From Agarivorans aestuarii (GTDB lineage Bacteria > Pseudomonadota > Gammaproteobacteria > Enterobacterales > Celerinatantimonadaceae): a DNA stretch of 64,000 bases. The notes under the pieces were generated by a model that saw only the letters and a list, made by a program, of their open reading frames with translations, made no database searches and was not told where the DNA came from. The position numbers were made by a program, and so were the translations under genes. Position 1 is the stretch's first letter; every line of letters begins with the position of its first letter. Of this stretch, positions 1-64,000 are shown one piece after another. Location: the NCBI RefSeq assembly GCF_019670125.1, contig NZ_AP023033.1:62001-126000 (forward strand), written 5' to 3'.

Positions 1-1
1 G

Positions 2-1147
2 TTTGAACTGCGCACTGGCACTGAAGATAAAGAACTGTTGCAGATTGTTTATGAATTAGAGCAGCAACTGCAATCTTTAAGCGAGTTAATGGAGAGCCCT
101 CAAGCCTTACAAAGAGTGGCCCTAAACATTCAATTTAAGCGCTTTGCTAGCTTAAGTTATCGCTTTGACCAACGCAGTCAAAGCTTAATTAATGAACTGG
201 CTATGGCCTTACAACATACCACGCAACAGGCCCAGCAACGTTTGTTGTTTAGCATGGTTAGCCTGCCTTTTGCCTTAGCCGCGGCAGTATTGCTGGTATT
301 GGTTATTACTCGGCCTTTGCAACAGTTAAGACCGCAAATTGCCCGTTTAAAGTCGGGCGAGTTTGAGCAAGCCATTAAAGTAAGTGGGGCTACCGAAGTG
401 ATGGCGATTGCTGATGCGCTGGATGATATGCGCTTGCGCCTATTGAGTTTAGAGCAGCAAAAAACCGCCTTTATTCGACATATCTCGCATGAGCTAAAAA
501 CCCCGCTAGCAGCGATTCGTGAAGGGAATGAACTGCTGTATGACAACAGCGCCGGGCCACTTAACGCCCAGCAGCAGGAGATTACCGAAATACTGCGCGA
601 TAGCAGCTTACGCTTGCAGCAGTTGATTGAAGCCTTGCTCGATTTTAATTTATTGTTGGATACTCCCGGTGAACAAGTTCATCATCCAGTGGATTTAAAA
701 CCACTGATTGAAAAAGTCTTGGCAAGTCATCGTTTAAGCCTGTCTAGCCGCGGTTTAAACCCTAAGATAGAGCTGGGAGAGAGCAAGGTGATGGCCAATC
801 AAGAGCAGCTGCGGGTGATAGTCGACAACCTATTGTCGAACGCGATTAAGTTCTCGCCACAAGCAGGGGAGATCAAATTAGGCTCGTTTGCCACGGTAAA
901 CGGCATAAGTTTATACATTGATGACCAAGGCGAAGGCATTGAAGATGAGCTACAGCAGCGGATCTTCCAACCTTTCGTTCAAGGAAAAACCGCCAAAGAT
1001 CCGCGTTTAAAAGGCAGTGGTTTAGGTTTAACTATTGCCAAAGAGTTAGTTGAGCGACAACACGCCAGTTTGCGTTATCAGCGCTTAGAACAAGGCAGTC
1101 GATTTGTCGTAGAAGGTTTACAAGGAAGCGAGTTAGATGAAAGTTAA
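2..1147 (+). CDS. glrK: Sensor histidine kinase GlrK/QseE, 5'-truncated by window edge
   Basis: The reading frame is open to the first base, so the true start and first membrane segment lie outside the window. What remains is the end of a helical periplasmic sensor region, a membrane segment (about nt 250-310, LPFALAAAVLLVLVITRP), a HAMP linker, and a full kinase core: the H-box HELKTP (His codon at 488-490), N-box (NLLSNAIKF), and the G boxes DQGEGI and GSGLGL. The stop overlaps the next gene by 11 bases, and a sigma-54 response regulator follows. That order (kinase, small lipoprotein, sigma-54 regulator) is the enterobacterial glrK-qseG-glrR arrangement, so the kinase most likely phosphorylates the downstream GlrR. 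The signal sensed cannot be told from the sequence. Confidence 0.85.
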   Translation, partial: FELRTGTEDKELLQIVYELEQQLQSLSELMESPQALQRVALNIQFKRFASLSYRFDQRSQSLINELAMALQHTTQQAQQRLLFSMVSLPFALAAAVLLVLVITRPLQQLRPQIARLKSGEFEQAIKVSGATEVMAIADALDDMRLRLLSLEQQKTAFIRHISHELKTPLAAIREGNELLYDNSAGPLNAQQQEITEILRDSSLRLQQLIEALLDFNLLLDTPGEQVHHPVDLKPLIEKVLASHRLSLSSRGLNPKIELGESKVMANQEQLRVIVDNLLSNAIKFSPQAGEIKLGSFATVNGISLYIDDQGEGIEDELQQRIFQPFVQGKTAKDPRLKGSGLGLTIAKELVERQHASLRYQRLEQGSRFVVEGLQGSELDES

Positions 1148-1658
1148 ATTGCACGTGGTGCTGCTTAGTATCGTAACGCTAATACTTAGCGGTTGTGAGT
1201 TAACACGCCCCAATCAACAAGTGGTGCCTGTTAGCGACGCTCAACAACTTGAGCTTGGTGAGTTTGACCCAGCGGCCTACTACTTAAACCTTGAGACCCT
1301 TAATGAAGACCAGATATTCAACGAGTTAGAGCTACTATTGCTGGACCCGCAACAGGGCGATAATGGCATTAAACTTGGCCTAATATATGCCTATAAAGAC
1401 TCACCAGTGAAGAATCCGCACCGCGCTCATGCGCTGTTTAATAAGGCTTTAGCCAGCGAACAAGTATTTGCCCAGCGTGGCATGCTGGTGGCCTTAAACG
1501 ACCAAATTGCGGATAGCTTGCGCTGGTTACATAAATACGAAGATCTCGCTTCTACCCAGCAGCAGCAGGAAGATTTACTGCAGCAGCAAATTGGGGCATT
1601 AAAAATGCAGCTAGATGAACTCACGCGAATTGAGCAACAACTAAATGAACGAAATTAA
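1137..1658 (+). CDS. qseG: QseG/YfhG-like outer-membrane lipoprotein
   Basis: A 173-residue protein with a lipoprotein signal peptide ending in the lipobox LSGC (Cys19 lipidated), then a helical region and a glutamine-rich coiled coil at the C-terminus (roughly residues 135-172). It starts inside the end of glrK and its stop lies 14 bases past the start of glrR, so the three are translationally coupled. In enterobacteria the gene in this position is qseG, an outer-membrane lipoprotein that modulates the kinase QseE/GlrK. This protein is shorter than E. coli QseG (about 237 residues). The assignment therefore rests on position, lipobox and general character rather than on clear similarity. Confidence 0.65.
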   Translation: MKVKLHVVLLSIVTLILSGCELTRPNQQVVPVSDAQQLELGEFDPAAYYLNLETLNEDQIFNELELLLLDPQQGDNGIKLGLIYAYKDSPVKNPHRAHALFNKALASEQVFAQRGMLVALNDQIADSLRWLHKYEDLASTQQQQEDLLQQQIGALKMQLDELTRIEQQLNERN

Positions 1659-3006
1659 TCATCAGGGCGGGAAACTACTGGTTGTCGATGACGACCCCAG
1701 CCTACTGCGCCTTATTAGCCTGCGATTACAATCTGCCGGATATGAAGTACGTGCTGTTGCTAGCGCTAAAGAAGCCTTGGCTGAATTGGAAAGTTATCCT
1801 GCTCAGCTGGTTATAAGCGATGTACGCATGGACGGTATGGACGGCCTCGCGCTGTTCAATGCGATAAAGCAGTTGTACCCTAGCTTGCCGGTAATGCTAC
1901 TCACTGCTCATGGTAATATTCCCGACGCCATTGCCGCCACTCAACAGGGTGTATTTGGTTATTTAACCAAACCCTTCGACAGCCAAGAATTGCTGGCTAA
2001 AGTTGCTGATGCTTTACAGCTTCAGCCAAATCTTGCTGAAGGTGAAAGCCAACAGCCGCAAGCGAGCTGGCGCAGCGATATTATTAGCCGTAGCCCAATA
2101 ATGGACGTGCTGATAAAGCAAATTCAGCAAGTTGCTCCCAGTGATGTAAACATCATGATTCAAGGTGAAAGTGGCTCAGGTAAAGAGTTGTTGGCTAAGG
2201 CTATTCACCAAGCCAGTCAGCGCCACCAAGGCCCATTTGTTGCGGTGAACTGTGCCGCTATTCCCGAAGGTTTGTTTGAGTCTGAGCTATTTGGTCATGC
2301 CAAAGGCGCTTTTAGTGGTGCGGCTAATGCTCACCCTGGCTTATTTCAAGCGGCCAATGGCGGAACCCTGTTTTTAGATGAAATTGCCGATACACCTTTA
2401 AGTGTGCAAGTTAAATTGCTGCGGGCACTGCAGGAGCGGGAAGTTCGTCCGGTGGGTTCAACCAAGAACATTCCAGTTGACGTGCGAATTGTTTCGGCTA
2501 CCCATCAAGATCTATATCAAGCAGTGCAGCAACAAGAGTTCAGGGAAGATCTTTATTATCGCCTTAATGTGGTGGAGCTGGGCTTGCCGCCATTAGCCAA
2601 GCGCCGAGAAGATATTCCTTTATTGGTGCATCATTTTAGCCAGCAAATTGCCGATCGCCAAGGCAGTGCCTTAAAAACCTATTCGCCAGAAGCTATGTCG
2701 AGTTTGGTGTCGGCCCGTTGGCCTGGCAATGTGAGACAGCTTATGAATGTGGTTGAGCAAACCAATGCTTTATCTACTGGGCCACTGATTCCAGCGCAAT
2801 TAGTTCAGCAAGCCTTACGTGAAAAGGCGAAGTTGGTGAGTTTTTCTCAGGCTAGAGATGAGTTTGAGCGAGGCTATTTAGCGCGCTTGTTACGCCTAAC
2901 TCAAGGTAACGTGAGTCAGGCAGCGCGCTTAGCGATGCGTAATCGCACCGAGTTTTATAAACTACTGGAGCGCCATCATTTGCGCCCCGAATCGTTCCGT
3001 GCTTAA
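1645..3006 (+). CDS. glrR: Sigma-54-dependent response regulator GlrR/QseF
   Basis: A 453-residue three-domain activator. The N-terminal receiver has the acidic pocket near D15-D17, phospho-acceptor D59, T87 and K109. The central AAA+ domain has Walker A (GESGSGKE), the sigma-54 contact loop, Walker B (GGTLFLDEIAD) and an arginine-finger region (YYRLNVVEL). A Fis-type helix-turn-helix closes the protein (GNVSQAARLAMRNRTEFYK). The sigma-54 contact loop reads GAFSGA (nt 2305-2322) instead of the near-invariant GAFTGA, a conservative T to S change. It should be activated by the upstream kinase and drive sigma-54 promoters; in enterobacteria the target is the small RNA gene glmY. Convergent with the downstream symporter, with stops overlapping by 4 bases. 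Confidence 0.9.
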   Translation: MNEINHQGGKLLVVDDDPSLLRLISLRLQSAGYEVRAVASAKEALAELESYPAQLVISDVRMDGMDGLALFNAIKQLYPSLPVMLLTAHGNIPDAIAATQQGVFGYLTKPFDSQELLAKVADALQLQPNLAEGESQQPQASWRSDIISRSPIMDVLIKQIQQVAPSDVNIMIQGESGSGKELLAKAIHQASQRHQGPFVAVNCAAIPEGLFESELFGHAKGAFSGAANAHPGLFQAANGGTLFLDEIADTPLSVQVKLLRALQEREVRPVGSTKNIPVDVRIVSATHQDLYQAVQQQEFREDLYYRLNVVELGLPPLAKRREDIPLLVHHFSQQIADRQGSALKTYSPEAMSSLVSARWPGNVRQLMNVVEQTNALSTGPLIPAQLVQQALREKAKLVSFSQARDEFERGYLARLLRLTQGNVSQAARLAMRNRTEFYKLLERHHLRPESFRA

Positions 3007-4226
3007 AGGTGCTTTTCGTTAAAACGATCAACAATCACGGCACAAGCTGCGTCACCAGTGATGTTTAACGAAGTACGGATCATGTCGAAGATACGGTCCA
3101 ATGCAAATAATAGCGGTAGGCCTTCAATAGGAATGCCTGCTGCTAGCAATACCGCTACCACCAAAAATGACGGCCCAGGTACACCAGCTTGACCAATGGC
3201 ACCTAAGGTTGCAGTGAAGATAATTGCTGCATAAGCCGCTAAGCCTAAATCTACTTGGAACATCTGCGCAAAGAACACCGCCACTAAACCGTAGTAAATA
3301 GCATTACCACTCATGTTAATGGTTGCCCCTAAAGGCAGTACAAAAGAGGCTGTCGCTTTAGATACTTTTAGTTCCTCTTCTACTACTTCCATGGTTACCG
3401 GCAGCGTCGCCATCGATGAAGAGGTAGACAGTGCAACCGCTTGAGGCTTTTTCATGGCGCTCATAAACTCGCGCACCGACATCTTAGAAAATAGCTTGAT
3501 GGTGAGCGGGTAGAATACAAAGCCGTAGATAAGAATCGCCGCCACGTAAACCGCAAATAGCTTGGCCACTAAACCCAACATAGCAAAACCAAAGGTGCCT
3601 ACCGATTCTGCCATAAGGCCAAATACGCCAAGCGGGGCAATTAGCATTACTATGTTAATCATCCAAATAAAGGCACGAATAATGGTGTCTAAGCCACTCA
3701 TAATTGGTGCTGTTTTGTCACTAGGTTGTTTAGACAGCGCAATACCAAAGAACAAACAAAACACCATGATCTGCAGAATATTTGCATCCATTAACGAGGC
3801 AAAAATGTTTTCTGGGATCATGCCGATAACGGTTTCCATTACACCTGGTACGCCACCTTTATCGGCGTATTCGTTAGAAAACATATCGCTAGCTTGGCTT
3901 AAGTCGAGGCCGGTTCCTGGTTGGAATAGAGAACCCATAACTAAGGCGAGAGCCACTGCAACCGCAGAGGTTGCCATGAAAAAGCCAAAGGTAGAAATGC
4001 CAATTTTACCTGCTGCAGGGCTATTACCAAGGTTGGCTGCACCAGAAATAATCGACACGCCAATGAGTGGAATAACCAGCATTTTAATTAAATGGATGAA
4101 GATCGCGCCAAGTGGGGCAAATATAGCAGCTTGCTCACCCATTACTGCGCCAACTACCGTACCAATAATCATCGCTATGACTACTTGTACGCCAATATTT
4201 TTATAGAGGGGTTGTGCTGTGTCCAT
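3003..4226 (-). CDS. Dicarboxylate/amino acid:cation symporter, glutamate/aspartate type
   Basis: An integral membrane transporter of the DAACS (GltP/DctA) family, about 407 residues. The serine-rich re-entrant hairpin (STSSSMATLP), the unwound-helix motif (NMSGNA) and the second hairpin (GQAGVPGPS) are visible. The last helix carries D-M-I-R-T-S-L-N, which keeps the Asp, Arg, Thr and Asn that bind acidic amino acids in glutamate transporters, so glutamate or aspartate is a likelier substrate than a C4-dicarboxylate. I start it at the ATG at 4226 because an AGGA box lies just upstream; the frame stays open to 4295 with no support. It stands alone on the minus strand. Confidence 0.88.
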   Translation of the reverse strand: MDTAQPLYKNIGVQVVIAMIIGTVVGAVMGEQAAIFAPLGAIFIHLIKMLVIPLIGVSIISGAANLGNSPAAGKIGISTFGFFMATSAVAVALALVMGSLFQPGTGLDLSQASDMFSNEYADKGGVPGVMETVIGMIPENIFASLMDANILQIMVFCLFFGIALSKQPSDKTAPIMSGLDTIIRAFIWMINIVMLIAPLGVFGLMAESVGTFGFAMLGLVAKLFAVYVAAILIYGFVFYPLTIKLFSKMSVREFMSAMKKPQAVALSTSSSMATLPVTMEVVEEELKVSKATASFVLPLGATINMSGNAIYYGLVAVFFAQMFQVDLGLAAYAAIIFTATLGAIGQAGVPGPSFLVVAVLLAAGIPIEGLPLLFALDRIFDMIRTSLNITGDAACAVIVDRFNEKHL

Positions 4227-4466
4227 CAAGTTTCCTGTTGTGAATAGTGTTATCAGTGCAATTGATGGTCGCGAATTGTACTGCATAAAATCCATAATGT
4301 AATCATATATACCTATTTTTGGTTAATATTCAGTTTTATGTATTGCTTATGATGTTGGGGAACGGGCAGTTATGTGAGGTGTAATTGCGCTTCTATTGTT
4401 AAATAGTTCACTATCGTTTTTTCAACAGGCTATTATGTCGCACTTTTATCATTTAGTTTTCCTAGC

Positions 4467-5717
4467 ATGCATACTTTAGAGCAACTTCGTTCCGGCCAAC
4501 TACGCCAACACACTCGCATCAATATCAAAGATAACCTAGAGCAACTGCCAGAAGAGTTTGCAGAGTATTGCCCTCAGGTTGAGGTCTTGGATCTTAGTGA
4601 TAACCAATTGCGGGCTTTGCCAGAGTCACTTAGCCAACTGCAAAACTTACGCATAGTGTTTGCTTCCAATAACCAGTTTGAAGTATTGCCAGAAGTGCTG
4701 GGGCGTTGCGCCAACATAGACATGATAGGCTTTAAGTCTAATCAGATCCGAGAAGTCTCTGCCGCGGCTTTGCCAGCAAAATTACGCTGGTTAATTCTTA
4801 CCGACAATCAAATTGAAAGCCTGCCAGAACAATTGGGTGAGTGTAGTGAGCTACAAAAGTGTGCCTTAGCTGGCAACCGTCTTACAGCCTTGCCACAATC
4901 AATGGGACAATGTCGTAACTTAGAATTACTGCGTGTTTCTGCCAACTGTTTAAATAGCTTCCCAACTCAACTATTAGAGCTTCCTAGACTGGCTTGGTTA
5001 GCCTTTGCAGGTAATCCTTTTTGCCAAGCTTTTGAGCATGGCTCTGGTTTAACCAAGTTCTCGCTTAATGACTTTGTAGTCGACAAAATTTTGGGGCAAG
5101 GCGCTTCTGGGGTTATTTCTTTGGCTCACCCTAAATCTGGCGTGGACTTGCCCAGCAGTGTAGCAATCAAAGTGTTTAAGGGAGAGGTGACCAGCGACGG
5201 CTACCCCAGTGATGAGCTAGACGCCTGTTTGCATGTAGATCAGCATCCAGCCTTGGTTAACTTTATTGGTCAAATAGACCAAGCTGATTGCTCGGCCGTG
5301 GTGATGAAGTTGATTCCAGAGTACTTTAGCAACCTAGGCCAGCCACCAAGCTTAGCCAGCTGCACTCGAGATACCTTTTTGCCAGAGCAACAGCTTGGTA
5401 TTAAAGCAATTGCCAAAATAGTCGAGCAAATGCAAAGCTTGCTCTCTCATCTAAGCGAGCACCATATGTGTCATGGTGACTTATATGCACACAATGTGCT
5501 GGTGGATGAGCAATACAACATCGTATTGGGCGATTTTGGTGCAGCCTCGCATTACGAGTATTTGCCGCAGGATGTGCAAGCTAAACTAATGCGCGTTGAG
5601 CAACGCGCATTTGCATTCTTTATCGAAGATATGCTGAGCATTTGCCAAGCGAGCGAGCAAGGCTCGAACACTTATCAGCAGCTAAGCGAAGTGGCTAGTA
5701 AGCTGTTTCAGGGCTAG
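4467..5717 (+). CDS. Leucine-rich-repeat protein with C-terminal protein-kinase-like domain
   Basis: A 416-residue soluble protein with no signal peptide. Residues about 15-195 form roughly seven leucine-rich repeats (for example LDLSDNQLRALPESL). Residues about 203-415 form a eukaryotic-type kinase fold: a glycine loop (LGQGASGVIS), the ATP-binding Lys K235 (VAIKVFK), a catalytic loop HGDLYAHN (D338, N343) and a DFG motif (D356-G358). The usual HRD arginine is replaced by Gly, but the catalytic Asp, Asn and DFG Asp remain, so activity is plausible. No Shine-Dalgarno is obvious before the ATG. It is monocistronic and convergent with the following lipoprotein gene (23-base overlap). Partner proteins and role are unknown. 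Confidence 0.8.
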   Translation: MHTLEQLRSGQLRQHTRINIKDNLEQLPEEFAEYCPQVEVLDLSDNQLRALPESLSQLQNLRIVFASNNQFEVLPEVLGRCANIDMIGFKSNQIREVSAAALPAKLRWLILTDNQIESLPEQLGECSELQKCALAGNRLTALPQSMGQCRNLELLRVSANCLNSFPTQLLELPRLAWLAFAGNPFCQAFEHGSGLTKFSLNDFVVDKILGQGASGVISLAHPKSGVDLPSSVAIKVFKGEVTSDGYPSDELDACLHVDQHPALVNFIGQIDQADCSAVVMKLIPEYFSNLGQPPSLASCTRDTFLPEQQLGIKAIAKIVEQMQSLLSHLSEHHMCHGDLYAHNVLVDEQYNIVLGDFGAASHYEYLPQDVQAKLMRVEQRAFAFFIEDMLSICQASEQGSNTYQQLSEVASKLFQG

Positions 5718-6222
5718 ATAATTGATTTCGGTATAACTCGCGACAATGGCTAATAAAGTCGTGAGTTTCAGCATCGTCTTTGGGGAAGCGCATCTCTAAA
5801 CTTGATTCAATAAGCTGCGGCTCATTTTCATCAATTGCGATGCAATAGTGCTGGCCAGCATCTTCAGCAAAAACTGTCTGTGTATATAAGAAAGCTTGGT
5901 TGTCGTCGTAAACATCAAAGGTATTGCTGTTGCTAAAGCTCACTCTAAATACGGCATATTGATAAGCTGGGTTTTGCTCATCATCGAGCGGCGTTTCACC
6001 ATCTAAACGTTGATTCAAGGTTATACCAACCTCTTCCACACCGTTGGCAATCAGTAGGCGTTTAAAGTTAACTACTTGCTCATCTGAAGTTTCTTCAGGG
6101 AAAGAGCTTTGCAAGGGGTAAAATGTTAAGAATACTTGGTTGAGCTGATCAGACTCTGGTGAGTCATTACAGGCCGTTAAACCCAAGGTTAGTAGTAGTG
6201 CGCTAAGTAATCGACAGGTCAT
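5695..6222 (-). CDS. Hypothetical lipoprotein A, paralogue of the next gene
   Basis: A 175-residue predicted lipoprotein: a short hydrophobic signal ends in the lipobox LTAC (Cys18). AGGAAAG lies just upstream of the ATG. The mature part is acidic. It resembles the protein encoded at 6307-6825 in several ordered blocks: TFYP, SFP, ITLNQRLDGE against ITINQRRDGE, a DVY-x-FLY strand pair, and a C-terminal helix ending F(I)-x-CR. The two therefore look like a tandem duplication of one lipoprotein family. I do not recognise the family. A conserved Cys in the mature domain (HYC/HLC) and another near the end (HCR/ACR) could form a disulfide. Confidence 0.75.
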   Translation of the reverse strand: MTCRLLSALLLTLGLTACNDSPESDQLNQVFLTFYPLQSSFPEETSDEQVVNFKRLLIANGVEEVGITLNQRLDGETPLDDEQNPAYQYAVFRVSFSNSNTFDVYDDNQAFLYTQTVFAEDAGQHYCIAIDENEPQLIESSLEMRFPKDDAETHDFISHCRELYRNQLSSPETAY

Positions 6223-6306
6223 GTGCTTTCCTATTTTTTGTTATTCACATCCTGTGGCTTGGCTTCCCTAATTAGCACCTCAAAGCTATGAGCTGCTAAA
6301 AATTCC

Positions 6307-6825
6307 TTATTCAGCTTTTTCTTCGACACCTTCATTTACTTGGCGACAAGCCAAAATAAATTCGTGAGCTTCTTTTTTGGTTTCAGCAATTTTGACCGGC
6401 GAATCTACCACCAATTCAAACTTGCTCATGTAGATGCTAGGCAGGCAAAGGTGGCGCTGGGTCATATCCGAAAAGATGTCGATGTTATACAAAAACTCAC
6501 CGCCCTCAGAATATACATCCAGGGTGGTACTGCCTAAAAAGTCGACTAAAAAGGTGGCATTTTGAGTAGCGTCTTCGCCGTTAATTCTCGGCTGTTCACC
6601 ATCGCGGCGTTGGTTAATGGTAATGCTTTGCGAAGGCGAACCACCGTCAGCTCTAAAGTGGCGAATTTGGGTAATGGTTTCGCTATCACCCGCAGAGCCA
6701 GGGAAAGAAGTAGCAGGGGGATAAAAAGTAATCGCAATTTGACTACGTGGCTGATCGTCTTCAACCGAACAGGCCACCAAAAAGGCAGAAAGCAGCGCAA
6801 CAGCAGCAATACGCGGGGACAACAT
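6307..6825 (-). CDS. Hypothetical lipoprotein B, paralogue of lipoprotein A
   Basis: A 172-residue predicted lipoprotein starting at the ATG at 6825, which has a GGAG box six bases upstream; a longer frame to 6924 has no ribosome site. The signal peptide ends in LVAC. The mature part repeats the plan of the neighbouring protein A: TFYPPATSFPG, then SITINQRRDGE, a DVYSEGGEFLYN strand pair, and a helix with FILACR. An 84-base spacer separates it from gene A, and both read on the minus strand, so they are probably co-transcribed. Function unknown; the pair is divergent from efpL. Confidence 0.75.
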   Translation of the reverse strand: MLSPRIAAVALLSAFLVACSVEDDQPRSQIAITFYPPATSFPGSAGDSETITQIRHFRADGGSPSQSITINQRRDGEQPRINGEDATQNATFLVDFLGSTTLDVYSEGGEFLYNIDIFSDMTQRHLCLPSIYMSKFELVVDSPVKIAETKKEAHEFILACRQVNEGVEEKAE

Positions 6826-7085
6826 TAGAACTCCTAAGTAAGCAACAAGGCTAACCACCTTGTTAGCTATTATCATCCCTGAGTAATTACTGAGCTTTTT
6901 ACAGAAAGCGTTTAACAGACGCAAGTGAAACTTTTAGTCGCGGGCTAACTTACGGTATTTATTTTAGTTTTTGCGAGATTAATAACACAAAGCTTACTAA
7001 TTGCTAGGCTGTCAGGCCGCCAACGGTTGCCTAAAAATCTGTACATGATATTTTCGTTGCACGAATTGTTGAAGGATCTCAAGCC

Positions 7086-7658
7086 ATGCCAAAGGCCAGT
7101 GAAATAAAAAAGAATGCCGCTATCGAACATAACGGCAAAGTGTATTTTGTAAAAGACATCGCCAAACTTACCCCAAGCGGACGTGCCGGAGCTAGCTTGT
7201 ACCGCATGCGTTTATACGACGTAGCAACAGGCGCCAAAGCTGACGAAAGCTTTAAAGCCGACGAAATGATTAACCTAGCCGATGTAAGCCGCCACCAAGT
7301 GATGTTTTCTTACATCGATGGTGACGAGTACGTGTTTATGGATAACGAGGACTACACCCCTTACAACCTAAACAGCGAAACCATCGCCGATGAAATTCCT
7401 TTTATCACCGAAGATACTGCAGGTATGCAAGTGGTTACCGTAGACGGTGCCCCCGTAGCCGTGGAGCTGCCGGCTAGTGTTGAGTTAGTGATTGTAGAAA
7501 CCGACCCTTCAATAAAAGGCGCGTCGGCCAGTGCTCGCACCAAGCCAGCCATCCTAAGCACCGGTTTGTCGGTACAAGTACCGGAATACATCGCCAGCGG
7601 CGAAAAGATTAAGGTTAGCACTACCGAGAAGAAATTTATGAGCCGTGCAGAGAAGTAA
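7086..7658 (+). CDS. efpL: EF-P-like translation factor EfpL (YeiP)
   Basis: A 190-residue protein, the same length as E. coli YeiP. The N-terminal KOW-like domain starts MPKASEIKK and carries the loop [11 protein letters not shown], whose Arg33 matches the EfpL-specific arginine that replaces the modified lysine of EF-P. Two OB domains follow, with the family signature [19 protein letters not shown] and the C-terminal [13 protein letters not shown]. The family relieves ribosome stalling at polyproline and some other motifs by binding between the P and E sites. An AAGGATC box precedes the ATG. It stands alone, with a strong terminator directly downstream. Confidence 0.93.
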
Positions 7659-7681
7659 CTTGCCCTGATGGAAGTTAGATG

Positions 7682-7709
7682 AAAAAAGCAGCTTTAGGGC
7701 TGCTTTTTT
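7682..7709 (+). terminator. Rho-independent terminator after efpL
   Basis: A perfect 11-bp stem (7682-7692 with 7699-7709), including a GCAGC/GCTGC core, a six-base loop and a run of six T at the 3' side. It separates efpL from the AT-rich gene trio that follows. Confidence 0.9.
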
Positions 7710-7726
7710 GTTTCAAGGAGTGAAAT

Positions 7727-8584
7727 GTGAGCAGTGACTGGAGCTACTCTAGCTCAAGATCCTATCAGCTAAAAACAGCATCTATTGGTTTAGCCTTCTG
7801 GCTAGGCTTTAATTTACTAACGGGCTTTATTACCGATGATCGAAGCTTAGACGACAATTATTTCGTTTTGTTTCTGGTTATCGTTTATGTGGCCATTAAA
7901 TGCAGTTACAAAGCGGTATTAGTAAATTTTTATCTTACTATTTCACGTTTTGGAATGGTCACCGCTTATGCAGACTTGTATAAGCTAGAAAAAGTTACTT
8001 CTAATAAAAAAGAGCTCAATTTGGTGACCAAAGATCGGGCGCGTTACAAGCTTAAGCTTTTCAAATTGCCCGAAAGCTCTCATGTTGATATTCGCAATTC
8101 AATCATACCGCTAACTGGTGAGAGACAACCTGTGCCTGCGGCAGTTGTGGATTTGAAAACAGATGATAAGCGGCAGCAAGTTATATCAGTTTTCGGAATG
8201 GCATTTGGTTTGATCTTAGTTTTGGAAAGTATTAGCTCCTTTAGTGATGTTCATTTGGGTTCAGAATCCTTTCGATTAGATGCTCAGCTAGCTACTTTGT
8301 TACATGGCCTTTTAGTGGCCAGTCTGTTGATAGGTAATGGGCTTAGTCAGTTTTATGGCAAAACAATCTATCAGCGTATTAAGAGAGCTAAAGCCAATAC
8401 AGTTGTATTAATAGCATTCATCTTATTTGGAATTGCAGTAGGTCTGAATGAAAGCGGTGTGTTTAACCAGTTTGAAAACCCGCTGTTGGTTAATGTTATC
8501 GCTATTTCTCTTACTCTAACCTTTGTTGGGCTGTTGGTATTCGCCTATTTTTTAAAGAAAAGAGCTGAGAAGCAAGTTGGCTGA
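7727..8584 (+). CDS. Hypothetical multi-pass membrane protein
   Basis: A 285-residue protein starting at GTG with AAGGAG six bases upstream. Hydropathy read by eye suggests about six to seven membrane segments: near residues 17-36, 44-60, 63-75 (weak), 148-166, 186-206, 222-240 and 253-276. A charged soluble stretch (about 80-145) lies between the two membrane halves. I do not recognise the family. It is the first of three co-directional AT-rich genes (7727-9309) placed between the efpL terminator and the prp block, and may form a unit with them. No catalytic motif was seen. Confidence 0.6.
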   Translation: MSSDWSYSSSRSYQLKTASIGLAFWLGFNLLTGFITDDRSLDDNYFVLFLVIVYVAIKCSYKAVLVNFYLTISRFGMVTAYADLYKLEKVTSNKKELNLVTKDRARYKLKLFKLPESSHVDIRNSIIPLTGERQPVPAAVVDLKTDDKRQQVISVFGMAFGLILVLESISSFSDVHLGSESFRLDAQLATLLHGLLVASLLIGNGLSQFYGKTIYQRIKRAKANTVVLIAFILFGIAVGLNESGVFNQFENPLLVNVIAISLTLTFVGLLVFAYFLKKRAEKQVG

Positions 8585-8648
8585 GGTGAGTAAAGCTAAC
8601 TGCTGTAAAAGAAATCCCGTGCGCATACATTTTTTCTAGGAGCGAAAT

Positions 8649-8984
8649 TTGAGCTTTGAGACATTACCATTACATGATGCTTTGCTAGGCCGGATAGAAA
8701 TAGACTGGGACACTGCTTTGGTTAGGTTAGACTTGCAAGCATTTAGCGAAGTGTCGGAATCCGCATTACCTTACTGTTTGCTGTTTCGAGTCGTTACTGA
8801 CTTCCGGTACTCTAGAATCAGCGAGTGGGGACCTTCTAATTCGATACTTGATGCAAAAATGCTTGGAGGCGAATACCACATACAAATGCAAAGCGGTGAC
8901 AGCATTTTTATAAAGGCGAGTAGTTATGAGTTTCGGCAAAGTAGTATAAACAAGAACAACAATTTTCTGGCTCTTGGCAGTTAG
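8649..8984 (+). CDS. Hypothetical small soluble protein (111 aa)
   Basis: A 111-residue, probably beta-rich soluble protein with no signal peptide or membrane segment. The start is the TTG at 8649, decided by a clean AGGAG box at 8638-8642, six bases upstream. It opens with L-H-D-A-LL then I-x-I-D-W, an N-terminal pattern like those of small orphan proteins that sit beside secreted-toxin or defence genes. That likeness is an impression, not an assignment. It lies 64 bases after the membrane protein and 13 bases before the next gene. Function unknown. Confidence 0.55.
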   Translation: MSFETLPLHDALLGRIEIDWDTALVRLDLQAFSEVSESALPYCLLFRVVTDFRYSRISEWGPSNSILDAKMLGGEYHIQMQSGDSIFIKASSYEFRQSSINKNNNFLALGS

Positions 8985-8997
8985 GACTGTTAGTTAA

Positions 8998-9309
8998 ATG
9001 AAGAAACTAAATAGAATAATTAAGTTTTTAGCAATTTGTCTTTGTGGTGGTTTCGTTTTGTATCAGCTATATAGTGCTGGTGTTTACGGAGAGCTTTCTG
9101 CTAGAGGAATAAATCCGACGATTAAATCAACTCCATTTAAGTTTTGGTTGGTCGTTTCTGTATATTCTCTGATTGTAGCTACAGCTCTCTTGTTACTTAG
9201 TTTGAGCATCGATAGGCATATTAGCAGTAGATTTCAAAAGTATGGTGGAAGCTATAATCTGAAAACCGTCCTGCATGTTTTTAGGGACTTTTTTAGTAAA
9301 CATAAATAA
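8998..9309 (+). CDS. Hypothetical small membrane protein (103 aa)
   Basis: A 103-residue, basic protein with two predicted membrane helices (about residues 8-26 and 48-68) and a short cytoplasmic tail rich in Lys and Phe. The DNA is clearly more AT-rich than the neighbouring prp genes. It begins 13 bases after the previous gene and lacks an obvious ribosome site, so it could be translated by coupling. Not recognised; likely a partner of the larger membrane protein at 7727-8584 by position only. Confidence 0.5.
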   Translation: MKKLNRIIKFLAICLCGGFVLYQLYSAGVYGELSARGINPTIKSTPFKFWLVVSVYSLIVATALLLLSLSIDRHISSRFQKYGGSYNLKTVLHVFRDFFSKHK

Positions 9310-9434
9310 CAAGCCGTGAAGCGTAAATCGCTAGTATAGCGAGCTTGAAGTCGCTAGTGCTCAAACGGTTAAGGAACGTTAGCTCAGATTTCTATATAGG
9401 CTAATCCGAAATACTTTCGTGAAAGTTGAAAGCC

Positions 9435-9463
9435 TAAACTCATTTTGTTTAGAAATGAGTTTA
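9435..9463. terminator. Hairpin between the orphan trio and prpE
   Basis: An 11-bp perfect stem (9435-9445 with 9453-9463, TAAACTCATTT arm) and a 7-base loop, with outer AGC/GCT bases able to extend it. It lies between the convergent ends of the 103-residue gene and prpE. No long T tract follows on either strand, so it is only a probable shared terminator. Confidence 0.45.
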
Positions 9464-9496
9464 AAGCTTATCAACTATACTGTTCTCTGCGATTTT

Positions 9497-11383
9497 CTAA
9501 ATCATCATCCTACCTTGGCGCATCAGCTCTTCAATTTCGCCTAAGCTGGCTGGGTCGTCGATGGTGGACGGGATGGCGTATTCTTCGCCGTCGGCCAGTT
9601 GGCGCAGGGTGCGGCGGAGGATTTTGCCGGAGCGAGTTTTGGGCAGCCGCTGCACGATTATGGCTTGTTTAAAGCAGGCTAGTGGGCCTATTTCGTTGCG
9701 TACTTTTAGTACCAGCTCTTTGGATACCTCTTGCTCACTTTGTTGCACGCCGTCTTTAAGCACCACTAAGCCAAAGGGCACTTGGCCTTTTAGGTCGTCG
9801 TGGCTGCCAATAACCGCGCACTCGGCTACAGCGGGGTGAGCGCCAACCACTTCTTCCATTTCGCCGGTGGATAAGCGGTGGCCGGCCACGTTAATTACAT
9901 CGTCGATACGTCCCATTACAAACAGGTAGTCATCTTCATCGATATAGCCGCCGTCGCCAGACACATAATAGCCGGGGAATTGTTTTAAGTAGGCGGATTC
10001 AAACCTCGCTTGGTCTCCCCAAACGGTAGGCAAGCAACCAGGTGGAAGCGGCAGTTTTATGGCGATAAAGCCTTGCGCCATTGGACCACGCTCGTCGCCC
10101 ATTTCATCCAAAATAGTAACTTGGTAGCCGGGTAGGGCTTTGGTGGCGCTGCCGGCTTTTACTGGCATACGCTCTAAGCCAAGAGGGTTACCTGCAATGG
10201 CCCAGCCGGTTTCGGTTTGCCACCAGTGATCGGTCACTGGTTTGTCGGTTTTGTTGATGGTCCATTCCAATGTTGGTGGGTCCAAGCGTTCGCCGGCCAT
10301 GAAGATGTCTTGCAGCTGGCTTAGGTCGTAATCTTTAACCAACGCACCATCGGGATCTTCTTTTTTAATCGCGCGAAAGGCAGTGGGGGCGGCAAACAAT
10401 ACTTTTACTTTGTGCTCGCTAGCAACCCGCCAAAATGCGCCAGCATCGGGAGTGCGCACTGGTTTGCCTTCGTACAAGATGGTGGTGCAACCGTAAATCA
10501 GCGGAGCGTAAACGATGTAAGAGTGACCCACTACCCAGCCTACATCGGAGGCCGCCCAAAATACATCACCGGGTTTTACGTTGTACACCGCTTGCATCGA
10601 GTAGTTCATGGCAACGGCGTGGCCGCCGTTGTCGCGTACCACACCTTTGGGTTTGCCGGTGGTGCCAGAGGTATACAAAATGTATAGCGGATCGGTGGCG
10701 TCTACTGGCACGCAATCAGCCGGCTCAGCTTGCTGTTGCAGTGCTTGCCAATCTAGATATTGCTGATTAAATTCAACCGCTTGCTGAGGGCGTTGCCATA
10801 CTATTACTGGGGTAGTCATCTGTTGGCTTTGCTCTAAAGCTAGGCTTACCATGGGCATGTAGTTGATGACTTTGGCGCCTTCCAGCCCGCAGCTGGCGGT
10901 AAGAATTACTTTAGGTTGGGCATCGTCTATGCGAACCGCCAACTCTTGCGCAGCAAAGCCACCAAATACTACCGAGTGAATCGCTCCAAGGCGTGCACAA
11001 GCTAGCATGGCAATAGCAGCTTGAGGGATCATTGGCATATACAGCACCACTCGGTCGCCTTTAGTGACGCCTTGGGCCGCTAACATACCAGCGGTACTGG
11101 CTACTTCATCACGCAATTGTGCGTAAGTGAATTGTTGTTTTTGTTCGGCTACTGGCGAGTCATAAATAAGCGCGGTTTGCTCCGCTCGGCCATTTTCGCA
11201 ATGGTAATCCAGCGCTAAATATGCGGTGTTCATGCTGCCGCCTTTAAACCAGCGATAATTGCCGTGTTCATCTTGGCTAAGTGCTTGTTCTGGCGGGCTA
11301 TACCAAGCCAGTTGTTGGGCTTGCTCTAACCAAAACTGTTCGGGTTGCTGTTTGGCGTGGTCTGCTTGTTGCTGATAACTCAT
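9497..11383 (-). CDS. prpE: Propionyl-CoA synthetase PrpE
   Basis: An AMP-forming acyl-CoA synthetase of 628 residues, the usual PrpE length, that activates propionate to propionyl-CoA with ATP. Visible motifs: the adenylate loop YTSGTTGKPKGVVRDNGGH (the VVRDNGGH part is typical of PrpE), the A5 region (WWQTETGW), the hinge YVSGDGGY, and the C-terminal PKTRSGKILRR, whose Lys is the acetylation-controlled catalytic lysine of the family. The ATG at 11383 has GGAG seven bases upstream; a frame extending to 11422 is not needed. It is the last gene of the prp block, 82 bases after prpF, supplying substrate to PrpC. Confidence 0.93.
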   Translation of the reverse strand: MSYQQQADHAKQQPEQFWLEQAQQLAWYSPPEQALSQDEHGNYRWFKGGSMNTAYLALDYHCENGRAEQTALIYDSPVAEQKQQFTYAQLRDEVASTAGMLAAQGVTKGDRVVLYMPMIPQAAIAMLACARLGAIHSVVFGGFAAQELAVRIDDAQPKVILTASCGLEGAKVINYMPMVSLALEQSQQMTTPVIVWQRPQQAVEFNQQYLDWQALQQQAEPADCVPVDATDPLYILYTSGTTGKPKGVVRDNGGHAVAMNYSMQAVYNVKPGDVFWAASDVGWVVGHSYIVYAPLIYGCTTILYEGKPVRTPDAGAFWRVASEHKVKVLFAAPTAFRAIKKEDPDGALVKDYDLSQLQDIFMAGERLDPPTLEWTINKTDKPVTDHWWQTETGWAIAGNPLGLERMPVKAGSATKALPGYQVTILDEMGDERGPMAQGFIAIKLPLPPGCLPTVWGDQARFESAYLKQFPGYYVSGDGGYIDEDDYLFVMGRIDDVINVAGHRLSTGEMEEVVGAHPAVAECAVIGSHDDLKGQVPFGLVVLKDGVQQSEQEVSKELVLKVRNEIGPLACFKQAIIVQRLPKTRSGKILRRTLRQLADGEEYAIPSTIDDPASLGEIEELMRQGRMMI

Positions 11384-11465
11384 AATATGCTCCTCGTCCC
11401 TAAGCTGTTTACCACTTGGCAAGGGGAATTTTTTATTAGGTTTTTCTTCGGTTACCTTAGGTAAC

Positions 11466-12644
11466 TTAAAAGCTGTTGCTGGGCACTCGTACCCAACCTT
11501 CCATTAGTATTCTGGCGCTGCGACTCATGCTTACTTTGGTCACTTGCCATTGCTGCTTATGTTGTTGTGCTTGTGCGCCAACTTTAAGGCTGCCCGAGGG
11601 GTGGCCAAAACGCACTACCTCGCGCTCGCCGCCGCCAGCAGCTTGATTTACCAAAGTGCCGGGAATAGCTGCCGCTGTGCCAATGGCTACTGCTGCGGTA
11701 CCCATCATGGCGTGGTGTAACTTACCCATAGATAAAGCGCGTACACATAAATGATTGTCTTCTGCTTTAATCTGTTTGCCGCTGGAACTCTGATAGTTTT
11801 GCGACTTGGCAACAAAGGCGACTTTGGGTGTATGTTGGCGTTGAGCGGCTTGTTCCAGTGAGTCTATTAAGCCCATTTTGAGTGCACCATGGGCGCGAAT
11901 ACTTTCAAACATGGCTAAGGCTTTTTCATCATTATTAATGTCTTCTTGTAGTTCTACACCGCTGTAACCAAGCTGCTTGGCATCAACAAAAATTGTAGGG
12001 ATGCCGGCGTTAATCATGGTGGCTTGCAGGCTACCAATTCCCGGAACCTCTAATTGTTCGCACAAGTTACCAGTAGGAAATAAGGCTCCTTCGCCATCGG
12101 CAGGGTCAATGAAGTCAATTTGTACTTCGGCAGCCGGGAAGGTCACGCCATCTAATTCAAAATCGCCACACTCCTGCACCTCGCCATTAAGCATAGGTAC
12201 ATGAGCAACAATGGTTTTTTGAATGTTGGCTTGCCAAATGCGGATGCTGGCAAGGCCATTCTGTGGCAGAGTAGCAGCATCTACCAAGCCTGCGTTTATT
12301 GCAAAAGCGCCCACTGCGGCGGTTAAGTTGCCGCAGTTGCCACTCCAATCTACAAAGGCCTTGTCGATAGCAACTTGCCCAAACAGGTAATCGACATGGT
12401 GATTAGGCTGCTGGCTTTTCGCTAGAATTACCGTTTTGCTGGTGCTTGACGTAGCACCGCCCATGCCATCAATTTGTTTGGTGTAGGGATCTGGGCTGCC
12501 AATAACCCGCAACAGCAGGTTATCTCGCGCAGTGCCGGGTTGCTGGGCAGCTTTGGGTAAGTCATCAAGCTTAAAAAACACCCCTTTACTGGTGCCGCCG
12601 CGCATATAGGTGGCAGCGATGCGTTGCTGTTTTACATGCTTCAT
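11466..12644 (-). CDS. prpF: 2-methylaconitate cis-trans isomerase PrpF
   Basis: A 392-residue member of the PrpF family (diaminopimelate-epimerase fold). It has the N-terminal YMRGGTSKGVFF signature, the GMGGATSSTSK motif, and the SGNCGNL segment near residue 107. It isomerises the 2-methylaconitate made by AcnD so that hydration can give 2-methylisocitrate, which is why acnD and prpF occur together in place of prpD. The start has a strong AGGAGG box and lies 9 bases after the acnD stop, so the two are cotranscribed. No oddities seen. Confidence 0.92.
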   Translation of the reverse strand: MKHVKQQRIAATYMRGGTSKGVFFKLDDLPKAAQQPGTARDNLLLRVIGSPDPYTKQIDGMGGATSSTSKTVILAKSQQPNHHVDYLFGQVAIDKAFVDWSGNCGNLTAAVGAFAINAGLVDAATLPQNGLASIRIWQANIQKTIVAHVPMLNGEVQECGDFELDGVTFPAAEVQIDFIDPADGEGALFPTGNLCEQLEVPGIGSLQATMINAGIPTIFVDAKQLGYSGVELQEDINNDEKALAMFESIRAHGALKMGLIDSLEQAAQRQHTPKVAFVAKSQNYQSSSGKQIKAEDNHLCVRALSMGKLHHAMMGTAAVAIGTAAAIPGTLVNQAAGGGEREVVRFGHPSGSLKVGAQAQQHKQQWQVTKVSMSRSARILMEGWVRVPSNSF

Positions 12645-12653
12645 CTCTGCCTC

Positions 12654-15254
12654 CTAGTGAGTGGCTGCGCTTTTGTTCTCAAGAAAGTCTTGAGCAAAGC
12701 GTTGCAATACTCCGCCCGCTTGGTAAACCGAGACTTCTTCAGCAGTATCTAAGCGGCATACCACGGGTAAATCTATGCGTTCGCCGCTGGTGCGGGTAAT
12801 CACTAAGGTGAGTAACTCACCCGGCGCAGGTGTGCCGATAACATCAAAGGTTTCGCTGCCATCAATACGGTAACTATGACGGTTTTTACCCTTGGTAAAT
12901 TCCAAAGGTAGTACTCCCATGCCCACCAAGTTTGTGCGGTGAATGCGCTCGAAGCCTTCTGCCACAATGACTTCTACACCAGCTAAGCGCACACCTTTTG
13001 CCGCCCAATCTCGTGATGAACCTTGGCCATAATCAGCACCCGCCACAATGATTAATGGCTGCTTACGCTGCATGTAAGTTTCTATGGCTTCCCACATGCG
13101 CATTACTTTGTCTTCGGGCTCTACTCTTGCCAGCGAGCCTTGTTTTACCTTGCCACTTTCTTTAACCATTTCGTTGAACAGTTTCGGGTTAGCAAAGGTG
13201 GCGCGTTGTGCAGTTAAATGGTCACCGCGGTGGGTGGCGTAGGAGTTAAAGTCTTCTTCGGGCAAACCCATTTTATCTAGATAAGCGCCAGCGGCGCTGT
13301 CTAACATAATTGCGTTCGACGGTGATAAATGGTCGGTGGTGATGTTATCCCCCAATACCGCCAATGGGCGCATGCCTCGTAAGCTTCGCTCTCCGGCTAA
13401 AGCGCCTTCCCAATAAGGTGGGCGGCGAATATAGGTGCTTTGCTGTCGCCATTCATATAGAGGAGAGCTGGCATTGCCGTAGTCCACTTTTAGATCGAAC
13501 ATCGGCTGGTAAACCTTGCGGAATTGCTCGGGTTTTACGCTTTGTTTTACTACCTCATCGATTTCTTCATCACTGGGCCAGATGTCTTTTAAGGTGATCG
13601 GATTACCTTGAGCATCGTGGCCTAAAGCGTCTTTTTCTATATCAAAGCGAATGGTGCCGGCAATTGCGTAGGCAACCACTAAGGGCGGTGAGGCCAAAAA
13701 GGCTTGTTTAGCATAGGGGTGAATGCGGCCATCAAAGTTACGATTACCCGATAGAACGGCAGTGGCGTAAAGGTCTCGCTCTATCACTTCTTGCTTAATG
13801 GTCGGGTCTAAGGCACCACTCATGCCGTTACAGGTAGTGCAAGCAAAGCCTACTATACCAAACCCCAATTGTTCTAAGTCGCCTAACAAATTAGCTTCTT
13901 CTAAATATAATTGCACTGCCTTAGAGCCGGGAGCCAAGGAGGTTTTAACCCAAGGTTTACGGCTTAAACCCAATTGCTTGGCTTTGCGAGCCAACAAGCC
14001 TGCAGCAATCACGTTGCGTGGGTTAGAGGTATTAGTACAACTGGTAATAGCGGCAATAATACAGGCGCCGTCGGGCATTAGGCCGTCAAGCTGTGGTACT
14101 GGTGAAGCGATGCCTTGGCTAGCTAAATCTTTGGTTGATACGCGGCGATGTGGATTAGAAGGGCCAGCAATGTTGCGGCCAACGCTAGATAAGTCGAAAC
14201 GCAGTACGCGTTCGTATTCGGCGCTTTGTAGGTCGTCGGCCCAAAGACCAGTGGTTTTAGCGTAGTTCTCTACCAAGCTGACTTGTTCGGCTTCACGCCC
14301 AGTGAGCTTGAGGTAGTCGATGGTATTGTCATCGATATAAAACATCGCCGCAGTGGCGCCAAATTCGGGAGTCATATTGGAGATGGTAGCTCGGTCGCCC
14401 AAGGTGAGTTGGGCTGCGCCTTCACCATAGAATTCTAAGTAGCTAGATACCACACCTTGTTCGCGCAAAAATTCGGTAATAGCCAACACAATGTCGGTGG
14501 CGGTGATACCGGCTTGGCGTTTGCCCACTAGCTCTACGCCAATAATATCCGGTAGGCGCATATAAGAGGCGCGCCCTAACATTACGTTTTCTGCTTCTAA
14601 GCCGCCTACGCCAATGGCTATAACGCCCAAAGCATCAACGTGAGGGGTATGGCTATCGGTGCCCACTAGGGTATCGGGAAAGGCCACGCCATCACGTGCC
14701 TGAATCACTGGCGACATTTTCTCAAGGTTGATTTGATGCATGATGCCGTTGCCTGGAGGAATCACGTCCACGTTCTCAAAGGCGGTTTTACACCAATTGA
14801 TGAAGTGAAAGCGGTCGTCGTTACGGCGATCTTCAATGGCGCGGTTTTTTTCAAAGGCATCGGCTTCAAAACCGGCGTGTTCCACTGCTAAAGAGTGATC
14901 AACAATTAGCTGGGTAGGCACAACTGGGTTTACTTTGGCGGGGTCGCCGCCTTGCTCGGCAATGGCATCACGTAGGCCGGCTAAATCCACTAAGGCGGTT
15001 TGGCCTAATATGTCGTGGCACACCACGCGAGCAGGATACCAAGGAAAATCTAGGTCGCGCTTGCGCTGAATAATTTGGCTAAGTGCCGCGTTAAGTTGCT
15101 CGGGTGGACAGCGGCGCACTAGGTTTTCGGCAAGCACTCGCGAAGTATAAGGTAAACCCGCATAAGCACCGGGCTGAATGGCTTCTATAGCGGCGCGGGT
15201 ATCAAAATAATCCAACTGGCTATTGGCCAGCGGTTTACGGTATTGGCTATTCAT
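12654..15254 (-). CDS. acnD: Fe/S-dependent 2-methylcitrate dehydratase AcnD
   Basis: An 866-residue aconitase-superfamily enzyme. [4Fe-4S] ligands are visible in TSCTNTSNP and in FACTTCNGMSG, with substrate residues in GTDSHTPH and the swivel-domain segment GADYGQGSSRDWA. Length and the neighbouring prpF identify it as AcnD rather than a housekeeping aconitase. It dehydrates 2-methylcitrate. I begin it at the ATG at 15254 (MNSQYRKPL, GGAA box upstream); the frame runs to 15302 but the extra residues do not match the family. It sits 60 bases after prpC and 9 bases before prpF in the prp operon. Confidence 0.93.
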   Translation of the reverse strand: MNSQYRKPLANSQLDYFDTRAAIEAIQPGAYAGLPYTSRVLAENLVRRCPPEQLNAALSQIIQRKRDLDFPWYPARVVCHDILGQTALVDLAGLRDAIAEQGGDPAKVNPVVPTQLIVDHSLAVEHAGFEADAFEKNRAIEDRRNDDRFHFINWCKTAFENVDVIPPGNGIMHQINLEKMSPVIQARDGVAFPDTLVGTDSHTPHVDALGVIAIGVGGLEAENVMLGRASYMRLPDIIGVELVGKRQAGITATDIVLAITEFLREQGVVSSYLEFYGEGAAQLTLGDRATISNMTPEFGATAAMFYIDDNTIDYLKLTGREAEQVSLVENYAKTTGLWADDLQSAEYERVLRFDLSSVGRNIAGPSNPHRRVSTKDLASQGIASPVPQLDGLMPDGACIIAAITSCTNTSNPRNVIAAGLLARKAKQLGLSRKPWVKTSLAPGSKAVQLYLEEANLLGDLEQLGFGIVGFACTTCNGMSGALDPTIKQEVIERDLYATAVLSGNRNFDGRIHPYAKQAFLASPPLVVAYAIAGTIRFDIEKDALGHDAQGNPITLKDIWPSDEEIDEVVKQSVKPEQFRKVYQPMFDLKVDYGNASSPLYEWRQQSTYIRRPPYWEGALAGERSLRGMRPLAVLGDNITTDHLSPSNAIMLDSAAGAYLDKMGLPEEDFNSYATHRGDHLTAQRATFANPKLFNEMVKESGKVKQGSLARVEPEDKVMRMWEAIETYMQRKQPLIIVAGADYGQGSSRDWAAKGVRLAGVEVIVAEGFERIHRTNLVGMGVLPLEFTKGKNRHSYRIDGSETFDVIGTPAPGELLTLVITRTSGERIDLPVVCRLDTAEEVSVYQAGGVLQRFAQDFLENKSAATH

Positions 15255-15314
15255 AAGCGTTTCCACAGCAAAAAGGAAAAAGCAGTGGAGCCTGCGCTCC
15301 ACTCACTGGCATGG

Positions 15315-16442
15315 TTAGTTGCGCTGCTCAATCGGCAGGTAACTGCGTGGCTCGCTGCCGGTGTAATCGGCGCTTGGTCGAATAATCCGGTTATTGGCGC
15401 GCTGTTCCATAATGTGCGCTGCCCAACCACTTACCCGCGAACAAACAAAAATGGGGGTAAACAGTGGGGTTGGAATATTCATGAAGTGGTAAGCACTGGC
15501 ATGGAAGAAATCGGCATTACAAAACAGCTCTTTCTCACGCCACATTACTGCTTCTACACGTTCAGACACCGCGTATAAGTGTTTATCACCAGTGGCTTCA
15601 CTAAGCTTTTTCGACCAGGCTTTGATCAATGCATTACGTGGGTCACTAGTGCGATAAATAGCATGACCAAAACCCATGATTTTGTCTTTGCGGGCTAACA
15701 TCGCCATGATTTCGTTTTCGGCTTGTTCGGCGCTGGTCCAATTTTCAATCATCGCCATGGCAGCTTCGTTTGCGCCGCCATGCAGTGGCCCGCGCAGCGC
15801 GCCAATAGCACCGGATACCGCAGAGTGAATGTCGGAAAGGGTTGAAGCAATCACTCGGCCAGTAAAGGTTGAGGCATTAAATTCATGTTCGGCATATAAA
15901 ATTAGCGAACATTGCATCACTTGCTCGTGTAATGGGTCTGCGGGTTTGTCATGTAATAGCTCTAGGAAATGGCCAGCAATAGAGTTGGCTGAGCTTTGGG
16001 TAGAAATACGCACACCATCATGGCTGAAGCGATACCAATAACAAATGATGCCCGGCAGGGTGGCAAGCAAGCGATCACTATGCTGTTGCTGCTGGCTAAA
16101 GTTGGCTTCGGTTTCTAGGTTGCCTAACATGGAAACGCCAGTGCGCATCACATCCATTGGGTGAGCATTTGCGGGGATTAGCTCTAATACCGCTTTTAGC
16201 GCTTCGGGTAATTCGCGTAAGTTATGTAGGGTATCGTGGTAGGCAGCCAGTTGTTCGCGATTAGGCAACTCACCGTGAAAAAGCAGATAGGCGACTTCTT
16301 CGAAGGTGGCTTGTTCTGCCAACTCACTAATATCGTAGCCGCAATACGTTAGGCCCGAACCACTTTGGCCAACGGTGCATAGTTTGGTTTCGCCTGCGCT
16401 TTGGCCGCGTAAGCCAGCGCCTCCTAGGACTTTTTGTACCAT
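15315..16442 (-). CDS. prpC: 2-methylcitrate synthase PrpC
   Basis: A 375-residue citrate-synthase-fold enzyme that condenses propionyl-CoA with oxaloacetate. It has the GGANEAA and MGFGHAIYR segments with the catalytic His residues, and the C-terminal FVCSRVSGWAAHIMEQR region. The ATG at 16442 is chosen because GGAG is seven bases upstream; another ATG at 16457 lies inside that ribosome site. It follows prpB by 123 bases, a spacer that holds a 10-bp stem-loop, and precedes acnD. Confidence 0.93.
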   Translation of the reverse strand: MVQKVLGGAGLRGQSAGETKLCTVGQSGSGLTYCGYDISELAEQATFEEVAYLLFHGELPNREQLAAYHDTLHNLRELPEALKAVLELIPANAHPMDVMRTGVSMLGNLETEANFSQQQQHSDRLLATLPGIICYWYRFSHDGVRISTQSSANSIAGHFLELLHDKPADPLHEQVMQCSLILYAEHEFNASTFTGRVIASTLSDIHSAVSGAIGALRGPLHGGANEAAMAMIENWTSAEQAENEIMAMLARKDKIMGFGHAIYRTSDPRNALIKAWSKKLSEATGDKHLYAVSERVEAVMWREKELFCNADFFHASAYHFMNIPTPLFTPIFVCSRVSGWAAHIMEQRANNRIIRPSADYTGSEPRSYLPIEQRN

Positions 16443-16465
16443 GGTATTCTCCTTCATTCCTTTGG

Positions 16466-16509
16466 CTTAAGCAGCGAGGCGTCTTTGCGCTAGTTTTCTG
16501 CTGCTTAAG
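16466..16509 (-). other. Intercistronic stem-loop between prpB and prpC
   Basis: A perfect 10-bp inverted repeat (CTTAAGCAGC at 16466-16475 with its complement at 16500-16509) around a 24-base loop, in the 123-base prpB-prpC spacer. No T tract follows, so it is more likely an mRNA processing or stability element than a terminator. Confidence 0.5.
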
Positions 16510-16565
16510 TATGGCTCTACCGCTAAATCTTGGTTCGGCTGGCAGAGTCCGTTCACGTAGTTTGA

Positions 16566-17459
16566 TTAATCTTGTTTAAATAATTGGTCGAGCTTTTGTT
16601 CGTAGTCGTGATAACCCAAGTAATCGTATAGCTCGGCGCGGGTTTGCATGCTGTCTACCACATCTCGCTGGTGGCCATTTTCGCGTAGGCTGCGATACAC
16701 ATTTACCGCTGCTTGGTTCATCGCTCTAAAGGCCGATAACGGGTAAAGCACCATGTCTACGCCAACACCAGCCAGCTCTTCGCCGCTAAATAAGGGGGTT
16801 TGGCCAAATTCAGTAATATTGGCCAAAATCGGCACTTTTACTGCTTCGGCAAACTGTTGGTATTGCTCTAAGGTGAGCATTGCTTCGGGGAAAATCATAT
16901 CGGCGCCGGCTTCAACATATTGGCAAGCGCGCTCGATGGCGCCGCCCATTCCTTCGATTTGCAGGGCATCGGTACGCGCCATGACTACAAAGTCCGGATC
17001 GACTCGGGCATCTACCGCGGCTTTAATTCGGTCGACCATTTCTTGGCTCGACACAATGGCTTTATTGGGGCGATGTCCACAACGCTTCTGTGCGACTTGG
17101 TCTTCCATGTGCACTGCGGCGGCGTCGGAGCGGATCATTTCTTTTACGGTGCGAGCAATATTAAATGCGCCGCCAAAGCCTACATCTATGTCTACCAGTA
17201 GAGGTAAATCACAGGCAGCGGTAATTCGGCGAACGTCTTCTAATACATCGTTCATGGTGGTAATGCCTAAGTCGGGTAAACCGTAGGAAGCATTAGCAAT
17301 ACCACCACCAGAAAGGTAGATGGCTTTATGGCCTTCGCGCTGCGCCATCATTGCGCAGTAAGGGTTAATGGTGCCAACAATTTGCAGTGGATTTTGTTGG
17401 GCTACCGCTTGGCGAAAACGTGCGCCGGGCGAGAGTGGTGACGGTGTAGAGGCACTCAT
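16566..17459 (-). CDS. prpB: 2-methylisocitrate lyase PrpB
   Basis: A 297-residue TIM-barrel lyase of the isocitrate lyase/PEP mutase family, matching the usual PrpB length. It carries the catalytic loop KRCGH (Cys nucleophile/acid), metal-binding DIDVGFGG, and HMEDQ. It splits 2-methylisocitrate to succinate and pyruvate, the last step of the cycle. Its ATG directly abuts the TAA of prpR (TAAATG), with a GGAG box inside the end of prpR, so the regulator and enzyme are translated from one message. Confidence 0.94.
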
Positions 17460-18203
17460 TTAATTCACTCCTTGGATTTGAGTAGCCGAAGCCTTGGCTT
17501 CAGAGCTTTGGTCGGTAAGTTGTTTGCTATGTTGTTGTTCTATGGCCTTGCGAGCACGCGCAATGTGACGACGCATTAGCATCTCGGCTAACTCGCCATC
17601 GCGATCGGCCAATGCTTGCCAAATAGCCCAATGTTCTTTTAGTGCTCGCTCGGGGCGCGAAACCTGTTTGGCCGCTTGGTAGCGATACATGCGCAGTAAG
17701 TGGTAGAGCTCGTCGCAAAGCAGGTTAACGAGGCGCTGATTAGCACTGCCTTTAATAATTAGGTAGTGAAAGTCGAAATCACCTTGTTGTTCAAAATAGG
17801 CTTTGCCTTGATGCTGCTGCAGATAGCTTTGGTGATGTTCCAGCAAGGCTTTAAGTTCTTCGAGTTGAATTGTCGACAATTGTTCTGCCGCTAAGCGACA
17901 AGCCATGCCTTCTAGTGCTTCACGCACCGAGTAGATATCTAGCAGCTGTTGGTGATTTAGCTGCACGACTCGCGCCCCAACATGAGGAACTCGCTCAACC
18001 AAACCCATGCCTTGTAGCTTTAACATAGCTTCACGCAGTGGGCCACGGCTAACCCCATAATGCCTTGCTAACTCTGGCTCGGAGATTTTCTCACCTTGGG
18101 CGATTTGTCCGCTCACTATGGCTTCGATTAAGGTGTCACTGAGATTCTGTGAGAGTAAGTTTTGTTTGTCGCTGAGCGATTTAGCGGGGCTAAGTTGAGA
18201 CAT
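17460..18203 (-). CDS. prpR: GntR-family (FadR/FCD) regulator of the prp operon
   Basis: A 247-residue regulator. Residues about 18-85 form the GntR winged helix (SEPELARHYGVSRGPLREAMLKLQ), followed by a helical FCD effector domain (about 95-225) with metal-type residues (D and H) as usual in the subfamily. It is the first gene of the prp operon and probably represses it, sensing a pathway intermediate such as 2-methylcitrate or propionyl-CoA; the effector is inferred. It is unrelated to the sigma-54-type PrpR of enterobacteria that shares the name. Three palindromes TTGTCGACAA, two upstream and one inside its own coding region, are its likely binding sites. Glutamine- and serine-rich C-terminus. 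Confidence 0.88.
   Translation of the reverse strand: MSQLSPAKSLSDKQNLLSQNLSDTLIEAIVSGQIAQGEKISEPELARHYGVSRGPLREAMLKLQGMGLVERVPHVGARVVQLNHQQLLDIYSVREALEGMACRLAAEQLSTIQLEELKALLEHHQSYLQQHQGKAYFEQQGDFDFHYLIIKGSANQRLVNLLCDELYHLLRMYRYQAAKQVSRPERALKEHWAIWQALADRDGELAEMLMRRHIARARKAIEQQHSKQLTDQSSEAKASATQIQGVN
17868..17881. promoter_or_regulatory. Predicted PrpR operator inside the prpR coding region
   Basis: The 14-bp perfect palindrome AATTGTCGACAATT occurs inside prpR and is identical to the one over the promoter at 18271-18284. A third copy of its 12-bp core is at 18365-18376. I found no other TTGTCGACAA in the window. An intragenic site could support looping or roadblock repression. Confidence 0.6.
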
Positions 18204-18270
18204 ATACTGGTTACACTCAGGTTGCTTGAATGTTGCACAGTGTAGATCGGATGTTGCGCATCGATCAAAT

Positions 18271-18316
18271 AATTGTCGACAATTTATAGTTATACTTTAG
18301 TTTAATAGGCTTTGAA
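18271..18316 (-). promoter_or_regulatory. prp operon promoter with overlapping PrpR operator
   Basis: On the minus strand a -35-like TTCAAA (complement of 18311-18316) and a -10-like TATAAC (18289-18294) are spaced by 16 bases. The palindrome AATTGTCGACAATT at 18271-18284 lies just downstream of the -10, covering the expected transcription start. This layout suits simple repression. The regulator is presumably the GntR protein encoded next. Confidence 0.6.
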
Positions 18317-18364
18317 GGCCGTTATTAGCTAGGTTTTGTCAACAAAGTTTCGGTTTTGCTGAAT

Positions 18365-18376
18365 ATTGTCGACAAT
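18365..18376. promoter_or_regulatory. Upstream PrpR operator
   Basis: ATTGTCGACAAT, the same core as the operators at 17868 and 18271. Its centre is 93 bp from the promoter operator, close to nine helical turns, so two dimers could meet by DNA looping. Confidence 0.6.
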
Positions 18377-18472
18377 GTAGCCGCTTGGCATTTTAAGTTT
18401 GAGTAGCTTCTTTCTCGCTAGATGGGCTTAAAGGCTGAGTGCCTGCCGTTGCGAGTGCTGTTAAGTAAAGGG

Positions 18473-18907
18473 CTAGCTAATTCTCAATTGGGAAATAAGG
18501 CTAGCGGGCACATCTACTTGCCATTCTTTGAACTGGTTGAGGCTTTGTTCAATAGTACTTAGTTGCACAAACTTACAATTGTGTTTAGGTACTTCGGCAT
18601 GTGCTTGCTGCTTAAGGTATTCAAGCATTCCAGAATCAGCTGCTAGATAAATGCAGTGACTAAGTTGGTTTTGTAAACACCAGCCAATTTGCTGCTGCAT
18701 AATAGGGAGGCTTTCAGGAGTAAGAAATTGCCAATGGCGAATATCGTAAATGGCAGCCCAAGGTTTAGTGCCATATTGGCTCATTTCCCGTTGAACGTCG
18801 CTGCGGTATTCCTGGGTGGTGGTGACGTTCCAGCTATCATAAAGCTGGGCTAATAAAAAACCTTGCTCGGAGTGCAGTTGGTAATAGCCGTGGCTAGCTG
18901 GATGCAT
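18473..18907 (-). CDS. Hypothetical protein, STAS-like (144 aa)
   Basis: A 144-residue soluble protein with no signal peptide. Its order (a strand with LLAQLYDSW, a helix, KPWAAIYDIRHW, then a helix and a short strand with a hydrophobic run) resembles the small SpoIIAA/STAS-like proteins common in Vibrio and Shewanella. The regulatory role of that fold elsewhere cannot be extended to this protein. It is monocistronic, with a stop about 270 bases beyond the prpR start and a spacer of over 500 bases on its other side. Start and function are moderately and poorly supported respectively. Confidence 0.6.
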   Translation of the reverse strand: MHPASHGYYQLHSEQGFLLAQLYDSWNVTTTQEYRSDVQREMSQYGTKPWAAIYDIRHWQFLTPESLPIMQQQIGWCLQNQLSHCIYLAADSGMLEYLKQQAHAEVPKHNCKFVQLSTIEQSLNQFKEWQVDVPASLISQLRIS

Positions 18908-18982
18908 TTATACCTCTACTCATTATATTCACCAAAATCGTAGCTACGCACAATGCGTATGACAACGCTGCTTACTATTAAA

Positions 18983-19012
18983 CTAGCAAACGCAGTTAAC
19001 TGCAAATGCTAG
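18983..19012. repeat. 30-bp nested palindrome
   Basis: The perfect 12-bp palindrome GCAGTTAACTGC (18992-19003) is flanked symmetrically, after three bases on each side, by CTAGCA (18983-18988) and its complement TGCTAG (19007-19012). The symmetry over 30 bp suggests a protein-binding site or a cruciform or hairpin. It is 76 bases upstream of the minus-strand STAS-like gene. Confidence 0.6.
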
Positions 19013-19345
19013 CAAGGAGGGAGCGGATACGTCGCCAACGTGGTTTTTTTGTCTAAATTTATCATGTGTTTAGATAATTGTGCTGGCTGACAATTGGCAT
19101 ACAAAAAAGTCGGAAAATTGTTTATTACGCCGCTTGTGATTTGAGCAAACCCACGCTATGTTATGTGTTCAATCAATTACTGCAAAGTCGAGGCAACGAT
19201 GACACATTGTTTATGTTCAGCATATCGCTCAGCCCGACGTCTGTCAGTCAGCTTGTCTCGCGTAGGTCATAATAAACCCGCGATGCGAAATGATAGGCCA
19301 TGCAGCTAATTTAAGATTGAGTTACCTACCAATTTTACCCGAGCT

Positions 19346-19404
19346 GCGAAGTGTCGCAGTGAAGGAATTCCAAATTTAACCCTATCTTAACTGTGTCACT
19401 TCGC
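19346..19404 (+). promoter_or_regulatory. Leader inverted repeat before the 94-residue gene
   Basis: A 15-base arm (19346-19360, GCGAAGTG then CAGT) pairs with 19390-19404 in 12 of 15 positions around a 29-base loop. It ends about 22 bases before the ATG at 19427, with the AAGGAG ribosome site outside the stem. It could be a leader hairpin controlling expression, or an operator. Confidence 0.45.
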
Positions 19405-19426
19405 TCTCTATCAAGGAGAACGAGAC

Positions 19427-19711
19427 ATGATGTCACTTAAAATTCGCGTACTTAGCTTTACTGTAGAGTTGTTATTGCGCTATCAAGCACATTTAGAGGT
19501 CCAGCAATGGCTTAAGCAACAACGCCAACAAAGCTGGCGCGTAGAGGGAATTAACGCCCACACTGCCAAAGATATTGGTGCCGATCCCGATGGTCGATTT
19601 AGAGCTAAAGTTAAGCAAGCTGAGCCAGCCACTAAAGCTAAAGAGCTTAAGCAGCAAACTAGCCACAAAGCTTGGCGCACACGACAGAAAACTGTGAAAA
19701 TAGAGACGTAA
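19427..19711 (+). CDS. Hypothetical small basic protein (94 aa)
   Basis: A 94-residue protein with a good AAGGAG ribosome site before ATGATG and a strong terminator right after the stop, which together support a real gene. It is rich in Lys, Arg and Gln, with a hydrophobic-basic N-terminal helix (LLLRYQAHLEVQQWLKQQ) and a disordered basic tail. No family recognised; nucleic-acid binding is possible from composition only. The upstream inverted repeat may regulate it. Either of the two tandem ATG codons could be used. Confidence 0.6.
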   Translation: MMSLKIRVLSFTVELLLRYQAHLEVQQWLKQQRQQSWRVEGINAHTAKDIGADPDGRFRAKVKQAEPATKAKELKQQTSHKAWRTRQKTVKIET

Positions 19712-19715
19712 ACTA

Positions 19716-19737
19716 AGCGCCCTGCGGGGCGCTTTTT
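19716..19737 (+). terminator. Rho-independent terminator after the 94-residue gene
   Basis: A 7-bp GC-rich stem (AGCGCCC at 19716-19722 with 19727-19733), a four-base loop and a run of five T. Confidence 0.88.
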
Positions 19738-19880
19738 GTTTATTCTTCCGTGTTTTTAAGAGTTCACCGAGGCTGAAGTCCTCATTTTTTTACAAAATCT
19801 ATAAGCGATTTCTCGCAAGTGTTGGAGCATTAGCTCAGCTACAGTACACTAGCGACACACCGCATAAGTAGGAAGCAAAC

Positions 19881-20633
19881 ATGAGCGCTGAGCAAGACAC
19901 TACCCATTTTGGTTATAAAACCGTAAATCGCGACGAAAAGGTAAACCTTGTCGCTGATGTATTTCATTCGGTTGCAGCTAAATACGACGTAATGAATGAC
20001 CTTATGTCGGGTGGTATTCACCGTTTATGGAAGCGTTTTACCATTGATTGCAGCGGCGTTCGCCCCGGACAAAAAGTGTTGGATTTAGCCGGCGGAACTG
20101 GCGATTTAACCGCTAAGTTCTCGCGCATTGTGGGTAATAAAGGTGAGGTAGTACTGGCCGATATTAATGACTCAATGTTAAAAATGGGCCGCAGCAAATT
20201 GCGCGACAAAGGCATTGTTGGCAATGTTCGTTATGTGCAAGCCAATGCCGAAGCCCTGCCATTTCCAGACAATACTTTTGATGTGATCACCATTAGCTTT
20301 GGCTTGCGTAACGTTACCGATAAAGACGCTGCATTGCGCTCTATGTATCGCGTATTAAAACCCGGCGGACGCTTGTTAGTGCTTGAGTTTTCTAAGCCAG
20401 AGCTTGAAGCCGTGAGCAAAGTCTATGACGCCTATTCTTTCCATTTATTACCTAAAATGGGCCAACTGATTGCCAATGATGCCGAGAGCTATCAATACTT
20501 GGCTGAATCTATTCGCATGCATCCTGATCAAGAAACCCTCAAAGAGATGATGCAGCAAGCCGGTTTTGAAGGCGCCGAGTTTTACAATTTAACCGGTGGT
20601 GTTGTTGCGCTGCACCGCGGTTATAAGTTTTAA
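19881..20633 (+). CDS. ubiE: Ubiquinone/menaquinone C-methyltransferase UbiE
   Basis: A 250-residue SAM-dependent methyltransferase (E. coli 251). The SAM motif [15 protein letters not shown] lies at about residues 68-82. Other family signatures are [16 protein letters not shown] near the start, [10 protein letters not shown] and LVLEFSKP. It methylates the ring of demethylmenaquinone and the corresponding ubiquinone precursor at the inner membrane. GAAG precedes the ATG. It heads the conserved ubiE-ubiJ-ubiB-tatABC-tatD order; ubiJ follows after 9 bases. Confidence 0.96.
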
Positions 20634-20642
20634 GAGGCCGCT

Positions 20643-21242
20643 ATGCCCTTATCGTCTCTCATTAGTGCTGGCGTAGAAGCACTTAGTAACCAAGTTTTAG
20701 CGCTGGATGAAAACAGCCACGTTCGCCGCGGTCAACTTGCTGGCAAAGTATTGGCAATCAAAATTAGCCCGTTGCCGTGTTTTTATTTTGTGATTAGTGA
20801 GCAGCAGTTGGATGTGCTTAATCAATATGAGGCGGAGCCCGATTGCAGTTTAAGCATGTCGTTGTTTACCTTGGCTGAGTTAAAACAAGCCGACAAAATC
20901 CCTAGTTTAATTAAACAAGATAAGTTGCAGCTTGAAGGTGACATTAAACTTGCTCAACAGTTTGCCGATTTGTTTTTGCAGCTAGACCCAGATTTTGAAG
21001 AGAAACTATCGCAGCGCATTGGCGATGTGGCCGCTTACCAAGTGGTGTCTAAAAGTCGCACGGTGGCGCAAGCACTTAAAAGTGTATTGAATAAAACCCC
21101 AGAAAAGATAAATGAAATAGCCAGTGAAGAATGGGGATTGCTGGTGGGGCAATTGGAATACCAGAGCTGGCAGCAGCAAGTTCAAGCCATGAGTAAGGAT
21201 ATCGATAAACTGGCCTTGCGCATTGAGGGTTTGAGTAAATGA
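20643..21242 (+). CDS. ubiJ: Ubiquinone biosynthesis accessory factor UbiJ
   Basis: A 199-residue SCP2-like protein (E. coli UbiJ 201). The N-terminal SCP2 lipid-binding domain spans about residues 15-115, with a C-terminal helical or coiled region ending in [15 protein letters not shown]. UbiJ works with UbiK in the soluble Ubi complex that handles the polyprenyl intermediates. It sits between ubiE and ubiB, and its stop overlaps the ubiB start as ATGA, so translation is coupled. Confidence 0.92.
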
Positions 21243-22867
21243 CGCCCAAGGAGTTTGCGCGCTTTCGTCAAATAAACCGCACCCTTTGTCGTTATGGTAT
21301 CGACCAACTGTTACCTAAGCGTTTTTGGCCTTGGCCGCTACGTTTACTGCGCAGTATGGTGTTTTGGTGGCGTAATCAGCATAAAAATGACTCTGCCGGT
21401 GCCCGTATTCGCATGGCGATGGAAGAGTTAGGGCCAGTATTCATAAAATTTGGCCAGATGATGTCGACCCGTCGCGACTTGTTACCGCCCGATATCGCCG
21501 ATGAGCTCGCTTTGCTGCAAGACCAAGTGTCTCCGTTTTCAGGCGAGCTAGCTAAACAACAAATTGAGTTGGCTTTAGAGCGCCCTATCGACGAGCTGTT
21601 TGATGACTTTGATATGCAGCCCTTGGCATCGGCCTCTATTGCCCAAGTACATACCGCCACCTTAAAAGAAAATGGCCAAGAGGTGGTGCTTAAGGTAATT
21701 CGCCCTGGCATTGAGCAAACCATTCTCTCAGACATTGCCTTGATGCAGCGGGTTGCTGGCTTCTTTGCCCGATTTTTTGCTGATGGTCGCCGCTTACGTC
21801 CAAAAGAAGTGGTGGAAGAATACCGAAAAACCATTGTTGATGAATTAGATCTAGCGCGCGAAGCTTCTAACGCCATACAACTACGCCGTAATTTTACTGA
21901 CGCAAAAGAGCTGTATGTTCCAGAGGTGTACAGTGATCATTGCCGCAAAACCTTGTTGGTTATGGAACGCATTTACGGTATCCCTGTTGCCAACATTGAT
22001 GAGTTAGTAGCGCAAAACACCAATATGAAGCTATTGGCTGAGCGTGGTGTGGAAGTGTTCTTTACTCAGGTATTCAGAGACAGCTTTTTCCACGCGGATA
22101 TGCATCCTGGGAATATTTTTGTGTCACGCGAGCACCCAGAAGACCCGCAATACATAGGTATTGACTGTGGCATTGTGGGCACCTTGAATAAGGAAGATCA
22201 GCGCTATTTGGCCGAAAACTTTCTGGCATTTTTTAATCGCGATTATCACAAGGTGGCCCAGTTACATGTAGATTCGGGTTGGGTACCGGCAGATACCAAA
22301 GTGGAAGAGTTTGAGGCTGCAATTCGCACCGTGTGTGAACCTATTTTTGCCAAGCCGCTGTCAGAGATTTCCTTTGGTCACGTACTATTGAATTTGTTTA
22401 ATACTGCGCGTCGGTTCAATATGGAAGTTCAGCCGCAGTTGGTATTGTTACAAAAAACCTTGTTATATATAGAAGGTTTAGGGCGTCAGCTTTATCCGGA
22501 ATTGGATTTGTGGGCAACCGCTAAACCCTTTTTAGAACGTTGGATGCGCAAACAAGTGGGGCCAGAGGCAGTATTTACCGCCTTTAAAGAAAAGGCGCCT
22601 TACTGGTTGGAAACGCTGCCGCATTTACCAGAGTTGGTTTATGATAACCTGCAATTGGCAAAGCAACAGCAGCTTAAGTTTCAACAGTTTACAGCACAGT
22701 ATTTGCAGCAACAGAAGCAGCGCCAGCGTAGTTTAATTTTAGCCTTGGCAGCCGCTTCAAGTTTGATTTCGGCAGCTTTGCTTTACCCAAGTTTACCGAT
22801 TGTATCGATAGCCTTGGCAATAAGTAGTGGGTTTGTTGGGTTAATGAGTTGGCGACAACTAAAATAG
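21239..22867 (+). CDS. ubiB: Probable protein kinase-like ubiquinone factor UbiB
   Basis: A 542-residue member of the UbiB/ABC1/COQ8 family (E. coli 546). It has the KxGQ-type motif ([11 protein letters not shown]), the alanine-rich nucleotide loop ([11 protein letters not shown]), the VLKVIRPG lysine strand, the ExD-type helix, the catalytic HADMHPGN and the DCG metal motif. Two C-terminal membrane helices lie at about residues 498-516 and 520-537. The family is an ATPase needed for ubiquinone synthesis, probably by extracting lipid precursors. Overlaps ubiJ by four bases; tatA follows after 45 bases. Confidence 0.95.
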
Positions 22868-22912
22868 ATATATAGCCATTGTGGCTAAGCAGAATAGGAA
22901 AAGGAAAAACAG

Positions 22913-23149
22913 ATGGGTGGAATTAGTATTTGGCAACTGTTGATCGTAGCGGTAATTGTGGTGTTGCTATTTGGAACCAAAAAACTGCGTAACATGGGTG
23001 GAGACCTAGGTTCTGCAGTAAAAGGTTTTAAAAATGCCATGAACGACGATGAAAGCAAAACGGCTGAAAAATCTACACCAGAACAACTTGCTCAAAACAA
23101 AGAGCAAGCTGAAGAAACCGCTAAAAGCAAAGACCAACAGCAAGGCTAA
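22913..23149 (+). CDS. tatA: Twin-arginine translocase subunit TatA
   Basis: A 78-residue protein: a short N-terminal membrane helix ([18 protein letters not shown]), the FGTKKLR hinge, an amphipathic helix ([11 protein letters not shown]) and a charged disordered tail. It starts MGGIS as in typical TatA and forms the protein-conducting oligomers of the Tat pathway with TatB and TatC. An AAGGAAAAA stretch precedes the ATG; tatB starts two bases after its stop. Confidence 0.95.
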
Positions 23150-23151
23150 GC

Positions 23152-23535
23152 ATGTTTGATATTGGGTTTTGGGAGTTAATCCTTATCTCGGTGATGGGCT
23201 TAGTGATACTAGGCCCAGAACGCTTGCCAGGCGCTATTCGTAGTGTGTTGGCGGTGGTACGTAAGGTAAAGCAGTCGGTGTCTTCGGTAACTACTGAGCT
23301 TAAGCAGGAGCTTGAGCTAGACGAGCTTCACCAAAACCTTAAAAAAGCCGAGCAGCAAGGTCTTGAGTCGCTTAATGGTGATTTAAGTGAATCTTTCGAA
23401 ACCTTAAAAGCCCGCGCCGAATCGGTGACTCGCCCCTATCAAAAGAGTGCACCAGAGCAAAATCAACACGAGGCCGACACGGTAACCATGCCCAGTGATC
23501 CGCCACCTGAATCCAGCCAAGAAGATAAAAAATAA
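23152..23535 (+). CDS. tatB: Twin-arginine translocase subunit TatB
   Basis: A 127-residue protein with the TatB start MFDIGFWELILI, the conserved glutamate in the membrane helix, the GPERLPGAIR hinge, an amphipathic helix and a proline-rich acidic tail. It is shorter than E. coli TatB (171), the difference lying in the variable tail. TatB pairs with TatC in the signal-peptide receptor complex. Lies in tight series with tatA and tatC. Confidence 0.95.
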   Translation: MFDIGFWELILISVMGLVILGPERLPGAIRSVLAVVRKVKQSVSSVTTELKQELELDELHQNLKKAEQQGLESLNGDLSESFETLKARAESVTRPYQKSAPEQNQHEADTVTMPSDPPPESSQEDKK

Positions 23536-23538
23536 GCT

Positions 23539-24279
23539 ATGAGTGACGCCCCTGCGCAGCCCTTAATTGAGCATTTAGTTGAGTTACGCAATCGCTTGTT
23601 ACGTGGAGTATTGGCTTGTTTGCTAATTTTTCTCTGCCTAGTGTATTTTGCTAACGACATTTACGCTTTGCTTGCCGAGCCTTTGTTAAGCGTAATGCCA
23701 GAAAACGCCAGCATGATTGCTACCGATGTTGCTGCGCCGTTTTTTACCCCGATAAAACTAACTTTGGTGGCCTCAGTATTTTTAGCCATGCCGTATTTGT
23801 TAGCGCAAGCTTGGGGCTTTATTGCGCCGGGTTTGTATCAACACGAGCGCAAATTGCTAATCCCCTTAGTATTTGGCTCAGGCTTGTTGTTTTACGCTGG
23901 CGTGGCGTTCGCCTTTTATGTGGTATTTCCACTGGCATTTGCTTTTTTCACTGCGGTTGCGCCCGAAGGCGTAACCATTGCTACCGACATTTCCAACTAT
24001 TTGGATTTTGTACTTAAGCTGTTTTTTGCTTTTGGTTTAGCCTTTGAAATTCCCATCGCTACCATGTTGTTATGCTGGTCTGGTGCCACCACGCCTGAAA
24101 AGCTGCGCAGCAAGCGCCCTTACGTGATTGTGGGTGCTTTTGTAGTGGGTATGTTATTAACCCCGCCAGATATTATTTCGCAAACCCTGTTGGCCTTGCC
24201 AATGTGGTTGCTGTTTGAAGTGGGATTGTTCTTTGCGCGCTTTTATGTGCGTAAAGATGACGAAGAAGCGCAAGCTTAG
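23539..24279 (+). CDS. tatC: Twin-arginine translocase subunit TatC
   Basis: A 246-residue protein with six membrane helices, the conserved N-terminal [11 protein letters not shown] and the first-periplasmic-loop and GLAFEIP regions that recognise the twin-arginine signal. It is the core Tat receptor. It begins three bases after the tatB stop; tatD follows eight bases after the TAG. Confidence 0.96.
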
Positions 24280-24286
24280 CGCACCC

Positions 24287-25066
24287 ATGTTTGATATTGC
24301 ACTAAACCTTACTAGCTCGCAGTTTGATAAAGACCGTGATGAGGTGATCGCTCGCGCCCAACAAGCCGGGGTAAACGGTATGTTGCTGTTAGCCAGCGAT
24401 ATGCAAGAGAGCCAAGCAGTTAGTGAGCTGGCCTTAAAGTGGCCAAAAGTGTGTTATGCCACGGCAGGTGTGCACCCTCATGATGCAAAGTCGGTAACTA
24501 TTGAGCAATTACAACAGCTTAAACCTTTGCTTGCACAACCACAGGTGCTGGCAGTAGGGGAATGTGGCTTAGATTTCAACCGTGACTTTTCGCCGCGCCC
24601 GCAGCAAGAAGCCATTTTTGAAGCCCAGCTAGCTTTAGCAGCCGAGTTGAACATGCCGGTGGTAATGCATGAGCGTGATGCGCATCAACGCTTTATCGAT
24701 ATTCTCACACCTTGGCGAGATAAGCTTCCCGGCGCAGTGTTGCACTGTTTTACCAGTGATAAAGCCGCACTTAAAGCGTGTTTAGATTTAGACTTATATA
24801 TTGGTATCACCGGCTGGGTATGTGATGAACGCCGCGGTGAAGACCTGCAACAGCGCGTAACCGAGATCCCTAACGAACGCTTGTTGCTAGAAACCGATGC
24901 CCCTTATTTACTTCCTCGCGATTTGCGCCCTAAGCCCAAAAGTCGCCGTAACGAACCCTGCTACTTGCCACATATTTATCAGCGAGTGGCGGACCTGCGC
25001 GAGCAAAGCGTGGCGGAACTGCAACAACATACCCAGCAGAACGTTGAGCGTTTGCTCAACATCTAA
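24287..25066 (+). CDS. tatD: TatD-family metal-dependent DNase
   Basis: A 259-residue TIM-barrel hydrolase. It begins MFDIALNLTSSQFDKDRD, close to the true TatD start (which lacks the HxH of its paralogues). It has TAGVHPHDAK, AVGECGLDFNRDFSPR, the metal residues of VMHERDAH and LHCFT, and LLLETDAPYLLPRDLRPKP. The ATG at 24287 is preferred over upstream starts inside tatC because the family begins here. TatD proteins are 3'-5' exonucleases; despite its name it is not needed for Tat export. Last gene of the ubi-tat cluster. Confidence 0.92.
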   Translation: MFDIALNLTSSQFDKDRDEVIARAQQAGVNGMLLLASDMQESQAVSELALKWPKVCYATAGVHPHDAKSVTIEQLQQLKPLLAQPQVLAVGECGLDFNRDFSPRPQQEAIFEAQLALAAELNMPVVMHERDAHQRFIDILTPWRDKLPGAVLHCFTSDKAALKACLDLDLYIGITGWVCDERRGEDLQQRVTEIPNERLLLETDAPYLLPRDLRPKPKSRRNEPCYLPHIYQRVADLREQSVAELQQHTQQNVERLLNI

Positions 25067-25238
25067 TCTGACTCAAGTCATTCAAATGTCATGTTTTTAT
25101 AACTAAGCTTCAGTGTTGGTTTGGCTCTTGCTTGGCTTTATTCTTAAAAGCTTTCTATGCTTGAAAGATAAGTCTGAGACTTAACGAAAGCAATTGGCAG
25201 TTTTGCTATGAATAGCTGTTCAGGGAAGAGAAAAAACT

Positions 25239-26156
25239 TTGATTAAATTTTCAACGATATTGAGGCAATGGCGCTTTTTGTGTTGGTGCATACTGCTAGT
25301 AAGCCCCAGTAGTTTTTCCGCAATTGTTAACAACAATCACTTATATCAAAAAGCACAGTTTATTAGTCAGCAGTTGCAAGCCATTCGTGCCCAGCAAAAA
25401 CTTGCTGAAGTGCAGCCAGAGCCGCAAATATTTGCTGACAAACTGGCTGTGCATTTGGTTTTTAAAACCCGCCAATTAAGTTCCTTAGCGGCTACCTTGC
25501 AAACCCAACAAGGCTTAAGTGCTAGCGAACTTGCACCCGCGGAATATCGGGTTATTCGCCCGCGCAGTGTCATGCCTTATCTCAAAGAGCTGGAGCAACA
25601 GCTGCTGCAAATAAGCAAAAAACTAGGTGTGTCAGCAGGCGAAGAAGTAGAACGTCCTTTGGGTAAATCAGTTAACGACGTTTATCAGCAATTAGTGATT
25701 ATTGAGCACCTGTTTGAAGGTTTGATAGAGCGTCAGCCACAGCAGGTTTTAGCTAATAATGTCGCGCGGATTAAAGCTGATCTGCAGCAAATTAGCCAAG
25801 CGCGCGAGCTGCCTTTGCAGTTTGCTGGAGAAACCTCGGTAATTGGCCGAGAGACTACCGACGTAAATATTATTGCCCTGCAGTGTTTGTATCTATTGGA
25901 GAGGCTGTTTCGCCAATTGGAGATTGAGCCTAGTAAACCAGGCCGATTGCCTGCGGGAGAGTCTAAAGAGTATCAAGTGGTGGATACCAGTGTGAGTTTG
26001 CTCGCCGAGCTGCATCGCGCCAAAACTATCCTGCAAATTGAACATGATAGCCAAGCAAATCCAAGTTCTGCATTTGCCGACGCTAATCAAGCCTATGCGG
26101 CTTGGGTGAGTGTGCGTAGCGGCTTGTTGGTAATGGTAGGAGCGGCAGCCTTATGA
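25239..26156 (+). CDS. Hypothetical periplasmic helical protein coupled to a chemoreceptor
   Basis: A 305-residue protein with an N-terminal signal peptide (hydrophobic run [16 protein letters not shown]) and a mature part predicted by eye to be nearly all helix, with repeated blocks such as [16 protein letters not shown] and [16 protein letters not shown]. The start is a TTG at 25239 following GGGAAG. Its stop overlaps the start of the chemoreceptor gene (ATGA), so the two are made together. It may be a periplasmic partner that presents a ligand to the receptor. I do not recognise the family. Confidence 0.65.
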
Positions 26157-28096
26157 TGGACAAACTCAGCCTTAGTCAAAAAATCGCGCTTATTCCTTGT
26201 GGCATAGTGTTGCTGCTAGCCTTAATGCTATGGAATAGTCACTACTCTATAAGTGGGGTACAACAACAAGCGGTAGAGTTTTCTAGCACCGTAGAGCCTA
26301 GCGCCCGTTTGGCCGGAGAACTATCGGTAAATGCCTTGCAGCGTTTGGTATTACAGTCTCGCTATAGCCAAAGCGAAGATCCACGTTTGTTGCAGCAATA
26401 TCAGCAGCTGGCTGAACAAGCTCAGAACTTGGCGCAAAGCCCGCATTTAGCTGGCTTTGAAAATGCTGAGCAAATAACGGGTAATAGCCAATTATTGGAT
26501 CAACATTTTGTCGACGAACTGGTGCCACTGTTAGCGGAGGTAAGCGCCTTAGAAAACACCGTATTGCGCCAACTGGTACCACAAGCCTTGGCGAAAACTG
26601 CGGATATTCATGCCACCCTAGATTTGCTTAACTCCGGGCGTTTACCAGCCCTAACCGTAAGTTTAGCCAATCATATTCAAGCGGCATCCATTGCCCTGAT
26701 GAGCCACCTCAATCGCCGAGACAGCCGCAGTAAAGACCAATTCTATTTAGAACTTTTTGGTGCCGAAAACGACCTTATTGATTTAACAAAGGGTCTAAAT
26801 CGAGAGCACCACAAAGCATGGATTGCTGAAGTAGAACAATACGTTAAACAGCTTTCGCTAGCGGCTATTGGCATTTTTGAGCTCTTAGAAGAGCAAGAGC
26901 TATTAATGGAAGATTTGCTCAACCCCGCCGCTGAGCAAGTGGTGCAGGGCGCCGGCGATAGCCAGCAAACACAATGGCAAATTTTGGGAGAATCTAGCCA
27001 AGCCATTGCTCAGCAGCTGCACCAAACTGCGCGCACAAGCTTGGCTTTTGGTGTATCAATTGTATTTATTTCATTGTTGCTCGCATGGGTGATTACCCGA
27101 TTTATTCGCCAACCTGTGGTTACCATGGTGCAAGCCATGCAGGCGATTGCCCAAGGAGATGGGGATTTAACCCAGCGTTTAAAAGTTAAAGGTAAAGATG
27201 AATTAGCCCAGCTGGCAGCGGCATTTAATCAATTTATTGAGTTGCTGCAGGGCACGGTTACAAGCATTAACCAGCATGTTGCCACCTTGAATGAAGCGGC
27301 CAATCAGCTAAACCAGTTGGCCCAGCAATCTAAGGGGCAAGTAGGTCAACAGCAACAAGTTGTTGCCGAAGTAAGCCAGCATATTGGCAGCTTGTCGCAA
27401 GGTTTTAATGAAGTGGCCAATCATGTACGTAATGCCGACCAGTCGGCAATTGCGATTGATGAAGCGTCGATGAAAGGAAATACCCTGACTCAATCGGCTA
27501 CCAATGAAATTAAGCACTTGGTGAGTCAAGTAGATACAGCCTCGGTAGATATGCGTGAATTAGCGCAAAACAGTAAAGACGCCAGCAAAATCTTAGAAGT
27601 GATTAACGGCATTGCCGAACAAACTAACCTGCTGGCGCTTAATGCTGCGATTGAGTCTGCACGCGCTGGTGAGCATGGCCGTGGCTTTGCGGTAGTTGCC
27701 GATGAGGTTCGCAATTTAGCTAAGCAAACCCGTGGTTCAACCGATCAAATCGAACAGATGATGAGTGACTTAGTGAAAGGCGCCGAGAAAACCGAGGGGC
27801 AAATGCAACAAGGCAAAGTGCAAGCTAATACCAGTTTTGTACTAATGTCAGAAATGCAGCTTTCAGTAGAGAAAACCCATCAATTGGTAAGCGACATCAC
27901 ACGTTTGCTTGATGATGTAAGTGCCGCTTGTGATGCGCAATTATCAACCTCTGAAACAGTGGTTAGTGAGATGCAAGATATTGAGTCGGCAGCTCAAATG
28001 AGTTTAGAAGGCACCGAGCAAACCGCTGAGCAAGCTCATAAGGTTGGTCAATTGAGTAGCCTTATTCAAGCCAGTATTGCTAATTTCAAGGTATAA
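26153..28096 (+). CDS. Methyl-accepting chemotaxis protein with helical sensor domain
   Basis: A 647-residue chemoreceptor: a cytoplasmic start, first membrane helix (about residues 12-28), a periplasmic helical-bundle sensor (about 35-290), second membrane helix (about 297-318), HAMP domain, and a signalling domain with the conserved hairpin tip ([19 protein letters not shown], then [13 protein letters not shown]). The C-terminus has no CheR-binding pentapeptide. Start may be either of the tandem ATG codons at 26153 and 26156. The upstream gene overlaps it and encodes a periplasmic protein, suggesting an indirect sensing mechanism. Ligand unknown. Confidence 0.92.
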
Positions 28097-28421
28097 CTAA
28101 CCACAAGCCTTATTGGAATTTAAAGGGAAGCACTTGCTTCCCTTTAAGCTTTTCGTATTTCAGCGTCACATATAATTCTTATTTTTTATTTCCTACTTTA
28201 TGAAAATGTTTTCGATTCATTTTGAAAACCTTTTCTGATCTTCTCGCTAGTTTAATCTTTCTCTTTTTGATCTTTAGGTGAGCTAAATTGCCCATTTGTT
28301 TGGCTTCTAATCTACTTGTAATTCATAGGCTTAATAAAACTGTCATTAATCGCAGCTAGCTTTCCCGCGGTATTTATTTCGATGTATCCGCAAGTTAATC
28401 AGTACTTATTGAGGAAATGTA
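28097..28421. other. 325-base AT-rich spacer before the alkaline phosphatase gene
   Basis: It contains the terminator at 28122-28153 and then AT-rich sequence without a convincing gene. One CTGTCAT (28340-28346) matches half of a Pho box, but the second repeat expected 11 bases away is absent on both sides, so I do not call a PhoB site. Confidence 0.5.
28122..28153 (+). terminator. Terminator after the chemoreceptor gene
   Basis: An 11-base arm (AAAGGGAAGCA at 28122-28132) pairs with 28135-28145 at a tight turn, followed by AAGCTTTT. The stem is strong and the T tract only moderate. Confidence 0.7.
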
Positions 28422-30656
28422 ATGCGTTTAGGGAAAGTATTAAAAGTAGTTGCAGGGGTGTCTATCGCCTCTGCTGTAGTCGGTTGTAATAGTGATACCG
28501 AATATGTGTATTTGGATCCACCCATCGCCGACAGTATTGATTTAGGGCCGTTTAAATGTAGCGGTGAAGAAATTGCTGCTGACGCCAACAAAGATTGTCG
28601 CTTGTATATCAAGGGCTCTATGAATAGCTGGTCTTCGCGCCCAGAAGCTCAGTTACACTACCAAGGCGACGGTGAATACATTGCCTTATTTAGCATGCAG
28701 CCAGGTGAGTACTCCTTCAAAATCTCTGACCCAAGCTGGAGTGCCGAGCGCGACTTAGCGATTGGTGAAGACGCCGATGCTGAAGTGGTATTTGATATCC
28801 CAATGGAACTGCAACGTAAGTACGACGACTTTGGTAACCAGAACATGGATATCACCGTTGCCGACGATGAAGATCAGGTATTTCGTTTTACTCTTGATGC
28901 TTCAGCTACCATCGACAATCCTACATTGTTGATTGAAAACATCACCGACAGTGATGTTGATAACTTAAGCCAAGCTATGTACCTAGTAGGCACCTTCAAT
29001 GATTGGATCGCCGACGAAAGCAGCCAATTTAGCTATGCTGGTGCAGGTAACTATCAGCTACAAATGAACTTCGCAGAAGCCGGTACCATTAGCTTTAACT
29101 TACACCAAGGCATCGATTCACCATTAGTTTATGGCTCTTTAGATAATCAGCCAATTAGCTTAACCGAAGGTGAATCGTCACTGACAACTTACCCAGGCGG
29201 CAAAATGTCGGCACAGGTAGAAGCGGGCAGCTACGTATTTTCACTGTCTACTTTGGGTGATGGTCAGCAAGCTGTGCCACTTACCTTGGCAAAAGTACGT
29301 GCTGTGGTTGGTCACGACACCGTAACTGTGGCTAACTTGCCTACCAGCTTAACGGCAGACGGCAGTACCTTTGCGCAAAGTTACCACTGGGATACAGAAG
29401 GTGACATGAGCGTTGCCCTAACTGACGATGACAGCCAAACCATTAGCGACATTCGCAAACTGGCCAGTGCAGATGCCACAGGCCGTTACCAAGTAAACTT
29501 AACCACCAATCAAGGTTTAGCGACTCAAACCAGTTCTAGCCAAGAGATTGATGTCATTGATCTTGAATCAGCCAATAACATTGTAATGATGATTGGCGAT
29601 GGTATGGGTTATGGGCAAATTGATATTACTCGCGCCTACATGGGTGAAGCCTTATTCCTAGAATCTGGTAAGCATCGCGGCGATATTAAAACTGCCAGTG
29701 CCGATACCTTAGGTTACGAGAACTTGGCAGAGCTAGGCATGAATTACTACACCGATTCTGCAGCGGCAGCCACGGCAATCTCTACTGGCCGTAAAGCGAT
29801 TTCAGGCACTATTGCTCAAGCACGTCCGGGAGATGGTTCTGATTTAGAAACCATTTTGGAATATGCGCAAAAGCAGGGTAAATCGGTAGGTATTGTGGCA
29901 ACGTCGCACTGTGTTCACGCAACACCTGCGGCCTTTGCTTCACATGGTCCAAATCGAAATGATTTTGTGACGCTTTCAAAAAGCATGTTTGGCGATGTAA
30001 AACCTAACGTAGCCTTATGTGGCAGTAAGCAAGTTGATGGCGTAGATGTGATTAGCCAGCAAGCTGACTTAGGTGGCTACACTATCGTGAAAAACAAAAC
30101 CGATATGATTCCTGCGGTAGCGGCTTTACCTGCTAACGACCCAAATGCAGAAATTCTATTTGCTGGTATTTTTGGTGAAGATGAAATTCCTTACATATTG
30201 CCTTTGGGAGATCAAAAAAGTTACGAAGAACAAGACATTCCACAGTTGAATGAAATGACCCAAGTAGCGATTGATATCTTATCGAAAAATCCAAATGGCT
30301 TTGTATTGATGGTAGAAGGTTCACAAATCGACTTTGCTGGTCACCTCAACGATGAAGAGCGCTTAATTCACGAAACCATTGCTTTTGATAAGACAGTGGA
30401 AGAAGTGGTTAATTGGTCTGATTTACGCAGCGACAGCATGGTGATTGTAACTGCAGACCACGAAACCGGTGGTTTGGTGCTTGAGAAAACCAACGGTATC
30501 GGTGTTGTACCAGAGGTAAGTTGGAAGTGGGGAAGTCACACTAACGTAGATGTGCCTATTGCATCTTGGGGTCTAAATTCACACGCCTTTGTGGGTCGTA
30601 CGGTAGACAATACGGCTATTTACAATGTTATGCGTGGCGCTTTAGACGCTAACTAA
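28422..30656 (+). CDS. Alkaline phosphatase lipoprotein with N-terminal beta-sandwich domains
   Basis: A 744-residue lipoprotein, far longer than E. coli PhoA (471). The signal peptide ends in VVGC (Cys22). Two domains resembling the pullulanase/glycogen-binding type follow: CRLYIKGSMNSW at about 59-110 and MYLVGTFNDW at about 186-240. A linker or third beta domain leads to the phosphatase (about 385-744) with metal Asp in MIGDGMG (D393), the nucleophile in TDSAAAATA (S446), SHCVHATPAAFASHG, EGSQIDFAGH and TADHETGGL. It should hydrolyse phosphate esters at the cell surface. AGGAAATGTA precedes the ATG, and a terminator follows directly. Confidence 0.9.
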   Translation: MRLGKVLKVVAGVSIASAVVGCNSDTEYVYLDPPIADSIDLGPFKCSGEEIAADANKDCRLYIKGSMNSWSSRPEAQLHYQGDGEYIALFSMQPGEYSFKISDPSWSAERDLAIGEDADAEVVFDIPMELQRKYDDFGNQNMDITVADDEDQVFRFTLDASATIDNPTLLIENITDSDVDNLSQAMYLVGTFNDWIADESSQFSYAGAGNYQLQMNFAEAGTISFNLHQGIDSPLVYGSLDNQPISLTEGESSLTTYPGGKMSAQVEAGSYVFSLSTLGDGQQAVPLTLAKVRAVVGHDTVTVANLPTSLTADGSTFAQSYHWDTEGDMSVALTDDDSQTISDIRKLASADATGRYQVNLTTNQGLATQTSSSQEIDVIDLESANNIVMMIGDGMGYGQIDITRAYMGEALFLESGKHRGDIKTASADTLGYENLAELGMNYYTDSAAAATAISTGRKAISGTIAQARPGDGSDLETILEYAQKQGKSVGIVATSHCVHATPAAFASHGPNRNDFVTLSKSMFGDVKPNVALCGSKQVDGVDVISQQADLGGYTIVKNKTDMIPAVAALPANDPNAEILFAGIFGEDEIPYILPLGDQKSYEEQDIPQLNEMTQVAIDILSKNPNGFVLMVEGSQIDFAGHLNDEERLIHETIAFDKTVEEVVNWSDLRSDSMVIVTADHETGGLVLEKTNGIGVVPEVSWKWGSHTNVDVPIASWGLNSHAFVGRTVDNTAIYNVMRGALDAN

Positions 30657-30662
30657 ATCTCT

Positions 30663-31181
30663 ATGCTAAGCCCGGCGCAAGTCGGGCTTAAAGGTCTTTT
30701 TATTTTGCGTATTATATATTTAAGTTTACTGATTTTGCTTAGCCCGAGTGTGTTGGCTGCGACGAACCCTTGGCAAACACTCATTCCTGAGTTAGAACGT
30801 GGCCAAATTGTACAGGCACCCATCAATCATGAGGTGCAGTTAGATGAACGTGCCCCACAAATTAAAACTGGTGGCTTAGTTCATGCTCTCGATGGGCAAA
30901 ACATGCGTATGCCCGGTTTTATTGTGCCGTTAGAAAGTGATGGCAACAAAATCACCGAATTCTTTTTAGTGCCATTTTTTGGCGCGTGTTTGCATTTACC
31001 ACCGCCACCACCTAATCAAATTATTCACGTTAGTCATCCCAAGGGAATAGATATGATAGAACCATGGGAAGTGGTTTGGATTAGCGGAGAAATGCAGGTA
31101 AAAGCTACCGATATAGAGGGCTTGGCTAGCGCAGGTTATGCCATGACCTTATCGAAAGAGCCCGAAATGTACACTCCATAA
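30663..31181 (+). CDS. DUF3299-family exported protein
   Basis: Up to 172 residues. A signal peptide (RIIYLSLLILLSPSVLA, cut before ATNPW) leads to a domain with the DUF3299 features: MPGFIVPLE, FFLVPFFGACLHLPPPPPNQIIHV and EPWEVVWISG. The conserved Cys and proline run suggest a metal or redox-linked role, but no function is established to my knowledge. The frame opens with an ATG at 30663 inside the preceding terminator and without a ribosome site. A TTG at 30705 after AAAGG gives a normal-length signal peptide and may be the real start. Confidence 0.8.
   Translation: MLSPAQVGLKGLFILRIIYLSLLILLSPSVLAATNPWQTLIPELERGQIVQAPINHEVQLDERAPQIKTGGLVHALDGQNMRMPGFIVPLESDGNKITEFFLVPFFGACLHLPPPPPNQIIHVSHPKGIDMIEPWEVVWISGEMQVKATDIEGLASAGYAMTLSKEPEMYTP
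30667..30701 (+). terminator. Terminator after the phosphatase gene
   Basis: An 8-bp stem (TAAGCCCG at 30667-30674 with 30683-30690), eight-base loop and AAGGTCTTTTT. It begins only 11 bases after the phosphatase stop and covers the first codons of the longest version of the next gene, arguing for a later start there. Confidence 0.75.
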
Positions 31182-31254
31182 TTGCCCAACTAAGGCTAGT
31201 GTAGCGCTCCCGTTCCGTGAGAGTATTTAGCAGAACAATAGGGAGCAACACTAC

Positions 31255-31911
31255 GTGCATATACCAACGCATTTTAAGCAACAAGATTGGCATCAAGTAT
31301 CTACACTAATTAGCGAATATCCTCTAGCCTGTATAAGTACCCTTAGTGAAGCGGGTCTAGTGGCCGATCACGTACCTCTACTACTGGCTAAAAATGCTGA
31401 TGATAACTGGTGTTTGCAGGGGCATATTGCTCGTATTAATCCTTTAGCAAAGCGTTTACTTAAGCCCCTAGCTGCTTTGGCAGTATTTCAAGGGGAAGAT
31501 GCTTATGTTTCTCCTAATTATTACCCTTCAAAACTAAGTAATCCAAAAGTGGTGCCTACCTGGAATTACCAAGCTGTGCATATTAATGGGACCATGACTA
31601 AACAAGATGATCTTGCTTGGAAGCTAAGTTTGTTGCAAAGGCTAACTGAGCAAAATGAGCAAGCCCAAAGTCAGCCTTGGCAAGTGAGCGATGCACCCGA
31701 TAAGTTTATTGAACAGCTAAATAAAGCCATTGTTGGTTTTGAAATAAGCATTGATAGCTGGCAAGCGCAATTTAAACAGAGCCAAAATCATAGTGTCGAA
31801 AATCAGCTTGGCGTTGCTAAAGGACTCGCTAATACTAATCCGCTAATGGCAAAACAGATTGAGCGCTTTGCCCAAAATTTGGCGAGTAAAGGGCGAGGTG
31901 AAAATGGCTAA
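31255..31911 (+). CDS. PaiB-like FMN-binding protein
   Basis: A 218-residue member of the PaiB/FMN-binding negative transcriptional regulator family (split-barrel flavin fold). Typical segments are MHIPTHFKQQDW at the start, AHVP-like DHVPLLL, GHIARINPLAK, VFQGEDAYVSPNYYPSK, VPTWNYQAVHINGT, and the C-terminal KGLANTNPLMAKQIE. Start is GTG at 31255 with GGGAG upstream. Despite the family name most members are probably enzymes or flavin carriers; the role here is unknown. It overlaps the next gene by 8 bases. Confidence 0.87.
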   Translation: MHIPTHFKQQDWHQVSTLISEYPLACISTLSEAGLVADHVPLLLAKNADDNWCLQGHIARINPLAKRLLKPLAALAVFQGEDAYVSPNYYPSKLSNPKVVPTWNYQAVHINGTMTKQDDLAWKLSLLQRLTEQNEQAQSQPWQVSDAPDKFIEQLNKAIVGFEISIDSWQAQFKQSQNHSVENQLGVAKGLANTNPLMAKQIERFAQNLASKGRGENG

Positions 31912-32539
31912 AGCAAAATTGGCCTCGTGGAACCGGGCTAAGGGTTTTGGCTTTCTCAGCTTGAATGGCGAGTCTAAGCAGTTGTTTGTGCACATAAGCA
32001 GCTTTACCGATAAAAAACTCGACCCAGAAAAGTTAGTTGGCCATTGGTTTAATTACACCTTAGCGAAGGATAAACAAGGCCGCCCCTGTGCTAAGCAGCT
32101 GCGTTTAATAGGTAGTAAGCCAGCATTTTCTAATAAGCCAAATGGTTTAGCCAAGCGGGCTGGCATGGTTGCTTTGGCTTTTTTTGTTTTATTGCTTAGT
32201 TTGGTGCTATTGCAAAAACTGCCACTGGCTTTGTTAGTGTTCTATGTTGTTATGAGTGTGGTTACTTTTGCATTATACGCCCTAGATAAATCGGCAGCGC
32301 AAGCGGGTCGCTGGCGCGTTCAAGAGCTCAAGCTACATGTGTTTGCGCTGATTGGTGGCTGGCCAGGTGCGATGCTCGCCCAACAAACGTTACGGCATAA
32401 AACTCAAAAGCAGTCTTTTCGCTGGGGTTATTATTGTACAGTGCTACTCAATATAGCGGCTTTGGCTTTTTTGCTTAGTCCCAATGGCGAACCAATGTTG
32501 CTAGATATTAATCAAGCCTTGTCGAGTTTATTGCCATGA
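31904..32539 (+). CDS. Cold-shock-domain plus DUF1294 membrane protein
   Basis: A 211-residue protein: residues about 1-65 form a cold-shock domain (NRAKGFGFLSLNGESKQLFVHISSF), followed by membrane segments (about 90-110 and 113-130) and a DUF1294 domain (YALDKSAAQAGRWRVQE, then GGWPGAMLAQQTLRHKTQK) with a final helix. This fusion is widespread in gammaproteobacteria; no function is established. I start at the ATG at 31904, where the cold-shock sequence begins. It overlaps the flanking genes on both sides (8 and 4 bases), implying one operon. Confidence 0.88.
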   Translation: MAKAKLASWNRAKGFGFLSLNGESKQLFVHISSFTDKKLDPEKLVGHWFNYTLAKDKQGRPCAKQLRLIGSKPAFSNKPNGLAKRAGMVALAFFVLLLSLVLLQKLPLALLVFYVVMSVVTFALYALDKSAAQAGRWRVQELKLHVFALIGGWPGAMLAQQTLRHKTQKQSFRWGYYCTVLLNIAALAFLLSPNGEPMLLDINQALSSLLP

Positions 32540-33006
32540 TGGTCACTATCACTGCTTACACCGATGAATACTGCCAAGCAGTGGCAGATTTGTTCACCCA
32601 AGCTGTGCATGCCATTGATGATGAACTTTATTCTAAGGAACAAAAAGCCGCGTGGGCGCCGCTAGATATAGACTATTCTCGCTGGCAACAGCGCTTGAAA
32701 AGCAAACACTGCTTTTTAGCCTTAGTTGATAAGCAGCTACTAGGATTTATAGAATTAGCAGCAGACTATATTGATTGCTTTTATGTTGCGCCAGAGCATC
32801 AAGGAAAAGCAGTAGGCCAAGCGCTTTATCAACATGTTGAAAGCATTGCTCGAGAGCAAAAGCTTGCTGGGCTACGGGTAGATGCCTCATTGGTGGCCAA
32901 AGAGTTTTTTGGCAAACAAGGCTTTGCTGTTGTGTCGCATAATCAGCTGGTTCGGCTGGGGGTACGTTTACAAAATATTAGTATGTACAAGGGTTTCTAT
33001 TCTTAA
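32536..33006 (+). CDS. GNAT-family N-acetyltransferase
   Basis: A 156-residue GNAT protein. The acetyl-CoA loop EHQGKAVGQALYQ follows strand CFYVAPE, and DASLVAKEFFGKQGF is the family's motif B. It resembles the YafP-type subgroup, with a start in ITAYTDEYCQAVADLF. Substrate unknown. Its start overlaps the stop of the DUF1294 gene (ATGATG), and either ATG could serve. Confidence 0.85.
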   Translation: MMVTITAYTDEYCQAVADLFTQAVHAIDDELYSKEQKAAWAPLDIDYSRWQQRLKSKHCFLALVDKQLLGFIELAADYIDCFYVAPEHQGKAVGQALYQHVESIAREQKLAGLRVDASLVAKEFFGKQGFAVVSHNQLVRLGVRLQNISMYKGFYS

Positions 33007-33116
33007 GCAACCAGCTAAGCATTGACGAATCGACTTGCTGACAATTCTCATAAGGAGTTTGTTGAGAAAGTTACCTAATATAGTTGCTTAAGCGCAGTGT
33101 GAGGGAGAGTTTAGCA

Positions 33117-33323
33117 ATGCGAAGTACCCTAATCATTCTTAGTTTACTTATAACCAGCGCTTGCAGCCAGCAGCAGGCCTATCATGCCATGCAGGGCAAC
33201 CAGCAACGACAGTGTGACAAGCAAACTAATCATCAAGATTATTTAAGCTGTATGGATGAAGCCGACGTGAGTTATGAAGAATATCAGCGGCAGCGACAGG
33301 CTTTGTTAGATAAAAATAAATAG
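33117..33323 (+). CDS. Small putative lipoprotein (68 aa)
   Basis: A 68-residue protein with a hydrophobic signal and Cys16 after LITSA, a weak but usable lipobox. The mature part is short, glutamine-rich and acidic with two further Cys (QRQCDKQ and LSCMDEA), perhaps a disulfide. GGGAG lies upstream of the ATG at 33117; an earlier start at 33084 only adds a charged stretch before the signal. Followed by a bidirectional terminator. Function unknown. Confidence 0.6.
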   Translation: MRSTLIILSLLITSACSQQQAYHAMQGNQQRQCDKQTNHQDYLSCMDEADVSYEEYQRQRQALLDKNK

Positions 33324-33325
33324 TG

Positions 33326-33355
33326 AAAAAAACCAAGCCTAAGCTTGGTTTTTTT
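33326..33355. terminator. Bidirectional terminator between the small lipoprotein and ohr
   Basis: A stem with core CCAAGC/GCTTGG flanked by A and T runs (33326-33338 with 33343-33355) and a four-base loop. It serves both convergent genes. Confidence 0.9.
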
Positions 33356-33368
33356 ATTGAGCAGCGGC

Positions 33369-33794
33369 TTATAAGGCAGCGCCATTTACTGACAGTTTTA
33401 CATCAATATTGCCGCGAGTCGCGTTTGAATACGGGCAAACTTGGTGGGCCACTTTTACCAACTCTTCTGCTGCAGCCTGTTCTAATTCAAGCTCTACCGC
33501 AAGCGAAACGGTTAGCGCAAAGCCGCCGTCGTCGTTAGGACCAATACCTACGGTAGCGGTTGTAGGGGCAGATTTAATGGCCACTTTACCTTCTCGAGCC
33601 ACATGTAAAATGGCATTAGAAAAACACGCTGCATAACCTGCGGCAAAAAGCTGTTCTGGATTAGTGGCTTCGCCGCTTCCGCCCATCTCTTTTGGATAGC
33701 TTAATGCTAAATCTAGTTTTTTATCGTCGGTACTTACTTGTCCATTGCGGCCGGCTAGTGCAGTTGCTGAAGTTGTGTATAGCGTTGTCATCAT
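33369..33794 (-). CDS. ohr: Organic hydroperoxide resistance protein Ohr
   Basis: A 141-residue OsmC/Ohr-fold peroxidase. The two reactive cysteines are Cys57 (AACFSNAI) and Cys120 (HQVCPYSNATRGN), and the N-terminal GRNGQV and GGSGEATNPEQLF segments are those of Ohr rather than OsmC. It reduces organic and lipid hydroperoxides with lipoyl-based reductant. AAGGT lies upstream of tandem ATG codons. It is divergent from ohrR, and the spacer holds three TTG-N4-CAA elements. Confidence 0.92.
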   Translation of the reverse strand: MMTTLYTTSATALAGRNGQVSTDDKKLDLALSYPKEMGGSGEATNPEQLFAAGYAACFSNAILHVAREGKVAIKSAPTTATVGIGPNDDGGFALTVSLAVELELEQAAAEELVKVAHQVCPYSNATRGNIDVKLSVNGAAL

Positions 33795-33813
33795 CGTTAC
33801 CTTTTAATTTGAG

Positions 33814-33882
33814 TTGTGTGCAATTTAATTGTTTGCAACTTTAGTTGAGGCGAAAACGAAATGCAAGTATATTGTGCACAAT
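33814..33882. promoter_or_regulatory. Predicted OhrR operators in the ohr-ohrR spacer
   Basis: Three TTG-N4-CAA elements occur: TTGTGTGCAA (33814-33823), TTGTTTGCAA (33829-33838) and TTGTGCACAA (33872-33881); the last is a perfect palindrome extendable to ATTGTGCACAAT. They lie between the divergent starts and fit MarR-type binding by OhrR to repress both genes. Confidence 0.6.
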
Positions 33883-33912
33883 TTATTTTTAGTGAAACAT
33901 TAGGGTGCAGTG

Positions 33913-34359
33913 ATGAGTAAACAGCAAAACCATGTAGCTAGCCTGAGTTTGGATAAGCAATTGTGCTTCTCTCTGTACAGTGCTTCGAACGCAATGGGAC
34001 GGGCTTATCGTCCCCTGCTGGATAAGCTGGACCTTACTTATTTGCAGTACATTGTAATGATGGTGTTGTGGGAGCACGATAGCGTAAGTGTGAAGAGTTT
34101 GGGTGAACGCGTTCACTTGGATTCAGGCACTTTAACTCCGCTATTAAAGCGCTTAGAGGCTAAAGGTTTAGTGCTTAGAGCCAGATCTGAGCAAGATGAG
34201 CGAGTAAGAGTTATTAGCCTTACACCACAAGGTGTGGCACTGCGTGAGCCAGCCGAAGCAATCCCTCAAGCCATGTTATGCCAAGCTGATTTACCCCTAG
34301 AAGAGTTACAAGCACTTAAAGCGGGTTGTGATCGCTTGTTAGCGAAGTTAATGAAATAA
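33913..34359 (+). CDS. ohrR: MarR-family peroxide-sensing regulator OhrR
   Basis: A 148-residue MarR protein. Residue Cys18 in KQLCFSLYSASNAMGR is the OhrR sensing cysteine, and the winged helix runs through LGERVHLDSGTLTPLLKRLEAKGLV with the wing RSEQDERVRVISLT. Further Cys (about 123 and 139) could form the intersubunit disulfide of two-Cys OhrR. I start at the ATG at 33913; the GTG at 33910 is also in frame. It should repress ohr and itself until oxidised. Confidence 0.9.
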   Translation: MSKQQNHVASLSLDKQLCFSLYSASNAMGRAYRPLLDKLDLTYLQYIVMMVLWEHDSVSVKSLGERVHLDSGTLTPLLKRLEAKGLVLRARSEQDERVRVISLTPQGVALREPAEAIPQAMLCQADLPLEELQALKAGCDRLLAKLMK

Positions 34360-34491
34360 CATGCACAGCTTTTAAGGTTTATTGAGGCTTCGCTGCAAAT
34401 TTAAGAAAAATAACAATTAAAGTGAAAATCGTAAGCTTATAAGTGCTTTAGCTGGTTACAATGTAGTGTTGCCCAACACCGGAGCCGAAGC

Positions 34492-35829
34492 ATGCCGCAA
34501 GCCGCAGTAAATAAACTCAAATTGTTTAATTTGGCGTGGCCTATTTTAATTGAGCAGCTTACCAGCGGCATTGTTGTAATGGTCGATATTTACTTTCTTA
34601 GCCTGTTAGGGGAAGAGGCCGCCGCGACAGCGGGTTTATTGATGCCTTACCTATGGATTGGCTTTTTTGTACTGCCCATGCTCTCTACTGGCGGCACGGC
34701 TGCCGCCTCTCAGTATTACGGGGCGAATAAGCTTGATAAAGTCGTGCCGGTATTTATGACTAATGTGGTGTTGCTGGGCCTGGCTGGTCTAGCATTTAGT
34801 CTGTTTACCTACCTTAATTTCGACAATATAGCACTTTGGCTCAACTTCCCTGTGCAGATGCAAACTTACGCGGAAGAGTACTTAGCCATTATGGCCTTCA
34901 CCTTTGGCTTCTTTGGGCTGCGTTGTGCTTATGGCTCGATTCTGGCGGCTAAAGCAATGACCAACTGGAACATGTTGGCCTCGCTGCTCACCAATGTGAT
35001 GAATATATTTCTTAATGCGACGTTCTTCTTTGGTTGGTTTGGGCTTGAGCCCATGGGCTTAAAAGGTATCGCTTTGGGTACCGTGTTGTCTTATGCCTTT
35101 GCTTGTGTGGTTGTGATGCTGATTGTGCACATAAAAGCGCAAGTAAGCTTCGAGTTTACGTGGGCGATATTGCCGCGCATGCGAGCGGTGATAAAACCAT
35201 TGATGAAAATTGCTATTCCCTCAGCAGCCGAGCCTGCTAACTACACTTTGCAACAAATCGTAGTGGCGGGAATATTGGCGAGTTTAGGCGTGCTTGCGGT
35301 ATCTTCTTATACTTTTGTCCTGCGCTTTTTGTTTATTTCTATGGCGGTAAGTTGGTCTTTGGCGGCCGCTGGGCAAATCATCATGGCTCACCACATGGGA
35401 GCGCGAAAGCTGGATGAAGTAGACGCCACATACAATCGCTGTATTAAGCTCGCCATGCTGTTTGCTTTTGCCAATATGAGCTTGTTTGCGTGGTGTTACC
35501 AGCCCTTGATTAGCTTGTTTAGTGATGACCCACAAGTTGCATTCTATGCCAAATGGTTGCTGATTATTTGTATCGTGATGGAGCCGTTTCGGGCGATCAA
35601 TATCGTTGCTGGAATGGGCTTAAAAGCGGTGGGCGATGGCAGGTTTGCCGCCACCGTTGGGGTTGCTTTTATTTGGGGCGTGGTGCCCATTATTTACCTT
35701 TGCTCTATCTCCTGGCAGCTTGGCATTATTGGCGCTTGGGCCTGTTTTGCTTTAGATGAAGTTATTCGTGGCATGATTAACCACTGGCGCTGGAAAACCT
35801 ACCGTTGGCACAACATGGGAATAACCTAA
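34492..35829 (+). CDS. MATE-family multidrug/metabolite efflux transporter
   Basis: A 445-residue protein with about 12 membrane helices in two homologous halves. The N-terminal half starts FNLAWPILIEQLTSGIVVMVDIYF and has GGTAAASQYYGA. The second half has the matching AIPSAAEPANYTLQQ and AAGQIIMAHHMGA. The family exports drugs, dyes or metabolites using Na+ or H+ gradients; substrate unknown. GGAG lies nine bases before the ATG. It lies downstream of ohrR on the same strand with a 132-base spacer and is probably transcribed separately. Confidence 0.9.
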   Translation: MPQAAVNKLKLFNLAWPILIEQLTSGIVVMVDIYFLSLLGEEAAATAGLLMPYLWIGFFVLPMLSTGGTAAASQYYGANKLDKVVPVFMTNVVLLGLAGLAFSLFTYLNFDNIALWLNFPVQMQTYAEEYLAIMAFTFGFFGLRCAYGSILAAKAMTNWNMLASLLTNVMNIFLNATFFFGWFGLEPMGLKGIALGTVLSYAFACVVVMLIVHIKAQVSFEFTWAILPRMRAVIKPLMKIAIPSAAEPANYTLQQIVVAGILASLGVLAVSSYTFVLRFLFISMAVSWSLAAAGQIIMAHHMGARKLDEVDATYNRCIKLAMLFAFANMSLFAWCYQPLISLFSDDPQVAFYAKWLLIICIVMEPFRAINIVAGMGLKAVGDGRFAATVGVAFIWGVVPIIYLCSISWQLGIIGAWACFALDEVIRGMINHWRWKTYRWHNMGIT

Positions 35830-35905
35830 GTCGCTGACAAAAATTAGCTCGAAAGATAAACAGCCCCTAGTGATGGATCACAAAGCGCGATACTTCTATT
35901 ATCTT

Positions 35906-36005
35906 TTGTAGCGTAGTTTAGGCTACAACTAACACTTTACGTTGATCCTCGGTTTATTACTGGTGGCCAGTAATAAATGGAATTGCCGCAGTATTTGCAG
36001 CGGCA
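35906..36005 (+). promoter_or_regulatory. Three-hairpin leader upstream of metY
   Basis: Three hairpins precede metY: 35906-35928 (7-bp TTGTAGC stem, nine-base loop), 35953-35977 (perfect 11-bp TTTATTACTGG stem with a three-base loop) and 35984-36005 (6-bp TGCCGC stem). The metY start is at 36044. The first could also be an operator. I do not recognise a riboswitch class. Confidence 0.5.
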
Positions 36006-36043
36006 GACAGGGTTGTTTTATTCCTTTAGCAGCGAGAACAGTA

Positions 36044-37315
36044 ATGAAATTAGAGTCTTTAGCACTTCATCATGGTTATCAATCGGAAGCTACCACTAAA
36101 GCGGCCGCGGTGCCTATCTATCAAACTACGTCTTACACTTTTGATGATACTCAGCATGGTGCCGATCTGTTTGATTTAAAGGTTCCGGGTAATATCTATA
36201 CCCGTATTATGAACCCTACAACCGACGTGCTAGAGCAGCGGGTTGCAGCTATGGAAGGAGGCATTGCTGGCCTTGCCTTAGCTTCTGGCATGGCTGCCAT
36301 TACCTACGCGATTCAATGTATCTGTGAAGTGGGAACCAATATCGTAAGCACTAGCCAATTGTATGGCGGTACCTATAATTTGTTTGCCCACAGCTTTCCT
36401 AAACAAGGCATTGATGTGCGCATGGTATCGGCAGACGATTACGCTGGGTTTGAAGCGGCTATTGATGAAAATACTCGCGCAATTTTCTGTGAGTCAATTG
36501 GTAACCCTGCTGGCAACGTAGTGGACTTGGTTAAGTTAGCCGAAATTGCCCACAAACACGGTCTACCTTTAATGGTCGACAATACTGTTGCTACGCCGTT
36601 TTTATGTCGGCCGATTGAACTGGGTGCCGACATCGTTATTCACTCATTAACTAAATACATTGGCGGACATGGCACCTCTATTGGCGGCATTATTGTTGAT
36701 TCTGGCAAGTTTGACTGGGTGGCGAATAAAGAGCGCTTTAAAATCTTAAACGAGCCAGATCCGTCTTATCATGGTGTGGTGTATACCGAAGCGCTAGGCC
36801 CTGCGGCCTACATTGGCCGCTGTCGCGTAGTACCACTGCGTAACACTGGTGCGGCTATTTCACCGATGAACGCCTTCCAAATTTTACAAGGTTTGGAAAC
36901 GCTGGGTTTACGAATGGAGCGTCACTGTGAAAATGCCGAAAACTTAGCGGCTTACCTTAAGCAACACCCTAAAGTGGAGTGGGTAAACTACGCTGCACTG
37001 CCTACCAGCCCTTACAATGAGCTGTGCGAAAAGATTGTTGGTGGTAAAGCCTCTGGCATTTTGAGCTTTGGTATTAAAGGTGGAAAAGAAGCTGGTGGTC
37101 GCTTTATTGATGCCCTAGAAATGATTCTGCGTTTGGTGAATATTGGTGACGCTAAATCGCTTGCTTGTCACCCAGCATCCACCACTCACCGTCAGTTAAA
37201 TGATGAAGAGTTAGCAAAAGCAGGTGTAAGTGCCGATTTAATCCGTATCTCGGTTGGCATTGAAAACATCGGTGACATCATCAACGACGTTAGCCAAGCG
37301 CTCGATAAAGCTTAA
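36044..37315 (+). CDS. metY: O-acetylhomoserine sulfhydrylase MetY
   Basis: A 423-residue PLP enzyme of the Cys/Met metabolism family. Signatures are HHGYQSEATTKAAAVPIYQTTSY near the start (read in part), YTRIMNPTTDVLEQR, the PLP-Lys motif HSLTKYIGGHGTSIGG, and SLACHPASTTHRQL near the end. It makes homocysteine from O-acetylhomoserine and sulfide; methionine gamma-lyase or O-succinyl forms are less likely from these motifs. I start at the ATG at 36044, since upstream codons in frame fall in the structured leader. A terminator follows at 37341. Confidence 0.9.
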   Translation: MKLESLALHHGYQSEATTKAAAVPIYQTTSYTFDDTQHGADLFDLKVPGNIYTRIMNPTTDVLEQRVAAMEGGIAGLALASGMAAITYAIQCICEVGTNIVSTSQLYGGTYNLFAHSFPKQGIDVRMVSADDYAGFEAAIDENTRAIFCESIGNPAGNVVDLVKLAEIAHKHGLPLMVDNTVATPFLCRPIELGADIVIHSLTKYIGGHGTSIGGIIVDSGKFDWVANKERFKILNEPDPSYHGVVYTEALGPAAYIGRCRVVPLRNTGAAISPMNAFQILQGLETLGLRMERHCENAENLAAYLKQHPKVEWVNYAALPTSPYNELCEKIVGGKASGILSFGIKGGKEAGGRFIDALEMILRLVNIGDAKSLACHPASTTHRQLNDEELAKAGVSADLIRISVGIENIGDIINDVSQALDKA

Positions 37316-37340
37316 GCTATAAACTGTTGATTGAAATGTC

Positions 37341-37369
37341 AAAAGCCACTTGTTAAAGTGGCTTTTTTT
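37341..37369 (+). terminator. Rho-independent terminator after metY
   Basis: A perfect 10-bp stem (AAAAGCCACT at 37341-37350 with 37357-37366), six-base loop and a seven-T run. Confidence 0.92.
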
Positions 37370-37385
37370 GTTAAGGAACAACGAT

Positions 37386-37706
37386 TTGGGTAAGTTCACT
37401 TTGGGAATGTTGTTGCTTGGGTGTTTTTGCTCTCATGCTTCGGAACTATCAGAACCGTTATTCGGTATTGTGGTGACGGAGCATAACGAACGCTTTCTTA
37501 AATTAAGAAATCATTCATCGGATAGCCTGCATCTAGATATCTATGGGCAAGATATAAAGCTGGCACCCAAATCAGGTTCGCTCATCGACTGCCAAGCTTT
37601 CGCTGAACTAGAGATTAAATTTGTAGAATCTGAAACGGTGTTTTTTAGTGTGCCATGTAGCAGTTTAGTGGTTTTCAAAGAGGGCTTTGAGTTAGATGTC
37701 TATTAG
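37386..37706 (+). CDS. Hypothetical exported protein (106 aa)
   Basis: A 106-residue protein starting at the TTG at 37386, chosen because AAGGA lies eight bases upstream; an earlier TTG falls inside the metY terminator. A short hydrophobic start (FTLGMLLLGCFCSHASE) could be a Sec signal cut after SHA, or a lipoprotein signal with LLGC. The mature part looks beta-rich with a C-terminal Cys pair (DCQAF, VPCSS). It overlaps the next gene by 11 bases. Not recognised. Confidence 0.5.
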   Translation: MGKFTLGMLLLGCFCSHASELSEPLFGIVVTEHNERFLKLRNHSSDSLHLDIYGQDIKLAPKSGSLIDCQAFAELEIKFVESETVFFSVPCSSLVVFKEGFELDVY

Positions 37707-38000
37707 TTGGCTAAATAAGTCCCTTTCAGTATTAGTAATATGCCCTTTATTGTTTGCTTGTTTAGACCAAGGTGGTGGAGACGATCCAAATACCTATTCA
37801 TCATGTCGAATCACTGAATCAAAAGCTTTGCTTCCATGGATGAGAATCAATGCTGGAACGCAAATGGCAATGGCTATGAGGAATATGAAGACGCTGTTAT
37901 TTGGTGTGAAAGGCAAGTTACTGAGTACCGGCAAGAAAAATATACTATTTTACCGTCAATGACTTACGGCATATATACGACAAGCTGCCCTGCCTTTTAG
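37696..38000 (+). pseudogene. Small Cys-rich lipoprotein gene with a likely frameshift
   Basis: The frame starts at 37696 with a lipoprotein signal (lipobox LFAC) and reads sensibly to about 37824 (DDPNTYSSCRITESK). After that the frame gives an unlikely basic, methionine-rich tail to 37962. The -1 frame from the AAAA run at 37821-37824 instead gives a balanced acidic sequence (SFASMDENQCWNANGNGYEE, later WCERQ and TTSCPAF) ending at the TAG at 37998-38000. I infer a one-base deletion or sequencing error in the A run, or programmed slippage. The reconstructed product would be about 101 residues. Function unknown. Confidence 0.55.
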
Positions 38001-38144
38001 TTTTTAACTTGTAATTGATGTCGCTTTTTTATCTCTCGTAACGATTTTTCATATTCTTCAATTAGTTGAACTTGGCTTTAGTTTCTCTTTGTAGCGCTGC
38101 TTATAATCGCAATGTGGTTTCGCTAGCCTTAAAAGGACAGAGTC

Positions 38145-39812
38145 ATGCGGCTTGTTTTATCAGTAATAGTTGCAACGGTTTTACTTAATTTGCTGGCCTG
38201 CAGTGCTGCAGGGGGCAAGCCCGATATGGCTCTCGAACAAGTTCAAGTCTACCAATCCGCTAAACCCTATGATGACAACTTGCGTCTGCGAGTTGATGGC
38301 CGTTTTATTGTTAATGGCAAGGGGGAAAAAGTTCGTTTAAAGGGCGTAGCCTTTGGCAATGAGGTATGGGCTAATACTCGTATTCCAAGCCAACATCACA
38401 ACGAGCAAGATTATATTCGCCTAAAAGAAATGGGCTTTAATAGCATTCGTTTCTACCTAAATTATCAAACCTTTGAGAGCGACAGCGCGCCCTATAAATA
38501 CCACCAGTCCGGTTGGGATTGGTTAGATAAAAATGTGCAATGGGCAGAAAAGCATGGCATTTATCTTGTGCTCAATATTCATGTTCCTCAAGGCGGTTTT
38601 CAATCTAATGGTGCGGGTGATGCCTTGTGGGATAAGCGTGAAAATCAGCTGCGACTAATTAGTCTGTGGCAAGCCATTGCCAAGCGTTACCAAGGCCACC
38701 CCAATGTAGCAGCCTTAGATTTACTTAACGAACCGGTCACTACTCGCAGTAAACAGCAGTGGGAAGATCTCGCTAACGAGTTAGTAACGGCGATTCGACA
38801 AGTTAACCAGCAACAAATGATTTTTGTAGAGCGCTTGTTGGCCGTGAAAAACCAATGGCAAATCGACGAGCAGCAAAACTTCTTTAAGTTAGCCGACCCC
38901 AACGTTGTCTACCAATATCACTTTTATGAACCAATGGCATTTAGCCATCAGCAAGCCTCCTGGTTACGCCAATACCAAGTTCCGACCTCTTATCCTGATC
39001 CCGATAGGCTGAAAGTGATTGGTTCACCCAGTTGGTATGGCGCCCAGTTTGATAACCCAACAATAAGTGCCGACAGCGACTGGCAATTTGTAGAAGGAAA
39101 GAAACTACAGCACCAAGACCCAAAAGTTGATTTGATTTATCCAGCCCTCGTATCGGCAAATAATGCTGGTGATAGCTTGTTCAAGCAGGTGGTGATTAAT
39201 GAATATGCACCAGATGGTAAGGAGCTTCTGCGTGAAGTGAAAATTGACCTAAGCCAACACGCAGATTGGTACTTGTGGTCGGCTAATCAGCGTGGTCGTT
39301 CGCAACACCTTCGCCAGAGAGGTGAAGATATATTGCAGATTAGCGCGACAACCAGCGATGCTAATAATGGCAGCTCGCAACAGTTTGTTGTGCCTAAAGT
39401 TGCTCATTTCTATCAAATCTCTGGTTGGGTGAAAACCCGTGGAACCGGCGCTGCTAGCCGTGTGCAGTTGCGTTTAGATTTTCAAAATGGGCTTAAAGAT
39501 ATTGTTGCTTGGGACAAACAACTCATTGAGAAAATGATTGAGCCCATGGAGCGTTGGGGCGAGCAGCACCAAGTACCGCTTTATCTCGGTGAATTTGGCT
39601 GTATTCGCGGTTGTTTTGAACTGCAACGCGGTGGCTTACAATGGGTGAGTGACGTGTTAGACGTTGTTGATCAGTACCAAACCCATTTTAATTTTCATAG
39701 TTACCATGAAGATGCCTTCGCTCTATATTACGGCTATGGCAGCTTGCCAACCGAGAGCAATGCCAATCAACCGTTAATTCAACTGTTTAAGCAGCGGTTG
39801 AATGAGCCTTAA
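38145..39812 (+). CDS. GH5-family glycoside hydrolase lipoprotein with inserted domain
   Basis: A 555-residue lipoprotein (lipobox LLAC, Cys19). The (beta/alpha)8 catalytic domain starts near residue 45 (FIVNGKGEKVRLKGVAFGNE), with the acid/base Glu196 in LLNEPV, the His/Tyr motif YQYHFYEP (about 256-263), and the nucleophile Glu483 in YLGEFG. Between the last two lies about 220 residues, where GH5 enzymes normally have a few tens. This part (about 300-452) contains SGWVKTRGTG and VQLRLDF and resembles a carbohydrate-binding beta sandwich. The enzyme is probably an endo-acting glucanase or mannanase; substrate unknown. Confidence 0.85.
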   Translation: MRLVLSVIVATVLLNLLACSAAGGKPDMALEQVQVYQSAKPYDDNLRLRVDGRFIVNGKGEKVRLKGVAFGNEVWANTRIPSQHHNEQDYIRLKEMGFNSIRFYLNYQTFESDSAPYKYHQSGWDWLDKNVQWAEKHGIYLVLNIHVPQGGFQSNGAGDALWDKRENQLRLISLWQAIAKRYQGHPNVAALDLLNEPVTTRSKQQWEDLANELVTAIRQVNQQQMIFVERLLAVKNQWQIDEQQNFFKLADPNVVYQYHFYEPMAFSHQQASWLRQYQVPTSYPDPDRLKVIGSPSWYGAQFDNPTISADSDWQFVEGKKLQHQDPKVDLIYPALVSANNAGDSLFKQVVINEYAPDGKELLREVKIDLSQHADWYLWSANQRGRSQHLRQRGEDILQISATTSDANNGSSQQFVVPKVAHFYQISGWVKTRGTGAASRVQLRLDFQNGLKDIVAWDKQLIEKMIEPMERWGEQHQVPLYLGEFGCIRGCFELQRGGLQWVSDVLDVVDQYQTHFNFHSYHEDAFALYYGYGSLPTESNANQPLIQLFKQRLNEP

Positions 39813-39931
39813 TTAAGCTAGGTCAATAAATAAACAAATTTGTCAGTGTTGTGACTTGATTTGAGAAGTAATCAACTACACTAAAAAGTAGATTGTCAGT
39901 TATTACTTTCTTTTTAGATTAAGGAAATAGC

Positions 39932-40609
39932 ATGCGAACTGTTTGTTTGATCATGCTAACACTCTGTTGTGGTTATTTGAGTGCTGAGCCTAGTTTACGT
40001 ATCTCTACGATTGAAACTATCGCTGCTTTTCCAGAGGTGCGCGATACGGTAAGCGCTGCCTATGCAGAACTTGGTTATCAGGTGAACATCGTGCCTATGC
40101 CAGCCAAACGCTCCTTACATCACGCCAGAGACAATCATGACATTGATGCCGAATTGGCCAGAACCCGTTATGCCAGCAGTTACTTACCTAATCATATTTT
40201 GATCCCGGTGCCGGTAGGCCATATCACCATTGCTGCCTTTGTAAAAAAAGATAAGGCGCTAGTGAGCGATTGGCAAAGCTTACAGCAATACAGAGTAGCA
40301 GGGGTGCGGGGCCATTTGTTTCTAGAAGAAAAGATGCGTAAGCACAACAATACTCAGTTTTTTAATACCGCCCATCAAGCGCTAACTATGCTCGGCCGAG
40401 AGCGCGTTGATGTAGTGATATTGCCCCTGTCACTTGGTGAATACGTCATTAAAAAGTATTGGCATAAACAAATCACTGTGGTGAGTCCTGTGCTCGACTA
40501 CGTCCCGCTGTACCACTTCCTTCATAACAAACATCAAGATAAAGCTAAGCAGTTAGCCGAAGTATTACAAAAACTCACTACCGAGCCACTCGCTCAACAG
40601 CAAGAGTAA
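39932..40609 (+). CDS. Periplasmic solute-binding-like protein (225 aa)
   Basis: A 225-residue protein with a signal peptide (MRTVCLIMLTLCCGYLSAEP). The mature part has the two-lobed plan of small family-3 binding proteins: LRISTIE, AYAELGYQVNIVPMPAKRSL, a DAELARTRYA segment, then a second lobe (RVAGVRGHLFLE, RVDVVILPLSLGEYV). There is no permease or ATPase gene beside it, so it may serve signalling or act alone. AAGGAAAT precedes the ATG. Another protein of this kind lies at 55082-55891. Confidence 0.75.
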   Translation: MRTVCLIMLTLCCGYLSAEPSLRISTIETIAAFPEVRDTVSAAYAELGYQVNIVPMPAKRSLHHARDNHDIDAELARTRYASSYLPNHILIPVPVGHITIAAFVKKDKALVSDWQSLQQYRVAGVRGHLFLEEKMRKHNNTQFFNTAHQALTMLGRERVDVVILPLSLGEYVIKKYWHKQITVVSPVLDYVPLYHFLHNKHQDKAKQLAEVLQKLTTEPLAQQQE

Positions 40610-40811
40610 TCAGCCAAGCTCTAATAGAAGTAATTGATTAATCGTTTATTTTATTCTTATAAACGCTATCATTTGGGCAATGGCTAGGTACTTATTGCGC
40701 AGCTAGTCTCCGTTTTTTTTAAGATGAACAAAATGTAATGTTGTGGCCACCTTGCGGTAAGGGCGGTTTTAGTAATCTGCTCATGTCGATTACACAACGA
40801 GGATTAGCCAA

Positions 40812-41375
40812 ATGAAACTTCCAATTAAATTATCAAAAAAAATCTGTGTTGCAGCTGCGGTTGCATTAACTTCTACCGCAGTAATGGCCGATGACGATGC
40901 ACTGTCAGCACTAGCTATTAAAAAAGCAGGTTTTAGCCTAGAGCAAGCCATTGAAAAAGTGCACAACACATATCCAGGGCAAATAACCGAGCTAGAGTTA
41001 GATGATTACCGTGGCCAAGCTGTTTATGAAGTAGATGTGGTAAACCTTGCCCAAGAGCAAAAGCACAAACTAAAACTGAGCTTAGCCGATGGCGAAATGT
41101 TGAAAAATGAAAGCAGTAAACTAAGCATCTTAGGCGTTAGCAAGTTAGATGAAGATGAGCGTATAGCACTAGAGCAGTTAGCTGAATCAGAGCTGTCTTT
41201 ACAGCAAACGGTAGCCATGTTGAACAGCAAGTACCAAGCGCAGGTTATTGAGTTTGAACTAGAAAACGAAAAAGGCATCACTTTTTACAAATTCAAGCTA
41301 CTGGGTGAGCAAGGCAAGCAGCGAGTGATAGTTGATGTGGCGAGTGGCGAAACCATTCCGGTACTAAAACACTAA
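40812..41375 (+). CDS. Exported protein with two PepSY domains
   Basis: A 187-residue protein with a cleavable signal peptide (AAAVALTSTAVMA). Two PepSY-like repeats follow, at about 31-105 (SLEQAIEKVHNTYPGQITEL, VYEVDVV) and about 118-187 (SLQQTVAMLNSKYQAQVIEF, FYKFKLL, VIVDVASGE). PepSY proteins often sit before OmpR/kinase pairs and may modulate their sensor. The next genes are exactly such a pair, after a hairpin at 41386. Confidence 0.85.
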   Translation: MKLPIKLSKKICVAAAVALTSTAVMADDDALSALAIKKAGFSLEQAIEKVHNTYPGQITELELDDYRGQAVYEVDVVNLAQEQKHKLKLSLADGEMLKNESSKLSILGVSKLDEDERIALEQLAESELSLQQTVAMLNSKYQAQVIEFELENEKGITFYKFKLLGEQGKQRVIVDVASGETIPVLKH

Positions 41376-41385
41376 GCTGAGTGAT

Positions 41386-41417
41386 AGAGGTAGCCAAGGG
41401 CTACCTCTTGGCATTTT
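41386..41417 (+). terminator. Hairpin/attenuator between the PepSY gene and the response regulator
   Basis: A perfect 10-bp stem (AGAGGTAGCC at 41386-41395 with 41399-41408), a three-base loop, then GGCATTTTTG. It lies only 11 bases after the PepSY stop and 13 before the regulator start, so it may terminate partly and set a high PepSY to regulator ratio. Confidence 0.7.
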
Positions 41418-41430
41418 TGAGGTAAGCAAT

Positions 41431-42111
41431 GTGCGAATATTAATCGTAGAAGACGACCTGACTACCCAGCAATTTTTGCATCGGGCACTTAGTGAGCAAG
41501 GGTATCAAGTGGATGTGGCCAGTGATGGCCAGGAAGGTTTGTTTTTAGCCTTAGAGCATGACTACCAGCTGATTGTACTAGATCGCATGCTACCTAAGCT
41601 CGATGGTTTAACGGTGTTGTCTACCTTGCGTAATGCCAATAAACACTTGCCGGTGCTAATACTCAGTGCCCTAGACAGCGTTGATGAGCGGGTCAAGGGT
41701 TTGCGCGAAGGTGGCGATGATTACCTAGTAAAACCCTTTGCCTTAGCTGAACTTTTGGTGCGCATCGAAATACTGCTACAACGTCAACGTGGTAAAGCTG
41801 AGCCAAGTTTAAACAAGCTACAAGTTGCCGATTTAAGTATGGATCTATTAGCTAGGCGAGTATGGCGTGGCCAGCAAGAAATACTACTGCAGCCCAAGGA
41901 GTTTAAGTTATTACGCTACCTAATGGAGCACGCTGGCCAAGTAGTTACCCGGACCTTATTGTTTGAAGCTGTATGGAATTACGATTTTGATCCACAAACC
42001 AATGTTATTGATGTGCACGTGGCACGTTTACGAAAAAAGGTAGAGCTAGATGGCCATAGTGCCTTACTTGAAACCGTACGTGGCGTCGGTTACCGCATGG
42101 TGGAAAAATAA
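41431..42111 (+). CDS. OmpR-family response regulator
   Basis: A 226-residue regulator: an N-terminal receiver (acidic pair E7-D8-D9, phospho-acceptor D51, LSA and KPF motifs) and a C-terminal winged helix (LLQPKEFKLLRYLMEHAGQVVTRTLLFEAVW, then NVIDVHVARLRKKV). The start is a GTG at 41431 with GAGGT upstream. The kinase gene follows after 16 bases. The target genes are unknown. Confidence 0.92.
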   Translation: MRILIVEDDLTTQQFLHRALSEQGYQVDVASDGQEGLFLALEHDYQLIVLDRMLPKLDGLTVLSTLRNANKHLPVLILSALDSVDERVKGLREGGDDYLVKPFALAELLVRIEILLQRQRGKAEPSLNKLQVADLSMDLLARRVWRGQQEILLQPKEFKLLRYLMEHAGQVVTRTLLFEAVWNYDFDPQTNVIDVHVARLRKKVELDGHSALLETVRGVGYRMVEK

Positions 42112-42127
42112 ACGTCAAACTGGCTAC

Positions 42128-43450
42128 ATGTGGCGGTTAACCCGCAATAGTTCAATTTGGCGTTTAACTCGAATGTATACCGCACTACTGATGTTAGTAG
42201 TGGGGATTTTGCTGTGGGTGCTGTATCAGCTCAGCATTGGTCAATTAAGCCGTAGCCAAACCCAGCAGCTCGATCAATTGGTTCAACAGCAAACCCTATT
42301 GGCCGACGAGTTGAGCCCACAAGATTTCATCAATCAGTTTCTATTACAAGCTGAGCAGTCTCGCCAGTTTGTTCTGGCTTATGACGATGGAAGCAATACT
42401 TATGGACGCTTAGATACCATTCCTAAACGCTTGGCTCAGTGCCCTGCGCTAGCGCGCTTTCCGGTTTACAACTACAACAAAATTCGTCTTTATTCAGGCT
42501 GTGTGCAAACCTTGGATAGCGGCCGTTTGATGGTGGCGAGTGACGATGAAGCACTGTTTGATTTACGCGAGCAGTTTATTCAAGCGAGCATTATTGCACT
42601 GAGTTTGGCGCTAGCCTTAGGCCTAGTAACCGGCTGGTTTTTTTCGGCCCAAGTACTGCGACGGGTAAACGGCATTAATCAGATTGCTCAGCAAGTAGAA
42701 GCCGGGGAGCTAAGCGCCCGCGTCGCCTTAAGTCCGCGCAATGATGAGTTTGATCATATGGCGACTCACATTAACAAAATGCTGGCACAAGTAGAGCATT
42801 CTTTTGATGCCATTGCTGGGGTAACCGATGCGATTGCTCATGATCTCCGCACCCCTTTGGGCCGCTTGCGTTTGCGTTTAGAACAAGCCCTGCTCGATAG
42901 TGAGCAGCAAGCGGTGAGCCCGGAACAGCTGGCCAGTATGCTGCAGGAATTAGATGGAATATTGGCTACCTTTAGCTCCATGTTGGAGCTAACGCGCTTA
43001 GAGCATCAGCAGCAGTCTAAATTTAGCCAGTTACAACTGGAAAACATTGCCGAAGACGCCGTTGAATTAATTCAGCCACTTTGTGCAGAGCGCCAACAGG
43101 ATATTTCATTAAAGCTTGAGCAGCCATGTAAGCTACAAGGTGATGCCACTTTATTGTTCCGCGCCATTTATAACTTACTGGAAAATGCCAGCAAATACGC
43201 AGGCGAGCAGGCGCAAATTCAATTAACTATTAAGGCCAATGGCTTTGAGCTAAGGGACACTGGCCCCGGCATTCCCGAGGCAGAGTTGGATAAGGTATTC
43301 CAGCGTTTGTACCGTTTAGAAAGCAGCCGCAATAGCCCCGGTTATGGTCTTGGCTTGCCATTGGTTCGGGCGATTGTTCGACTACATGGTGGCGAGATAA
43401 AGTTGCTTAATCAACAAAGCGGTTTACAGGTAATTGTGGTGTTTAGCTAA
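42128..43450 (+). CDS. Sensor histidine kinase of the PepSY two-component set
   Basis: A 440-residue kinase: first membrane helix (about 15-36), a periplasmic sensor domain of about 115 residues, second membrane helix (about 157-176), HAMP, a dimerisation H-box (DAIAHDLRTPLGRLR), N-box NLLENASKY, and catalytic boxes DTGPGIP and GYGLGLPLV. It resembles QseC/PmrB-type kinases. I start at the ATG at 42128; no good ribosome site is visible and the frame stays open into the regulator gene. It probably phosphorylates the regulator encoded upstream. Confidence 0.9.
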   Translation: MWRLTRNSSIWRLTRMYTALLMLVVGILLWVLYQLSIGQLSRSQTQQLDQLVQQQTLLADELSPQDFINQFLLQAEQSRQFVLAYDDGSNTYGRLDTIPKRLAQCPALARFPVYNYNKIRLYSGCVQTLDSGRLMVASDDEALFDLREQFIQASIIALSLALALGLVTGWFFSAQVLRRVNGINQIAQQVEAGELSARVALSPRNDEFDHMATHINKMLAQVEHSFDAIAGVTDAIAHDLRTPLGRLRLRLEQALLDSEQQAVSPEQLASMLQELDGILATFSSMLELTRLEHQQQSKFSQLQLENIAEDAVELIQPLCAERQQDISLKLEQPCKLQGDATLLFRAIYNLLENASKYAGEQAQIQLTIKANGFELRDTGPGIPEAELDKVFQRLYRLESSRNSPGYGLGLPLVRAIVRLHGGEIKLLNQQSGLQVIVVFS

Positions 43451-43463
43451 GCGGGTAAAAAGT

Positions 43464-43495
43464 AAAAACCAGCCTTGCAAGCAAGGCTGGTTTTT
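43464..43495. terminator. Bidirectional terminator
   Basis: A nearly 15-bp stem (43464-43478 with 43481-43495), core CCAGCCTTGC, with A and T runs at its base. It serves the kinase gene and, on the other strand, any transcript carrying the small ORF at 43556-43639. Confidence 0.9.
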
Positions 43496-43555
43496 AAGGT
43501 CTTATCAATTCTGGCAACAGATAATACAGAGAAGGCCTGTGTTACAAAGAGCAAT

Positions 43556-43639
43556 TTATGAATGTACTTTTGCCTTCTTTAGCTTGTTAGCTTTTCGTGC
43601 AAAGTAGTTTACGTAATAAGTAAAATAAAACTGTTCCAT
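43556..43639 (-). CDS. Candidate 27-residue small protein
   Basis: A short reading frame on the minus strand: GGGGA is six bases before the ATG at 43639, and the stop is at 43556-43558. The peptide begins with an aromatic block (MEQFYFTYYVNYFARKA) and ends with a basic tail (NKLKKAKVHS), which suits a peripheral membrane or amphipathic peptide. An imperfect two-part hairpin lies upstream at 43693-43733 and the shared terminator at 43464-43495 lies downstream, giving a compact transcription unit. No family is recognised, and chance cannot be excluded at this length. Confidence 0.45.
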   Translation of the reverse strand: MEQFYFTYYVNYFARKANKLKKAKVHS

Positions 43640-43935
43640 AGTATTCCCCACCATCCAATGTTAATCACTGATGCGTCAGGCAAACGGCCTAATCGCACGC
43701 ACAACCGGCCTAAACCAAGGTTGCAAGGTGCGAGCAAATTGCTCTACATCTAAAACTTAACACTGCACAAATTTGTTTACAGAGTGAGCAACTAGAACTG
43801 TGACAAATATTGATAAGTTGTTGTAATTGTGTATTTAAGATGTGAGCGCTTCGAGCTTATGAAAATTACTTTTCCTTTTGCTAATTAAGCTATTAATTTA
43901 AAGAATGTTTAGTTTTCTGGATAAATGTCAGTTTA
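43640..43935. other. Spacer between the small ORF and the exporter operon, with a folded segment
   Basis: No larger gene. Positions 43693-43733 can fold: TCGCAC (43693-43698) with 43728-43733, then CAACC (43702-43706) with 43719-43723, around a 12-base loop. This would lie in the 5' leader of the 27-residue ORF. The octamer CGGCCTAA also occurs twice here as a short direct repeat. Confidence 0.45.
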
Positions 43936-45108
43936 TCAAAGTAGCTTTTCCACCTTATTGAGAGATGGAGTCGCTTTCGCTTTTTGCATATGGAGTAAGG
44001 CCAGTGCTAAGCAGCTAAAAGTCATAGCGAGCAGCCATAGATGAGTAAAGTGAGCTTGTATTTCACTAAAGCTAGCGCCCATTTGGTTGATCTTTAACAT
44101 GGCTAAGACCATGGGTTTGGCCGGTATTAGGTCGGCCAAAATATTAATGGCTGGTGGAATAGAGCTCAGCGGCCAGATAAAACCACACACAAACACGGTC
44201 GGTAATGAAGTCATTAAACCAACAATGGTAGCGTAATCGCGTTTAGGTAATAACACCGCTATGCACTGGGCTAAGCCGGCAGTCGCGATTAAAAAGGGTA
44301 GCAGCAAATGGCATATCTGAGAAACACTCGCCCAGTGATGCACTCCATAATAATTAAGCACTACGCCAAAATAAAAGCTGCTCATTACACTGTACATAAC
44401 AGCAAAAATCACAACACGGCATAGCACTAGCTGCCACGGGGCAGCATAGCGCAAGAGCTTAGCTTGTGAGCCCGATGCTGCCGGCGCAGCGTGTAAACCG
44501 ACAGCAATAAGCAGCGTTTGGTGCAAAATCACCACAAATACTGCCGGAATAACATAGTCCAAGTAACCCTGGTGGGCGTTAAAGGCCGCATTAGCACTTA
44601 GCTGGATTGGCGAATGCAAGGTGCTAGCAAGTGCTAGCGGGATGCCATCGGCTACCATTTTTGCTACTTTTACTTGGGCGGCTAAGGTACCAGAGGTGCT
44701 GGCTAAACCTTGCACAATAGTGCCATAAACCAAAAAGTATGAGGCGTCTCCAGCGTAAGACAGAGTAGGCGATCTACCCATTAATACATCGCGATAAAAA
44801 TGTTCGGGGATAACTAACAAACCACCCACTTTTCTTTCGATTAACTGCTGTTGAGCTTGCTCGATACTGGCGACTTGGCTGGTCACTTGCAATAAGGGGC
44901 TAGCGTCGACCATGCGAATCAATTGCCGACTTAGTTGACTGCCATCGGCATTAATCACTGCGATGGGTTGCTGAAGTGGCGTTTGGTTTAAATAAGGTTG
45001 GGGGTACAAAAATGCGTAAAGCAGCAACCCGCCAAACACCGTTAATAGCAGGGCGCGATTGCCCATTATTCGGCGAAGTTCCAAGCGCATGACTAGGGCT
45101 GTTTTCAT
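43936..45108 (-). CDS. ABC-2-type permease (second of pair)
   Basis: A 390-residue membrane protein of the ABC-2/YhhJ type: one N-terminal membrane helix (about 16-36), a large periplasmic domain (about 40-180, PIAVINADGSQLSRQLIR), and about five C-terminal membrane helices. It overlaps the preceding permease gene by 4 bases (ATGA). The pair resembles the YbhS/YbhR and YhhJ exporters, which need an ATPase, but no ATPase gene is in this operon. Last gene of the operon. Confidence 0.85.
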   Translation of the reverse strand: MKTALVMRLELRRIMGNRALLLTVFGGLLLYAFLYPQPYLNQTPLQQPIAVINADGSQLSRQLIRMVDASPLLQVTSQVASIEQAQQQLIERKVGGLLVIPEHFYRDVLMGRSPTLSYAGDASYFLVYGTIVQGLASTSGTLAAQVKVAKMVADGIPLALASTLHSPIQLSANAAFNAHQGYLDYVIPAVFVVILHQTLLIAVGLHAAPAASGSQAKLLRYAAPWQLVLCRVVIFAVMYSVMSSFYFGVVLNYYGVHHWASVSQICHLLLPFLIATAGLAQCIAVLLPKRDYATIVGLMTSLPTVFVCGFIWPLSSIPPAINILADLIPAKPMVLAMLKINQMGASFSEIQAHFTHLWLLAMTFSCLALALLHMQKAKATPSLNKVEKLL

Positions 45109-46286
45109 GTGTTATGCCCTAGTTGTGCTGGCTTAGCGAAGCGGATTTTAACTAGCAATGCTGCGCTAATAAAGGCAAGCCCAAATACCAATAAGGCTGA
45201 TAAGTTGGGCAATGACTGCGCTATGCCTGCTCCATAGTTAGCTTGGGTTATTTGTACTTCAATGTAATGGGTTATTGGGATGAGTTGGCGCCAAAATTGA
45301 GCAAACCAAGGCATCTCACTCACTGGGAAGGTCACTCCCATAAAGGCAAAGCTGGGTGCGGTAAGTGCTCCAGCAAAACTGAGTGCTCGGGCGACGTCTT
45401 GAAACAGCAGCATAAAGATTAATGCTATCGCTTGTGAAGCTAGCACGCACAGCAGCAAGGCTAGCAGTAATACACTCCAAGAACCTCGCATTGGCCAGTC
45501 AAAGCCGTGGAACATCAGCGTACATAGCAGTATGCCTTGCAGCCATAATAAGCCTCCAAAAAAGCTGAGTTTTACCATCAATTTTTGCCATGCTTGGCTT
45601 GCTAACCAGTCTTTAAAGCTATTGTTTTTTAGCTCTGCACCTAGCGCCAAGATCATTACCGCCATGATCAAAATTTGCCAAAAAGCCGGTAAGGCAGCAG
45701 ACACAATAAACTGGGCGTAGTTGCTATTTCCGTTATATAAAGCGCTGATTTGATTGCGAATAGGGACCGCATCGCCCAAGGCTTGTAAGGTTTGGGTATT
45801 GCCATGGCTAAGCGCTTTTGCCACCGCAACTTTGGCACTAAAAGTACCGTGAGCTTGCTGCAGTGCAGAGTTGATTTGCTTGCCAATCACCATGAATTGG
45901 CTGTTGTAGTAGGCTGCAACCGTAGGTGTTTGTGCCAGCTTAGTGTGCTTTTCTAGATCGGCAGGAATAATCACTAGCGCAGACACATCGCCTGTACGTA
46001 GCAGCGATCGAGCTTGCGGTTCACTATAAACGCTGCGCACTTGCAGTGTTGGGCTGGCGTCATAGTGGCCAATTAGGCTACGCGATAACTGGCTGTGGTC
46101 ATGGTCGACCACCGCAATCGGTAGCTCGCGGGTTAAGCCCGACGAAAATACCCACCACACGGCTAAAAAGGCCAGCAGTGGCAACCAAGTGAGCATAGCC
46201 ATTAACCAAGCGTTATCGCGCAGTAGTAAGCACTGTTGCATAAACAGTTGCCTTAAGCCGAGCGACGGTTCGCGGGTGGCATTCAT
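45105..46286 (-). CDS. ABC-2-type permease (first of pair)
   Basis: A protein of about 393 residues, homologous in plan to the other permease: N-terminal helix (LTWLPLLAFLAVWWVF), periplasmic domain (LPIAVVDHDHSQLSRSLIGHYDASPTLQV, read in parts) and five to six C-terminal helices. I start at the ATG at 46286, one base after the stop of the HlyD gene; a TTG at 46310 would overlap that gene. The ribosome site is poor, so coupling with the previous gene is likely. Confidence 0.83.
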   Translation of the reverse strand: MNATREPSLGLRQLFMQQCLLLRDNAWLMAMLTWLPLLAFLAVWWVFSSGLTRELPIAVVDHDHSQLSRSLIGHYDASPTLQVRSVYSEPQARSLLRTGDVSALVIIPADLEKHTKLAQTPTVAAYYNSQFMVIGKQINSALQQAHGTFSAKVAVAKALSHGNTQTLQALGDAVPIRNQISALYNGNSNYAQFIVSAALPAFWQILIMAVMILALGAELKNNSFKDWLASQAWQKLMVKLSFFGGLLWLQGILLCTLMFHGFDWPMRGSWSVLLLALLLCVLASQAIALIFMLLFQDVARALSFAGALTAPSFAFMGVTFPVSEMPWFAQFWRQLIPITHYIEVQITQANYGAGIAQSLPNLSALLVFGLAFISAALLVKIRFAKPAQLGHNT

Positions 46287-46287
46287 T

Positions 46288-47274
46288 TTAAGGCTGCTCA
46301 AGCTCAACAATCGCGCTCATGCCTACACGTAATTGCTCAATTTGTTGCAAAGGGCGTGCTTCTACTTCAAAGGTGCGTAAATCAAAGCCAGTGCGGCTAT
46401 CGGTGGCGCGCCAAGTGGCAAAATCGCCCATCACTGCCACATGGGCTACTTCAAACTTAAAGCTTTGATTATCTAGCGCAGGCAGCTTGGCACTAAACTG
46501 CTGCCCTTTTTGAAATTGGCTTAGTTGGTCTTCACGAACATGCAATACCAACCAGGCATCTTGCATATCAATAATCGACACCACTGGGAAGCCGGTGGGA
46601 GCCAGTTCACCGCTTTGTAACAGTAGTTGGCTTACCTCGCCCGAGTGCCAGCTTGTCACTAAGGTGTCGCTGGTAAATGCTTCAACTTCTGCCACTACGC
46701 CAGCTGCCGCGCGGGCCTGTTCAGAGGCTGCACGTTTGGTTTCATCTCGTGCACCTTCTTTGGCCAGTTGATACATTTGTGATGCAGCGTTTTCGGTGTA
46801 ACGGGCTGCTTGCCATTGGGTATAGGCTTCGTCGCGTTTTTGTTCGGCTACAACGCCATCTTTATACAGATTATCCACTCGCTGATAGGTCTTTTCGGCT
46901 AAGTTGGCGGCGGCTAGGGCTTTTTGCCATTGGTCTTTGGCGGCGGCAATTTCTTGCGTTCGGGCACCATTTTCGGCTTGTTCTGCCATGGCGGATGCCG
47001 CTTGTTGACCGGCTTTGGCTTGCTCTAATTTGGCATCTAATTCAGGGCTAGTGATGGAAAAGATTAGTTGCCCAGGCTCTACTTGGTCGCCTTTTCTCAC
47101 TAATACCTGGTCGATCCGCCCAGCTACTTTGGATGAAATGTTGTATTGCTGAGCCTCTATCTGGCCTTGCAATGTGTAAGGCTGAGGCTGGTAAGCTTGC
47201 CAAAATGAATAGCCAACCCAAGCAATAATCGCCAGCAAGGGCAAAATGGGTAACACGGCAGAAAATTTACGCAT
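46288..47274 (-). CDS. HlyD/membrane-fusion protein of the exporter
   Basis: A 328-residue adaptor: an N-terminal membrane anchor (about 8-26), a biotinyl-lipoyl-like half (ISSKVAGRIDQVLVRKGDQVEPGQ), a long alanine-rich coiled-coil hairpin (about 75-200) and a beta-barrel C-terminal part. It resembles YbhG/YhiI. It links the inner-membrane permeases to the TolC-type channel encoded next to it. AGGG precedes the ATG; 8 bases separate it from the TolC-like gene. Confidence 0.9.
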   Translation of the reverse strand: MRKFSAVLPILPLLAIIAWVGYSFWQAYQPQPYTLQGQIEAQQYNISSKVAGRIDQVLVRKGDQVEPGQLIFSITSPELDAKLEQAKAGQQAASAMAEQAENGARTQEIAAAKDQWQKALAAANLAEKTYQRVDNLYKDGVVAEQKRDEAYTQWQAARYTENAASQMYQLAKEGARDETKRAASEQARAAAGVVAEVEAFTSDTLVTSWHSGEVSQLLLQSGELAPTGFPVVSIIDMQDAWLVLHVREDQLSQFQKGQQFSAKLPALDNQSFKFEVAHVAVMGDFATWRATDSRTGFDLRTFEVEARPLQQIEQLRVGMSAIVELEQP

Positions 47275-47282
47275 AATAGACC

Positions 47283-48680
47283 CTAGTTAAATCGGTAGTA
47301 TTGGGAAAAATTAGCCATTTCACCACTTAAGGCGGTGAGTTTAGCCAGTGCGATTACATGGCTATACGCAGCAGATTGGCGCTGAGTTTTTACGCTAGCT
47401 TGGTACATCTCGGCATCCACAACATCTAAAGAGGTTGCCAAACCTTGGCTAAAAGCCTTAAGTCGAATACGTAAATTCTCTTTGGCCAACGCAAGGGTAG
47501 ATTCTAATCCTTGATATTCTTCTAAGGCTAACTCGGCTTCTCGGTAGGTTTTTTCTACCAGCAATCCTAAATCTCGCTCGGCTTGGGCGCGTATATAAGA
47601 GATTTGCACCACCGTGCTATTGGCTGCATTAACTTTGCCGGAGCGGCCAGAGTTATCAATAATTGGCACCGACACACCAACGCCCACCATCCAGTCGGGC
47701 GCGTATTTAGCGGCTAAGCTGTCGCCTTTGTAGATGTCATAGTTACCAAACATGTATACCTCTGGCATGTAACCGCCTTTGGCTATGGTCACCATCTTTT
47801 TAGCTTGTTCTGATTTACTGTCCAATATCGCTAAACCCGGATAACTGTTTAGGGTTTGCGACATATAGCTTTCTAGCTCGGGGATGTCTGCTTGAGTGAA
47901 TAAGCTAGTAGTGGGTTGGATAGCCTGTTGGGCATGCAGCAATTCTTTTAAGGCTAACTGGGCAATTTCATAATTTCGCAGGGCTTTTCTGGTATCAACT
48001 TTGGCCTTGTCGTAAGAGGCATCTGCTTGCAATCGTTCTACAAAGGCGATTTGTCCTTGCTGCTCTAGTTTTACCGCATTACGTTGATGTTTCTTAAGCC
48101 CATCTTCCACCTCTTTATAGGTTTCTGCTACTTGTGCAGCCAGCACCACCCCAAAGTAAACTTTGGCGAGGTCTTCAAATTTAGCCTGCTGCTGCATAGC
48201 GAGTACTTTACCAGCTTCAATATTTTGCTCACGTGCGATATCGATGGCAGCGCCACGGCGGCCACCTGTATACAGGGGCCAAATTGCCCGAATGGAGCTA
48301 GTGGTAATGTCTTGCTCAGTGAAGTTAGTTACCGTTGGTAAGTTTAAAAGCGGCGCTAAAATTTGTCCTAGCGCGGGGTCTAAGCCACTTAAATCGAGTG
48401 ATGCCAAAGGCTCTAAGTCTTTTAAATCAAGCGAAACTGGTTTTTCTAAACGGGTGTAATTACCGGTTAAATCTATTTTGGGGTAGTAGAGATCTTTTGC
48501 AGCGTCGCGCAGTGCTTCGCTGCGGGCTACGCTTTCTTTGTTGGCTGCTAGGCTTTGGTTTTTCTCTAGTACTTCTTGCCAAGCTTGTTCAAAGCTAATG
48601 GCATTAGCCGTTACTGGCTGCAATAGGCTAAGCAAACAGCTCAGGCTAGCTACCTTTAAACTCCAAAAGTGTCTTATCAC
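47283..48680 (-). CDS. TolC-family outer-membrane efflux channel
   Basis: A 465-residue outer-membrane protein with a signal peptide (LSCLLSLLQPVTANA) and the two repeated helix-strand halves of the TolC family (SFEQAWQEVLEKNQSLAANKE; RAIWPLYTGGRRGAAIDIA; LIVEK-like C-terminal helices). It is the first gene of the minus-strand exporter operon. The start is a GTG at 48680 with AAGGA about ten bases upstream. It provides the exit duct for the HlyD/permease complex. Confidence 0.88.
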   Translation of the reverse strand: MIRHFWSLKVASLSCLLSLLQPVTANAISFEQAWQEVLEKNQSLAANKESVARSEALRDAAKDLYYPKIDLTGNYTRLEKPVSLDLKDLEPLASLDLSGLDPALGQILAPLLNLPTVTNFTEQDITTSSIRAIWPLYTGGRRGAAIDIAREQNIEAGKVLAMQQQAKFEDLAKVYFGVVLAAQVAETYKEVEDGLKKHQRNAVKLEQQGQIAFVERLQADASYDKAKVDTRKALRNYEIAQLALKELLHAQQAIQPTTSLFTQADIPELESYMSQTLNSYPGLAILDSKSEQAKKMVTIAKGGYMPEVYMFGNYDIYKGDSLAAKYAPDWMVGVGVSVPIIDNSGRSGKVNAANSTVVQISYIRAQAERDLGLLVEKTYREAELALEEYQGLESTLALAKENLRIRLKAFSQGLATSLDVVDAEMYQASVKTQRQSAAYSHVIALAKLTALSGEMANFSQYYRFN

Positions 48681-49061
48681 TTTCCCACAGTCCTTATTAA
48701 ATTAGAGTAAATACTCTACAGTATGCTGGCAGTATTATTCAAGTGCTTTGCAGTGAGCATTTTTAGTATTTGTTAAGCCTAGAACAGTTTGCTGCAAGAT
48801 GTAGTGTTTCCCAGTAATTCCCCAGTTAAATAGACTGTTGAAGCAGCGATATTGGTTTTTAGATAGGCTTTGCTGGTTAATTGTGCACAACTCAGCAAAT
48901 TGCGTTTAAATACTTAGGAATTTTCCGGGAAGAGCTCAAGGTATTCGAGTTTAACGCGATATAGTATTACAGCTTTTTTTCGTCTCTTTGAGCTCAGTGA
49001 ATACTGAAAATATTGCACTGGGCAAGCCTTTATAGATGGATGCCTTAAGGACTAAGCCATT
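48681..49061. other. 381-base divergent regulatory spacer
   Basis: Holds the exporter promoter and operator (48703-48742) and a perfect TTGTGCACAA palindrome (48881-48890), identical to the strongest predicted OhrR site. No gene and no clear sigma-28 promoter was found before the chemoreceptor. Confidence 0.55.
48703..48742 (-). promoter_or_regulatory. Exporter promoter with palindromic operator
   Basis: On the minus strand a -35-like TTGAAT (48737-48742) and a -10-like TAGAGT (48713-48718) are 18 bases apart. The inverted repeat TAGAGTA-AA-TACTCTA (48703-48718) covers the -10, as in TetR-type repression. No regulator gene lies next to it. Confidence 0.5.
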
Positions 49062-50522
49062 ATGAAAGAAGTACCCTTTAGAACCATAGACCGACTGTTT
49101 ATTAAAATGTCGATTAGCGACAAATTTTGGCTAGTGTTTATCGGCTTTGTACTGTGCGTAGGTTTAGGCAGTAGCGCTAGCTACCAAAGTAAGCTAGCCC
49201 TTATTGAAGCCGGTTCTCAGCAGGCGGTAGAACAGCAGTTGCAAGCCAAGCTATCGGCTTTAAATACAGCGCCAGATATACAAGCTACTCAACTAGGCCT
49301 AAGCAAAGCGAATCGCCAATCTGCCAGTATTCGCAAGGGCGATAGTGTGACCGTTTACGGTAAAGCTCAAGGACAAAACTATTCGCTCACTGAAAATGTC
49401 AAAAGCTGGGAACAAGAGCCTCGCAGTAGCGCACGCACTACTTTAATTGTTGCCTGGTTAACGATGTTGCCCTTTGCTTTACTTTGTTATTGGTTGGCCA
49501 GCCATTTGGGCGGTGCTTTATGGGTGATGCATCAAGCGGCACAACGCATAGCCAGTGGCGATTTAACTTCACGTTTGGGTTTTCATGTTGGACGTGATGA
49601 GTTTGGCAGTATTGGTTTTGAACTAGACCGCGCCATGGACACCATGAATGATCTAGTAGTGGTAGTGAAGCAAAGCTCCACCAGTTTAAACCATGCCGCT
49701 AGTACCTTTGATAAGGACGCCCGCGCAACCGAAAGCCAAATTTCCCAGCAGCATAAGTCTCTAGATTCGGTGGCGACAGCCATGGAAGAGATGACCGCAG
49801 CAGCCGGTGAGGTATCAAATATTGCTAACCAAGCCTCCGATAAGGCGCAGCAAGATGCCAAACAAGTAGAGCAAAGTGAGCACAAAGTTCAAGATGCGGT
49901 GAGCGCGATTAATCAGCTTTCGGATCTAATTGGCAATACTTCACAATCTATCGGCACGCTTAATGACAATGCTACGCAAATTAATGTGGTTATTACCACG
50001 ATTAACGGCATTTCAGAGCAAACCAACTTGTTGGCACTTAATGCGGCCATTGAAGCGGCGCGAGCTGGTGAGCAGGGGCGTGGCTTTGCGGTGGTGGCTG
50101 ATGAAGTGCGCAACTTGGCACAGCGTACCCAAGACGCCACGGTAGAAATTCAAACCATGATTGAAGGTTTGCAATCGGGAACTAAGCAGTTATCAGGGCT
50201 GACCGAAAAAACCGTGCAGCAGGCTGAAACCAGTGAACGATTGATGGGTGAAATTGGCCAAGATGTAAATACCATTTCTCAATCGGCGCAGTTGTTTATT
50301 GAAATGAATGCCCAAATTGCTGCGTCGGCCGATGAGCAAAGCTCTGTGGCTAATAGCGTGGCCACTGAACTTAGCGATTTACGCATGCAATCTGATGCTA
50401 TTAAAGAGGCCAACGCCTCGGCTGTGCAAGCAGTTGAAGAACTGAGTGAAGCGTCGTCGATATTAGCATCAACCTTGAAAGACTACCGCACCGAAGGCGG
50501 TAGTGGCGCAGTCAACAGCTAG
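49062..50522 (+). CDS. Methyl-accepting chemotaxis protein with small sensor domain
   Basis: A 486-residue chemoreceptor. The first membrane helix (about 22-41), a short periplasmic part of only about 85 residues, second membrane helix (about 127-146), HAMP, and signalling domain with [20 protein letters not shown] and [16 protein letters not shown]. The glutamate and glutamine methylation helices are evident. No CheR pentapeptide at the end. Start ATG at 49062. Ligand unknown; it is divergent from the exporter operon. Confidence 0.92.
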
Positions 50523-50529
50523 CCTACGC

Positions 50530-50556
50530 TTACCTAGCTCGGGATGAGCTAGGTAA
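50530..50556 (+). other. Hairpin after the chemoreceptor gene
   Basis: A perfect 11-bp stem (TTACCTAGCTC at 50530-50540 with 50546-50556) and a five-base loop, eight bases after the stop. It lacks a T tract, so it is a weak or Rho-assisted terminator. Confidence 0.45.
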
Positions 50557-50641
50557 TAGTTAAGCACTTAAACTAGCTTATTAATCTCGCAGTGATTTAT
50601 ATCATAGTTTCTTTTATAACAATGGCTTAACTTGATTTTGT

Positions 50642-50662
50642 GCTGGCGCAATTTGCGCCAGC
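50642..50662 (+). other. GC-rich hairpin in the DUF805 leader
   Basis: A perfect 9-bp stem (GCTGGCGCA at 50642-50650 with 50654-50662) and a three-base loop, 36 bases before the DUF805 start. No T tract; it may be a leader structure. Confidence 0.45.
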
Positions 50663-50698
50663 GTTGGATTGGTTTAGTAAAAAAATATAAGGAATAAA

Positions 50699-51052
50699 AT
50701 GGAATACTTTATTGGCGCATTAAAAAAATACGCAGATTTTTCAGGACGAGCACGTAGAAAAGAGTACTGGATGTTCATCTTGTTCTACTTCATTTTTGGC
50801 ATAGTTGCCAACGTCATCGATGCTATTATCGGCCTACCGCTACTTTCACTAGTACTAACAATAGGTCTATTTATTCCTAGCTTGAGTATTGCTGCAAGAC
50901 GTTTGCACGATACTGGGCGCACTGGTTGGTGGCAGCTTATTGCGCTTATCCCACTCGTAGGCATTATTATCTTATTGATTTTCTTAGCTTCAGACAGTCA
51001 CGACGATAATAACTACGGTGCAAACCCTAAAGCTGAAGGTGTAATGGCTTAG
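50699..51052 (+). CDS. DUF805 small membrane protein
   Basis: A 117-residue protein with the DUF805 plan: KKYADFSGRARRKEYWMF at the start, then three or four membrane segments, with IPSLSIAARRLHDTGRTGWW in the middle and a polar, asparagine-rich tail. The family is widespread, and no function is established. AAGGA precedes the ATG. It is convergent with the YgjP-like gene. Confidence 0.9.
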   Translation: MEYFIGALKKYADFSGRARRKEYWMFILFYFIFGIVANVIDAIIGLPLLSLVLTIGLFIPSLSIAARRLHDTGRTGWWQLIALIPLVGIIILLIFLASDSHDDNNYGANPKAEGVMA

Positions 51053-51073
51053 CCTTTGCTTTGATGAGTTGGG

Positions 51074-51577
51074 CTAGTAGATCGGCCCAACCTCTTCTAT
51101 TTGAGTCAGATAAACCCGCATGTCAAATTCTAGTTGGTGATAGTTGGGCAACATGTGCTGGCAAAGCTGGTAAAAAGCTTTGTTATGTTGTTTTTCTTTT
51201 AAGTGAGCCAGTTCGTGCACCACAATCATATTTAAGAACTCTTCCGGCACTTTTTGAAACAAACTGCTGATTCTTATCTCATTTTTACTTTTAAGTTTGC
51301 TTCCCTGCACCCTCGACACATAGCTGTGTAATCCTAGGGCATGATTCACCACATGGATCTTCTTGTCGTAAATCACTTTACTGAGAGGGGCCGATTTACG
51401 CATATATTGGTTTTTAAGGGCTAAGCAATAGTCGCGTAGTGCTTTATCGTTGTATATCTCATGGGTAGTTGGGTATTTGTTCAACATAAACTCGGCTAAA
51501 CGCTGCTGCTCGAGCAGACTTTCAATTTTGCTAGTGAGTGTTTCAGGGTAAGCGGTGAGATATTTAAGTGTTGTCAT
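51074..51577 (-). CDS. YgjP-like metal-dependent hydrolase
   Basis: A 167-residue protein of the YgjP/DUF45 family. It has the zinc motif VVHELAHLKEKQHNKAFY (HExxH with a third His) and the preceding KLKSKNEIRISSLFQKVPEE strand-helix. E. coli YgjP has been described as a UTP pyrophosphatase; substrate here is not shown. Single gene; a small 7-bp hairpin overlaps its stop codon. Confidence 0.85.
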   Translation of the reverse strand: MTTLKYLTAYPETLTSKIESLLEQQRLAEFMLNKYPTTHEIYNDKALRDYCLALKNQYMRKSAPLSKVIYDKKIHVVNHALGLHSYVSRVQGSKLKSKNEIRISSLFQKVPEEFLNMIVVHELAHLKEKQHNKAFYQLCQHMLPNYHQLEFDMRVYLTQIEEVGPIY

Positions 51578-51621
51578 GAGAGTAACAGTGGTAAGCAGAT
51601 GCGGCAGTGTAACCTGAGAGT

Positions 51622-51655
51622 AAAACGAGGCATAGCCTTAGGCCATGCCTCGTTT
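51622..51655 (-). terminator. Terminator after the EamA gene
   Basis: An 11-bp stem (AAACGAGGCAT at 51623-51633 with 51645-51655) with extra inner pairing, then TTTTA on the minus strand. It starts 4 bases after the EamA stop. Confidence 0.85.
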
Positions 51656-51658
51656 GGC

Positions 51659-52600
51659 TTATTTCTTGTTTAACAGGGTAACGGCTACCACTACTAGGCC
51701 AATACCAATCACTTGTAGCAAACCAATGCTGTCGCCAAGTATCCAAGCCGCCATGATTAAGGTAAACACTGGGCCGGCGCTGCCACTTATCGCAGTGCGT
51801 TGTGAGCCGATACGATTGATTGCCTCACTAAACAGAAATGAGGGGATCACCGTAGAAAACAACGCTATGTAGCCAGCATACCAATAAACTGGCGTTGGAT
51901 AAGAAGCCAAAGAGACAAAATCTCCTTGTAAGGCGAAATGGATGAAGATGGCTAGGCTGGCTGCAATCATCGCGATAAGCGTAAAGGCTTGGCTGCCAAT
52001 TTTGGCCACAATGTTTTTGCTAAATACCAAGTAAAAAGCAAAACTGAATGCACTCGCAATAACCAAGCTTGTTCCCCACAGGAGTTGCTGACTTTTTTGC
52101 TGCTGGCCCATTTCACTCCACATCATTAAGCTTACTCCCATCCAGCTTAGGGGAAGGGCCAGCACAACAATCAACTGCGGCTTTTGACGATATACCCACC
52201 ACGCCAACAAAATGGTAAATCCAGGGTAGGCGTACAATACCACTCGCTCAAGCGGCGCTGAGATGTACTGCAAACCGCTTAAATCCAAGAAACTCGCGAG
52301 GTAGTATCCCGTTATGCCAACAATTGCAGCCGGTAAAATTTTGCCCTTTAGCTTTTGGTGTTCAAGGCGGCCTTGCTTCCACCAAAACATCGCCAGCAAT
52401 AAGTAAATCGGCAGGCTAAAGGCCATTCGCAGGGTCATTAAGCTGGCGGGGTCGATACCAAACTGGTAGGCAAGCTTGATCCAAATACCTTTGAGAGAAA
52501 ACAGCGCAGTAGCTATTAGCGCTAAACTGAGCCCTTTGGCTGCTTCAGAAAAGTGGGGCATAGACGCGATGAAGCGAGAACCAGATTTACTAATATTCAT
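51659..52600 (-). CDS. EamA-family (drug/metabolite) transporter
   Basis: A 313-residue protein with ten membrane helices in two EamA halves: LIATALFSLKGIWIKLAY and, in the second, LLWGTSLVIASAFSFAFYL with a final GDSIGLLQVIGIGLVVVAV. It exports an unidentified metabolite. The start at 52600 has AAGGA very close to the ATG; an alternative ATG at 52561 would shorten the N-terminus by 13 residues. Confidence 0.85.
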   Translation of the reverse strand: MNISKSGSRFIASMPHFSEAAKGLSLALIATALFSLKGIWIKLAYQFGIDPASLMTLRMAFSLPIYLLLAMFWWKQGRLEHQKLKGKILPAAIVGITGYYLASFLDLSGLQYISAPLERVVLYAYPGFTILLAWWVYRQKPQLIVVLALPLSWMGVSLMMWSEMGQQQKSQQLLWGTSLVIASAFSFAFYLVFSKNIVAKIGSQAFTLIAMIAASLAIFIHFALQGDFVSLASYPTPVYWYAGYIALFSTVIPSFLFSEAINRIGSQRTAISGSAGPVFTLIMAAWILGDSIGLLQVIGIGLVVVAVTLLNKK

Positions 52601-52645
52601 ATCCTTGCGTGCCTTGTATTAAGAGTTGGAGAAGGCTACGAAGGG

Positions 52646-52675
52646 CAAAAGAGTCTGGCTGCGCTTCGCAGCCAG
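52646..52675 (-). terminator. Terminator after the 37-residue ORF
   Basis: A perfect 9-bp GC-rich stem (CTGGCTGCG at 52655-52663 with 52667-52675) with a three-base loop, and on the minus strand ACTCTTTTG follows. It lies 12 bases after the small ORF's stop. Confidence 0.75.
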
Positions 52676-52687
52676 TGAAATGTATAA

Positions 52688-52801
52688 TTAATCTTCACCG
52701 CTGCAAATAATAAGCAGCAGCCACAGCTTCGCCAACGCAATAGCAGCGCCAAGTGGGCTTACCTTGCTTGATTGAGTGGGCTTGATGAAGATGAGTTTCA
52801 T
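52688..52801 (-). CDS. Candidate 37-residue membrane peptide
   Basis: A short minus-strand gene: AAGGA followed by six bases and the ATG at 52801, and a stop at 52688-52690. The peptide starts MKLIFIKPTQSSKVSP, has one predicted membrane helix (LGAAIALAKLWLLLIIC) and ends SGED. It has its own terminator immediately downstream and the PEP-CTERM gene's terminator upstream, so it looks like an independent transcript. It could be a small membrane regulator, a toxin-like peptide or a leader; I do not recognise it. Confidence 0.55.
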   Translation of the reverse strand: MKLIFIKPTQSSKVSPLGAAIALAKLWLLLIICSGED

Positions 52802-52867
52802 ATCATTTCCTTGATGGTGATTTTTTAGCCTACGGTAATTGAATGTTTGCCGCAAGCTGCAACCGAA

Positions 52868-52897
52868 ATAAAAAAGCACCACGCTGAGGTGATGCTT
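52868..52897 (-). terminator. Terminator after the PEP-CTERM gene
   Basis: A 9-bp stem with one mismatch (52874-52882 with 52889-52897), six-base loop and six T on the minus strand. Confidence 0.8.
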
Positions 52898-52915
52898 ATT
52901 ACTATACAGTTTAAT

Positions 52916-53545
52916 TTATTTTTTGATGCGGCGAGCACCTAAGCCAAGTAATGCTAAAGCAAATACTGCTAGGCTTGATGGCTCTGGCACTGTAGCAGGT
53001 GCTTGAGCTAAGCTGTATTCAAAACCAATCGCGCCAATATTGTCGCTAACTGCTTCTGAGCTTACAGCGTCACTGCTGTTTAAAGATTGACGGATTAAGC
53101 GAGTAAAACTAATGTCATTGGCGCCAATTGTATGAGTGTTGTCCGTTGAGTAAGGTGTTTCATTCAAGTCGTTATCAAAGGCTAAGAAACCTAAAATGGT
53201 GCCTGCAGCGATGTTTAGACTTAAATCAATCTTAGAACTTTGGTTTTCGAATAAGCCCAGTTGAGTAAAATTGGTAGTTGAAGCGCCAAATTCTGGAGGT
53301 GTTGCAGAAAACTCTAGAATTTGTAAGTCGTAGTTTTGTGATATGCCAGAGCTGTTGGATAACCAAATAGATTCAAACGTCATGTCTTCTAGGGTTTCAA
53401 ACCAGTAGCCTCGCTCTCTGGCAGTACAACAACCACCACCGCTAAGGCTGGGCTCTACAATTACCCCAGCATTAGCAGTACTCACGAAAGCCGATGATAG
53501 TAGCAGTAGAGATACAGCGAAAAAGCTTGAATACTTATTTAACAT
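52916..53545 (-). CDS. PEP-CTERM sorting-domain exported protein
   Basis: A 209-residue protein with an N-terminal signal (cut after TANA) and a C-terminal PEP-CTERM tripartite signal: VPEPSS, a hydrophobic helix (LAVFALALLGLGA) and basic RRIKK. The middle is a beta-rich domain with a Cys-Cys pair (GGGCCTARERG) near the start. PEP-CTERM proteins are sorted by exosortase, which is not in this window. Function unknown; perhaps a surface or biofilm matrix protein. Confidence 0.85.
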   Translation of the reverse strand: MLNKYSSFFAVSLLLLSSAFVSTANAGVIVEPSLSGGGCCTARERGYWFETLEDMTFESIWLSNSSGISQNYDLQILEFSATPPEFGASTTNFTQLGLFENQSSKIDLSLNIAAGTILGFLAFDNDLNETPYSTDNTHTIGANDISFTRLIRQSLNSSDAVSSEAVSDNIGAIGFEYSLAQAPATVPEPSSLAVFALALLGLGARRIKK

Positions 53546-53711
53546 CTTGATTATGTTCCTAATTTAATATGGTGTCGCTTAATGTTGACGACTGTAAAGC
53601 AGGAACTGCGCCAATCTATAATATGGTGTTTTATCAAAACCTTAGTACTTAGAGGCTGTGTATTGTATGAGCTTATGTAAAAACTACTGACACTTTTTTC
53701 ACCGGTAGCTT

Positions 53712-54977
53712 TTAATGTGGTTTGATAGGGTTTAGGCGCCCGCATAGTAGCTTAATAAATTGCTGTACAGCGATAAATACCGCGCATAATACCAATACGT
53801 AAATGCTTTGCTGTCCTAAGGCAACTAACAGTAAGCAACAAAGCAGCACGCCTACTATGGCGAGTACCTTATAAAAACCACGCAATAAAATGGCGCCAGC
53901 TAGCATACTCAACAGATAGACCATGATGAAATTGCCATTGGCATAACGGATTAACTCGTCCAGTGGTAACTCAAATAGCCAGGTTGCAACACAGCTAAGC
54001 GCACAAACTAAAACAATGGTGCTAAGCGCATGTTGTGGAATTTTATTTTTGGACAAACGCGCTAACGGTTTTAGCCGCTGACCTTCATCGGCCATGCTCC
54101 AGAGCAAGCGCGAAAAGCCTTGTATATAAATATTGATGCTAGCGTAACAAGCTAAATATCCCACAATGGCGGCTAGCCACTTGGCTTTTTGACCAAAGAT
54201 AATCGCTACCAAATGAGGCAGTGACTGGGTATTGGCAAGTTGGTCTCCATAGCTGCCGTACTTAAGCACCACCACCGATGCCGCCCAGTACACGGCACCT
54301 GCTAAAAACACACCCAATAATAAGGCAATGGGGAAATCTCGTTCTGGCCGACGAAACTCCTCGCCCATATGGGCAAAGGCTTCAATGCCTACAAAACACC
54401 AAAACATCACAGCTAATGCAGGGGCAATGCTAGGAGTATCGATCTGTTCAGGAAGCTGATAATCGCCTGTTTGCACATCGCCCTGCCACCACAATGCCGC
54501 TACAAGCAATACAATCGCAATCGCAATCAAACCTTGAATATTGCCTGAGAGCTTTGCGCCTCCCATGCCTAATAGCCACATGCTGAGTAGCGTACCAAGT
54601 TGAATGATTAAGGCGGTATTTGGCGTGATGGAAAACATCGCCTGCCAAAATCCGGTCGCCATCATTAGCGCAGCAGGCAAGCCAACCGGTAACACCGAAA
54701 TGAATAAAAAGGCCGTGAGTTTTTCGGCCCGAGGTCCCAAGGCTTTGGCAACAAAGTGAGCGGCCCCACCGGCGTGTGGATAGCGCTTGCCTAATGCCGC
54801 AAAGGTAAAGGCAATTGGCAATACCAAGCTAATGAGTAATAGCCAGGCTAATAAAGAACTGTGTCCGGCAATGCTGGCGGCAATAGCAGGAACAACAAAG
54901 ATGCCAGTGCCAAGTAAAGAGGTGGCGAGTAATGCGATGCCTTGGCTGATGCCAAGTTGTTGATTTAAGCGGCTCAT
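53712..54977 (-). CDS. yjeH: YjeH-like amino-acid exporter (APC family)
   Basis: A 421-residue APC-superfamily transporter of the length of E. coli YjeH (418). It matches YjeH strongly along the first half: ISQGIALLATSLLGTGIFVVPA, PHAGGAAHFVAKALG, VLPVGLPAALMMATGFWQAMF and MFWCFVGIEAFAHMGEEF. About 12 membrane helices. YjeH exports L-methionine and branched-chain amino acids in E. coli. Single gene, no clear ribosome site. Confidence 0.9.
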   Translation of the reverse strand: MSRLNQQLGISQGIALLATSLLGTGIFVVPAIAASIAGHSSLLAWLLLISLVLPIAFTFAALGKRYPHAGGAAHFVAKALGPRAEKLTAFLFISVLPVGLPAALMMATGFWQAMFSITPNTALIIQLGTLLSMWLLGMGGAKLSGNIQGLIAIAIVLLVAALWWQGDVQTGDYQLPEQIDTPSIAPALAVMFWCFVGIEAFAHMGEEFRRPERDFPIALLLGVFLAGAVYWAASVVVLKYGSYGDQLANTQSLPHLVAIIFGQKAKWLAAIVGYLACYASINIYIQGFSRLLWSMADEGQRLKPLARLSKNKIPQHALSTIVLVCALSCVATWLFELPLDELIRYANGNFIMVYLLSMLAGAILLRGFYKVLAIVGVLLCCLLLVALGQQSIYVLVLCAVFIAVQQFIKLLCGRLNPIKPH

Positions 54978-55081
54978 GAATGCTCACAGGATGAATAACA
55001 AAGCTAAAGCATAGCGCCAATCAACTCACTTGAAAGCTGTCAAAATAGCGGAAACTAACGCTAAATAGTCGGTGTTTGCCG

Positions 55082-55891
55082 TTAATTTAACGGTGAGTCC
55101 AACCTAGACTCTAGCTGCTCTAAAAGTTCGGCGTAGCGGCCGCTTGTTTTGAGCTTTTGTAAACCTTGGTTAAATTGCTGCAAATAATGCTGATTTTCCG
55201 AATGTTTTTTAGAGAGCATAAGCCGAAAGTGACGTTGCTCTACAAGAGTTTCGGAATAAGTAATTTGCTGGGTCTCTGCTTCGCTCAAGTGATTGGTCAT
55301 GTAGTGCAAGGCAACGGTCTTGGTTAGCGCTATTGCATCGATGCGTTGATATAACAAGCGTTTAAATAGGCTTTGGTAGTCTCCCGCGATTTCTAAGCTA
55401 ATCAATTCTTTTTCCGCAGTTTTTTCTAGGGTGGGGTAAACCGCAGCCACGGTTCCACCTATACTAATGCCCCTTAGGTCTTCGATGGTTTGCCAGTGAA
55501 TCGGATTAGACTTCAATGAGAATAGTATTTCTTTATCACTCACAATGGGCTCGCTAAACCAAAAGTGTTGTTTGCGTTGTTCGGTTTCAATCCAGGCTAA
55601 GCTACCATGCCATCTGAAATTGGCTGCGCCAAAGCCACGCCGAGCATATTCAAAGGAGCGTTTCCATGGGTAGTAACCGTAATACGTTTTGATACCTTGT
55701 TGAGCAAAAGCTTCGCTAACAATTTGTGCGGCTATGCCGCCTTTTGCCAAGTCTATTGAAAGATAAGGTGGCCATTCACCACTGGTTAAATTGATGTTTT
55801 TAACAGCAAATGCTGGGTGCGAAAATGCGCTTAGCAAACTCACCAGTAAACAAAATATACCCAAATAACATTTACTTAACTTTCTTATCAT
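55082..55891 (-). CDS. Periplasmic family-3 solute-binding-like protein (269 aa)
   Basis: A 269-residue protein with a signal peptide (cut after HPAFA) and a family-3 binding fold: INLTSGEWPPYLSIDL at the ligand cleft, YYGYYPWKRSFEYARRG, FSEPIVSDKEILFSLK, LRGISIGGTVAAVYPTL and, at the end, FNQGLQKLKTSGRYAELLE. Such proteins without transporter genes are common in Alteromonadales and Vibrio. Ligand unknown. Confidence 0.85.
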   Translation of the reverse strand: MIRKLSKCYLGIFCLLVSLLSAFSHPAFAVKNINLTSGEWPPYLSIDLAKGGIAAQIVSEAFAQQGIKTYYGYYPWKRSFEYARRGFGAANFRWHGSLAWIETEQRKQHFWFSEPIVSDKEILFSLKSNPIHWQTIEDLRGISIGGTVAAVYPTLEKTAEKELISLEIAGDYQSLFKRLLYQRIDAIALTKTVALHYMTNHLSEAETQQITYSETLVEQRHFRLMLSKKHSENQHYLQQFNQGLQKLKTSGRYAELLEQLESRLDSPLN

Positions 55892-56212
55892 TATCTTTTT
55901 AGTTTATTAACTTTTGTCTTTTTCAAGTGTAGTCGAGGGCTAAATAACGGTGCTTAATTTTCAAACCAACTACCTATTTTGAGTAGCGTTGTAAAAATTA
56001 TTTCCGCGATTTCACAAAATCAAGTTTGCCGGAGTACGTGAATTTTAGCGTCATTTTATTACCCAAATGTAATTATATTACAGATTTTGATGGTTAAATA
56101 TTCAACATACCTCTTTAGGGTAGTTTAAAGTTGTTATTGATCTACATCATTCTTTTATTTTTGTTACATCTTATTATCCGCGCATTAATCTTATTTTGTC
56201 GCTGGAAAATCT
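55892..56212. other. 321-base AT-rich divergent spacer carrying the nir promoter
   Basis: No gene was found. The first 200 bases hold nothing recognisable; the last 100 carry the FNR/Nar-type promoter described separately. Confidence 0.6.
56108..56177 (+). promoter_or_regulatory. Predicted FNR- and NarL/NarP-type nirB promoter
   Basis: TTGATCTACATCAT (56137-56150) matches the FNR consensus in 9 of 10 fixed positions, and a -10-like TATTAT is at 56172-56177. If transcription starts near 56185 the FNR site is centred near -41.5, class II spacing. TACCTCT-T-TAGGGTA (56108-56122) is a near-palindrome of NarL/NarP heptamers centred near -70, as in the E. coli nir promoter, with a 1-base instead of 2-base spacer. 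Confidence 0.65.
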
Positions 56213-58771
56213 ATGAGCAAGCTGAAGCTAGTAGTTGTTGGTAACGGTATGGTGGGGCACCGTTATTTAGAAGATTTGGTCGAGAAGGCTGACTTAAGCC
56301 AATTCGACGTAACAGTTTTCTGTGAAGAGCCTCGAGTTGCCTACGACCGTGTTCACTTGTCTTCATACTTTTCTCATCACACCGCTGAAGAGCTGTCTCT
56401 TGTTAAACATGGCTTCTACGAAAAACACGGCATTGAGGTATTGCTTGGCGAACGAGCTATCAATATCAACCGTGAGCAAAAAGTGGTGTATTCAAGCACT
56501 GGTCGAGAGATTGCTTACGACAAACTAGTAATGGCTACGGGTTCTTACCCTTGGGTTCCACCGATTAAAGGTAGCGAAAATAAAGACTGCTTTGTTTACC
56601 GTACCATTGAAGATTTAAAAGCCATTGAAGCATCTGCTAAAAAGAGTAAGAGCGGTGCCGTTGTAGGTGGCGGTCTATTAGGTCTAGAAGCGGCGGGTGC
56701 TTTAAAAGCGCTAGGCGTAGAAACCCATGTTATTGAGTTTGCTCCAGTATTAATGGCCGAGCAGCTCGACCAGCAAGGTGGTTTATTACTGCGCAACAAA
56801 ATTGAGCGCATGGGTGTGCAAGTGCACACCAGCAAAAACACCTTAGAGATCCAAGCGCAAGGTGAGCATGCTCGTAATACCATGCAATTTGCCGATGAAA
56901 CCAAGCTAGAAGTTGATTTCATTGTGTTCTCTACCGGTATTCGTCCGCAAGATAAGCTAGCGCGCCAATCTGAGCTAAGCATTGCACCTCGCGGCGGTAT
57001 TGCGATTAACGATCAATGTTTAACTTCAGACGAAAACATCTACGCTATTGGTGAATGTGCTTCTTGGAACGAAAGCTTCTTTGGCTTAGTGGCGCCTGGT
57101 TACAAAATGGCGCAGGTAGCGGTTGATCACTTGTTAGGTAACAACAGCGCTTTCGAAGGCGCGGACATGAGCGCCAAGCTTAAGTTACTGGGAGTAAAGG
57201 TAGGTAGCATTGGTGATGCCAATGGTCGCACGCCAAACTGTAAGAGTTTTGTTTACCAAAACGATGAAGAGGGTGTGTATAAGCGCCTGATCGTTTCAGA
57301 AGATGGCAAAAAACTATTAGGTGCAGTGTTAGTGGGCGATACCGCTGATTACGGCAATTTACTACAGCTTAAACTTAACGATATTGATTTACCTGAACAT
57401 CCAGACACGCTTATCTTGCCTGCTCATGCGGGTGCAGAAAAACCTGCAATGGGCGCAGACTCTTTACCTGATTCAGCGGTCATTTGTTCTTGCTTCGATG
57501 TTACCAAAGGTAAGATAGCTGCAGCAGTGGCAGATGGCCAAACGACTATGGCCGAGATTAAAGCCTCTACTAATGCAGGTACTGGCTGTGGTGGTTGTTT
57601 ACCGCTAATTGGCCAAGTATTAAATGCAGAGTTGGCTAAAGCCGGCGTAGAAGTTAATAACCACCTTTGTGAACATTTTGAATACTCACGCCAAGAACTG
57701 TTCCACCTAGTTCGAATTGAAGGCCATAAAAGCTTTGAACAGGTATTAAACAAACACGGTAAAGGTTACGGCTGTGAAGTATGTAAACCAGCCGTTGGCT
57801 CTATTTTAGCTTCTTGCTGGGGCGACCACGTATTGGCGCCAGAGTTAGTAAGCCTGCAAGATACCAATGATAACTTCCTTGGCAACATGCAAAAAGACGG
57901 CACCTACTCGGTGATTCCGCGCATGGCCGGTGGCGAAGTTACTCCTAAAGCCCTTGGCGTACTGGCTGAAGTGGCCGAAGAATATGCCCTTTATACAAAA
58001 GTGACTGGCGCCCAGCGCATTGGTTTATTTGGTGCGCAAAAAGATGACCTTCCAAATATTTGGCGCAAGCTAATTGCCGTGGGTTACGAAACTGGCCAAG
58101 CCTACGGTAAAGCCTTACGCATGGCTAAAACCTGTGTAGGTAGCACTTGGTGTCGTTTTGGTGTGCAAGACAGTGTTGGTTTGGGCGTAATGCTAGAAAA
58201 CCGTTACAAAGGCATTCGTACTCCTCACAAAATGAAGTTTGGTGTATCGGGTTGTACCCGCGAATGTGCCGAAGCCCAAGGTAAAGATTTAGGCATTATC
58301 GCCACCGATGCGGGCTGGAATATGTACGTGGGCGGCAACGGTGGTATGAAACCACGTCACGGTGATTTACTGGCCGCAGACTTAGACCAAGAAACCCTAA
58401 TTAAATACGTAGATCGTTTCATGATGTTCTACATTCGCACCGCCGACAAATTACAACGTACTTCGGTTTGGTTAGAGAACCTAGAAGGCGGTGTTGATTA
58501 CCTGCGTGAAGTAGTTGTAAACGACAAGCTTGGCATTAACCAACAACTAGAAGTCGACGTGGCTAAATTGGTTGCGAGCTATAGCTGTGAGTGGAGCGAC
58601 ACTCTAAACGACGAAGCGCAACTTAAACGTTTTGCTCATTTCATTAATAACGACCAACGTGATGAAAACGTAGTGTTTGTTAGCGAGCGCGAACAGCATC
58701 GCCCGGCTACTTTTGCCGAGAAACACCCACAGGCAAAAGGCGACATTCTACACGTTGAGTTGGAGGCATAA
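56213..58771 (+). CDS. nirB: NADH-dependent nitrite reductase large subunit NirB
   Basis: An 852-residue assimilatory/ammonia-forming nitrite reductase. In order: FAD domain (VVVGNGMVGHRYLEDL), NAD domain (AVVGGGLLGLEAAGAL), a BFD-like [2Fe-2S] domain (VICSCFDV, then GTGCGGCLP), and sirohaem/[4Fe-4S] reductase halves with TCVGSTWCRFG and GVSGCTRECAEAQGKD. Length is as usual for NirB. It reduces nitrite to ammonia with NADH in the cytoplasm. GGAAA precedes the ATG. First gene of nirB-nirD-nirC, with cobA next. Confidence 0.96.
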   Translation: MSKLKLVVVGNGMVGHRYLEDLVEKADLSQFDVTVFCEEPRVAYDRVHLSSYFSHHTAEELSLVKHGFYEKHGIEVLLGERAININREQKVVYSSTGREIAYDKLVMATGSYPWVPPIKGSENKDCFVYRTIEDLKAIEASAKKSKSGAVVGGGLLGLEAAGALKALGVETHVIEFAPVLMAEQLDQQGGLLLRNKIERMGVQVHTSKNTLEIQAQGEHARNTMQFADETKLEVDFIVFSTGIRPQDKLARQSELSIAPRGGIAINDQCLTSDENIYAIGECASWNESFFGLVAPGYKMAQVAVDHLLGNNSAFEGADMSAKLKLLGVKVGSIGDANGRTPNCKSFVYQNDEEGVYKRLIVSEDGKKLLGAVLVGDTADYGNLLQLKLNDIDLPEHPDTLILPAHAGAEKPAMGADSLPDSAVICSCFDVTKGKIAAAVADGQTTMAEIKASTNAGTGCGGCLPLIGQVLNAELAKAGVEVNNHLCEHFEYSRQELFHLVRIEGHKSFEQVLNKHGKGYGCEVCKPAVGSILASCWGDHVLAPELVSLQDTNDNFLGNMQKDGTYSVIPRMAGGEVTPKALGVLAEVAEEYALYTKVTGAQRIGLFGAQKDDLPNIWRKLIAVGYETGQAYGKALRMAKTCVGSTWCRFGVQDSVGLGVMLENRYKGIRTPHKMKFGVSGCTRECAEAQGKDLGIIATDAGWNMYVGGNGGMKPRHGDLLAADLDQETLIKYVDRFMMFYIRTADKLQRTSVWLENLEGGVDYLREVVVNDKLGINQQLEVDVAKLVASYSCEWSDTLNDEAQLKRFAHFINNDQRDENVVFVSEREQHRPATFAEKHPQAKGDILHVELEA

Positions 58772-58773
58772 TC

Positions 58774-59097
58774 ATGAGTTTCGAAACCGTTTGTAAGTTA
58801 AACGATATTACCCCAGGTACCGGTATTTGCGCGCTAGTAAATGGCCAGCAAGTAGCCCTTTTTCGCCCACGTAACAATGAGCAAGTATTTGCCATTAATA
58901 ACATGGACCCTTTTGCTAATTCGAACGTATTGTCGCGCGGATTGATTTGTGAGCATCAAGGTCAGCTTTGGGTAGCAAGCCCACTTAAGAAGCAACGTTT
59001 TAATCTTGAAACCGGCATCTGCCTAGAGAACCCAACGGTTTCGGTAGCGAGCTATAAGGTGCAGATTAAAGCCGACAGTGTTGCGGTGAGTGCATAA
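58774..59097 (+). CDS. nirD: Nitrite reductase small subunit NirD
   Basis: A 107-residue Rieske-fold protein (E. coli 108). The Rieske Cys/His ligands are not all present, as expected for NirD, so no cluster is predicted. It stabilises or supports NirB. The start lies two bases after the nirB stop, with GGAG inside the end of nirB. Confidence 0.94.
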   Translation: MSFETVCKLNDITPGTGICALVNGQQVALFRPRNNEQVFAINNMDPFANSNVLSRGLICEHQGQLWVASPLKKQRFNLETGICLENPTVSVASYKVQIKADSVAVSA

Positions 59098-59129
59098 CAG
59101 ATTTTATTTTAGAAAATTAAGGAAGCATT

Positions 59130-59942
59130 ATGTCTTACGTAAAACCCGCTGAATTCGTTCAAACCATGATCGATGCCGGTGAAAGCAAAGTATTTATGTC
59201 TACTCGCGATACCATTGTGCGCGGCATTATGGCTGGTGCAATTTTAGCGATTGCAGTAGCTGTAGCTATTACCGCAGCAGTGCAAACCGGTATGCCTATT
59301 GTGGGTGCTTTAGTATTCCCAGTTGGTTTTTGTATTTTGAACCTTATGGGTTTTGACCTACTAACTGGTGTATTTGCATTAGCGCCATTGTCGCTGTTTG
59401 AAAAACGCCAAGGTGTCACCGCCAAAGGTGTGCTTCGTAACTGGCTATTAGTGGGTTTAGGTAACCTTATTGGTGCGGTATCGGTAGCATTTTTGGTTGC
59501 CTTAACCTTTACCATGAACTTTAGTGTTGAGCCTGGCGCAGTAGGCCAAGCCTTTGTTAAAGCTTCAACAGCCCGTACTTTAGGCTTTGCCGAGCATGGC
59601 TTAAACGGTTGGATTACGGTGTTTGTTAAAGGCATCTTGTGTAACTGGATGGTGTGTTTAGGTGTAGTTGGCGCAATGACCTCTAAAACCGTTGGCGGTA
59701 AAGTATTGGCGATGTGGTTCCCAATCTTCATCTTCTTTGGTTTGGTATTTGAACACGCCGTAGTAAACATGTACCTATTCCCATTAGGCATGATGTTAGG
59801 TGCTGAATTTACTATCACCGATTGGTTAGTATGGAACCAAATTCCAGTTACTCTTGGTAACTTGGTTGGTGGCTTATTGGTAACTGGCCTAAGCCTTTAT
59901 GTTACTCACGGTAAAACCTTGCCACAACGTAAAGCTGCTTAA
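59130..59942 (+). CDS. nirC: Nitrite transporter NirC (formate/nitrite transporter family)
   Basis: A 270-residue FNT-family channel (E. coli NirC 268) with six membrane helices. The N-terminal cytoplasmic helix (SYVKPAEFVQTMIDAGESK), GFDLLTGVFAL, RNWLLVGLGNLIGA, VKGILCNWMVCLGV and the central-pore segment FEHAVVNMY, with its conserved His, are visible. It moves nitrite across the inner membrane for NirBD. AAGGA precedes the ATG, and a terminator follows. Confidence 0.92.
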   Translation: MSYVKPAEFVQTMIDAGESKVFMSTRDTIVRGIMAGAILAIAVAVAITAAVQTGMPIVGALVFPVGFCILNLMGFDLLTGVFALAPLSLFEKRQGVTAKGVLRNWLLVGLGNLIGAVSVAFLVALTFTMNFSVEPGAVGQAFVKASTARTLGFAEHGLNGWITVFVKGILCNWMVCLGVVGAMTSKTVGGKVLAMWFPIFIFFGLVFEHAVVNMYLFPLGMMLGAEFTITDWLVWNQIPVTLGNLVGGLLVTGLSLYVTHGKTLPQRKAA

Positions 59943-59975
59943 GCACAATACACAGTAGTTTTACCGCAAAATGAT

Positions 59976-60004
59976 AACCCCTTGCTGTTGCTAGGGGTTT
60001 TTTT
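59976..60004 (+). terminator. Terminator after nirC
   Basis: A stem with AACCCCT/AGGGGTT (59976-59982 with 59993-59999), one T-T mismatch, two inner pairs, a four-base loop and seven T. Confidence 0.88.
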
Positions 60005-60102
60005 GTATTTGAAGCTTATGAACTGATACTCTACGGTTTTGGCCTTAAGGCCCGTTACACTAAATATAATATTCGCTCTACCGAGTAATAAGGAAACAGA
60101 CG

Positions 60103-60876
60103 ATGCCCCACTCTTCTTCTACCGCTATTAACGAGCTGGGTTTTGTTTCGCTGGTTGGTGCAGGGCCTGGTGATCCAGACTTGCTTACCGTAAAGGCGGT
60201 GAAGCGCATCCGCACAGCCGATGTCATTGTATTTGACCGTTTGGTGTCGCAAGAGATCCTCGATTTAGCTTCGCCTACCGCAGAGATGGTGTACGTTGGC
60301 AAAAAGCTTGATCATCACTTTGTACCGCAAGATGAAATTAACCAAATCTTGGTAGACCAAGCCAAGTTAGGCAAACACGTGGTTAGGCTAAAGGGCGGCG
60401 ACCCGTTTATTTTTGGCCGTGGCGGTGAAGAGTTGCAATCATTAGCAGCCGAAAACTTAGCTTTTGAAGTGGTGCCTGGCATTACTGCTGCGGTGGGTTG
60501 TACCGCCTATGCGGGTATTCCACTCACTCATCGTGACCATGCGCAAAGTGTGCAATTTATTACTGGCCATTTAAAACAACATGGTGAAGATATTGATTGG
60601 CCTTCCTTAGCGCATTCTAATCACACCTTGGTGTTTTATATGGGCCTTAAGCAGTGCCCAACCATTCAGGCAAATCTGATTAAAAATGGCTTAGCCGATA
60701 CCACTCCTTGTGCCATCATTGAGCGTGGTGCCACGCCGCAGCAACGCGTTTTAACCGGCAGTTTAGCTGAACTACCAGAGTTGGCGCAGCAAGCCGAAAG
60801 CCCGTCTTTAATTGTTGTAGGCAGCGTTACAGAGTTGCACAAAGAGCTGGCTTGGTTCGCGCCAGAGTCGGTTTAG
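60103..60876 (+). CDS. cobA: Uroporphyrinogen-III C-methyltransferase CobA
   Basis: A 257-residue SUMT enzyme. The SAM-binding motifs are VGAGPGDPDLLTVKA, VIVFDRLVS, VRLKGGDPFIFGRGGEE, VPGITAAVGCTAYAGIPLTHR and FYMG. It methylates uroporphyrinogen III at C2 and C7 to precorrin-2, on the way to sirohaem, the cofactor of NirB. It lacks the oxidase/chelatase part of CysG, so those steps are encoded elsewhere. AAGGA lies before the ATG, after the nirC terminator. Confidence 0.95.
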   Translation: MPHSSSTAINELGFVSLVGAGPGDPDLLTVKAVKRIRTADVIVFDRLVSQEILDLASPTAEMVYVGKKLDHHFVPQDEINQILVDQAKLGKHVVRLKGGDPFIFGRGGEELQSLAAENLAFEVVPGITAAVGCTAYAGIPLTHRDHAQSVQFITGHLKQHGEDIDWPSLAHSNHTLVFYMGLKQCPTIQANLIKNGLADTTPCAIIERGATPQQRVLTGSLAELPELAQQAESPSLIVVGSVTELHKELAWFAPESV

Positions 60877-60933
60877 CTTAATCCGTGAAAAGCTTGGTCA
60901 TATTAAATAGGGTGATTAAAGGGAAGTTAGTGC

Positions 60934-61359
60934 TTGGATAAGTTTGATCAAAAAATTGTCGCTATGTTAGTGGCCAATGCGCGTACTCCGGTGAGTCAAA
61001 TTGCTCGACAGGTAAACCTTTCGCGTTCGGCCACCGCCGAGCGCATCGCCAATTTAGAGAGCAGTGGGCAGATCAGTGGCTATCACGCTAGCTTGGGCAC
61101 CCATAGCGAGCAAGCGCCGATTGCTGCGCATTTAGAGCTTCGCTACAAAGAGCACAACTGTGAAGCTTATGCAGAGATTATGCGTGGCATTCCGGAGATT
61201 AAACGCTGTCAGGCCATATCTGGCGACGTTGATATGTTGCTGTACGTTGAAGTGGCCTCAATGGCTCGACTAGAAGACATTCGTTTGCAGCTAGAGCAAA
61301 TGGAAAAAATGGTGATGGTGCGCACACACATGGTGCTTAGGGAAATGTTTAGTCGCTAA
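60934..61359 (+). CDS. Lrp/AsnC-family regulator
   Basis: A 141-residue regulator: an N-terminal helix-turn-helix (ARTPVSQIARQVNLSRSATAERIANLE) and a RAM ligand domain (about 65-140, with GDVDMLLYVEV). It starts at a TTG after GGGAAG. Alone or in an operon with the DUF3565 gene 8 bases later. The amino acid sensed cannot be told. Confidence 0.88.
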   Translation: MDKFDQKIVAMLVANARTPVSQIARQVNLSRSATAERIANLESSGQISGYHASLGTHSEQAPIAAHLELRYKEHNCEAYAEIMRGIPEIKRCQAISGDVDMLLYVEVASMARLEDIRLQLEQMEKMVMVRTHMVLREMFSR

Positions 61360-61367
61360 GGGTGGCA

Positions 61368-61574
61368 ATGGATCAAGTTATTATCGGCTTTCAATTAGAC
61401 AACGAGCGCCATTGGATCGCTCGGTTAGCTTGTGGCCACTATCAACACGTACGCCATCAACCTCCTTGGCAAAACCGCCCTTGGGTCACTAGCTATCAAG
61501 GTCGCGCTAGCATGTTAGGTAAAGAGCTCACTTGTGTAAAATGCCTCGAAAACGCCCCCCGCGATTGGAATTAA
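61368..61574 (+). CDS. DUF3565 protein (68 aa)
   Basis: A 68-residue protein matching the DUF3565 pattern: IIGFQLDNERHWIARLACGH, QHVRHQPPW, NRPWVTS, GRASMLGKELTC and CVKC near the end. The two Cys and His residues suggest metal binding. I start at the ATG at 61368 where AAGGG sits five bases upstream; a GTG at 61362 would add two residues. Function unknown. Confidence 0.85.
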   Translation: MDQVIIGFQLDNERHWIARLACGHYQHVRHQPPWQNRPWVTSYQGRASMLGKELTCVKCLENAPRDWN

Positions 61575-61652
61575 TAAATAATTCAAGCCTGTAGATCTAT
61601 TTTTATTCACCGCCCGTTTTATAAGTAATTTTTAAAACTGGCGTGGGTAGAT

Positions 61653-62204
61653 ATGCAACTAGCCTCTAGCTTAAATCGCAGATATATTTTTTTACTTAGC
61701 CTTCTGGCTGGCATGTGGGGCTGTTCTAGCGCTGAGATATCCAGCTATGCAAGTAACCAACCTGCCTTAGTGCTGGAAGACTTTTTTGATGGCCAGCTAA
61801 GTGCTCACGGCATAGTGAAAAACCGCAGTGGCGAGCTCATCCGCTATTTTAATGTTGAGATCACTGCTAGCTGGGATGAAACGGGCGTGGGCACCCTTGA
61901 TGAGCACTTCATTTTTGACGATGGCGAAAAGCAGCAACGTATTTGGACCTTGAGCAAACAAGCTGATGGTAGTTTTCTTGCTCGTGCTAACGATGTTAGC
62001 CAACCGGCGCAGATGCACCTCTCTGGTAATGCCTTGTTTATGGACTATGTGCTCACTTTGCAATATAAAGGCAAACCGCTAGATGTTGCGGTTGAAGACA
62101 AAATGTATTTAGTGAATCCAAATACCATTGTGAACGAGTCAGTGATGCGAAAGTTTGGATTTAAAGTGGGCTCGGTAAGCCTAGTGATTCAAAAGCAGTC
62201 TTAG
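61653..62204 (+). CDS. DUF3833 lipoprotein
   Basis: A 183-residue lipoprotein with lipobox-like MWGC (Cys24). The body fits DUF3833: LEDFFDGQLSAHGIVKNRSGE, FDDGEKQQRIWTL, LSGNALFMDYVL and VEDKMYLVNPNTIVNESVM. The family is a beta-sandwich of unknown function common in Vibrio and Shewanella. Single gene on the plus strand. Confidence 0.85.
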   Translation: MQLASSLNRRYIFLLSLLAGMWGCSSAEISSYASNQPALVLEDFFDGQLSAHGIVKNRSGELIRYFNVEITASWDETGVGTLDEHFIFDDGEKQQRIWTLSKQADGSFLARANDVSQPAQMHLSGNALFMDYVLTLQYKGKPLDVAVEDKMYLVNPNTIVNESVMRKFGFKVGSVSLVIQKQS

Positions 62205-62307
62205 TTTGCCTTCACACAAACGTAAGCTAAACAACGCCTCAGCTGTTAAAGCCAGGCAAACTGGGCTAGGTATGTAGTAAGCAATTTAAATATTAAGAGA
62301 GAGCTCT

Positions 62308-62733
62308 ATGAGCAATGTGTCTAAAACCAATGTTTCTAACTTAGCGCCACTGGCCAATAGTTTTAAGTTAGATCCCGCGCTAATTACTATCACCAACTTA
62401 CGTTTACGGACTTATATTGGTTTTAACGAAGAAGAGCTCAGTAAGCAGCAAGATGTAGTCATTAATGCTGAAATTCGCTACCAAGCGACTCAAGCTTGTG
62501 AAGCCGATAGTGAAGATTTAGCACTCAATTACAAAGTAATTACCAAGGCGATGATTGCTCATGTAGAGCAAGGTCATTTTCGCTTACTGGAAAAATTGTG
62601 TGCAGACTTGCTAACCCTAGCTATGGATGAGCCGCGGGTGATTAATGCCAGCATTACCGTAGATAAACCCCATGCCTTGCGATTTGCTGACTCGGTATCG
62701 GTGACCTTATCGGGCTCGCGTAATGCCGAGTAA
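62308..62733 (+). CDS. folX: Dihydroneopterin-triphosphate epimerase FolX
   Basis: A 141-residue FolB/FolX-fold protein with a roughly 20-residue N-terminal extension relative to E. coli FolX (120). Strong FolX features are TITNLRLRTYIGFNEEEL, QDVVINAEIRY, ALNYKVITKAMIAHVE, FRLLEKLCADLL and DKPHALRFADSVSVTLS. It epimerises dihydroneopterin triphosphate to dihydromonapterin triphosphate. It overlaps folM by 11 bases, and the extension could be an error in start choice. Confidence 0.92.
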   Translation: MSNVSKTNVSNLAPLANSFKLDPALITITNLRLRTYIGFNEEELSKQQDVVINAEIRYQATQACEADSEDLALNYKVITKAMIAHVEQGHFRLLEKLCADLLTLAMDEPRVINASITVDKPHALRFADSVSVTLSGSRNAE

Positions 62734-63457
62734 ATCAGCCAAAAGCAGCGCTCCGGTATTAATTACCGGAGGTACTCAGCGTTTAGGTTTGGCGATTGCC
62801 GAAGACTTATTACAGCAAGGTTATCCGGTGATTGTGACTTACCGTCGCGACAAACCAGCGGTACAGGCCTTACGCGACAAAGGCGCAGATTGCGTGAAAG
62901 CCGATTTTAGTGATGAGCAGAGCATTAGCCAGTTTATTGGCTATGTTTTAGCCAACTACCAAGCATTGCGAGCGCTGATTCACAATGCTTCACAGTGGCT
63001 AAATAACATGGCTCTAGATAATCAACATCAGCTGATGCAAACGATGTGGAGTGTGCATGTGAGCGCGCCTTATCAGCTTAATCTGGCCTTTGAAGAGTTA
63101 TTAAAGAACCAAGCAGAGCAGCCAGCTGGCGACATTATTCATATGACCGATTATGTCGCAGAAAAAGGCAGCAGCAAGCACATTGCTTATGCCGCCAGCA
63201 AAGCGGCTTTGGCTAATTTAACCCATTCTTTTGCTGCTAAACTTGCACCAGCGGTAAAAGTGAATAGTATTGCGCCCTCGTTGCTAATGTTTAACCAAGA
63301 TGATCAGCCTGAATATCGGGCCAAAGCCTTGGCTAAATCTTTAATGGGGCTTGAGCCGGGAGCGGGTGAAGCAGTAGCCGCAGTGAACTACTTGCTGGCT
63401 AGTCAATACATAACCGGTCGTACCATCGGCTTAGACGGTGGGCGCCATCTGGTCTAG
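62723..63457 (+). CDS. folM: Dihydromonapterin reductase FolM
   Basis: A 244-residue short-chain dehydrogenase/reductase. It has an N-terminal cofactor motif (PVLITGGTQRLGLAIAE), HNAS, and the catalytic YAASKAALANL, with an unusual TYRRDK segment that fits NADPH use. FolM reduces dihydromonapterin to tetrahydromonapterin. It overlaps folX by 11 bases and is followed after 64 bases by folE. Confidence 0.93.
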   Translation: MPSKSAKSSAPVLITGGTQRLGLAIAEDLLQQGYPVIVTYRRDKPAVQALRDKGADCVKADFSDEQSISQFIGYVLANYQALRALIHNASQWLNNMALDNQHQLMQTMWSVHVSAPYQLNLAFEELLKNQAEQPAGDIIHMTDYVAEKGSSKHIAYAASKAALANLTHSFAAKLAPAVKVNSIAPSLLMFNQDDQPEYRAKALAKSLMGLEPGAGEAVAAVNYLLASQYITGRTIGLDGGRHLV

Positions 63458-63521
63458 GGTTAATAGTGTTGTTAACTAAACCGTAGCGGGTGAACCAAGA
63501 AACTATCTAAAGGAAGTGATT

Positions 63522-64000
63522 ATGAAAGTAGCGTTAGCTGAAAAACAATTTAGAAAAGACGCTTGCTTGTCACCAGAGGCAATTCAAGTACGCCAAGCGT
63601 TGATTGAGAAAGGGATTGAAACCCCCTTAGTGGATAATCAATTAAGCAATGAGCAGAAGTACAATAAAATTAAAGCCTCTTTGACTGATGTAGTGGCTAC
63701 CTTGGGTTTAGATTTAAGCGACGATAGCTTGGCCGAAACCCCGCACCGTATTGCAAAAATGTTTGTCGATGAAGTGTTCTCGGGCTTAGATTATTCGCGT
63801 TTCCCGAAAATAAGCATCATTGAAAATAAAATGGCAGTAGAGGAGATGGTTAAGATTTCAGATATTGCCTTCACTAGTACCTGTGAGCACCATTTTGTGA
63901 CCATTGATGGCTTAGCTAAAGTGGCTTACATCCCCAAAGATAACATTATTGGTTTATCTAAAATTAACCGCATAGTGAGGTTCTTTGCGCAGCGGCCACA
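63522..64000 (+). CDS. folE: GTP cyclohydrolase I FolE, 3'-truncated by window edge
   Basis: The first 159 residues of a GTP cyclohydrolase I, too late in the window to complete. [20 protein letters not shown] and the zinc motif [10 protein letters not shown], with FSRF-like DYSRFPK, are visible. It starts at the ATG at 63522 with AAGGAAG upstream. It makes dihydroneopterin triphosphate for folate and for the FolX/FolM branch beside it. The coding region continues beyond the window. Confidence 0.95.

Follow-up and report, generated by a model that had tools for sequence, protein, structure and literature searches.

The aapA peptides are short and cationic, hok has an overlapping second reading frame, and AzuCR of E. 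coli specifies a 28-residue cationic small protein, like the product described below in size and charge. According to one report (PMC6733600), the primary transcript of aapA in Helicobacter pylori is rendered inert by a long-distance interaction between its 5′ and 3′ ends, with transient hairpins forming during transcription, and hok mRNA passes through a metastable 5′ hairpin on its way to an inert form. A second report (PMC8672173) describes VcdRP of Vibrio cholerae as a 306-nt RNA whose 29-residue ORF begins at nt 104.

We analyzed a small-protein locus in a 64,000-nucleotide stretch of the Agarivorans aestuarii genome (the window; the genome is a single contig of 4,687,452 bases). The locus resembles aapA/IsoA in its predicted interaction between the 5′ and 3′ ends, in its putative transient hairpin and in the nucleotide constraint on early codons (PMC6733600). 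It differs in that the 3′ arm lies directly after the stop codon and itself contains no anti-Shine-Dalgarno sequence, in that the protein matches no family searched, and in that promoter and terminator scans found no antisense RNA. The likeness to hok/Sok would be the metastable 5′ hairpin; here the differences are that the Agarivorans gene matches no Pfam Hok model and that no antisense RNA was found for it. VcdRP is close in size, ORF position, ORF length and the presence of a terminator (PMC8672173), whereas in Agarivorans genus-wide conservation covers the 5′ leader together with the ORF and does not extend to the 3′ part, with no convincing match of either protein or leader elsewhere in 394 genomes of the order. 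By analogy, the layout may be read as a closable small-protein mRNA, like those of type I toxins; we do not claim membership of that class for the gene. The features of the locus are collected in Table 1.

Table 1. Features of the small-protein locus, in window coordinates.
Feature	Position	Strand	Basis
Conserved upstream block, with −10-like TAAGTT at 43759-43754	43748..43845	−	Conservation
Structured leader, 108 nt; first base is the putative transcript start	43640..43747	−	Putative, from conservation edge and complementarity
5′ arm of long-range pairing, core AGAGCAA at 43745-43739	43735..43745	−	Folding and complementarity
Competing local 5′ hairpin, GAGC-loop-GCUC	43732..43744	−	Sequence and folding probabilities
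Leader hairpin, helix 3	43700..43725	−	A-U to G-C double change
Leader hairpin, helix 4	43671..43698	−	C-G to U-A double change
Leader hairpin, helix 5	43656..43670	−	All five pairs invariant
Shine-Dalgarno-like GGTGGGG	43646..43652	−	GGUG could pair with CACC at 43730-43727
27-residue ORF and stop codon, MEQFYFTYYVNYFARKANKLKKAKVHS (ATG at 43639, stop ending at 43556)	43556..43639	−	6/7 genus genomes, third-position bias
3′ arm of long-range pairing, TTGCTCT at 43554-43548	43548..43555	−	Invariant in 6/6
Intrinsic terminator, 15 pairs, possibly shared with convergent kinase gene	43463..43496	−	Terminator scans

Coding evidence, distribution and neighborhood of the ORF

The 27-residue ORF proposed in the initial annotation was found in 6 of the 7 Agarivorans genomes, at 89-100% identity. 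The six copies (five distinct DNA sequences) align without indels or stops within the ORF; of its 84 columns, 20 are variable, and third positions account for 14 of these. Pairwise pN/pS was 0.00-0.20 in 13 of 15 pairs and is undefined in the other two, one identical (G000-G004) and one with a single nonsynonymous and no synonymous difference (G001-G003). When the observed changes were randomly re-placed on matching bases, none of 5,000 runs altered as few residues. The ORF is under protein-level purifying selection, and the conservation with synonymous change that had been proposed as a check on relatives is what we observe. The small-protein gene is therefore real, and it belongs to none of the families searched.

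An in-frame ATG further upstream (43654), which would give a 32-residue reading, is kept in G000, G004 and G002 and absent in G001, G003 and G005; because their G-run is one base shorter, these three genomes have no ATG in frame upstream of MEQ. The relatives thereby fix the predicted start at the ATG of the 27-residue reading. The annotated ribosome site is present six bases ahead of this ATG, in a G-rich form rather than the canonical AGGAGG. A start-codon hairpin is predicted, and is weak. Among the six genomes, 27/27 columns of codons 1-9 are invariant, as are 35/54 columns of codons 10-27. No codon among codons 2-9 is variable (0/8), compared with 14/18 among codons 10-27 (Fisher p = 0.0003). 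As codons 2-9 show no change at all while later codons vary, something besides the protein must constrain them, and they carry an additional constraint at the nucleotide level.

Of the 27 residues of the protein, seven are aromatic, six are K or R and one is acidic. Its hydrophobic moment is above average (the observed value is reached by 62/2,000 shuffles), and AlphaFold, run on the single sequence of the 32-residue reading, returned one helix (mean pLDDT 84.9, pTM 0.42), which we regard as weak evidence. The protein is cationic and aromatic-rich, and probably helical. No family was found for it in Pfam or NCBIfam (E up to 10) or in PADLOC (E up to 1), and it had no match in PHROGs or among PDB sequences at the cut-offs used. 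What the peptide does is a guess; most likely it would be active at the membrane, or else assist some larger protein as its small partner.

A single-peptide search of 99 relatives returned 13 genomes at E up to 1, comprising the six of the genus and seven weak matches (L007-L013, E 0.07-0.54). A protein profile run on 394 genomes of the order returned 10 at E up to 0.02, the six of the genus and four others (L065-L068). We dismissed these four as homologues, as three of them contain an internal stop and L065, as we read it, belongs to a separate gene read in another frame; weak matches within the family (L015, L016, L017) were likewise dismissed, and among the 12 family genomes no convincing protein match came from outside the genus. 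Plasmid and phage records contained no match to the protein at E up to 1.

The leader has the same distribution. One leader model (R1) found six true copies in the 12 family genomes at E 2.3e−42 or better, the next-best match having E 0.37, and another (R2) returned six matches in the 394 genomes of the order, all in the genus, under stricter filters that lose some weak matches. Each of the six genomes has one strong match to the R1 and R2 models. As a sequence pattern allowing up to 3 mismatches, the leader occurs within the family only in the six ORF-bearing genomes; it is absent from viral contigs, and a scan of genome contigs returned one locus (L014), which we take to be the G005 copy again. 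By these searches, the protein and its leader are found convincingly only in Agarivorans, where the gene appears in single copy. Titles and abstract openings on Agarivorans small RNAs or toxin-antitoxin systems included nothing on this locus, and those on structured leaders of small proteins included only unrelated work.

In all six genomes (6/6), the ORF lies between a same-strand ABC permease, whose stop is at 43936, and a convergent histidine kinase, which ends at 43450, beyond the terminator. The upstream efflux cluster encodes an outer-membrane efflux protein (OEP), an HlyD-like adaptor and two ABC-2 permeases; the family search for its genes covered the cluster itself only. Among the flanking ORFs listed for this cluster (43936-48680) there is no separate ATP-binding protein. 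The facing cluster encodes a PepSY protein, an OmpR-type regulator and the kinase. A leader-peptide attenuator would have a regulated gene downstream on the same strand, and none is present, the next gene being the convergent kinase.

In the seventh genome (G006) the ORF is missing, and no kinase was found at E up to 1e−30; the permease is kept and is directly faced by a homologue of the gene at 39932-40609 (49% identity, 209 residues). At this locus (L040), the two facing ORFs, at 1537-2238 and 2222-3391, share 17 bases and leave nothing between them; the segment holding PepSY, regulator, kinase and small ORF is thus absent at that place. Loss of the ORF and the kinase in this one species is one event. 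A further genome (G007) has a kinase homologue elsewhere, preceded, as judged by eye, by PepSY-like and regulator ORFs, with no such small ORF beside it, and a strict functional link between the ORF and the two-component system was rejected on this ground.

Structured leader and transcript boundaries

The leader is invariant in 83 of 106 gap-free columns across the six genomes, compared with 16 of 64 such columns in alignment columns 141-240, which precede the upstream block. Its consensus folds into three hairpins with a possible fourth at the 5′ end, so that the two-part hairpin annotated upstream of the ORF stands as a structured leader and falls short of its full extent. The alifold energy was −46.3, compared with −32.9 (sd 3.8) for shuffled alignments, of which 1/300 was as good; the alignment-level energy of the 200-nt unit was also reached by 1/300 column shuffles. 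The consensus fold pairs 97.7% of cells, versus 34-42% in slid controls; shuffling partners among sequences gave 96.8% on average. The covariation score was reached by 5/500 shuffles. Double changes occur in only 2 of 43 pairs, a number reached by 227/500 shuffles, and 419/500 reached the number of pair types; because such counts are commonly reached, support from covariation is modest.

Folded as a single sequence, the window leader is not significantly stable (z −1.11, 32/200 shuffles as good), and the segment 43630-43760 gave z −1.54 (12/200). Leader z-scores were mild in 5/6 genomes (−1.11 to −1.61) and −3.60 in G002; those of the 200-nt unit ranged from −1.79 to −3.37. Rfam returned no match at gathering score in the whole window. 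At E up to 10 there were 7 matches, each scoring well under its gathering threshold. All of them lie outside the leader, including the best (25.8 bits against a gathering score of 55).

The block upstream of the leader is probably operator and promoter DNA. In it, 45 of 92 gap-free columns are invariant (alignment columns 241-340), and it gave no signal of RNA structure (86/300 shuffles as good), which is how operator DNA should behave. Its match to a sigma-70 promoter is weak: the proposed promoter ranks in the top six scores for 1/6 genomes, scores below zero in G001 and is not listed by the consensus promoter scan, so read-through from the ABC operon has to be allowed for. A 34-base pattern from the block, with up to 3 mismatches (a strict search), matched only this site in the genome. 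The block also contains repeated ACA/CAA elements spaced ~9-12 bases apart, like tandem regulator sites. No CRP, IHF or OmpR-like site fitted all six genomes when consensus sequences were compared by eye.

The predicted transcript is 284 nt to the T-run of the terminator, with the ORF from nt 109. This agrees with the initial view of a compact unit of structured leader, ORF and terminator, and the unit ends beside the convergent kinase gene. The terminator itself lies where it had been placed, although scans list it on the minus strand only and not as bidirectional; its use on the plus strand by the kinase gene is plausible because the right arm is T-rich. Relatives have a hairpin with a changed stem at this position. 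Between the stop codon and the terminator, TTGCTCT is the only invariant part. Beyond it, 39 nt are missing in G005 and the sequence diverges in G002. In alignment columns 561-600, the five genomes other than G005 share 9 of 29 gap-free columns, and the four closest genomes share 32 of 37.

Predicted pairing of the 5′ end with the post-stop bases

The putative 5′ end, AGAGCAA, is complementary to TTGCTCT, which lies directly after the stop codon or one base past it. This complementarity is a new finding of the present analysis, absent from the initial annotation. The longest Watson-Crick helix between the 5′ end and the post-stop bases has 7-10 bp in 6/6 genomes, and the ten-pair helix of G000 takes in two bases of the stop codon. 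When the 3′ stretch was shuffled 5,000 times, the observed helix length was reached 0 times for G000, 59 for G004, 4 for G002, 57 for G001, 43 for G003 and 13 for G005. Elsewhere on the plus strand of the window, 21 of 9,083 stretches reached 9 bp of complementarity.

In full-length transcripts, the predicted probability of the long-range pairing was 0.92-0.99 in 5/6 genomes and 0.26 in G004. The competing local 5′ hairpin had a probability of 0.89-0.90 when the RNA ended before the distal arm and of 0.42-0.92 when the arm was masked in the full-length RNA. As the seven core pairs never vary, the core offers no covariation. The UUGCUC sequence is present as a direct repeat at both places in 4/6 genomes, the 5′ copy differing in G002 and G005.

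The predicted unpaired probability of the ribosome site was 0.05-0.31 in every form, and cutting off the post-stop arm raised its accessibility by at most 0.10 (in G004, from 0.20 to 0.30). Pairing of its GGUG with the upstream CACC is weak (probability 0.04-0.39). Whether or not the long-range pairing forms, access to the ribosome site is poor, so the model gives closure no large role in translation. We treat closure of the mRNA as a well-founded prediction, and any effect of it on translation as an inference.

Possible modes of control

We consider it probable that RNA folding regulates synthesis of the small protein. We place at about 0.5 the probability that this is an Agarivorans-specific small-protein gene with its own mRNA of ~285 nt, whose translation is controlled by folding or closure of that RNA; among the mechanisms considered, closed-mRNA control ranks first, with roughly even odds. 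On this mechanism, the nascent 5′ end would fold first into the small local hairpin. The post-stop bases, once transcribed, would displace that hairpin and close the mRNA into a ring, which would keep the ribosome site in poorly accessible structure. A trigger would then open the ring; candidates are trimming of the 3′ end, binding of a ligand or RNA, and a ribosome positioned on the stop codon. The conserved DNA upstream is probably the target of a dedicated regulator. A long shot among these possibilities is a self-opening switch, in which a ribosome at the stop codon covers the post-stop arm and frees the 5′ end, so that the message stays open.

The predicted folds can also be accommodated by a riboswitch, a thermometer or a protein-bound leader that controls an ordinary small protein, in which case the post-stop complementarity would merely belong to a stable fold or reflect a protein-binding motif that is repeated. 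The three conserved hairpins, the UUGCUC repeat and a ribosome site masked in all predicted forms would fit such an element, which we consider somewhat unlikely; the lack of any Rfam match in the window at gathering score, and in the leader even below it, counts against it. A type I toxin-antitoxin system, with a membrane toxin peptide, an mRNA made inert by 5′-3′ closure and a repressing cis-antisense RNA from the ORF or leader, would account for the aapA-like layout, and a short ORF for a small peptide under purifying selection is indeed present. The plus strand offers a possible −10 element for an antisense RNA: TAAAAT (43621-43626), invariant and opposite codons 5-7, falls among the top six antisense scores in 3/6 genomes. 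However, the −35 of this candidate is poor and not conserved, scans list no plus-strand terminator for it, and the peptide, half polar and basic with no hydrophobic span, matches no known toxin family in the libraries named above, Pfam included. The single copy at a fixed chromosomal place, with no plasmid or phage counterpart, points the same way, and this explanation is unlikely.

Doubtful as well is the dual-function RNA raised in the initial annotation, a transcript like VcdRP or AzuCR that encodes a peptide and also base-pairs with target mRNAs. The conserved small ORF and the size and layout of the unit suit it, the constraint on the first codons could mark a pairing site, and the four closest genomes have rather similar 3′ UTRs. 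Yet no 3′ segment beyond TTGCTCT that could serve for pairing is conserved genus-wide, given the divergence and the G005 deletion described above, and this speaks against the annotated role, as does the want of a convincing leader or protein match outside the genus among the 394 genomes of the order. It is improbable, finally, that the ORF is the last cistron of the efflux operon, reached by read-through, with the leader as an intercistronic control element. It would be allowed by the weak promoter, by the lack of any listed terminator from the permease stop to the ORF, and by a strand and gene order that are constant in 6/6 genomes, but the upstream block behaves as operator DNA would, giving no RNA structure signal, and G006 has the permease and no ORF. 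Closed-mRNA control thus stays our preferred reading.

From this locus come a protein family and an RNA motif that the libraries searched do not contain, together with a testable prediction of the exact seven bases that would close the mRNA. If the self-opening switch were true, it would give all-or-none expression of a genus-specific, possibly membrane-active small protein without an antisense RNA. If closure controls translation without an antisense partner, the closed-mRNA layout of type I toxins would serve other small proteins too.
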